DNA from: Fimbriimonadaceae bacterium
Lineage (GTDB): Bacteria; Armatimonadota; Fimbriimonadia; Fimbriimonadales; Fimbriimonadaceae
Assembly: GCA_025934835.1 (NCBI GenBank)
Contig: JAICWL010000035.1
Coordinates: 1-32,256 of the forward strand
Reading direction: 5' to 3'
Length of the DNA stretch: 32,256 nt
The position numbers and the translations under genes were made by a program. The first letter of the stretch is position 1. Each line of letters opens with the position of its first letter. This document shows positions 1-32,256 of this stretch, in pieces. Under the pieces are notes generated by a model. The model saw nothing but the letters and a program-made list of their open reading frames with translations, was not told the origin of the DNA and did no database searches.

Positions 1-2772
1 AAGCCGGGTCGCAAGCGGCCCAGCGAAGTACATCTCGATGGCGGCATCGTGGCCGCGAAAGTGACTCACCGGGCCGACGAGCAATTCGGTGTGCTCACGA
101 AAATCGCCTCCGCATACGACCTCGGAACGGAGTTCAGCCTCCGCCTGAGGAAGTCCGTCGCCGGTGACGGGGCCACCCTTCGCGTCACGCGGGGCAAGGT
201 GCGATTCGCCAACGAGCGCGGCGCGGTCATTGTCACATCGCAAACCCAGTCGAGCGCTATCGGCGGCTCGGCGCCGACCGAGCCCAAACGACTGGCGAAT
301 CTGGGGAGCCAATACCTGATGGGCACGAGCTTCGTTTCGCCGAGTGACCGTCTCACGCCCTTGACCGCGGTGGGCCGATATGTGTACCGAAATGCATGGG
401 TTGGCTGGATCGTCACGCACGCCGCCGACGGGTCGTACCAGTTAACCTCGGTCGTTACGGGCGGGCCGGCCGCCAAAGCAGGACTGCAGCCCGGAGATAC
501 GATCGAGAGCATCGATGGCGTCCCGGTGAAAGCCGACCTCCAAGCGGACCGCGCCGTTTGGACTTCGGGTGGAAAGCCACTCCTTCTTCGCATCAGACGC
601 GGCCAAGACACGCTGCTGGTGACCTTGCGCCCGCCGCTAGATCCCACACCGCTGCCGCAGATGGGCCCGGACGGCCAAAAGGTGATCGATGCGACGACGC
701 TCGCCCAAGGAGGGAAAGTCGAAGCGGCAAAGGCGATGCTCATGCCCTTGGCCCAACAGGGCCAACCGGCCGCGCTGAACAACCTCGGTGTGCTGTACGA
801 GCTAGATGACCGCCTGGCTGATGCCATCCAGTACTACTCCCGGGCCGCGCGCGCCGACGATCGGGTCGCGCTGTACCACTACAACCTGGGCTCGGCCCTG
901 ATGCAGATCGGCAACATCGACAGAGCATGCGAAGAGCTGATTCGCACGGTGGAGTTGTCGCCCACGTGGGAAAACGCGTACGGTCGGCTCACCCGAGCGC
1001 TCGACCTCGCAGGCCGACCTGAGGAATCAATGCGCTACGCGCAGCAGGGGTTCGATCGGCTGAGCCCATACCGCCGCGGCCAGCAGCTTCTTCTGGAGCT
1101 CTCCAAGCTCTTGCTTGACGCCGGCCGGTTCGACGAAGCTCAGCGAGCGGCCGAGAAGGCGACCAAAGACGATCCAACCGACCCGAACGCCTGGTATGGG
1201 CTCGGTAACGCTCTCAGTCGCCAAGGCCTCCTTTCAGGCGCGGTCGCGGCGTTCCGGCGAGCTTTGTCGATCGACCCAACCAGGGCCCAATACTGGTGCA
1301 ACTATGGGACCGCGCTTCAAGACTCGCAGGATCTCGCCGGCGCTGAAGAAGCCGCACGAAAGGCGATCGAGCTTAGTCCGGACGTGTCTGCGTTCCGGAC
1401 CAACCACGCGAACGCTCTGCTGGGCCTGGGCAAAGCCGCGCAAGCTGAGAAGGAGCAAAGAATCGCGATTCGGCTCGACTCTGGCAACGTCATGGCGCAC
1501 GTGGGTCTTGCCGCGAGCCTCCAAACGCTCGGGCGTCTTGACGAAGCACGCAAGGAGCTCGCGATCGCGCTCGAGATCGAGCCGCATCTGGCCAGAGCGT
1601 ATTCGGACCTGGGCTCGATCGAGTGGCGGCAGGGCCACCTGGCCCAAGCTGAAAGAGCCTACCAAATGGCCGTGCGCACAGGAGAGCGCGGCTACGGCCA
1701 CGTCGACTTGGCCAACTTCTTTCTTAGGACTGGGAGGATGCAACAGGCGGAAGCAGAGAACCGCAAAGCGATCGAAGCGAACCCGCATGATATCTTCGCG
1801 CTCAGCAATCTGCCGACCATCCTCGAAGCCGAGGGCAGGCGCGACGACGCCCTCGTGGCTTGGCGCGCCTGCGTCCGGGAATTCCCGGATAACGGCTGGC
1901 TTCATCGAGAGCTGGGGCGGCTCTTAGCAGCGAGCGGCCAGCAGACCGAGGCCGAGGCCGAGCTCAGAAAGGCGATCGAGCTGAAGCCGGATCTCGCGCC
2001 GACGTATGTGGACCTGGGAACCCTCCTGATGGGCACAAACCGCTTGAAGGAGGCCGAGCCTCTGTTGCGAAAGGCCGTCGAGCTCGCACCCGGCGACATG
2101 CCCCCATACAACCAGCTTGGATTGGCGCTCAAAGCCATGCACCGATACGCTGAAGCTGAACAGACGCTCCGCAAGGCCATATCGGTAGCCCCGAACGTGC
2201 CGCAGCCGTACGAGAATCTCGGGCTCGTGCTGATAGATGAGGAAAAGCTCGCCGAGGCTGCTCCGATGCTTCAAAAGGCCATTAGTCTGGCGCCCGAGAA
2301 CCCCGACTTGCGCGGCAGAATTGCAAGAGCATTCGAGGCGATGGGGCGTCTCTCCGACGCTGAAACGCAATACCGCGAAGAGTTGCGTTTGGCGCCTGGA
2401 AGCCCCGTGGCCATGAACGACCTGGCCTGGCACTTGGCTCAGCGCGGAATCAAACTCGACGAAGCTCTCGACTTAGCCCAACGAGCCGCTAAGGCGCTCC
2501 CCAACGACGGCGGCGTACTGGACACGCTCGGCTGGGCATATTTCCTGAAACACGACTACGCCAGGGCCGAAGACAGCCTGCAGAAGGCGCTGCGGCTCTT
2601 GGGGGCCGACAATACAGACGCCCCGGACGTGTACGTCCACCTCGGCAAGGTTTTCGAGGAGGAAAAGAGAATCGAGGACGCCGTCGCCGCCTACCGGGAG
2701 GCTATCAAGCGAAACCCCGACCAAGCCGAAGCCGCCGCGGCGCTCAAGCAGCTGGGCCGAAAGCTGTTCTAG
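1..2772 (+). CDS. FecR-PDZ-TPR repeat protein, 5' end outside window
   Basis: The frame is open from base 1, so the gene starts upstream. A GTG at 49 lies in the middle of the FecR-like domain and is probably not the start. The visible part opens with a FecR-type beta domain (DGGIVAAKVTH, then YDLGTEF and LRVTRGKV). Counted from base 1, a PDZ domain follows at about residues 130-215 (GGPAAKAGLQPGDTIESIDG), then about 700 residues of TPRs, roughly 20 units with typical lines such as AYGRLTRALDLAGRPEESM. No protease domain is visible beside the PDZ. TPR and PDZ modules are protein-binding scaffolds. FecR domains are usually periplasmic or surface-exposed, so an envelope scaffold is inferred. 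The stop is TAG at 2770-2772. The next gene is on the same strand 133 nt downstream. Domain calls are good; the biological role is unknown. Confidence 0.85.
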   Translation, partial: KPGRKRPSEVHLDGGIVAAKVTHRADEQFGVLTKIASAYDLGTEFSLRLRKSVAGDGATLRVTRGKVRFANERGAVIVTSQTQSSAIGGSAPTEPKRLANLGSQYLMGTSFVSPSDRLTPLTAVGRYVYRNAWVGWIVTHAADGSYQLTSVVTGGPAAKAGLQPGDTIESIDGVPVKADLQADRAVWTSGGKPLLLRIRRGQDTLLVTLRPPLDPTPLPQMGPDGQKVIDATTLAQGGKVEAAKAMLMPLAQQGQPAALNNLGVLYELDDRLADAIQYYSRAARADDRVALYHYNLGSALMQIGNIDRACEELIRTVELSPTWENAYGRLTRALDLAGRPEESMRYAQQGFDRLSPYRRGQQLLLELSKLLLDAGRFDEAQRAAEKATKDDPTDPNAWYGLGNALSRQGLLSGAVAAFRRALSIDPTRAQYWCNYGTALQDSQDLAGAEEAARKAIELSPDVSAFRTNHANALLGLGKAAQAEKEQRIAIRLDSGNVMAHVGLAASLQTLGRLDEARKELAIALEIEPHLARAYSDLGSIEWRQGHLAQAERAYQMAVRTGERGYGHVDLANFFLRTGRMQQAEAENRKAIEANPHDIFALSNLPTILEAEGRRDDALVAWRACVREFPDNGWLHRELGRLLAASGQQTEAEAELRKAIELKPDLAPTYVDLGTLLMGTNRLKEAEPLLRKAVELAPGDMPPYNQLGLALKAMHRYAEAEQTLRKAISVAPNVPQPYENLGLVLIDEEKLAEAAPMLQKAISLAPENPDLRGRIARAFEAMGRLSDAETQYREELRLAPGSPVAMNDLAWHLAQRGIKLDEALDLAQRAAKALPNDGGVLDTLGWAYFLKHDYARAEDSLQKALRLLGADNTDAPDVYVHLGKVFEEEKRIEDAVAAYREAIKRNPDQAEAAAALKQLGRKLF

Positions 2773-2889
2773 CGAGGCATCCGGGGTAGGCGATATAGAT
2801 CTTATAAACCTCGACACGGATTTTTTGAAAATCGCCGGGGGAGCCGCGCCCGTTTTGACGATCCCTTCATTAGCCCTGAGTTTGCAACA

Positions 2890-2899
2890 GGGGAAGAGG
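2890..2899 (+). promoter_or_regulatory. Ribosome binding site of the HAF-repeat gene
   Basis: A purine-rich GGGGAAGAGG ends 6 nt before the ATG at 2906. It supports that start over an in-frame upstream ATG at 2825, which would add 27 residues ahead of an otherwise normal signal peptide. Confidence 0.6.
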
Positions 2900-2905
2900 C
2901 ACGTC

Positions 2906-4135
2906 ATGAAGTTCAGATCCTTTCTTTCGATCGCCGGATCGCTCGCATACGCCGTTGCCGTAGCCCAGACAAGCTACGCCGTCCGCGACCTCGGAGTCTT
3001 GCCGAGAACAGACTCGAGTCTTGGAGTGGACGTGAACGACTCGGGCCAGGTCGTAGGCTACACATCGCTGCGGGGCGCCTATCAACACAATTTCTTCTGG
3101 AGCGCGTCGACCGGCATGGTCGACATGGGGTTCTTCGACGATGTTCATCTGAGCAATTCCGGCTACGTGATCGGCAACCGCTCGAACTGGGTCTGGAAAT
3201 ATGGGGAGAATGGCAACGCCCGCGCCTACCCGCCGGCGTTTCGCCCGGGAGGCGCCGCGACCGTCAGCAGCGTCAATGACTCGGGACAGGTCGGTGGCTA
3301 CAGCGAAACGAGCACGATCATCGGCTACGTCGGAACGACGCCCCAGTACCAGTTTGCGCCAGCGATATGGAACCGCGTGGGCGGCTCCTGGGTTCCTACC
3401 CAGCTGCCGATGCCGGACGGCGACACTCGCGCCCTGCTCCATGTGCTCGGCAACGCGGCGGCCGACGGAACGCAGCAGGCAGTCGGCATTTCCGCCTTCG
3501 TCAGCTATCCGGGCGGCGTTTCCACGATTGGTCAGATCCATTGCGTGCGCTGGGTCTGCTCCGGGGGCGTATGGTCGGTTGCGGCCTTGGTGAACGTCGA
3601 CTCCACTCCGAGTTTCAACATGATGAACGCAAGGGGAGACGCTGCAGGCACACATTTTTTCGATGCTGCGACCAACAGCGTGAGCTCCCTCGCGGAGATC
3701 GACGGCGGCAACGAACCCGGAGTGAACGCAGCCGGCATTGACGCAAGCGGAAACGTGTGCGGGACCAAGACGCTTCAGACTGGCTACCAGGCAGTGGTGC
3801 GTGATCCGTCGACGGGCGTTGTCAGTCCTCTAGGCACGCTGGGAGGGGTCCACAGCTCGGCCACGATCGACGGCTTCTTCCACCTGAGCTACCGCCACAT
3901 GTCCGCATCGGGCCAAGTCGTCGGCGTCGCCGAGACAGGCAGCAGAACCGATGCTTTCATTTGGAGCGCCGGTAACGGCATGCTGGACCTGAACAGCAGC
4001 GCGCTTACTCCGAACAAATCGGGCTTCGCGTTCTTCAGCGCCGCCAGCGCCATCAGCGGCTCGGGCCGCATTGTGGGTACCGGCCAGCTCTCGAAGGGCA
4101 AGGCGAACCACGCCTTCCTGCTCACCCCGCAATAA
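2906..4135 (+). CDS. HAF-family extracellular repeat protein
   Basis: This 409-residue protein begins with a signal peptide (MKFRSFLSIAGSLAYAVAVAQ). The rest is a series of degenerate repeats of the HAF type, seen as NDSGQVVGYTS, NDSGQVGGYSE, ASGNVCGTKT, ASGQVVGVAETG and SGSGRIVGTGQ, with the closing HAF signature NHAFLLTP and TDAFIWS before it. HAF repeats are found in exported proteins of several environmental phyla and are predicted to form beta-propeller-like folds. No enzymatic motif is visible and the function is unknown. The start at 2906 is chosen for its ribosome binding site and signal peptide. It may follow the TPR gene in one transcript (133-nt gap), and a 12-bp hairpin downstream at 4244 probably ends transcription. 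Confidence 0.8.
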   Translation: MKFRSFLSIAGSLAYAVAVAQTSYAVRDLGVLPRTDSSLGVDVNDSGQVVGYTSLRGAYQHNFFWSASTGMVDMGFFDDVHLSNSGYVIGNRSNWVWKYGENGNARAYPPAFRPGGAATVSSVNDSGQVGGYSETSTIIGYVGTTPQYQFAPAIWNRVGGSWVPTQLPMPDGDTRALLHVLGNAAADGTQQAVGISAFVSYPGGVSTIGQIHCVRWVCSGGVWSVAALVNVDSTPSFNMMNARGDAAGTHFFDAATNSVSSLAEIDGGNEPGVNAAGIDASGNVCGTKTLQTGYQAVVRDPSTGVVSPLGTLGGVHSSATIDGFFHLSYRHMSASGQVVGVAETGSRTDAFIWSAGNGMLDLNSSALTPNKSGFAFFSAASAISGSGRIVGTGQLSKGKANHAFLLTPQ

Positions 4136-4243
4136 GACGGATCTTTTGAGAGCACCCCTCGAGCAGCATGAGCTATACGAGCCCACGAATCTCCAGGGTC
4201 TACAACCTGTAACCCTGCTCCGCGACCAAGCGGGCAGCAACGG

Positions 4244-4270
4244 ACAAGGCGCCCCCAAGGGGCGCCTTGT
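4244..4270. terminator. Bidirectional hairpin between convergent genes
   Basis: A perfect 12-bp inverted repeat with a 3-nt loop: ACAAGGCGCCCC at 4244-4255 and its exact complement at 4259-4270. It sits between the ends of the HAF gene (+) and the thioredoxin gene (-), starting 4 nt past the stop of the latter. There is no strong T-tract on either side, so intrinsic termination is likely but not certain. Confidence 0.6.
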
Positions 4271-4274
4271 GAGC

Positions 4275-5354
4275 CTACTTCTCGGCCAACGCCGCCTGCA
4301 CGGCCTTCGTCAACTCGTTCGGATCCACTCCGACGAACTTGTTTCGAATAACTCCCTTCGCGTCGATCACATACACGGTTGGCCAACCGTGCACGTTCCA
4401 CGCGGTCGCGATCGGCCCCGACGTCGTACCGTCGGAAGCGCTGCGATAATTCAGTCCCTGGTCTTTGATGATTTTCTGGAGAGCCGACCGGTCTCCGTCG
4501 CTATTGATCCCTACGAGGGCAAACGGCTTGTCTTTGAATTCTTCGACCATTTGCTTGTTGTGCGGGAGCAGTTCGCGGCAAGGTCCTCACCAGAACCCCC
4601 AGAAATCGAGCACGACCACTTTGCCCCGGTAATCCGAAAGCTTGAAAGCCGTGCCATCCTGGTCGACCGCATTGAAATCCGGCGCTACCTGGCCGATCGA
4701 AAGGTGATCCATCTCGAAGATCGCCGATTGTGCGCGCTTCGCATACGACGTCGATGGGTACTCCGCGATGACCTTCGCATACGCCTTTCGTGCCGCCACC
4801 GGATCGCCCCGGCCGTCTTCGGCTGCGCTCGACGCCTGGCTAAACAGCGCCGACGCGCGAACTTCCGGGTTGCGGCTCTCCTGAATCTCCGCTAGCCAGC
4901 GATGGATCTTCGCCTGGCGGACATTCGAGGGTTGGTCCGAAAGAGTGTAAGGAATCATCGCGACGAGTCGCGCGATCTGAGGGCTGTTCAAGTAACCCGC
5001 GATCGCCTTGTCGACCGCCATCGTTTCCGATGCGTGGTCGCGAGCGGATTCGGCTGTTTCCAGCACCATCATCCAGGCGTCGAAGCCCTGCGGACTGCCG
5101 CTTTCCGCCATTGCCAGCTTCTTGAACTTTGGAAGATAAGTCTTCGCGGGATTCATTGCGGCGTCCAGTTGGATCTTGGATCGCTCTTCGTCGGTTTTGG
5201 CCTTACTGTAAGGCTCGAAATACTTGCTCAGGGCCGTGGAATATTGCCGCTGCAGCTCATCCAGGGCCGTTGTCTTCCCTTTTGCCTGAGCAGCGACCGA
5301 AGTCGCGCTCACCCCGGCAAAAGCGATGGAAAGCACAATCAACGCGTTTTTCAC
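4275..5354 (-). CDS. Exported TlpA-like thioredoxin, candidate selenoprotein (in-frame TGA at 4587-4589)
   Basis: A single frame runs from GTG 5354 to TAG 4275 with one internal TGA at codon 256. Before it lie a signal peptide (VKNALIVLSIAFAGVSATSVAAQA), about 190 helical TPR-like residues, and a redoxin start (GQVAPDFNAVDQDGTAF, then GKVVVLDFWGFW). The TGA follows, and the frame continues GPCRELLPHNKQ, GINSDGD, the cis-Pro motif GWPTVYVID, and ends ALAEK. In TlpA-type thioredoxins the residue after FWxxW is the first Cys of CxxC, so the TGA is exactly at the redox cysteine (U256-G-P-C259). Selenocysteine is the natural reading. Read as a stop, it would leave a dead 255-residue protein and an orphan half-domain. 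A TGC or TGT to TGA mutation or sequencing error is the alternative. The protein is predicted to be a periplasmic thiol/selenol oxidoreductase of 359 residues. Confidence 0.75.
4546..4589 (-). promoter_or_regulatory. SECIS-like stem just downstream of the TGA
   Basis: Bacterial SECIS elements lie in the coding sequence directly after the UGA. Here ACCTTGC (4584-4578) can pair with GCAA (4554-4551) and GGT (4548-4546), separated by a 2-nt bulge. Inside, GCG (4576-4574) can pair with CGC (4564-4562), closing a 9-nt loop that contains a G about 17 nt past the TGA. The spacing is right for a bacterial SECIS, but the apical stem is short and the G is not at the start of the loop. This is therefore only a candidate. 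Confidence 0.3.
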
Positions 5355-5358
5355 GTTT

Positions 5359-5363
5359 CCTCC
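5359..5363 (-). promoter_or_regulatory. Ribosome binding site fixing the GTG start at 5354
   Basis: GGAGG lies 4 nt before the GTG on the minus strand. It selects this start, directly ahead of the signal peptide, over a longer upstream reading that would add 24 residues. Confidence 0.7.
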
Positions 5364-5391
5364 AGCTATGGGGCGCCCTTGCGCTAACGCC

Positions 5392-5397
5392 AGTATA
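5392..5397 (-). promoter_or_regulatory. Probable -10 box for the thioredoxin gene
   Basis: TATACT on the minus strand lies 37 nt upstream of the GTG start and would give a leader of about 30 nt that includes the GGAGG site. No convincing -35 box is seen. Confidence 0.4.
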
Positions 5398-5432
5398 ATG
5401 CCGGATCTCGCAGGATACGAGAGCAAAAGGCC

Positions 5433-8156
5433 CTAAGGCGCAAAGTCGAGCGAAAGCTCGATGTTGAACCCGCTCGAACGGTAGGCGCCATTCGATAGGT
5501 TATCGCTCAAGTTCGCTACCCTGTGGATCCGATAGCTCCCCACCAGAGCGATCCCCTTAACGATCGAATACGAGTAATACGTGGACAAATACCCCTCGTC
5601 CTGGCCGTAAAGACCCGTCGAGCGGCCGGTACGGAACTCCGTCCCCACACGCTGGCGAGGCGCCAGGCGATACGAAAGCGAGCCGTTGAGCGAAAAGCTG
5701 TCCTGGCTGAATGCCGAATTGCCGCTCGATAGCTGGCTCATAAAGCCGAGCGAGTAGGCCCACGGCCCGGGCGGGCTACCCTGAAGTTGAGCCGCAAACG
5801 AGCTGAACGTGGTCCTGCCCGTCACACCGCCGCTGTCGCTCGTCGATCCAAGTACCTCGCCCAGAAAGTCGGTTAAAGTCCGGTCGATCGAGCCGCTGAA
5901 AATGGTGTACTTGCCGAGGTCCCAATCGAGGCCCAAACCGAACGAGGTCGAGCTCGAATTCGAAGACAGCTCACCTTGGCTTCGCGTCTGGTAGGCGTGC
6001 GCGTTCATCGTGATGCGGTCCGAGGGCTTGTAAGTCGGCATCACCTCGAGCTGTTGGTAGCTAGAGCTGGCATTGCCGAGCAGCCCATCGCCTACCGCAC
6101 CGCCGGTGAATCCATTCCCGAGGGAGGGGCCCCCGCCATAGCCCAGGCCGAACCCACTCGATAAGCCGCCGATCGACGTCAGCGCGCCCGAATCGCTCTT
6201 CGTAAACCGCGTCGTGAGCGACCACGGACTCTTGGCAGGCTTGAACTGCGCGCCGAGAGTGATATCCGACCCTGTGCTGTCCTTACCCTGCGACTCGATT
6301 CGATTGATGCTGGAATCGGCCTGCAGAGCGAGAGAATCGGTCGGCGCGTACCTCAAGCTGCCGGTGAAGCCCCGCAGATGTACGGAGTCGTCCTTCAGCT
6401 TCGTGCCATCGAAGTACTGCAGCGTCCCGTCCTGAATCTGCGTGCCGAGCGTCGTTTCCAGCTTTCCGAATTTACGAGTGCCCGTAAACGCAGTGGTGTC
6501 GATGCGGTTTTCCGAAGTCGAGTTGCTGTAGAGCCGCTGGTGGGTCAGGTTCCACGTAACGCCGCCAGGGTCGCTATATCGAGCAAAGGCATTCAGCGCG
6601 GTTGTTCGCGCTGGGCTCGGAACTACCGTTCCGTTCGGTCCGGAGAGCCAAGTGGCCACACTGCTGTTGTTGTTGTCGATCCCCCAGTGGTATCTGCCCG
6701 CCTCGTAGTCCACGCCGAGGTCCGTCGAGCGCTCGTTCCGATTGAACCCCGCGGTTTCCATCGAGACGAACGTCGGCGGGACGTCCTTAACCGTTCCGTG
6801 CAATGAGAATTTGCCAAGCTTGTACTGCCCGTCGAGCTGCCTTGCAAGCCCGCTCATCGGGTTCGACTCGCTGAGCAGCGTGCCCGTCGCCTGGCTGTAC
6901 TGCACATACCCGGCCTTCCCCATCGTCAGACGGTAGTCGAGACCCCACACGCGGCGGTCGCCGTCCAGGTTCGAGGCCTGCCTGGGCCGGTAACGGAAGT
7001 CGACGCGCGCGTCAAAAGGCACAATCCGCTTGAAGCGAACCGCGTAAGGGATGTCGACGGGGATGTAGTAGTCCCCGCCTGGCGCGTTCGGTGGACCCTG
7101 CACCTGAATGATGCCGTCCACGCGTACCTCCAACGTGCCCGGAAGCGGCTCGGCCTGAAGAAAGAACGTGTCGTCCGGCTGGCCCGAGCCGCTTTGCTGG
7201 TCCAAAATCGTCCCCGCTACGCCGAGCCCTGTGCCTGTTTGCTCCAAGGCCGTCAGTCCGAGACGCCCCAACTTTCCAAAGTCGTACGAGGCCGCCGCGC
7301 CCTGCAGCGTGCCCCCTTCCGTTCCGAATCCGTACGATTCGAAGCTCGCCACGATGACGCTCGTTGGAGCGATCACCTGATGCAGGAACGTGAGCGTGCC
7401 GGAGTCGAGATCGACCACATAGTCTTCACCCAGCTTCATCGTTTGCCCGTTGACCTGTACCTGCAGACTATCGCTGACGATTCGGCCGCTTTGCAGGTAG
7501 TAGGGCCCCGACGTGTTGTTCCCGTCGATGCTCACCGTATGGGCGCTTCCCTTCGCTTGGCTCCGCACCACTTTGAACTTGAGCCGGCCCGTGTCGACCT
7601 CGGTGCTTACTCCCTTCATAGCCCGCTGCATGTTCGCCAGCGGGTTTGTGTTCAGCATCGTGCCGCGGATATCCCCGGCGCTGAACCGCACCGGCCCCTT
7701 ATCGTAATCGAGCGTCACCCGCTGCGATTCCGGGTCGAAATACCGCTGGTCCGAAAACTGCATCTGGAAGTTGAACATCCCCAGCACCTTGTTTCCGGTC
7801 ACCGTCATCTGACCGGTGTTCGTAAAATGCTGGTTGCCGTTTCCGTAGTAGTTGTCGAGGTTGTATGCCTCCGCGTCGCCAGAGACCTGCTCCATGTGGA
7901 AGCCGAGCTCCCGGCTCCCGCGAAGCTCAACCCGCTTGAAAATGTTGCTGTCCAGCCAGTTCGTGCCTATGGAGTGTTTGTTCAACCCCGGCCTCATCGG
8001 CTCGAGCGTCGACTTGTGCACGCTAGGCGAAGCCTTGGAGGATTCGAGAACGGCCCTCAGCGCTGCCCGCGGCAAAAACGGCAGGCGCGGTATGGCACTC
8101 GCGGCGACGGAGCCCGCGAGCAAGCAGCCCACCACAGTTCCACGGACGACGACCAT
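5433..8156 (-). CDS. Large outer-membrane beta-barrel protein
   Basis: This 907-residue protein starts with a signal-like segment (MVVVRGTVVGCLLAGSVAAS). The body has no enzyme motif but has the look of a barrel: many alternating hydrophobic/polar strands such as RITMNAHAYQTRSQGEL and YTIFSGSIDRTL, abundant Gly, Ser, Asn and Tyr, and a C-terminal strand ending IELSLDFAP. The middle has two beta-domain lines (SLQVQVNGQTMKLGEDYVVD followed by LTFLHQVIAPTS, and TLEVRVDGIIQVQG) that recall the plug or surface domains of large outer-membrane proteins. No SLH domain is visible. It is last in the rhomboid-DUF5693-csaB cluster, 58 nt after csaB, which suggests an envelope role. The substrate is unknown. 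The start is not supported by a clear ribosome binding site. Confidence 0.7.
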   Translation of the reverse strand: MVVVRGTVVGCLLAGSVAASAIPRLPFLPRAALRAVLESSKASPSVHKSTLEPMRPGLNKHSIGTNWLDSNIFKRVELRGSRELGFHMEQVSGDAEAYNLDNYYGNGNQHFTNTGQMTVTGNKVLGMFNFQMQFSDQRYFDPESQRVTLDYDKGPVRFSAGDIRGTMLNTNPLANMQRAMKGVSTEVDTGRLKFKVVRSQAKGSAHTVSIDGNNTSGPYYLQSGRIVSDSLQVQVNGQTMKLGEDYVVDLDSGTLTFLHQVIAPTSVIVASFESYGFGTEGGTLQGAAASYDFGKLGRLGLTALEQTGTGLGVAGTILDQQSGSGQPDDTFFLQAEPLPGTLEVRVDGIIQVQGPPNAPGGDYYIPVDIPYAVRFKRIVPFDARVDFRYRPRQASNLDGDRRVWGLDYRLTMGKAGYVQYSQATGTLLSESNPMSGLARQLDGQYKLGKFSLHGTVKDVPPTFVSMETAGFNRNERSTDLGVDYEAGRYHWGIDNNNSSVATWLSGPNGTVVPSPARTTALNAFARYSDPGGVTWNLTHQRLYSNSTSENRIDTTAFTGTRKFGKLETTLGTQIQDGTLQYFDGTKLKDDSVHLRGFTGSLRYAPTDSLALQADSSINRIESQGKDSTGSDITLGAQFKPAKSPWSLTTRFTKSDSGALTSIGGLSSGFGLGYGGGPSLGNGFTGGAVGDGLLGNASSSYQQLEVMPTYKPSDRITMNAHAYQTRSQGELSSNSSSTSFGLGLDWDLGKYTIFSGSIDRTLTDFLGEVLGSTSDSGGVTGRTTFSSFAAQLQGSPPGPWAYSLGFMSQLSSGNSAFSQDSFSLNGSLSYRLAPRQRVGTEFRTGRSTGLYGQDEGYLSTYYSYSIVKGIALVGSYRIHRVANLSDNLSNGAYRSSGFNIELSLDFAP

Positions 8157-8214
8157 CGAGTTGGATCAAGAGGTAAACGCGCGAGAGACCCTTGGGGTTC
8201 GACTGACGAGGGGC

Positions 8215-9300
8215 TCAGCGTCGCACCGTCGATTCCATTGTATCACGCGTCAGCTCGATGTTCCCTTCAGCAGCCTTTACCAATTCCTCTAACTTTCGAG
8301 TGACAATCTTAGCGTTTCGATCGCGATCCTTTTGTGACTGCTGGAACGCTTCCAGCATTCGGCCCGCCGAAAGCCCATCGAGCGGCAGCGCCGCCCCCAC
8401 GTCGAGCGAATGCGCGAACGCGTTGACTTTCGGGTCGTAGCCGATCATCACCGGCGGGATTCCCACGGTCGCCGCGAGAATGCCCGCGTGTAGCCGCATC
8501 GCGACCAGGGCATCCATGCGGGCGAGCCGGCCTTGAAGCTGCATCGGCGTGGTCACTTTGCGCAGGTCCGGCACCTTGCCCCCCTGCCGCTTGCTGATCT
8601 CCAGAATGAGCGGGCCATCCTCGTTTCGGTCCATCTCGATCAGAACCGGCATCGAGCCGGACTGATACAACATTCGGCAGAAATCCGCAAACAGCGAGGC
8701 GACGTCCACCTTGCGGTCTTTGATCGGCCTCGCCGAAATGCCGACGGACTTCATCTGGCCAACGGCAAATTCCGGTGCGTCGTCGGCCGTGGTCGGCGGA
8801 GGCATCAAATAAGCCGAATCGGCAGTCACGCGAACGTTCCGGCTTACGCCTATGTTCTTAAGGGTCTGCAGAGAGGCGGGGTCCCTCACCGCGATGGCGT
8901 CCGCGGCATTGAAAGCCGCCGCCGCAGCCCGCTTTCCCAAAAAGCTGTTCAGAGGCCCGACGCCCTGGCCGACGAGAATGACCTTCTTGCCCGCCGATTT
9001 GGCCTTCTTGACGAGCTGCGAATAGTACATCGCGCTCTTAACGCTCGTCACGTCTTGAAAGATGCTTCCACCCGGAAATACCAGCGCATCGACTTTTGGC
9101 AGAATCTCCTCGAACGCTTTCATGTCCCGGCGCTGGATCGAATGGAATCCGTATAGCCGATAGGTTTCTTCGGGGCTTCCACTCATGACGGAAACGTCAT
9201 AGCCGAGGCTGCCCAAACCGTGGACGAACCCCAACATTACGGCGTCATCGCCAAGATTGCCGGCGCCCAAATAGCCGGCAAGCAGAATGTGCCCCGCCAA
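8215..9300 (-). CDS. csaB: Polysaccharide pyruvyl transferase CsaB
   Basis: This 361-residue protein starts ILLAGYLGAGNLGDDAVM, the typical N-terminus of the CsaB family. It continues with VFPGGSIFQDVTS, VILVGQGVGPLNS, DAIAVRDPAS and VAMRLHAGILAA, all standard polysaccharide pyruvyl transferase lines. CsaB adds ketal pyruvate from phosphoenolpyruvate to cell-wall polymers, and SLH-domain surface proteins bind the pyruvylated sugars. The start is a TTG at 9300, which lies 3 nt beyond the stop of the DUF5693 gene and is preceded by GGGAGGGATAGAGG, so translation is probably coupled. The pairing with DUF5693 recurs in many genomes and supports the call. No SLH protein is encoded in the window. 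Confidence 0.9.
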   Translation of the reverse strand: MAGHILLAGYLGAGNLGDDAVMLGFVHGLGSLGYDVSVMSGSPEETYRLYGFHSIQRRDMKAFEEILPKVDALVFPGGSIFQDVTSVKSAMYYSQLVKKAKSAGKKVILVGQGVGPLNSFLGKRAAAAAFNAADAIAVRDPASLQTLKNIGVSRNVRVTADSAYLMPPPTTADDAPEFAVGQMKSVGISARPIKDRKVDVASLFADFCRMLYQSGSMPVLIEMDRNEDGPLILEISKRQGGKVPDLRKVTTPMQLQGRLARMDALVAMRLHAGILAATVGIPPVMIGYDPKVNAFAHSLDVGAALPLDGLSAGRMLEAFQQSQKDRDRNAKIVTRKLEELVKAAEGNIELTRDTMESTVRR

Positions 9301-9303
9301 CCT

Positions 9304-11190
9304 CTATCCCTCCCGCTTCCCCGCGAGCTGCGCGGCAACGATCCAGAGAAGCAATCCGATAATACACCCGATGACCAGGCCCTCCCCGATTCGGGCCAGG
9401 CTCAGGACTACCGGGATGTGAAGGTGCGTTAGCGTGTTCACGACGTCCGTTTGGCCCACCGCACCGAGCATTAGCAGCAGGGCGACCCAGCCGCCCCAGG
9501 GTGAAGGGCCGTCGACCCCCGCGGCGGCCTGCTTCGAGCGCAGACCGAGCAGAAAGCCGGTCGCGAGTATCAGGCACGGATGTCCGAAGAGGAATTCCTT
9601 GGTTCGCGGACGGACGTATAGATACTTGTCCAGAAGATTCCGGAACACGATTTCACCGCTGCTCGCACCCACGCCGCTATCGTTTCCGGTACGAGCTAGC
9701 ATGAAGCCTAGCGCCGCCAAAATGATTAGCCCGAGCGCGGACGCGCCCCAGGTTATAGGGCTCTTGAGCGCCGTCCGCCAATCGTTCAGCCGCAGGAAGT
9801 AGTAGGCGCCCACGGCCACGATCGGCAAGAACACAGAAAGCTTGACCGCTTTGAATTCGTCCGCCTTCACGTAAAACGCCAGTCCGTTAAGCAGACCGGC
9901 CACCGCGAGGCCCCCTACGACCGACAGCAACGACACGATCGCGAATCCGGCGAGGATATTGCGGATGCTAGGCTTGCGCCTCCCATCGGCGAAGTCGTCC
10001 AGAATCAGAAAGCCCGCGATCGGAAAGATCATCGAAGCCAGCAGCGCCATCCCGTGAAGGCCGGTGCGCGTGATGCAAAGCGCCACCATCAGCGCGAGCA
10101 CGATCCGGCCGGCGATCCGCAGCTTCCGCTTCGAGGTCAGACGCCAACCGACGAAATACGCTACGACCGCGATCGGGACGGAAAGCAGCACGAAAAACGG
10201 CTTCGGAATACCCGGATCGGAGAAGCCGTGCGGCTTGCCAAGGGTTTCGCCATCCTGCTGGACCTGGGTGTCGATGCCCTTTAGAAAGGCCGCAAGGTCC
10301 GCTACGGGCTGATCGGCCCCCAAGCTGATCGGACGAACGAGCAGAACCCGCATGTTTCTCTCGCGAGCGGCCTTCGAATAGCGGTCGATGGCATCCGGCA
10401 CAGACATCTTGTCGAGCTCGGCGACCTGGGCGGAGTGCAGCCGAAGCACCATCTCCGGCGCTTGGCCCACAACGTCGTCATCACCACCGATCTTTGCGAA
10501 CTCCGGCGACGCGTAGTAGATGCCCAGGCTCTTGAGCGCCGCGATTGTCGCGGGAAGCGCGTCTCGCCTGCCGAGCACCTGATCGCCTTGCGGCAAATAA
10601 ATCGAGCAGCCTAGCTCCTTCGCCCAAGCAAGGGTCTCTCGAACGGTTTCCGAGCTGACGCCCTGCGGATTGTTGAACCGGCCGATGATGATCAGCCCCG
10701 CAGCTTTCGCCTCGGCTGCCTGGGCCGGGTCGAGGCCAATGCTCGTCGAGCGCACCACCCAGGCGGGCATCCCCGCGAGAGTGACGGCGTTCCGCGTGAC
10801 CTTGAGCCCTGAAGCGAGGCTCTGAAAGCGCGTCTGAAGGCCCCGGATGACGCGGTCCCGAACACCGGGGTCGACGAAAGAGATCGTCGTAGAAGGCTCC
10901 GGGTCGTCCGCTTCGCTCAGCTCCACTTGGCCGTTGCCGACGAGCTCGCTCAGATACGATTCTGAAAGCACGACCGCGTTCAGTCCTTGGGCCTGGAGAT
11001 CCTTGAGTGCGGGCCCGATCGGCATGCCCTGCGAGGCGGCGAGGGACTGGAGCGTGTCGTACTCCACGCTCACGGCCACGGCCTTGTTCATCGCCTCGAT
11101 TTGCGAGCGCTTATGGACTGAGTAAAGGGCCAGAACCGCCGTCAAGACGAACGCGGCGATGGCCCAAACGGGAAGCTTTGACTTATTCAC
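9304..11190 (-). CDS. DUF5693 family multipass membrane protein
   Basis: This 628-residue protein has one N-terminal membrane helix (LPVWAIAAFVLTAVLALYSV) and an exported domain of about 310 residues that includes LQAQGLNAVVLSESYLSEL and LGCSIYLPQGDQVLGRRDAL. About eight membrane helices then run from residue 340 to the C-terminus (for example FFVLLSVPIAVVAYFVGW and GEGLVIGCIIGLLLWIVAA). The layout fits the DUF5693 family, whose genes typically sit directly upstream of csaB. Its biochemical role is not established; a part in making, exporting or modifying the wall polymer is an inference from context. The GTG start at 11190 is 19 nt after the rhomboid gene stop and lacks a strong ribosome binding site, consistent with coupled translation. 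Confidence 0.8.
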   Translation of the reverse strand: MNKSKLPVWAIAAFVLTAVLALYSVHKRSQIEAMNKAVAVSVEYDTLQSLAASQGMPIGPALKDLQAQGLNAVVLSESYLSELVGNGQVELSEADDPEPSTTISFVDPGVRDRVIRGLQTRFQSLASGLKVTRNAVTLAGMPAWVVRSTSIGLDPAQAAEAKAAGLIIIGRFNNPQGVSSETVRETLAWAKELGCSIYLPQGDQVLGRRDALPATIAALKSLGIYYASPEFAKIGGDDDVVGQAPEMVLRLHSAQVAELDKMSVPDAIDRYSKAARERNMRVLLVRPISLGADQPVADLAAFLKGIDTQVQQDGETLGKPHGFSDPGIPKPFFVLLSVPIAVVAYFVGWRLTSKRKLRIAGRIVLALMVALCITRTGLHGMALLASMIFPIAGFLILDDFADGRRKPSIRNILAGFAIVSLLSVVGGLAVAGLLNGLAFYVKADEFKAVKLSVFLPIVAVGAYYFLRLNDWRTALKSPITWGASALGLIILAALGFMLARTGNDSGVGASSGEIVFRNLLDKYLYVRPRTKEFLFGHPCLILATGFLLGLRSKQAAAGVDGPSPWGGWVALLLMLGAVGQTDVVNTLTHLHIPVVLSLARIGEGLVIGCIIGLLLWIVAAQLAGKREG

Positions 11191-11209
11191 TAGAAGATCG
11201 AAGCGGGTG

Positions 11210-11884
11210 CTAGGTGTAATACTCCAGTCGCCGACCCTTGAGGACGTTTGCGCGGCCCCCCATGATCAGAACGGTGGTCATGCCCGCAAGGAACCCTCCC
11301 GCATGGGCCCAATTGGCCACGCCCTCTTGCGGCGCGAAGATCTGCCACAGAAACCAGATTCCGAGCATGACCCATGCGCTGACCTCGAATGCCAGGAACG
11401 CCAGCAAAGGCACGAATAGCTCGACTTTGTTGCCTGGAAACAGCAAGAAGTACGCGCCGAGGACGCCGCCAATGGCGCCCGACGCACCCAGGTTCGGCAC
11501 CGACGTGAACGGATCGACGTAAATCTGTGCCGCCGCAGCGGCAAGGCCCCAAGCCAAGTAATACAGCGCGTATCGAAACGGACCCATCGCGTCTTCGACC
11601 GCCGCTCCGAACACGACGAGGAAGATCATATTCCCCAGGACGTGCATTAAATTGGCGTGCAGAAACAGAGCGGTGAATACCGTGACGAGCGGAAAGCTGT
11701 CGCCGACGCCTCTCAGCGCCTCGACAACTTCTCGAGGGCGCATCACGAGGTCCGCGAATACCGCGTTGGGACCGGTCAGGTGCCACTGCCGGTCCCAAAG
11801 ATAGATCACCACGTTCAGGATAACGAGCGTCCAGGTGACGATCGGAACCGAGTCCTTGACCTGGTTATCGCGCAACGGTATCAC
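11210..11884 (-). CDS. Rhomboid-family intramembrane serine protease
   Basis: This 224-residue membrane protein has the rhomboid signature: a HANLMHVLGNMIF helix (His76, His81, Asn85), the catalytic serine in GASGAIGG (Ser135) and the catalytic histidine in NWAHAGGF (His194). Six to seven hydrophobic segments are visible, the normal count for a bacterial rhomboid. Rhomboids cleave transmembrane segments of other proteins inside the membrane. As first gene of the cluster with DUF5693 and csaB, it may process a surface or polymer-assembly protein, but that is an inference. The GTG start at 11884 has no Shine-Dalgarno sequence. A TAGAAT box lies 9 nt upstream, so the message may be leaderless. 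Confidence 0.9.
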   Translation of the reverse strand: MIPLRDNQVKDSVPIVTWTLVILNVVIYLWDRQWHLTGPNAVFADLVMRPREVVEALRGVGDSFPLVTVFTALFLHANLMHVLGNMIFLVVFGAAVEDAMGPFRYALYYLAWGLAAAAAQIYVDPFTSVPNLGASGAIGGVLGAYFLLFPGNKVELFVPLLAFLAFEVSAWVMLGIWFLWQIFAPQEGVANWAHAGGFLAGMTTVLIMGGRANVLKGRRLEYYT

Positions 11885-11893
11885 GGCCCGATG

Positions 11894-11899
11894 ATTCTA
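11894..11899 (-). promoter_or_regulatory. -10 box close to the rhomboid start
   Basis: TAGAAT on the minus strand ends 9 nt before the GTG start at 11884. That would place the transcription start within about 2 nt of the start codon. No -35 box is evident. Confidence 0.45.
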
Positions 11900-12018
11900 C
11901 ACCCGCCGCCAGGAGGCGACACGGGTGGGCGGTCCGGTGTGGGACGGTTGGCGCATCGCTCAACGCTCAAAACTCATCACTCGCCACCGACGCTCCGCCG
12001 GGCCGATCCCCCGCGTAG

Positions 12019-12024
12019 TACACT
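12019..12024 (+). promoter_or_regulatory. -10 box close to the prfA start
   Basis: TACACT ends 11 nt before the prfA ATG at 12036. No ribosome binding site lies between them, so a leaderless or very short-leader transcript is likely. Confidence 0.4.
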
Positions 12025-12035
12025 CTTAGATTCAA

Positions 12036-13109
12036 ATGATCGGCAAACTCGAGGAGATCGAGCGGCGGTTCGAGGGGATCGAACAAGACTTCAATGATCC
12101 GACCCTCGTCACGAACCCCAAGGAGATGCAAAGGCTCGGCAAGCTGCGCGCGGAGCTCGAGCCGATCGTCGGCGCTTTTCGCGACTACAAGCGCGCCTCG
12201 GCCGAGCTGCACGACGCCGAAGAGTTGCTCGCAGACCCCGAAATGAGAGAGTTGGCCCAGGCCGAAATCGAGCCGCTCAAAGCCAAAATAGCCAGCCTCG
12301 ACGAAACGCTGAAGCGCATGCTCGTCCCCAAGGACCCGCAAGACGACAAGCCGGTCATCATCGAAATCAGGCCCGCCGCCGGCGGCGACGAAGCCGCGCT
12401 GTTCGCAAACGAGCTATTCCGCATGTATATGCGGTACGCCGAACGCAAGAAGTGGCGATCGGAAGTCATCGACCACGAGGAAAGCGGCATCGGCGGTCTC
12501 GACAAGGTCGTCTTCAAGATCGATGCGGTCGGAGCCTACAGCCAGCTCAAGCATGAGAGCGGCGTGCATCGCGTCCAGCGCGTTCCGGCAACGGAGAGCG
12601 CGGGCAGAATCCACACCTCCACGGCAACAGTCGCGGTGCTGCCGGAAGCCGAAGAAGTCGATGTGGCGATCGATCCGAAAGACCTGGAGATATCTACGTT
12701 CTGCTCCTCCAGCGCGGGAGGCCAGCACATGCAGAAGAACGAAACGGCCATCCGCATCATCCACAAGCCATCCGGCATCGTGGTGACTTGTCAGGACGAG
12801 CGCAGCCAACAGCAAAACAAGCTCAAGGCGATGGAGGTACTGCGCTCGAAGGTCTACCAGGCCGAGCAGGAACGCCTAGCCGCCGAGCGCTCAGGACTCC
12901 GCAAGGGCCAAGTGGGCACGGGCGACAGGAGCGAAAAAATCCGCACGTACAACTTCCCGCAGAGCCGCATCACGGACCATCGCATCGGCTTCCAGGAGCA
13001 CAACCTGATCACGTTCATGGACGGAGACATTCAGTCGATGCTCGACGCGCTCTCGCAAGACGACCAGGCGAAGCGGCTTGCCGAGCACTTCGAATCCGAC
13101 GCCGCCTAA
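12036..13109 (+). CDS. prfA: Peptide chain release factor 1
   Basis: The 357-residue product is a full-length class I release factor. It carries the RF1-specific codon-reading tripeptide PAT within QRVPATESAGRIHTS, which marks RF1 rather than RF2 (SPF). The GGQ motif that triggers peptidyl-tRNA hydrolysis appears as SSSAGGQHMQKNETAIR. The C-terminal part (RITDHRIGF) is also typical. RF1 recognises UAA and UAG. UGA falls to RF2, which is relevant to the in-frame TGA elsewhere in the window. The gene has no Shine-Dalgarno sequence, and its TAA stop shares bases with the stop of the convergent cutC gene. Confidence 0.97.
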   Translation: MIGKLEEIERRFEGIEQDFNDPTLVTNPKEMQRLGKLRAELEPIVGAFRDYKRASAELHDAEELLADPEMRELAQAEIEPLKAKIASLDETLKRMLVPKDPQDDKPVIIEIRPAAGGDEAALFANELFRMYMRYAERKKWRSEVIDHEESGIGGLDKVVFKIDAVGAYSQLKHESGVHRVQRVPATESAGRIHTSTATVAVLPEAEEVDVAIDPKDLEISTFCSSSAGGQHMQKNETAIRIIHKPSGIVVTCQDERSQQQNKLKAMEVLRSKVYQAEQERLAAERSGLRKGQVGTGDRSEKIRTYNFPQSRITDHRIGFQEHNLITFMDGDIQSMLDALSQDDQAKRLAEHFESDAA

Positions 13110-13780
13110 GCCAAGCCGCGTAAAATCTTCGCAGCCTTTTCGACTTCGGGCACATCCAATGCCCGGTAATCGCCCGCAGCGGCGCGCGGCCCCATGTGCA
13201 CGCTCCCGCAGCCTGTCTGCTCGCAGATGCGCCGCACGTTTGCCGATCGGATGCCGCCGCCCGGCATCACTTCGATGCCGCCGGCTCGCCCTAGCTTCGC
13301 GAGTGTATCCACGCCCTCTTCAGCCGACGCGCGCCCACCGCTCGACAGCATGCGTGCGAAGCCAAGCTCTCGCAACACTCCGATCCCCTCGTCCAGGTCG
13401 TCCAAGCGGTCGAATGCCCGGTGGAACAACGCCGGCTTGCCCGAACACGCCTTCAGAAGCCTCGAACATCCGGCGCGGTCGATCCGGTGATCCTCGGTCA
13501 GCACGCCGAAAACGAACCCATCCGCCCCGTGCTCCGCCATCAGCGCGACGTCCCGCTCGGCGGTCGCAAGCTCGCGGGAGGTCATCGTGAATTCGCCTTC
13601 GCGCGGGCGAATCATCGCCATAATCGGCAATCGGCAGGCTGCCCGCGCCTCGATCATCAAGCCCAAGCTCGGCGTCACGCCACCGGCGCCAAGCGTCGAG
13701 CAGAGTTCGATGCGGCCAGCGCCGGCTCGCTCCGCAGCCGAACATTCATCGGCCGTGCAGCACACCACCTCGAGAAGCAC
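13106..13780 (-). CDS. cutC: Copper homeostasis protein CutC family
   Basis: This 224-residue TIM-barrel protein matches the CutC family along its whole length: LLEVVCCTADECSAAERAGA, GAGRIELCSTLGAGGVTPS, MIRPREGEF, LFHRAFDRLDD, ARMLSSGG and EVMPGGGIRSANV. CutC was linked to copper tolerance in E. coli, but its molecular function is disputed. The GTG at 13780 is chosen because family homology begins right there; a TTG at 13786 is an alternative. The longer upstream reading is antisense-like sequence inside the fucosidase gene. It begins 2 nt past the fucosidase stop, so the two are probably co-translated. Its TAG stop overlaps the prfA TAA on the other strand. Confidence 0.9.
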   Translation of the reverse strand: MLLEVVCCTADECSAAERAGAGRIELCSTLGAGGVTPSLGLMIEARAACRLPIMAMIRPREGEFTMTSRELATAERDVALMAEHGADGFVFGVLTEDHRIDRAGCSRLLKACSGKPALFHRAFDRLDDLDEGIGVLRELGFARMLSSGGRASAEEGVDTLAKLGRAGGIEVMPGGGIRSANVRRICEQTGCGSVHMGPRAAAGDYRALDVPEVEKAAKILRGLA

Positions 13781-13782
13781 GC

Positions 13783-15819
13783 TCAAGGCTCGTGCTTGAA
13801 CGCTTCCGCAGCCAGCGGCGCGGGTTTCTCGCCCGCCTTCGCCATCTGCAGGTCGAGGGCGGCGTCGCCGGTGCCGTTGAACCATCCGAGCTGGAATCGG
13901 TGCCACCCTTTGGCAAGCGCTATGGCGCCCGTCTTCGCCTGGGAAGAGTGCAGCCCGTCGTTGTCTACCACTAGCTCGCCATCGATCCAGAGGCGGGATC
14001 CATCGTCGGACGTAAGCTGGAATTGATAAACTCCATCCTCGGGAGCGGACACGTAGCCGCTATAGCGCCTCGCCACACCTTCCACCGGCTTGCCGGCCTC
14101 TTGAGGAAATCCAAGCTCTGCCGCGACGGTCGAAGCCTTGGGAGTCATTCCTGCGAAGTCCGGCACCGTTTCCCAATTGCCACGGTACTCGTCCATCGTG
14201 AGCCCTGGTTGCAAGCCGGAAACATCGGCTGCGGGCAAGGGCGCGACCCGCGTGAACGTCATGCTGGAGATGGGCGACACCCGCTTGCCCCGATGAAATG
14301 CGGCCGCCTTGACCGTAAATGTTCCGTCGAGCGTGAACGGAGCGGCGTACATCCGGGACGTCTCATTCGGATCGGTACCGTCGATCGTGTACCGCACGTC
14401 GAGCGCCTGCGATCCGGAATCGATCGTGACCGGAATCGTGTCGACCAGGATATCGGACGGCGCGCTGATCTTGGGTGCTCGATAGACGATCGGCGGGCCA
14501 TTGACTTCGAGATCGATTGTGGAGCTAATCGGGTCGGGCGACGTCTCGGGAACGTCGATCACCACGTCGCCGCCCTCGCGGTGGAACCGCAGTGCCTTCG
14601 AGCTGCCGACGAGCTTGGCGGAGGCAACGTCGTTTCCGAGCCCAGGCACCATCAGATGCCCGTCAGCCGGCCAATCGAACACGTGCAGAAATAGCGTCGT
14701 GCGGCTGCCATGCCGGCGGGTCGTCGAGCGGCCCCATGGCAGCGAATCGAACACCGACGCCGTCGTGTCGTAGATGGCGTCTCCGTTCACATGCATCCAG
14801 GCGCCGATGTCCTTCAACCGCTCGACGGCTTCCGGCGGGAAAGTGCCATCGGAGCGCGGGCCGATGTTCAAGAGGTAGTTGCCCCCTTTGCTCGCGATGT
14901 CGACGATGTTCCGAATGAGCGTCTCCGGCGACTTCCAATCGGTGTCGTGGCTGTTGTAACCCCAATGATCGTTCATCGTCATGCACGTTTCCCACGCCAC
15001 CCCCGGCAGCCCAGTCGGCGGAATGTACTGCTCCGGAGTCTCGAAGTCGCCCGTTTCGCCCTTCGACACGCGGTTGTTCACAATCACGTTCGGCTGCAGC
15101 GTCCGGCAGAGGTCGTACAGGGGCTTGCCGTATTTGCTGGTCCAGGTCGACTCCCACTGCCCGTCGAACCATATCACGCCGATGGGCCCGTAATCGGTCA
15201 GAAGTTGCGTGACCTCGTTCCGCAGATACTTCACGTAGCGATCAAAATCTGCGCCGTCGACGGGCCTGTCCGCCACTTCCCAAGATCGTCTGGGTAGGTA
15301 ATCCGGATGGTGCCAGTCCATGATCGAGTGGTAGAAGCACATCTTGAGGCCGTACTTGTGGCAGGCGGCCGCAAGCTCCTTCAAAACATCGCGCTTGAAC
15401 GGCGTGTGGCTGATCGACCAGTCGCTGTACTTCGAGTCGAACATATTGAAGCCATCGTGGTGCTTCGAAGTGATCACGATGTACTTCATGCCGGCGTCAT
15501 GAGCCATCTTCGCCCAGGCGTCCGCGTCGAACTTCACCGGGTTGAATTGGTCGCGAAACTTCTCGTACTGGCCCACGGGAATGTGCGCCTCTTCGCGAAT
15601 CCATTCGGCGTACCCGGTCTTGCCCTTCCACTCGCCCGCTGGAACCGAGTACACGCCCCAGTGGATGAACATGCCGAGCCGGGCCTCACGCCACCAACGC
15701 ATCCGCTGATCCTTCTGGGCTTTCGACTCGTTCAATGGGTTTGACTGCTTGGAAACAGCGCACGCTTGAGCGGCCAATACGGCAAGCCCCACACATACCA
15801 ATCCTGTTCGAATGGACAC
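13783..15819 (-). CDS. Secreted GH29 alpha-L-fucosidase with PA14 domain
   Basis: This 678-residue enzyme begins with a signal peptide (VSIRTGLVCVGLAVLAAQAC). The GH29 catalytic barrel follows, with RLGMFIHWGVYSVPAGEW, VITSKHHDGFNMFDS and GVIWFDGQWE; the nucleophile is expected at Asp219. A chitobiase-C-terminal-like domain (DVRYTIDGTDPNE, FTVKAAAFHRGKRVSP) is next, and a PA14 domain closes the protein (SGYVSAPEDGVYQFQLTSDD, LWIDGELVVDNDG). GH29 enzymes release terminal L-fucose from glycans; PA14 often binds sugars. The GTG start at 15819 sits just before the signal peptide with AGGGG 4 nt upstream, whereas the longer reading adds 30 non-signal residues. It lies between a PhyH gene and cutC on the same strand. 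Confidence 0.92.
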   Translation of the reverse strand: MSIRTGLVCVGLAVLAAQACAVSKQSNPLNESKAQKDQRMRWWREARLGMFIHWGVYSVPAGEWKGKTGYAEWIREEAHIPVGQYEKFRDQFNPVKFDADAWAKMAHDAGMKYIVITSKHHDGFNMFDSKYSDWSISHTPFKRDVLKELAAACHKYGLKMCFYHSIMDWHHPDYLPRRSWEVADRPVDGADFDRYVKYLRNEVTQLLTDYGPIGVIWFDGQWESTWTSKYGKPLYDLCRTLQPNVIVNNRVSKGETGDFETPEQYIPPTGLPGVAWETCMTMNDHWGYNSHDTDWKSPETLIRNIVDIASKGGNYLLNIGPRSDGTFPPEAVERLKDIGAWMHVNGDAIYDTTASVFDSLPWGRSTTRRHGSRTTLFLHVFDWPADGHLMVPGLGNDVASAKLVGSSKALRFHREGGDVVIDVPETSPDPISSTIDLEVNGPPIVYRAPKISAPSDILVDTIPVTIDSGSQALDVRYTIDGTDPNETSRMYAAPFTLDGTFTVKAAAFHRGKRVSPISSMTFTRVAPLPAADVSGLQPGLTMDEYRGNWETVPDFAGMTPKASTVAAELGFPQEAGKPVEGVARRYSGYVSAPEDGVYQFQLTSDDGSRLWIDGELVVDNDGLHSSQAKTGAIALAKGWHRFQLGWFNGTGDAALDLQMAKAGEKPAPLAAEAFKHEP

Positions 15820-15886
15820 GCCCCTATTTTCCACGCTAAAGCAGGCGACGCGGCGCAAAAACTTTTTTCGATCAGCGCACGCGGGT

Positions 15887-16675
15887 TTATCCGCCTGCCG
15901 ATGCGGCACGCTCCGAGCGGGCCGTCTGCCAAAGCTTCTGCCAATAGTAGTCGTGCGGCACGTTTCGCTTCCGACCCTCGCGGCTGCCCATCATGATCCA
16001 GGCTCGTCGAGGCACGTCGGTGTGATTGGCGGGCGCGTAATGAAGCGTTCGCTGATGATGGATCGTGCACCCGCCGGCTCGCAGCGGCGCTGCGACGGCC
16101 CCGGAAAGGTCCAAATCCGCATCGACCTCCAGTCCGTGCACCCTCGGATCGTTTCCGATCGGCCGGTGAGGCGCGACCTCCATCCGATGGCTCCCGGGCA
16201 CGAAGTGCATGCATCCCGAAGCCGCGTCCACGTCCTGCAGCGGCATCCAAACGCTGAGCGAGAAATGGTCGTAGCCGGGGTCCCAATACGCCTCGTCCTG
16301 ATGCCACGGCGTTGGCGATCCGTAGCGCGCCGGCTTGAGGATCGCATGGTCCCCTTGGCCCGACAGCTCGCCGCCGAGAAGCTGCTCCATCACCACGCGG
16401 GCGTTCGCCCAAGCCAGAGTGTCCTTCAGCTCCGGCGCGTACTTGCTGGGATTCAAAATCTGTGGGAGCTTGGCGGTCTTGCCTTCCTCGTCGTCGCCCG
16501 CCAGATCGAATTGGTCGCCAGTTTCGCGCCCTACGCGGGCCTCGAACAGCCGGTCGTAAACCTCGCGAATCCTCAGCACCTCGTCCGGCTCGGTGAGCTG
16601 GTCGATCACCAGATACCCGTTTTCGCGATAAAAGTTGATTTGCTCGTCGTCGAGTCGGAGCGTGGGTTGGGGCAT
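15887..16675 (-). CDS. Phytanoyl-CoA dioxygenase (PhyH) family oxygenase
   Basis: This 262-residue protein starts with FYRENGYLVIDQLTEPDEV, the usual PhyH opening. It has the Fe(II)-binding HxD motif in PWHQDEAYW (His125, Asp127) and a distal histidine in RTLHYAPANHT (probably His212), within a cupin-like fold (LSVWMPLQDVDAASGCMHF, VPGSHRM). PhyH enzymes are non-haem iron, 2-oxoglutarate-dependent hydroxylases with very varied substrates, so the substrate here cannot be named. GGAGGT lies 10 nt before the ATG. The neighbours are a HEAT-like protein 39 nt upstream and the fucosidase 67 nt downstream, all on one strand. Confidence 0.9.
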   Translation of the reverse strand: MPQPTLRLDDEQINFYRENGYLVIDQLTEPDEVLRIREVYDRLFEARVGRETGDQFDLAGDDEEGKTAKLPQILNPSKYAPELKDTLAWANARVVMEQLLGGELSGQGDHAILKPARYGSPTPWHQDEAYWDPGYDHFSLSVWMPLQDVDAASGCMHFVPGSHRMEVAPHRPIGNDPRVHGLEVDADLDLSGAVAAPLRAGGCTIHHQRTLHYAPANHTDVPRRAWIMMGSREGRKRNVPHDYYWQKLWQTARSERAASAGG

Positions 16676-16714
16676 CGGCTCGTTACCTCCACAGCGATTA
16701 TGCGCCGATAAAGC

Positions 16715-17710
16715 CTAGAGTTCGTCCGGAAAAACCGGCTCCGGAATGTGGTCCGAATCTCCCGCTTCTATGTCTCGGGCCATCAGCGCCGCGAACTCCG
16801 CTAGCAGCGGCTCGGGCTCGACCTTCGCTGCGTCGTCCAAAGCGGCTACCACCTTGTCGCGCAGCGACGGAATCCATTCGACGACGTGAAACAGGCCGTG
16901 AATTGCGCTTCGGCGACCGATCTTGCTGGGCGCACGAAGGCATTCGAGCAGCGTTTCTCCGCCATCGACGTTCGGTATGTGCCCGCCGAGGACAACCCCC
17001 GCCTTGAACACGGCACGAGCGTAATCGTCTTCAGCGGTCCAGATCAGGTCCCGGATCGCGTCGACCGCCATACGCTCATCCTCCGGTTTCGAGCAAAAGC
17101 TCGGCAGGTCTTCGAAAAGGTCCAGCGCGCACCACTGCGCAATGCGCCGGTTCGGGTGGGATTGATCGCGGACGATCTCGACGAGCGCCGGCAAAAACAG
17201 CCCGTTGCTCGCATGCGTCTCAATTTCCGTCTGGGCTTCGGCAGCCACATCGCGGTCGTCGCAGTACAGCAGCTTGAGAATGTCCAGCGGCCCAAGCTCG
17301 CGAATGTGTCCGGTGAACCGCCCGGATCGCTCCAGGGCTCGATTGATGGCGAGCTGGCGCCGAAGCAGCGGCATCGAGCTCTGCGTCAGGTTTTCGAGCA
17401 TCTCCTGCTCGGAATCTCCCCGGTCCTCGTGCCAAAGCTCCACGCAACGGCCGAACACGCCGTGCGAGGTGCGTGCCACGATCACTTCGAATCCCTCGCC
17501 CTCGACCTCGAATCGAGCCTTGCCGGTCCAGTTGCCGGGCGAGAGGTGATACTCGTAGCTCACGGGATGCGGCGGCCAGTGAAGACGCACGCGATGGCCA
17601 GGTTTGAGGGCCACGCTCGAACCGGCGCGGGCAACGGCTCGCTCGATCGCGGCCCTAAGCCCCTGAACGAGATCTTCAGCCGTCACCGATCCCAGATTGC
17701 CCGTCGCCAT
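16715..17710 (-). CDS. Hypothetical protein with HEAT-like helical repeats
   Basis: I do not recognise this 331-residue protein. The first 100 residues look like a small beta domain (HRVRLHWPPHPVSYEYHLS, GFEVIVARTSHGVFGRCVEL). The rest is helical and repetitive in the style of HEAT repeats, for example LGPLDILKLLYCDDRDVAAE, RRIAQWCALDLFEDLPSFC and GRRSAIHGLFHVVEWIPSLR. No signal peptide or membrane segment is seen, so it is probably cytoplasmic. HEAT repeats usually mediate protein binding. The ATG at 17710 has no ribosome binding site. It lies between a metalloprotease gene, with a hairpin in the gap, and the PhyH gene. Confidence 0.75.
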   Translation of the reverse strand: MATGNLGSVTAEDLVQGLRAAIERAVARAGSSVALKPGHRVRLHWPPHPVSYEYHLSPGNWTGKARFEVEGEGFEVIVARTSHGVFGRCVELWHEDRGDSEQEMLENLTQSSMPLLRRQLAINRALERSGRFTGHIRELGPLDILKLLYCDDRDVAAEAQTEIETHASNGLFLPALVEIVRDQSHPNRRIAQWCALDLFEDLPSFCSKPEDERMAVDAIRDLIWTAEDDYARAVFKAGVVLGGHIPNVDGGETLLECLRAPSKIGRRSAIHGLFHVVEWIPSLRDKVVAALDDAAKVEPEPLLAEFAALMARDIEAGDSDHIPEPVFPDEL

Positions 17711-17724
17711 AAGAAACCGTCGAG

Positions 17725-17753
17725 TGCCGGCGCGCCTTTGCGGCGTGCCGGCA
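17725..17753 (-). terminator. Hairpin after the metalloprotease gene
   Basis: A 12-bp stem with one G-T pair and a 5-nt loop (17725-17736 with 17742-17753) begins 8 nt past the metalloprotease stop and ends 14 nt before the HEAT-like gene. It is followed on the minus strand by a weak T-rich stretch. It may terminate or attenuate transcription between the two genes. Confidence 0.5.
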
Positions 17754-17761
17754 TCTCCAAT

Positions 17762-20488
17762 TTACCGGTTCGTGGAGACGGTCCTATCGAGGAAGCGCTT
17801 GATCGAGTCCGACGTGTCGCGCAGGTGGACCTTGCTTAGCTCGTCCAGTTTGCTGGCGCCCTTGAGCTCGCCGTTGCACCGATGCTCCAGTCTTCGAAGT
17901 GAGTCCGCGGCGATCATCCGCACGTCCTCGTTGATCGCTCCCGGAGGGGCCCCGGCCTGCGTGATCAGCGCGTTGACCGCGAACCGCTGAAGGTCGCGCC
18001 GCAGCGGCTTGATCGGCTTGTTCGTGCCGATCTCAGCGAATACCGAGCCGAGGATCGCGCCGTAGTGCTCGTCGAGGTCGTAGGAGTTCTTCCCTTCGGC
18101 CTTGTACGAGTTCTCCGCGATCCGATCGGTCGTCGACGCGCTCATCAGCAGGGCGAGCAGATTCGTCTGATACGCTCCCAGGAGCTGTCTCAGCGGCGCA
18201 TCCCAGCCGCCGCCCTGGTCGGTGTTCGTGAGCGTCTCGGTGACGCTCGGAGGAAGGTCGAATGCCGCCGGAGCGAAGAAGTGCGCCGCGATGAGGTGCA
18301 TCGCCTGCCGCTGCGTGGCGCTGTCCACCGGAACGAGCGGCGCCTTGAAGTCCGCATCCCCTTTGTAGGTGCGGCTGGCCAGCACGCCACCCACGAACCG
18401 AGCGGCGTTGCGCGCCTCGCGGAACGAGCGCGTGATCGAGTTGACGATGATGGCGGTGCGCTGCGCGTAGCTCTCGCCCGGCTTGGGAAGATAGCGGATC
18501 GCATATTCGCGGGCTCTCTGAAGTGCCTCGAGCTCCTTCGACGAATAAGCGAGAGGATCCTTGGCACAGTCGAATCTCACCGCCAGCGGGTCCCAGTTAT
18601 CCGCGTCCTCGTCGGTCATGTACGCATGCCCCGGCAGACCGGACTGGCTGGCCACCTGCGACAAAGCGAATCTCTCGCCGATCGGAGTCTTGGAGCCTGC
18701 GTCCATGTAGCCGTACTTGATCGCCCACACGTCGTACGGGCCAATCGTCGATGCGTAAAAGTTGCCCGAGCCGCGCAAAATGGCCTGGACGTTCGGAGGC
18801 GTGTAATCCATCACGCTCGCCGCGATCCCTTCCTTGCTCGTCAGGCTGTCGTCCGCAAGCTGAGCGGTCGTGAGGTTCGTCGATGCGGCGAAATTGTGTC
18901 TCAGACCAAGGCAGTGGCCCACCTCGTGGCTCACGCAATCCGTAAGGAACGACTTGACGTACGCCTCACGGCTGATCTTTCCGCCCGAGAGCTGAACGGC
19001 GTCCCATGAAAGCGCTGCGTAGCCGCCTAGCTCGCTGGCGTAGTCGCAATCGTCGCCGGCCCAGCCGAACTTCGCCATGCGCCCGAAAAGCTGTCGGCGA
19101 GCCCGATCCTCAGGAGTTGAAAACAGCAGTTGGTCGTCCGTTTCCGTGCGCTCCTTGTCGCGCATGAGCGCCTTCAGTGCGTTGCCCGTAGCCGGAATAT
19201 CCTGCTCCAAATAGTGCGCGTGCTCTTGCATCAGGTCGCGGACGAGGTTGCCGTCCAACGTGATGCTGGTATTCAGGATCTCACCGGTATACGGGTCGGT
19301 CCGGAACAGCGAGATGGCGCCGAAAGGGCAGCTCGGCGTCGTGATCATTCGAATAACGTTGTAACGACCGTCCGCGTGATCGTAATGAGCCTCGTCCGCA
19401 GGCACATCCTGAGCCTGGACGGCGTTCTTGTAACCGAGCGCCTCGAACGCCTTGTTCCAGTGCAGTACGCCCTGCTTGACGGCGTCGCGATACTCCTTCG
19501 GAATCGACGGGTCGATCGTAAATACGATCGGCTTGACCGGCTCCGAGAGCTTCGCAGTCGGATCCTTCTTCACCAGATTCCAACGATCGATATACCGCTC
19601 GGTCCTGTCCGTGTTCAGATACTGGTCGAGTGAGAAGAAATCCTCGGTGAAGTAGCCGACGCGCGGGTCCGCGAAACGCGGCACGTAGCCGTCGTCTTTG
19701 CGATATGAAAGGTTGTAAGTGACCTTCAGAGGGGCGCTGCGGTCGTCCTCGAGCGTGTTCGTGCCGCCGATGCCGAGCAAGGCCAACAGGCCGTTCGACT
19801 CCGCTCCGCGAGGCGAGAAGAAGTGCAGCTTCATCTGCACGATCGTGTTCTCGGGGAAGCCCGTCACATGGTCGACCGACGACTTCTCGCGGTCCATCAT
19901 GTAAGCGCCGCCAAGCCCCGTGGCCACGAGTTCCGGAAGATGAAATATCTCGCCGAAGAACAGCGGCGTGACGTTGATCAAGAGGAGCTTCTTTTCAGGG
20001 TTCTCCTGCTCGATATGGAAGCTGCCGAGGATCGCCTCCTGGAACTGCCTCTCGGCGCCGATGGCGAACGGGTCGTCCTGCGACCACTTCGCCGAAATCA
20101 CGGGCCGGACGAGATAGACCGAGTCCTCGTTGCGATCGAACCTGAACGCGTCGACCGCATTGCCGCCAACCGGCATGCCGGCGTGCATGAACGCGGAATC
20201 GAGGCCCGTGTTGAACGCCGCCTGGATGAGGAAAATCTTGCCGAGCTTGTCTTCCGGCAGCTCGAGCAGAAGGTCCTTCTTCCTTGTATAAAACGTGAAG
20301 GGCCCGACGATCCGGTCCAGGTCCTTGACAGCCTTCTCGTACTCGACCGTCTTGGGGTCCTTTTGCGGTTCTTCCTTCTTGGTGTCGGCGGTTTTAGCGC
20401 CTGGCGCCGCATTCTGCGCTAGCGACGAGGCGGGAAGGCTCAGACCAACAAGCAGGCTGAGTGCCACGAGCGTGATACATGGTCTCAT
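17762..20488 (-). CDS. Secreted zinc-dependent metalloprotease (DUF5117/DUF4953 type)
   Basis: This 908-residue protein has a signal peptide (MRPCITLVALSLLVGLSLP, cleavage near SSLAQ). A large N-terminal domain follows (KDLLLELPEDKLGKIFLIQA, MDREKSSVDHVTGFPENTI) like the DUF5117 region of this family. The zinc site HEVGHCLGLRH (residues 521-531) is the metzincin HExxHxxGxxH motif, with a Met-turn SVMDYTPPN about 50 residues later. The C-terminal domain resembles DUF4953. Such proteins are common in Bacteroidota and other environmental bacteria. They are predicted extracellular or periplasmic proteases with unknown substrates. The start has no close Shine-Dalgarno sequence; AAGGAGA lies 13 nt upstream, which is rather far. 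Confidence 0.9.
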   Translation of the reverse strand: MRPCITLVALSLLVGLSLPASSLAQNAAPGAKTADTKKEEPQKDPKTVEYEKAVKDLDRIVGPFTFYTRKKDLLLELPEDKLGKIFLIQAAFNTGLDSAFMHAGMPVGGNAVDAFRFDRNEDSVYLVRPVISAKWSQDDPFAIGAERQFQEAILGSFHIEQENPEKKLLLINVTPLFFGEIFHLPELVATGLGGAYMMDREKSSVDHVTGFPENTIVQMKLHFFSPRGAESNGLLALLGIGGTNTLEDDRSAPLKVTYNLSYRKDDGYVPRFADPRVGYFTEDFFSLDQYLNTDRTERYIDRWNLVKKDPTAKLSEPVKPIVFTIDPSIPKEYRDAVKQGVLHWNKAFEALGYKNAVQAQDVPADEAHYDHADGRYNVIRMITTPSCPFGAISLFRTDPYTGEILNTSITLDGNLVRDLMQEHAHYLEQDIPATGNALKALMRDKERTETDDQLLFSTPEDRARRQLFGRMAKFGWAGDDCDYASELGGYAALSWDAVQLSGGKISREAYVKSFLTDCVSHEVGHCLGLRHNFAASTNLTTAQLADDSLTSKEGIAASVMDYTPPNVQAILRGSGNFYASTIGPYDVWAIKYGYMDAGSKTPIGERFALSQVASQSGLPGHAYMTDEDADNWDPLAVRFDCAKDPLAYSSKELEALQRAREYAIRYLPKPGESYAQRTAIIVNSITRSFREARNAARFVGGVLASRTYKGDADFKAPLVPVDSATQRQAMHLIAAHFFAPAAFDLPPSVTETLTNTDQGGGWDAPLRQLLGAYQTNLLALLMSASTTDRIAENSYKAEGKNSYDLDEHYGAILGSVFAEIGTNKPIKPLRRDLQRFAVNALITQAGAPPGAINEDVRMIAADSLRRLEHRCNGELKGASKLDELSKVHLRDTSDSIKRFLDRTVSTNR

Positions 20489-20547
20489 TAGGTCGAATCG
20501 ATCTCCTTGGCCGAGGCAGGGGCCCGGAATATTATTTGATAAGCCGA

Positions 20548-20564
20548 AACCGGGTTCCCCGGTT
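20548..20564 (-). terminator. Hairpin after the CPBP protease gene
   Basis: A perfect 7-bp GC-rich stem with a 3-nt loop (AACCGGG at 20548-20554, CCCGGTT at 20558-20564) lies in the 170-nt gap downstream of the CPBP gene. On the minus strand it is followed by a modestly T-rich stretch and then by a TAATAT sequence that could be the -10 box of the metalloprotease gene. Confidence 0.45.
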
Positions 20565-20658
20565 CCATTGTTGCCCGATATTTATGCCTTCGTTAGACGA
20601 AAGGATATTACGTTGCGCGAGGCGCCCAAGTTCGATATTTCTATCAGAAGCCGCTCAC

Positions 20659-22026
20659 CTAGCTGATCAGCATGGAAGCCACGAGCAGAGTTGTGTTGTG
20701 AAGCCCGTGCATGATGATCGACGGGACGAGCGAGCGGGTATGGCAGCTCAGCGCGCAGCTCACCGCGCCGATGCTTCCCAAAGCAAGCCAAACCGCGACT
20801 CCTGTCGGGTGGATCGCCGCGAACACCAGGCTGGAAATTGCGCCGGAAGCGATCAAGCCTACCGAGCGTCCCAGCGCCGGGAAATACAGCCCGCGGAACA
20901 TCGTCTCTTCCCAAATCGGCGCCGCCACCGAGGCCGTCAACAGCAGCACCGCTATCGTCAAAGGGTCCTTGGAAGAAGTCGCGATGGCCGTTACCGGGTG
21001 CTCGGGACGCGGCAGAAAGCTGAATATCTTGAGCCCGATCCCCGCCAGGATAAGCATCAGCGGAATATTTGCCGCGTAAGCGCCGATTGCCCACCCGATC
21101 TTGGACGCCAAGTGGTCCGTCGTAAAACCCAGGTCCTTCAGGCTGATCGTCTTTCCCAGAACAGGGATGCGCGCGAATACGATCACTGCGGCCACCATCA
21201 CCACCGCCTGAATCAGCAGGAGCGCCCTGTCGTCCAGCTGCTTGGGACCGATCGCCAATAAAGCGAGGTTCAGGGCGATGAACGTGCCGAATAGCTGCGC
21301 TGCCCGAATCGCCACCCGGTCGGCGTCTTGCGGGCTGAGCTTGCCCAGCGGGGGTCCGAGCGGCTTGAGCTCGCCCGAGAGACGCAAGCCGATGTAAATC
21401 ACCCAGATCAGCAGGCCCGCACCGAGAAGCGCCACGGCGCCTCCGATGACGATGAAGTAGCTGATGGCGACAGGCCGAAGCCGCGAGCTTCGGGCCCCCG
21501 GAACGTTCGCCTTCTCGAGCGCCTGGACCGACGCCATTTTCGCTTCGAAGGTCGCTCCCCCCACCGTTCTCGCTAACTCCCGCGCGGCGGGCTCGGATAG
21601 CCGATCCGACTTGTATATCTGCGCGAACGCCTGATCGGCCGGACGCGGGCTGCTCGCCAGCAACGCTAGGCTCCCGGGAGGAACCGGCCGGTGCAATTCG
21701 GTCAAGGCGACGGCGTACAGGCGCTCCGCCTCCTTGTCCGCGCTAAGGTGCGGCTTGAGGCGTGCAGCAGTGGTGGCGAGGCTCTGCTGGGCTTGGGCCT
21801 GCGCCATGCCGCCCATGCCAACCGAGCTCGACATCTGCTCGGAGATCACGGCCTGCTGGATCTCCGTCCTGGACTCCTCGTAGCGCGTAAACGCCGAAGG
21901 CGTCCTCGTCAACGAGCTTGCCAGCTCTACGCCAGCGACCACGATGAACATGACCGCGAGCGCGACCCAGCCCCCATAGTGCCTCTGCGTGGCCGCTCGG
22001 GGCTCGACCGGACCGACCTCGCTCAC
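20659..22026 (-). CDS. CPBP family intramembrane metalloprotease
   Basis: This 455-residue membrane protein carries the three CPBP (Abi/Rce1-like) motifs: EExxxR in WEETMFRG (Glu373, Glu374), FxxxH in VFAAIHPTG, and HxxxN in MHGLHNTTLL. An N-terminal membrane helix (WVALAVMFIVVAGVELASSL) is followed by about 150 soluble residues with an alpha-helical look, then six or more membrane helices. Rce1-type proteases cleave near C-termini of prenylated or membrane-associated substrates; bacterial targets are mostly unknown. Its GTG start overlaps the TGA of the upstream gene by 4 nt (GTGA), so translation of the two is coupled and they probably work together. The extra soluble N-terminal domain is unusual for the family. 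Confidence 0.9.
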   Translation of the reverse strand: MSEVGPVEPRAATQRHYGGWVALAVMFIVVAGVELASSLTRTPSAFTRYEESRTEIQQAVISEQMSSSVGMGGMAQAQAQQSLATTAARLKPHLSADKEAERLYAVALTELHRPVPPGSLALLASSPRPADQAFAQIYKSDRLSEPAARELARTVGGATFEAKMASVQALEKANVPGARSSRLRPVAISYFIVIGGAVALLGAGLLIWVIYIGLRLSGELKPLGPPLGKLSPQDADRVAIRAAQLFGTFIALNLALLAIGPKQLDDRALLLIQAVVMVAAVIVFARIPVLGKTISLKDLGFTTDHLASKIGWAIGAYAANIPLMLILAGIGLKIFSFLPRPEHPVTAIATSSKDPLTIAVLLLTASVAAPIWEETMFRGLYFPALGRSVGLIASGAISSLVFAAIHPTGVAVWLALGSIGAVSCALSCHTRSLVPSIIMHGLHNTTLLVASMLIS

Positions 22027-24005
22027 TGTGCGCCGAGGCTCCGGTCGTTGAATGAGATCGTGTAAGTGCTTTGGTGAGTGATTAGCGCCATCGTCATCCA
22101 GATCGTCTCAGCCGCGTATTCGCCGAGCAAGATCCCCAGCGCGACGCTTCGCAACTTATCGTAGCCTCTCAGTCCGTAATAGCGCTGCACGAAGTTTTTG
22201 ACGATCAACGCGATGAGCAAGCCGAACCAGTAGTAATCCACGCCGAAATTCATCGCGAGCACATAACCGGCGGGGTGCAGCGGAAAGCCCGGGAATTTGA
22301 AACGTATCGCGTCCAGCACCATCACCATCGCAAAGCCGAAGATCGTCATCGTGATCCCCAGCACATCCGGCCCCTTCCGGTCTGCCAGCACGTTGTTCAA
22401 ATAGCCGCCCGCGTCCCACCAGCCGATATTGCCCGTTCGGTACGCCTGCACCTGGTAGAAGAAATGCCCGAGGAAATAGGCGAGAACCGTCGCGGCAACA
22501 ATGCCCCAGAAGATGCGCTTCTGGCCCAGCCGCTCGATCTGCCCCATCTTCATCATCTCGAGCTGGTACGGCATCGGATGGTTGCGGTAGATGCGCGTCA
22601 TCGGCAAAAACGCCTCGGAGCTGAAAGTCGCCTGTTGGTCGGTGATCCATTTGCTCCCCAAAAACCTGTTGAGCAGAGTGCCGGTGCTGAAGAACGCAAA
22701 CTCGTGAGTCGGCGGCCCGAGCTGCGCTCGGATACGCGTTAGCACAACCGAGAACACAAGGAACGCGCCGAAGTACACGATCATGTACGTCACCGGCAGC
22801 TTGCCGATCGTGCCAAACCACACGACGCCGCCCCAGCACACGATCAGACCCACGAACGCCCACCGATGCGAAATGCCGCCGTCCTGCGGCTTGCGGCCCT
22901 TTACGATGTCCCGCCACACATCGGAGAGGTACCCCTTCGAAACCCAGATTGCTCCCAGGAACAGAGCGATGACTCCGCCCCACGTCTGCTCGTCGAAGTA
23001 CGGCGGCCCCGGGGCGATTGCCGAGCCCGAGAACGTGGACTGTGGAATCCCCTGCGAGGCGAGCACCACATGGATCCCCTTGCGGCAAAGGAAAAACACC
23101 ACCATGCTGAGCAGCAGGTCGCTCGGAACGAACAGCCCGACCGCCGCCATGAACGGATAGATCGAGATTCGAAAGTCGCCGATGTTGCTCCACGGGGGGT
23201 CCTTGAACGCGTTGTTGATGAAGAACAAGTCCTTCACCGGCAACGAGGGCAGATTCGGATAAAGGTAGTTCAGCCCGTTCAGGATGTCGATCGAGAACAT
23301 GATCCCGAAGGCGATCCACATGTACTTGCTTCGCCACATCCCTCCGGAGCCGCCCCCTTCGGCCATCGAGACCGGAAGCTGGATCAGCGGAAACGTCAGC
23401 CGTTCTCGCTCGCACCATGCGCCGCGCATCAGGGAGTTCACGCAGAGCATCGCAAAGCAGATCGAGAAAAACAGGATGCTCCAACCCAGATAGATGGGAA
23501 GGAAGATCGGCATCTTGCCAAGCGTGTACAGCCAGTCTTTGCCGCCGCCCTGAACATCCTTCACCAAGTCCGGGTTCTTTATGGCCAGCCAGTCCGGGAT
23601 GTACTTCATGAAGTAATCCTTGACGTGCGGGTCGCTTGGAGCGCGAAGAGGATACGAGTACGTCGCCGGGTGCGTGATGATGAGCCATTCGCCGCTGACC
23701 GCGCCGGCTACCGACGCAATGCCGAATATCACGATCAGGTCCGCCTGTGTGAACGCGTACTTCGGCGCGAACAGCCTCAGAGGCACATTGATCAGCAGGA
23801 GCACGATCAGAGCCGATACCGGTGCGACGATCAATGAAAAGATCGCGGAGACGTTCTGATTGGCGACCGCATAGGTCACCGGGAAGCAGGCCAGCAAGCC
23901 GACGACGAGCGCGCGGGTTCGCACGCGGCGAAGAGCGGGTCCGGTATCCGAGGTTTCCGGTACCAGGCTGCTCTCCACTTCTTCTGTAACGGCCATGGGC
24001 TGCAT
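22023..24005 (-). CDS. DUF6785/DUF6784-type polytopic membrane protein
   Basis: This 660-residue protein has about 12-14 predicted membrane helices (for example AIFSLIVAPVSALIVLLLIN, FAMVMVLDAIRF, WFGLLIALIVKNFVQRYYG). Its lines match the DUF6785/DUF6784 family known mainly from Armatimonadota and Planctomycetota, including GEWLIITHPATYSYPLRAP near the N-terminus and KFPGFPLHPAGYVLAMNFG near the C-terminus. The overall plan resembles oligopeptide-transporter-like proteins, but substrate and function are not known to me. The ATG at 24005 is used; an in-frame ATG at 23996 is also possible. It is translationally coupled to the CPBP protease downstream and divergent from the thioredoxin-like gene. 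Confidence 0.8.
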   Translation of the reverse strand: MQPMAVTEEVESSLVPETSDTGPALRRVRTRALVVGLLACFPVTYAVANQNVSAIFSLIVAPVSALIVLLLINVPLRLFAPKYAFTQADLIVIFGIASVAGAVSGEWLIITHPATYSYPLRAPSDPHVKDYFMKYIPDWLAIKNPDLVKDVQGGGKDWLYTLGKMPIFLPIYLGWSILFFSICFAMLCVNSLMRGAWCERERLTFPLIQLPVSMAEGGGSGGMWRSKYMWIAFGIMFSIDILNGLNYLYPNLPSLPVKDLFFINNAFKDPPWSNIGDFRISIYPFMAAVGLFVPSDLLLSMVVFFLCRKGIHVVLASQGIPQSTFSGSAIAPGPPYFDEQTWGGVIALFLGAIWVSKGYLSDVWRDIVKGRKPQDGGISHRWAFVGLIVCWGGVVWFGTIGKLPVTYMIVYFGAFLVFSVVLTRIRAQLGPPTHEFAFFSTGTLLNRFLGSKWITDQQATFSSEAFLPMTRIYRNHPMPYQLEMMKMGQIERLGQKRIFWGIVAATVLAYFLGHFFYQVQAYRTGNIGWWDAGGYLNNVLADRKGPDVLGITMTIFGFAMVMVLDAIRFKFPGFPLHPAGYVLAMNFGVDYYWFGLLIALIVKNFVQRYYGLRGYDKLRSVALGILLGEYAAETIWMTMALITHQSTYTISFNDRSLGAQ

Positions 24006-24075
24006 TCAAGATACTGCGTCCGGAGCGGACATGCCTCGGTTTCGCACACTCGTGCGGCTCGGGCAAAGGCGGCCT

Positions 24076-24081
24076 TATAAT
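24076..24081 (+). promoter_or_regulatory. Consensus -10 box 8 nt before a start codon
   Basis: A perfect TATAAT ends 8 nt before the ATG at 24090, with no Shine-Dalgarno sequence in between. Transcription would start within 1-2 nt of the ATG, giving a leaderless message. The -35 region does not match TTGACA. Confidence 0.6.
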
Positions 24082-24089
24082 GAAGTGTC

Positions 24090-24923
24090 ATGGCCCGAGC
24101 CAAAGTGTTGCTCGCCATTTTCGCGCTCGTCTCGTCCTCTTGGGGTTCATTCAGGGCGTCGGGAGTGTTTTGGGTGAAGAGCCTGGACGTGGGCTTCGCA
24201 CTCGCCAAGCGGCGTCATAAGCCGATGCTCGTGGTGTTCAATGCCCCCCAGCGTCCGTCGGATTCGCTGATGGCCGAAAGCTTCAATGATCCCGACCTCC
24301 AGGAGGCTCTGAATTCGTTTGTTCCGGTCGATCTGGCCGGAAGCTCGACCCCGGAGCTTCTGACTCGCTACCGCGTTCACGCCGTGCCTGCGGTCGTCTT
24401 TATCTCGTCCGAAGGCATCTTGCTCACCCGGGTCACGAGCGGCTTCGATGCGCCCGATTTCCTGCTCGAGGTCCGCAAGGCGCTCAAGGCCGAGAAGGAC
24501 TGGCCGGCAGTGCGGGCCAAGCTCGCCAAATCTCCCAAGGACGGCCCTTCGAACGCCCGCCTCGCCTCGCTCGAGGCGAACTCGGGGGACTTGAAGGCGG
24601 CGCTCGCAGCGCTAAAGAACGCCGAAGAAGCGCGATACACGGGCCCGGACCTCGCCGTCGCCGACAACGCGATCGGGGATGAATTCCAAACCTCGCTCGC
24701 TCTGAACCAAGCCCTGCCCTATTTCCTGGCCGGCAAGAAGGCTGCCCGCACGAGCTTCGACCTAGCCTATTCCCTGGTGAGCCTGCAGTCGGTGTACATG
24801 AGCCTGCGCAAGCCGGCTCAAGCCAAGGAGTACGCGCACATGGTTCTCCAGGTGAAGAACGCGCCCGTGGCGTACGCATCCTTCGCCCGCCAGTTCCTGC
24901 TCCAGAACAGCGGCAAAGGCTAG
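24090..24923 (+). CDS. Exported thioredoxin-fold protein lacking the CxxC motif
   Basis: This 277-residue protein has a signal peptide (MARAKVLLAIFALVSSSWGS) and a thioredoxin-like domain: KPMLVVFNAPQRPSDSLMAE, then FNDPDLQEALNSFVPVDLAG, the cis-Pro line VHAVPAVVFISSEG and DAPDFLLEVRKAL. Where thioredoxins have WCxxC this one reads APQRPS, with no cysteine at all, so it cannot be a dithiol oxidoreductase. The C-terminal 110 residues are helical and TPR-like (LASLEANSGDLKAALAALK, LVSLQSVYMSLRKPAQAKEY). A chaperone or binding role is possible. The start follows a consensus -10 box by 8 nt. The downstream gap of 116 nt holds no clear terminator. Confidence 0.8.
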   Translation: MARAKVLLAIFALVSSSWGSFRASGVFWVKSLDVGFALAKRRHKPMLVVFNAPQRPSDSLMAESFNDPDLQEALNSFVPVDLAGSSTPELLTRYRVHAVPAVVFISSEGILLTRVTSGFDAPDFLLEVRKALKAEKDWPAVRAKLAKSPKDGPSNARLASLEANSGDLKAALAALKNAEEARYTGPDLAVADNAIGDEFQTSLALNQALPYFLAGKKAARTSFDLAYSLVSLQSVYMSLRKPAQAKEYAHMVLQVKNAPVAYASFARQFLLQNSGKG

Positions 24924-25039
24924 GAATTGGCCAGCCGGAGCCCCGCCCCCGCTGCCTTCAGAGCCCGATCGCTTGTTGGGTGGCGAGTTGGCCTTAGCGC
25001 GGATACCGACGCCGATTAGCACCGGTTATACCTCCTCAG

Positions 25040-26533
25040 TCACCCATTCCTAAACCCGTCCAGGCTCGCCCAGGCTCCGCGTTCCTCCTCCTGCTCACCG
25101 TGCGGCGACCCGCCGCGCGCCGCCTTCAGTATCGCGCCCAGTTCTGCAGGCGGCTCGCCCACGCTCCAGTGCGCGAATTCGCGCCCCAGCAGCCCGGTAT
25201 CGAGATGCCCGGCACTGAACTCGGCGCTCGCGAGCACGTCCAGCAGATACCCGATATTCGTCCGAATGCCGAGCACGTGGAAATCCGCCAGCGCCTGCGC
25301 CAGTCGCCCGATAGCCACTTCCCGCGTCTCGCCGTGCGCGATCACTTTGGCCGCGAGGGAGTCGTAGAATCGCGGAACCTCGAGCCCCTGCGCATATCCC
25401 GAGTCCACCCGAATGCCCGGCCCCCGCGGCTCATCCCATGCGCGGATCTTCCCGGAGCTCGGGGCGAACTCCTGCTCCGGGTTCTCCGCGACGATCCTGG
25501 CCTCGATCGCGTGCCCTTTCAGCGCGCTTCGATCCCCCTCGATAAGCCTGGGATCGAACCGCAGAGGCTCACCCGACGCGACTCGAAGCTGCCATTCGAC
25601 GAGATCGAGCCCGGTGATCGCTTCCGTAACCGGGTGCTCCACCTGCAGCCGGGCGTTCACCTCCAGGAAGTAGAACTCGCTCCCTGCGGGGTCGACGATA
25701 AACTCCACCGTGCCGGCGCCAACATATCCTGCATCCCGGGCGAGCCGCTGGGCCGCAGCCCGCATGGAATCCCACATCGACGCGTCCTCGCTCCAGAGCG
25801 GCGTCGGAGATTCCTCGATAAGCTTTTGATGCCGGCGCTGGATGGAGCACTCGCGCTCGAATAGCGGCGCGACCGTCCCGTGCGAGTCCGCGATGATTTG
25901 CGTCTCGATGTGCCTGGGGCGTTCGATCAATTTCTCGACCATCATCTCGCCATCGCCAAACGCCTTGAGCGCCTCATCCCGGGCAACCGAGAGCAGCCCC
26001 GGCATTTCGTCTGGCGCCCTCACCACGCGCATGCCGCGCCCGCCGCCGCCCGCCGCTGCCTTCAGCATCACGGGGTAGCCCAACCCACTCGCAGCCTCGA
26101 TTAGCTGCTCGTCGCTGGCGCCGGGGTCGAAGAATCCGGGCACGATCGGCACTCCGGCTTCCACCGCCAGCTTCTTGGCCGAAATCTTCGATCCGAGCCT
26201 CTCCATCGCCTCGGGAGGCGGGCCCACGAAAACGATGCCCTCGTCCCGACAGGCCCTGGAAAGCTCCGGACGCTCGCTAAGGAATCCATAGCCGGGGTGA
26301 ATCGCGTCCGCTCCGGTCGCCTTGGCGGCAGCGATCAGCTTGTCGATGCGCAGGTAGCTCTCGCCCGCTGCGGAAGGACCCAGATCGACCATCTCGTCCG
26401 CTAGAGAGGCGTGCAAACTGCCGCGATCGGCTTCGCTCGCCACTCCCACGGTTGCGATCCCCATACGCCTGGCCGTGCGGATAACCCGCACCGCGATCTC
26501 CGCGCGATTTGCGATCAGCAGCTTGCGGATCAT
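25040..26533 (-). CDS. Biotin carboxylase subunit of an acyl-CoA carboxylase (probably methylcrotonyl-CoA type), no BCCP
   Basis: The 497-residue product has the full biotin carboxylase fold: MIRKLLIANRAEIAVRVIRT, HPGYGFLSERPELS, the ATP-grasp glycine loop KAAAGGGGRGMR, HIETQIIADSHGT, RECSIQRRHQKLIEESP and EVNARLQVEHPVTEAITG. This class uses ATP and bicarbonate to carboxylate biotin. Its context beside a methylglutaconyl-CoA-hydratase-like gene suggests the leucine pathway. In methylcrotonyl- and propionyl-CoA carboxylases this chain continues for about 160 residues with a BT and a biotinyl domain. Here it stops at WASLDGFRNG, where the BT domain would begin, and no MKM biotin site is present. 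The ATG overlaps the upstream stop (ATGA). The carrier protein must be elsewhere, or the gene is truncated. Confidence 0.88.
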   Translation of the reverse strand: MIRKLLIANRAEIAVRVIRTARRMGIATVGVASEADRGSLHASLADEMVDLGPSAAGESYLRIDKLIAAAKATGADAIHPGYGFLSERPELSRACRDEGIVFVGPPPEAMERLGSKISAKKLAVEAGVPIVPGFFDPGASDEQLIEAASGLGYPVMLKAAAGGGGRGMRVVRAPDEMPGLLSVARDEALKAFGDGEMMVEKLIERPRHIETQIIADSHGTVAPLFERECSIQRRHQKLIEESPTPLWSEDASMWDSMRAAAQRLARDAGYVGAGTVEFIVDPAGSEFYFLEVNARLQVEHPVTEAITGLDLVEWQLRVASGEPLRFDPRLIEGDRSALKGHAIEARIVAENPEQEFAPSSGKIRAWDEPRGPGIRVDSGYAQGLEVPRFYDSLAAKVIAHGETREVAIGRLAQALADFHVLGIRTNIGYLLDVLASAEFSAGHLDTGLLGREFAHWSVGEPPAELGAILKAARGGSPHGEQEEERGAWASLDGFRNG

Positions 26534-27282
26534 CGCTCGACCACGAACGATGCCTTGCGCTTTTCCAGAAACGCTCCGACACCCTCGCGAGCCTCCTCGC
26601 CCGCGCGCGCCGACGCCAGCAGCCTGGCGCTTTCGTCGAGACTCGGCGGCGAGACGGCAATCCGCTTGGATTGCGCAACGGCCCTCGGGCCCGACGCCAG
26701 CACCGCGCGAATCTTCCGCTCGAGAGCCTGATCGAGCGCCTCCGGCTCGGCGATCTCGTGCACCAGACCCATTCTTAGAGCGGCCTCCGCAGCGAAAGCC
26801 TCTCCCGTCGAGAACCATGCCCGAGCGTTCCCATGACCGATCTTCGCAACGACGAACGGCGATATCGTCGCGGGGATCAGACCAAGCCGCACCTCGCTGA
26901 ACGCGAACTTCGCCTGAGTGGAGGCCACCGCCACGTCTGCCGCGCATACAAGCCCACAGCCGCCGCCGAATGCGGCTCCCTGCACACGTGCCACGACCAC
27001 CGCCGGACACTCGACGATCGCCTGGTAAAGCCGCGCGAGAGCTAGCGCGTCTCGCGCATTCTCGTCCTCCGTATAGCTCGCGGCCTTGCGCATCCACTGC
27101 AGGTCGCCTCCGGCACAAAACGCCTCGCCCACGCTTTGGATCGCCACGGCCCGCACCGCCGGGTCCAGCTCGGCGAACGCGCCGGCGAGACGCCCGATGA
27201 GTTCGTCGTTGAATGCGTTGCGCACTTCGGGTCTGTCGATGGTCAGCCGCAGCACCGGCCCTTCGCGCTCTGCCCTCAGCAT
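26530..27282 (-). CDS. Enoyl-CoA hydratase family, probable methylglutaconyl-CoA hydratase
   Basis: This 250-residue crotonase has the expected oxyanion-hole lines (FCAGGDLQWMRKAAS and VQGAAFGGGCGLVCAADVAV) and the segment FSEVRLGLIPATISPFVV, in which GLIPATISP is typical of methylglutaconyl-CoA hydratase (LiuC) of leucine breakdown. That enzyme hydrates 3-methylglutaconyl-CoA to HMG-CoA, the step after the biotin-dependent carboxylation. The adjoining biotin carboxylase, which overlaps it by 4 nt, fits this order. The start ATG at 27282 has a CATACT box 6 nt upstream and no ribosome binding site. A general enoyl-CoA hydratase is the alternative. No acyl-CoA dehydrogenase or carboxyltransferase is in the window. 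Confidence 0.85.
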   Translation of the reverse strand: MLRAEREGPVLRLTIDRPEVRNAFNDELIGRLAGAFAELDPAVRAVAIQSVGEAFCAGGDLQWMRKAASYTEDENARDALALARLYQAIVECPAVVVARVQGAAFGGGCGLVCAADVAVASTQAKFAFSEVRLGLIPATISPFVVAKIGHGNARAWFSTGEAFAAEAALRMGLVHEIAEPEALDQALERKIRAVLASGPRAVAQSKRIAVSPPSLDESARLLASARAGEEAREGVGAFLEKRKASFVVER

Positions 27283-27288
27283 GGGTGC

Positions 27289-27294
27289 AGTATG
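27289..27294 (-). promoter_or_regulatory. -10-like box for the hydratase gene
   Basis: CATACT on the minus strand ends 6 nt before the ATG at 27282. It lies within a few bases of the divergent box at 27298, so the two promoters probably overlap. Confidence 0.3.
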
Positions 27295-27297
27295 GCG

Positions 27298-27303
27298 TAT
27301 CCT
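27298..27303 (+). promoter_or_regulatory. -10 box close to the YcxB-like gene
   Basis: TATCCT ends 7 nt before the GTG at 27311, with no Shine-Dalgarno sequence. This again suggests a leaderless transcript and supports the GTG start over an ATG at 27281, which lies upstream of the box. Confidence 0.4.
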
Positions 27304-27310
27304 CTTTCCC

Positions 27311-27790
27311 GTGCGGTCCCGACCGTTTCAACTGGCAAGGGCGCAGCTTGCGTGGATCGCCGCCGAGGAATACGTGCGCCAATTCTGGTGGTTCGCGGGC
27401 GTCATTCCGCTCTTCGGCATCATCGCTTTTGCCTTTGGCGGGCAGTCGCTTCTTCGCGGCATCGGGCTCTTCGCGATTCTATGGCCGCTCACTATCCCGG
27501 CGCGAGCGGCGCTCGCGACGGACAAAGTCGGAAAGACGCTCTCGACCCCGACGGTGCTGATCGCCGAAGGAGATTCGCTGTACTTCCAGGGCGAGAATGG
27601 CCAGGGGTTTCGGCTCCGCCTCGATTCGGTGCGCCAGATCGTGAGCCGAAAAGGCTTCTACATCCTTCGCTTGCGGCGAATGGGCTTCGTGCCCGTCCCG
27701 GAATCTGCGCTGGAGGAACCCAAGCTGCGCGAGCTGTTCGAGCACGTCGCCACGCCCGGCCAGCGCCCCAGTTCCTCGGCCATCTCGTAG
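27311..27790 (+). CDS. YcxB-like small membrane protein
   Basis: This 159-residue protein has two hydrophobic segments (FWWFAGVIPLFGIIAFAFGG and GIGLFAILWPLTIPARAAL). A soluble C-terminal domain follows (LIAEGDSLYFQGENGQGFRL, then SVRQIVSRKGFYILRL and VPVPESALEE) that resembles the YcxB-like C-terminal domain, a PH-like fold found in small bacterial membrane proteins of unknown function. The reading frame is open further upstream, but those residues are antisense to the hydratase gene, so GTG 27311 is preferred. Its last 133 nt overlap the 3' end of surE on the opposite strand. Confidence 0.65.
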   Translation: MRSRPFQLARAQLAWIAAEEYVRQFWWFAGVIPLFGIIAFAFGGQSLLRGIGLFAILWPLTIPARAALATDKVGKTLSTPTVLIAEGDSLYFQGENGQGFRLRLDSVRQIVSRKGFYILRLRRMGFVPVPESALEEPKLRELFEHVATPGQRPSSSAIS

Positions 27791-28512
27791 TCCGTCCAAT
27801 CCAGCGTCACCGGGGTCACACTCACAAAACCCTCGTTGACCGCGTGCACATCCGTGCCCTCTTGGCCAGCCGGGTTCATCACAACCACTCCGCCCTGCCA
27901 GTAGTACGGCCTGCCCCAAGGGTCGGAACGCATCTCCACGCGATCCTTGTACACCCGTCGGCCCATCGAAGTAATACGAGTTCCCCGGATCTCGGCGGAC
28001 TGCACCGCCGGAATATTCACGTTAAGAAAGCTCAGCGGCCGCAACGGACAAGTCGTAATAAGCGCCCAGTTTTCTTCGAGCCATTGAGCGCCGGTTTCGT
28101 AATGCAGAGGAGCGCCTGTGACGAAGCACGCCATGCTGATTGCCGCCGAGCGAACCCCGTTGATCGTCCCCTCCATGGCGCCCGCCACAGTGCCGGAGTA
28201 GGTCACGTCGAAACCCAGGTTCGGCCCGTTGTTGATGCCGCTCAGTACGAGGTCGCAACCGTCCGGAAACCCGATCGTCAAGGCAACGTTGACGCAGTCG
28301 ACGGGGAACCCGTTCACTTCGAACGCCTCGCACCCATCCCACTCGAAATCGGCGACTCGAAGCGGGTCGCGAAGAGTCATGGCGTGCGCGCAAGCCGAAC
28401 GCTCGCGATCCGGCGCCACGATCTTCACCTCTCCGAACTTCTTGGCCACGGCGACGATCGCATCGAGCCCGGGCGCGCGGATGCCGTCGTCGTTCGTGAT
28501 CAGGATCCGCAT
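27658..28512 (-). CDS. surE: 5'/3'-nucleotidase SurE, with C-terminal extension
   Basis: This 284-residue protein carries the SurE metal site (MRILITNDDGIRAPG), DRERSACAHAMTL, and the SGINNGPNLGFDVTYSGTVA signature. SurE is a divalent-metal-dependent phosphatase acting on nucleoside monophosphates, usually about 250 residues and cytoplasmic. Family homology ends near VTPVTLDWTDYEMAEEL. The last 30 or so residues (beginning ATCSNSSRSLGSSSADSG) are low-complexity and read antisense through the YcxB-like gene, giving a 133-nt convergent overlap. That suggests a lost ancestral stop codon. The ATG at 28512 has no Shine-Dalgarno sequence and lies 16 nt after the small upstream gene. Confidence 0.93.
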   Translation of the reverse strand: MRILITNDDGIRAPGLDAIVAVAKKFGEVKIVAPDRERSACAHAMTLRDPLRVADFEWDGCEAFEVNGFPVDCVNVALTIGFPDGCDLVLSGINNGPNLGFDVTYSGTVAGAMEGTINGVRSAAISMACFVTGAPLHYETGAQWLEENWALITTCPLRPLSFLNVNIPAVQSAEIRGTRITSMGRRVYKDRVEMRSDPWGRPYYWQGGVVVMNPAGQEGTDVHAVNEGFVSVTPVTLDWTDYEMAEELGRWPGVATCSNSSRSLGSSSADSGTGTKPIRRKRRM

Positions 28513-28528
28513 CGGAAAGGGAGAAGTC

Positions 28529-28735
28529 TCACTGCGCGATCTTGACCGAGCGCACGTTGTAAATCGCGAGGTAGATCAGCTCTCCCCCGGACTTCTTGAC
28601 GACCAGCCAGATCGAGTCGACGGCCACGAGAGTGCCCGAATCCAGGTGCGGGCCGGACTGATCGCTCGATATCACCTCGACCGTATGGCCGATATGGCGA
28701 GTCAGAACCGATTCCCTTAAGTGCGGAGTTTCCAT
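28529..28735 (-). CDS. Small conserved-looking protein, possibly LSm-like
   Basis: This 68-residue product reads as a compact beta-rich protein: SVLTRHIGHTVEVISSDQSG, then DSGTLVAVDSIWLVVKKSGG and ELIYLAIYNVRSVKIA. The strand order and spacing resemble a small LSm/Sm-like barrel, but I cannot assign a family with confidence. The ATG at 28735 is preferred to a TTG two codons earlier. A TAAACT box lies 9 nt upstream, so the message may be leaderless. SurE follows after 16 nt and is probably in the same transcript. Confidence 0.6.
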   Translation of the reverse strand: METPHLRESVLTRHIGHTVEVISSDQSGPHLDSGTLVAVDSIWLVVKKSGGELIYLAIYNVRSVKIAQ

Positions 28736-28744
28736 TGGCAACGC

Positions 28745-28750
28745 AGTTTA
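28745..28750 (-). promoter_or_regulatory. -10 box close to the small LSm-like gene
   Basis: TAAACT on the minus strand ends 9 nt before the ATG at 28735, with no ribosome binding site between. It probably drives the small gene and surE. Confidence 0.4.
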
Positions 28751-28777
28751 ACCGCTGTTCCCGAACTGTCCGCTTCC

Positions 28778-29830
28778 TCAGGGCTTTTTGAGGCCGCGGC
28801 CGAGCGTCTTCGACCGAAGCTGTCTGTGCGGGTCGATGAACGTCTCGTGATCCTCGTACACCCACGGCGTATTCCAAAGGAGCCGCAGCGCCGTGGTGAT
28901 CGGCATGCAGTGGAACCGGTCTGGATACTGCCGGGCGATCTCCTCTTCGATCTGCCGCACGTAGCGCGCAGGCGCCTGCGGGAAAAGGTGGTGCGCCACG
29001 TGGGCGCCAAAGTGGCTGTGCCAGCTATCGAGCCATCCGAACGGCTTGGGAAGCGTGACGCTAAGAGAAGTTGCGAGCACGTCGCGGTCGTCTGCTAGCG
29101 GGTTCAAAAAGTGGTTCGTGGCGATGTAGCTGATCGCGATCACGTTCCCTACCATCAGCGGCACGAGGTAGCCCCAGATCAGCACCTGGCTGCCGAGCAT
29201 CGCCGTCAACGTCACCCATGCCGCCATCGGAATGATCGTCTCCGCGACGATCACCAAGCGCTGGCGGTTTGTGGATTTCGGGCTGCGAAGGTAGGTAACC
29301 ACCATCCGGAGCGTCTGCTGCGTCATCCGATAGGAAAACGAGCTGAAAATGATGAGGTTCCGCGCAAGCGGAGAGAGCCGGTAAAGCGCTCTCAGCACTG
29401 AATTGTGCTTGTAATCCTCGATTGTGAACAGGTGGTCCGGATCAACGCCCTCGACCTGCGTGTTGTTGTGATGGTCCGCGTTATGCCATCGGCGCCATAG
29501 ATACGGCCCAATGCCGAACGGGCTGAACCCGACGCCCGCGAGGATATCCCGCAACACCAGATTCTTGATCGTTCCCCCGTGGCAGATGTCGTGAGAAACG
29601 AAGCCCATGCAAGCGAACGAGTGCCCGATCACCAGCGCGATGATCGGAGCTGTCCACCATGAAAAATGCGCGGTCAGCAGCCAGAGTCCGACTCCGATGA
29701 TCGCCGAGTGGGGGATGAACCACAGCAGGCTGGCATATTCAGGCTGAAGGTATTCCGGCGGGAGCGCCTTCTTGACGGAGTTTCGGTAATTGGGAATGCT
29801 AGAGGTTGGTCGTTCGGATACTGCGGCCAT
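28778..29830 (-). CDS. Membrane fatty acid desaturase
   Basis: This 350-residue protein has the three histidine boxes of membrane di-iron desaturases: HDICHGG (His80, His84), HNADHHNNT (starting at His116) and HVAHHLFP near the C-terminus. At least four membrane segments flank them (for example FIPHSAIIGVGLWLLTAH and GYLVPLMVGNVIAISYI). Such enzymes insert double bonds into acyl chains using oxygen and reduced electron carriers; related members hydroxylate lipids or carotenoids, so the exact reaction is open. The ATG at 29830 is chosen because the 45 extra residues of a longer reading are charged and not family-like. It is divergent from pilB. Confidence 0.88.
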   Translation of the reverse strand: MAAVSERPTSSIPNYRNSVKKALPPEYLQPEYASLLWFIPHSAIIGVGLWLLTAHFSWWTAPIIALVIGHSFACMGFVSHDICHGGTIKNLVLRDILAGVGFSPFGIGPYLWRRWHNADHHNNTQVEGVDPDHLFTIEDYKHNSVLRALYRLSPLARNLIIFSSFSYRMTQQTLRMVVTYLRSPKSTNRQRLVIVAETIIPMAAWVTLTAMLGSQVLIWGYLVPLMVGNVIAISYIATNHFLNPLADDRDVLATSLSVTLPKPFGWLDSWHSHFGAHVAHHLFPQAPARYVRQIEEEIARQYPDRFHCMPITTALRLLWNTPWVYEDHETFIDPHRQLRSKTLGRGLKKP

Positions 29831-29873
29831 AGATCTGTCCGGCAAGAGCTCGCGCCTTCGACAAACGCTTGCG

Positions 29874-29879
29874 AGTTTA
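29874..29879 (-). promoter_or_regulatory. Possible -10 box for the desaturase gene
   Basis: TAAACT on the minus strand lies 43 nt before the ATG at 29830, within the 238-nt divergent gap. No clear -35 box is seen. Confidence 0.25.
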
Positions 29880-29970
29880 TTTTGACGAACGCGCGACCGT
29901 TCTTGCTCCCTCTTTGGGTCATCTGCGTGATTCCAAATGGGATATTGCGGATTTGCAGTGCGCATTCGCC

Positions 29971-29976
29971 TACAAT
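29971..29976 (+). promoter_or_regulatory. Possible -10 box for pilB
   Basis: TACAAT lies 92 nt before the pilB ATG. A TTGCGG at 29945 is a poor -35 candidate at 20-bp spacing. The rest of the 238-nt divergent gap (29831-30068) shows nothing further. Confidence 0.3.
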
Positions 29977-30068
29977 CGCGCGAATGCCGCGCCCAACCGC
30001 TTTTTTACCGGGCTGGTATCGTGCCTGCCGCGCCGACAATTGATTCATCGGGGCTCCGGGATCGATGC

Positions 30069-31820
30069 ATGGCGACTAAGCGCAAACGGCTGGGTGAACT
30101 TCTCGTTTCTCTAAGGCTTCTCTCTTCCGAGCAGCTCGAGCAGGCGCTTGCTGCCAAGAAGGACGATGAGGCGCCGCTCGGCACAGTTCTCGTTCAGCTC
30201 GGGTTCATCTCCGAAGAGCTGCTGCTGAACGCCCTGGCCGCGCAAATCGGCGTTTGGCCCTGGCGGCTCGAAGAGCGGCCGCCCGATCCCAAAGCCGTAA
30301 AGCTGCTTCCCGCCGAAATCAGCAAAGCCCATCAGATCCTGCCCGTCGAGATCCGCAGCGATCTTCTCGTGCTGGCCATGGTGAACCCGCTCGATATCAT
30401 GGCGATCGAGCGCGTGCGCACCGTCACCGGCATGCGCATCGAACCCGTGCTGGCCGACGCTCAACGACTCGCCAAAGCGATCGACGACGCGCACGGCGGC
30501 GGAAGAAAGCGACTTACGGAAAACCTCGACGAGCTCGTCGAGATGGCGCTAAAAGATTTCAACGTCAGCTCCAAATCCAAGTCACAGGCCGAGACCATCA
30601 CGGACGCCGACACCAGGCCGGTCGTCGGGCTCGTCAATCAGCTCATCGTCGACGCCATTCGGGCCAAAGCGAGCGATATCCACATCGAGCCCCGCGCCGA
30701 CAGGGTCGACGTCCGCTACCGAATCGACGGACAGCTCATCAAGGGCCGCGACCTGCCGAGCAGCCTTCTGCCGATGCTCACCACGCGACTCAAAATCATG
30801 GCCGAGATCGACATCGTCGAATTCCGCATCCCGCAAGACGGCAGAATCTCGGTGCAGATCGACGGCCGAAATGTCGACCTGCGCATGTCGGTGTTGCCCA
30901 ACCACTACGGCCAGAGAATCGTTCTCAGAATCCTCGACAAATCGTTCGGCATCAAAATGCTCGACGAGCTTGGCTTCACCGAGAGGCATTTGGCTCTCTT
31001 CCGCTCGCTGGTCAGCAAACCGTACGGCATGTTCCTCGTCACCGGCCCGACGGGAAGCGGCAAGACGACCACGCTTTATGCCGCGCCCGCGGACCTTCGC
31101 AGCTCGACGAACAACATCATGACCTGCGAAGATCCCATCGAATACGACATCGACGGCATCAACCAGTCGCAGGTCAACGAAAAGGTCGGACTGACGTTCG
31201 CGAAGCAACTCCGCGCCACTTTGCGCCAAGACCCGGACGTGATCCTCGTTGGCGAGATTCGAGACGGCGAAACGGCCCAAACGGCCATCCGCGCCTCCCT
31301 GACCGGCCACATGGTGCTTAGCACGCTGCACTGCAACGATGCCCCTAGCGCGATTCCGAGACTGCTCGATATGGACGTCGACCCGTTCCTGCTGAGTACC
31401 TCGCTCATCGGCGTCATGTCCCAGCGGCTTCTGCGAAAGGTTTGTAGGCACTGCGCCGAGGACGTCGCCCCCTCGGAATCCGATCTAGCGATCCTCGAAG
31501 CCTACGGAGCGCCCGTGCCGGTCTCTGTCAAGAGGGCGAAGGGCTGCCCCGAATGCCACCAAACCGGGTATTCGGGTCGCTGGGCGATCCATGAAATCAT
31601 GCCCGTCGTGCCCGCGGTCGCCAGGCTGCTTGCCGCGCGCGAATCTATCGACACGATCTGCGAGGCCGCAACCGCGTTCGGATACGTACCGATGCAGATT
31701 CCCGCGCTGGCGGCCGTCATCTTGGGCGAAACGACCATGGACGAGGCCCAACGAGTCGTGTTCCTCGACGCCACCTACGCCGAAATGCAAAACGCCGCGA
31801 TCGGGCTCCGCGCCGCCTGA
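30069..31820 (+). CDS. pilB: Type IV pilus / type II secretion assembly ATPase (PilB/GspE)
   Basis: The 583-residue product starts with an MshEN-type N-terminal domain (LGELLVSLRLLSSEQLEQAL, ILPVEIRSDLLVLAMVNPLD). The GspE core follows: DIHIEPRADRVDVRYRIDG, Walker A GPTGSGKTTTLY (residues 326-333), the Asp box line MTCEDPIEYD, GINQSQVNEKVGLTFA, Walker B DPDVILVGEIRDGET and the His box SLTGHMVLSTLHCNDAP. A zinc-binding pair CRHC (459-462) and CPEC (493-496) is intact. The ATPase hexamer powers pilin assembly at the inner membrane. PilB and GspE cannot be told apart by sequence alone here. The ATG at 30069 is chosen because family homology begins there. No other pilus gene is in the window. Confidence 0.93.
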   Translation: MATKRKRLGELLVSLRLLSSEQLEQALAAKKDDEAPLGTVLVQLGFISEELLLNALAAQIGVWPWRLEERPPDPKAVKLLPAEISKAHQILPVEIRSDLLVLAMVNPLDIMAIERVRTVTGMRIEPVLADAQRLAKAIDDAHGGGRKRLTENLDELVEMALKDFNVSSKSKSQAETITDADTRPVVGLVNQLIVDAIRAKASDIHIEPRADRVDVRYRIDGQLIKGRDLPSSLLPMLTTRLKIMAEIDIVEFRIPQDGRISVQIDGRNVDLRMSVLPNHYGQRIVLRILDKSFGIKMLDELGFTERHLALFRSLVSKPYGMFLVTGPTGSGKTTTLYAAPADLRSSTNNIMTCEDPIEYDIDGINQSQVNEKVGLTFAKQLRATLRQDPDVILVGEIRDGETAQTAIRASLTGHMVLSTLHCNDAPSAIPRLLDMDVDPFLLSTSLIGVMSQRLLRKVCRHCAEDVAPSESDLAILEAYGAPVPVSVKRAKGCPECHQTGYSGRWAIHEIMPVVPAVARLLAARESIDTICEAATAFGYVPMQIPALAAVILGETTMDEAQRVVFLDATYAEMQNAAIGLRAA

Positions 31821-31834
31821 GGCAGGATCGCGGG

Positions 31835-32011
31835 GAGGAAGCGGCCGGTGGATGGGTCGTAGTAGCGGTGGCCAAGGAGCTTGAGGCCGCAGTCCTTGTC
31901 CTCTTGGTAGCCATAGGAGCCCGCGTACCCAAACAGGCCCCGGGGCGTGCCCATGCTGGCTACAAGCATGCCGAATGCATCGTAGGTCCGCGTTGCCGTC
32001 CTACTCTGCGA
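31835..32011 (-). pseudogene. Rhs/YD-repeat core fragment
   Basis: The minus strand encodes a short piece of the Rhs-associated core: TRTYDAFGMLVASMG, GLFGYAGSYGYQEDKDCGL, then KLLGHRYYDPSTGRFL. Rhs proteins are large YD-repeat shells carrying C-terminal toxins. Only about 55 residues remain. Upstream, the frame runs into a double-hairpin repeat at 32031. Downstream, homology stops right after GRFL, where a 'TxDP' line would be expected, and the frame then runs antisense into pilB. It is a remnant, ending 14 nt from the pilB stop codon. Confidence 0.7.
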
Positions 32012-32030
32012 GTAGCACAAGGCTCTTAAA

Positions 32031-32104
32031 CCCTCTCCCCGAGTGAGAGGGGTAGGGGTGAGGGTTTCCGGAGCCCTTCGCCCCGAGGGAGAAGGGTTGG
32101 GATG
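32031..32104. repeat. Double-hairpin intergenic repeat, copy 1
   Basis: This 74-nt unit is repeated at 32183 with only 2 differences. It starts with a CCCTCTCCCC / GAGAGGGG inverted repeat, followed by GTAGGGGTGAGGG, and then a second inverted repeat, CCCTTC with GAAGGG around a GC-rich centre. Both halves can fold into hairpins. The 78 nt between the copies (32105-32182) contain no gene I can recognise. Confidence 0.85.
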
Positions 32105-32182
32105 AGGGTTCGAGAGCCGTTCTTCTTACACCGCCAGCTGGGACAATAACGCCTTGAATGGCGCCATATCCGTAATAACATC

Positions 32183-32256
32183 CCCTCTCCCCGCGGGAGA
32201 GGGGTAGGGGTGAGGGTTTCCGGAGCCCTTCGCCCCGAGGGAGAAGGGTTGGGATG
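32183..32256. repeat. Double-hairpin intergenic repeat, copy 2 (reaches window edge)
   Basis: This copy matches copy 1 at 72 of 74 positions and begins 152 nt further on. Its first hairpin is a perfect 10-bp stem with a 3-nt loop (CCCCTCTCCC and GGGAGAGGGG, 32182-32204), better than in copy 1. It reaches the right edge of the window, so the element may continue and there may be more copies. Confidence 0.85.

Follow-up and report, generated by a model that had tools for sequence, protein, structure and literature searches.

Does the TGA that interrupts a TlpA/ResA-like gene in a Fimbriimonadaceae genome end the protein just before its active site, or does it encode the active site itself? The window, by which we mean the whole stretch of DNA analysed, is 32,256 nucleotides long (GenBank assembly GCA_025934835.1, contig JAICWL010000035.1, positions 1 to 32,256). 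On its minus strand, positions 4275-5354 form one TlpA/ResA-like frame of 359 residues (360 codons, from GTG at 5354 to TAG at 4275-4277), and codon 256, at 4587-4589, is a TGA and the sole internal stop. Comparative sequence evidence indicates that this TGA is very probably a selenocysteine (Sec) codon and the gene a genuine selenoprotein gene, although no canonical SECIS signal was found after it. The features referred to below are as follows.

4275..5354, minus strand: putative TlpA/ResA-like selenoprotein coding sequence, 359 residues, GTG start, TAG stop
4587..4589, minus strand: in-frame TGA, codon 256, read here as selenocysteine; the same codon is TGA in 9/9 phylum orthologs
4578..4592, minus strand: redox motif W-U-G-P-C, residues 255-259, from the alignment
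4377..4388, minus strand: G-W-P-T loop of the thioredoxin fold, residues 323-326, from the alignment
4281..4703, minus strand: thioredoxin/ResA-fold domain, residues 218-358
4704..5273, minus strand: N-terminal all-helical domain, residues 28-217, TPR-like arrangement in the predicted structure
5289..5354, minus strand: probable Sec-type signal peptide, residues 1-22, by eye
5359..5363, minus strand: GGAGG, probable ribosome-binding site, 4 bases 5' of the GTG
4545..4585, minus strand: weak imperfect hairpin, GACC-UUGC with GCAA-AU-GGUC, the best local fold after the TGA

The TGA lies at the position of the first redox cysteine, with VVVLDFWGFW before it, GPCRELLPH after it and GWPTVYVID further downstream. 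The Pfam AhpC-TSA match runs unbroken across it (residues 220-338, E 1e-25), the GC contents at codon positions 1/2/3 are 0.60/0.45/0.72 before the TGA and 0.59/0.41/0.73 after it, and the other two minus-strand frames over the post-TGA stretch contain 4 and 1 stops. The original prediction, a single TGA in a TlpA-like frame with family sequence on both sides, thus agrees with the frame, its flanks and the Pfam match. Its further claim that the gene shows no decay holds for the start, the frame, the stop and the coding character of the post-TGA part, while the signal peptide is probable by eye; residues 1-19 have pLDDT <50 in the predicted structure. Cys259 of the W-U-G-P-C motif is, by analogy with the family, presumably the resolving cysteine, and we take the proline of the G-W-P-T loop (residues 323-326) to be the cis-proline of the family; P325 and T326 are invariant across 12 alignment rows. 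For the N-terminal helical domain, structural matches are weak and a tol_pal_ybgF match falls far under the cut-off.

A profile of six orthologs, searched against 291 Armatimonadota genomes at E<=1e-50, matched nine (the window included). All nine carry exactly one TGA, at the same codon, and no Cys form was found among the 291 genomes at this threshold. It had been suggested that stops elsewhere in the genes of relatives would speak against selenocysteine, and in none of the nine does the matched frame contain a further stop. One ortholog, L174, has U-P-D-C in place of U-G-P-C. At E<=1e-20, TGA-bearing TlpA-like matches occur in 14 of the 113 genomes of the order Fimbriimonadales, and selA is present in 12 of these 14 versus 48 of the 99 others (one-sided Fisher p 0.008); the two selA-negative TGA-bearing genomes are drafts that are 73-74% complete. 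When the comparison is restricted to the six long orthologs of the order, it does not reach significance (selA in 5/6 versus 55/107, p 0.13). Among the 15 stop-bearing TlpA-like matches of the order, a single one has TAA rather than TGA (G016, selA-negative).

The surroundings of the gene were compared through the ORFs of at least 100 aa found in 7.7-12.5 kb around five orthologs of the order and the gene of L172. Across these six loci the window shares no neighbourhood other than the gene itself, its opposite frame and one weak match, of L217 891-1655 to window 15887-16711 (26%, 3e-14), which lies some 10 kb away from the gene. Adjoining the gene upstream, on the same strand, 5433-8156 encodes a 907-residue protein with no Pfam match over the cut-off and the C-terminus LSLDFAP, possibly an outer-membrane barrel, if one may guess from its sequence. 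A second thioredoxin-like protein of 277 aa is encoded at 24090-24923 (plus strand); its Pfam match is below the cut-off, it lacks the redox cysteines (NAPQRPSDS) and it looks exported.

The protein search returned 2,250 matches, and counts were made on the best 120. Of these, 39 stop exactly at FWGxW, the window's own product (P0001) among them, 66 fit FW[GAH]xxCxxC and 15 fit neither pattern. An end at FWGxW is the gene-caller output expected for a TGA at that codon. The original prediction had placed the TGA at the first Cys of WCxxC and proposed an alignment of homologs at that codon; this reveals TGA in the nine orthologs and Cys in P0002, P0004, P0005 and others, as the prediction had it. 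A tree of 97 rows was built on the part before the TGA alone, with truncated database proteins scored as Sec-type from their protein ends, the DNA not being seen. It groups the window with P0003, P0006 and P0012, all of which end at the TGA point (SH-aLRT 95), in a clade of 26 rows comprising 23 Sec-type and 3 Cys, and it requires 6 Sec/Cys state changes versus 32.7 in shuffles. P0079 (368 aa), although scored as Sec-type, sits in the other large clade, with Cys rows around it. Cys occupies the codon in P0002, the closest homolog of full length (51%). Past the TGA, over residues 257-345, P0002 and the window protein are 79.8% identical; the figure is 72.5% directly ahead of the TGA (216-255) and 37.4% for the N-domain (30-215). 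The place of P0002 inside a mostly Sec clade is as expected if Cys had replaced Sec there. The post-TGA region is 56-64% identical to those of five Sec orthologs of the order.

Selenocysteine insertion would depend on the host, whose assembly is a 3.33 Mb draft of 190 contigs (94.9% complete, 1.3% contamination). A search of the genome for selA, selB, selC and selD had been proposed as a check, and all four were found. The tRNA-Sec (selC) scores 72.3 bits, above the Rfam cut-off, with anticodon tca (15 weaker tRNA-Sec matches in the genome are all below the cut-off), and selB scores 349 bits, also above its cut-off. SelA is split over two contig ends, one piece spanning model positions 154-454 and the other 1-154; the larger piece is over the cut-off. 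SelD (G000:C91:15589-16506; L018 1498-2490) scores 354.7 bits, above the cut-off, and contains an in-frame TGA of its own (GGGUASKLGP), which is followed by a canonical SECIS hairpin; the GUU loop of this hairpin starts 33 bases past the UGA. The sel genes sit on contigs other than that of the window and the draft has 190 contigs, so a binning error is possible. Across the 113 genomes of the order, selA occurs in 60 and selD in 58, and the matched frame contains one TGA in 51 of these 58 selD genes.

The RNA signal is the part of the system that fits least well, and it tells partly against the original prediction, in which it was not considered. As described in PMC13188914, the bSECIS model comprises an apical loop of 3-9 nt with a G in the first two positions, a stem of 4-16 bp, 16-37 nt spacing and MFE <= -7.5; according to the reviews PMC13188914 and PMC9312934, some genuine selenoprotein genes fail it. 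In a model-based hairpin scan, no hairpin after the window TGA satisfied these constraints. Folding past the TGA is no better than in synonymous-codon controls, with z +0.08 for bases 3-51, +0.77 for bases 24-48, +1.73 for bases 15-54 and -1.1 for bases 24-72. The 48 bases from 6 past the TGA are, if anything, less structured than the controls (z +2.0), and single-strand folding gave z -0.18. Rfam SECIS_1 had no match over the host genome, in a search in which the controls were silent too, and Rfam over 4200-5500 gave two matches only, at chance level. The hairpin at 4545-4585 is not claimed as a SECIS because its folding does not exceed that of synonymous controls. A strong stem about 190 bases past the TGA, CACGGTTGGCCAACCGTG (4374-4391), was rejected as a signal, its bases not being kept in the orthologs. 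As a feature in its own right, it is an 18-base perfect palindrome inside the gene, and the 48 bases that contain it fold at a z of about -3.9.

Related genes gave mixed results. Across the 9 long Armatimonadota orthologs there is no consensus hairpin (RNAalifold -0.31 kcal/mol), consensus folding of all rows together or of the window group revealed no shared structure, and bases 24-72 past the TGA have a weak mean signal (mean z -1.08) with no shared structure seen. The bSECIS model is passed by 3/9 of these orthologs (1/9 when synonymously randomised), the window being among the 6 that fail, by 4/8 small Trx candidates of the order (1/8 randomised), by 27/28 SelD genes of the order (8/28 randomised) and, among the matches listed, by 48/60 Planctomycetota-type genes (13/60 randomised; the first 60 of 109). 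Since the model misses 4 of 8 likely small selenoproteins of the order, failing it does not refute the window gene. Among these small proteins, the USTC/USSC thioredoxin candidates L204, L206 and L210 have a canonical SECIS (GGAGCUC-GGU-GAGCUCC). The small WUGPC thioredoxin candidates L205, L207, L208, L209 and L211, together with L090, have an 11-bp stem in common past the TGA, without the usual GGU-type apical loop. Its RNAalifold value of -15.6 to -16.1 kcal/mol is a raw energy without a synonymous control, from a set that includes four model-failing candidates; these Armatimonadota genes possibly represent a second SECIS class.

The Planctomycetota-type genes carry a canonical signal. For the codon comparison, sequences with <66 bases past the TGA were excluded and duplicates collapsed into one (123 to 119; L100 is a copy of L025, and L173 of L078). 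Among the matches listed, 71 of 109 distinct sequences have HERSLV at codons 9-14 past the TGA, encoded as CACGAGCGGUCGCUCGUN in 68 of the 71 even though Arg, Ser and Leu have six codons each. This sequence forms a 7-bp stem with the loop GGUC, 31 bases past the UGA, i.e., a canonical SECIS of the bacterial type. In 78/109 of the sequences six or more of the 7 stem pairs form, and the total of 624 stem pairs is higher than in any of 200 synonymous column shuffles (mean 613, maximum 620), both among the matches listed. The long TlpA-like selenoproteins of Armatimonadota might instead use a non-canonical Sec signal, either a different or longer-range RNA element or one with little structure, beside the canonical SECIS of SelD and other Trx selenoproteins, so that one SelB would serve at least two kinds of signal; we advance this idea only tentatively. 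If the window group is truly without a canonical SECIS, it constitutes a natural test of what SelB needs for recognition, and those needs bear on bacterial selenoprotein prediction in general.

The missing SECIS is also part of the case for the rival explanations. A Cys-type TlpA gene hit by a recent nonsense mutation, or by a single-base assembly error, at the active-site codon would have no canonical SECIS after the TGA, and the Cys of P0002 at that codon is in keeping with such an origin. However, the TGA recurs at the same codon in 9/9 phylum orthologs, which is the weightiest argument against a chance event and largely refutes this account, and the three nearest database relatives end there too (proteins only, DNA not seen). 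The post-TGA part is conserved with unchanged GC3, and the host has the full Sec gene set. In the other codons of the gene, 16 single-base changes would create a TGA and 126 would create a stop of any kind, so that a chance nonsense mutation at exactly codon 256 is unlikely. The conserved TGA, the Sec-type neighbours in the tree and the selA association together leave little scope for a chance nonsense change, which the original prediction had likewise considered improbable, and we regard mutation or assembly error as very unlikely.

We give similarly little credence to the gene being a former selenoprotein gene whose SECIS was lost in this lineage, so that the TGA terminates translation and a 255-residue N-terminal product is made. 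The lower structure of the post-TGA stretch relative to synonymous controls (z +2.0) would suit such a loss, as would the success of the same model on nearly all SelD genes of the order. However, the protein encoded past the TGA is strongly conserved, both to P0002 and to the five Sec orthologs, and keeps a coding GC3; the absence of a passing hairpin is not private to the window, being common to 6/9 of the long TGA orthologs (window included), and the literature cited above holds genuine genes that fail the model. Reading of the TGA as another amino acid (e.g., Trp), or leaky read-through without selenocysteine, requires no SECIS, and none was found. Yet TGA ends 6 of 16 likely genes of the window (genes hand-picked), from which it follows that the genetic code is not simply reassigned. 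The codon is, moreover, that of the catalytic Cys, which Trp cannot replace in thioredoxin chemistry, and the host carries selA, selB, selC and selD; this last alternative appears extremely improbable.

Under the preferred reading, that of a Sec codon, Sec-tRNA(Sec) would be made by the host SelC, SelA and SelD and delivered by the host SelB at the TGA. With readthrough and export, the product would be a 359-residue exported, probably periplasmic, TlpA/ResA-fold thiol-disulfide oxidoreductase with the active site Sec256-Gly-Pro-Cys259. By analogy with the family, Sec256 would attack a substrate disulfide or peroxide and Cys259 would resolve the bond. The host genome encodes a DsbD-like protein (587 residues, C140), which may act as the electron donor for re-reduction, and the helical N-domain may hold substrates. 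The role may be that of a general reductase or in peroxide defence. We did not adopt a cytochrome c function on the model of ResA, since the lack of a ResB (PF05140) match in the host genome (a 94.9% complete draft; the control matched in 5/14) makes it less likely. Under selenium shortage, a 255-residue product without the redox centre would be expected.

The W-U-G-P-C site reaches well beyond this genome. A DNA scan for F-W-G-x-W-TGA-G-P-C, with one genome per species, gave at least 117 motif matches in at least 116 stretches. One of them, L138 (Streptomyces), is a chance match and was left out of all counts of the family. The other stretches, at least 115, belong by title to Planctomycetota (at least 86), Verrucomicrobiota (at least 11), Armatimonadota (at least 3) and Bacillota (at least 2), with at least 9 unassigned; among the matches listed, Pseudomonadota, Myxococcota, Acidobacteriota and Melainabacteria have one stretch each. 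The frame stays open for at least 80 codons past the TGA in 110 of the matches listed, and in five the locus ends within 60 codons. In an Armatimonadetes W-U-G-P-C gene (L090 3494-3520), another TGA lies 55 codons past the first, possibly a second Sec codon, a frameshift or decay. Some genomes hold several copies, such as WFTN01 (L051, L064, L148) and JAGQRB01 (L093 and two in L116). With at least 115 stretches over several phyla, what is probably an exported selenoprotein group looks common in Planctomycetota and relatives but cut short there: automatic gene calling truncates the protein before its active site in 38 of the 119 other homologs (best 120 of 2,250).

How the protein relates to known systems depends on the level of comparison. 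By fold (alignment, Pfam and predicted structure) it has a TlpA/ResA-type thioredoxin fold with UxxC, and its closest fold and NCBIfam match is ResA, although it does not reach the ResA cut-off (NF002854, 88.6 bits versus 170). The Cys forms ResA, DsbE and TlpA have Cys at the site, whereas the window protein would have Sec, in a host without a ResB match. UGC-containing TlpA (NF041054, WAxxUGC_long) is likewise ResA-like with Sec at the redox site, but its motif is U-G-C rather than U-G-P-C, and the window protein, at 34.9 bits, does not reach its cut-off of 300. It passes no curated NCBIfam cut-off, and none was reached by any of the four W-U-G-P-C relatives tested. The W-U-G-P-C genes of Planctomycetota, Verrucomicrobiota and others (L050-L165, among the matches listed) have the same site and mostly a long N-terminal part, as in the window; the Planctomycetota-type genes have the canonical SECIS with the GGUC loop, which the window lacks.

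Among described selenoproteins, the closest are a 'Thiol-disulfide isomerase-like protein' with UxxC from the Sargasso Sea in 2005 (entry in PMC1088965), 'Trx-like 1, COG0526', also UxxC, from the Global Ocean Sampling in 2008 (entry in PMC2398784), and cd02966 UxxC, listed in Table 1 of a 2026 review (PMC13188914). The same table contains a Prx-like thiol:disulfide oxidoreductase (PF00578, UxxC) and a Redoxin family protein (PF08534, UxxC), with which the window protein shares Pfam families and the UxxC motif, a likeness by family and not by sequence alignment. The window protein differs from the thioredoxin-like UxxC selenoproteins in its extra helical N-domain of ~190 residues, its Armatimonadota (Fimbriimonadales) host and the lack of a canonical SECIS. 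The open-licence literature yielded no described selenoprotein of Armatimonadota or Fimbriimonadales, though supplementary listings may differ. Thioredoxin-like UxxC selenoproteins are already known, and the window gene is very probably an addition to them from a phylum for which we found none described, sharing their thioredoxin/TlpA fold, a Sec where CxxC has its first Cys, widespread Cys homologs and a predicted redox function.
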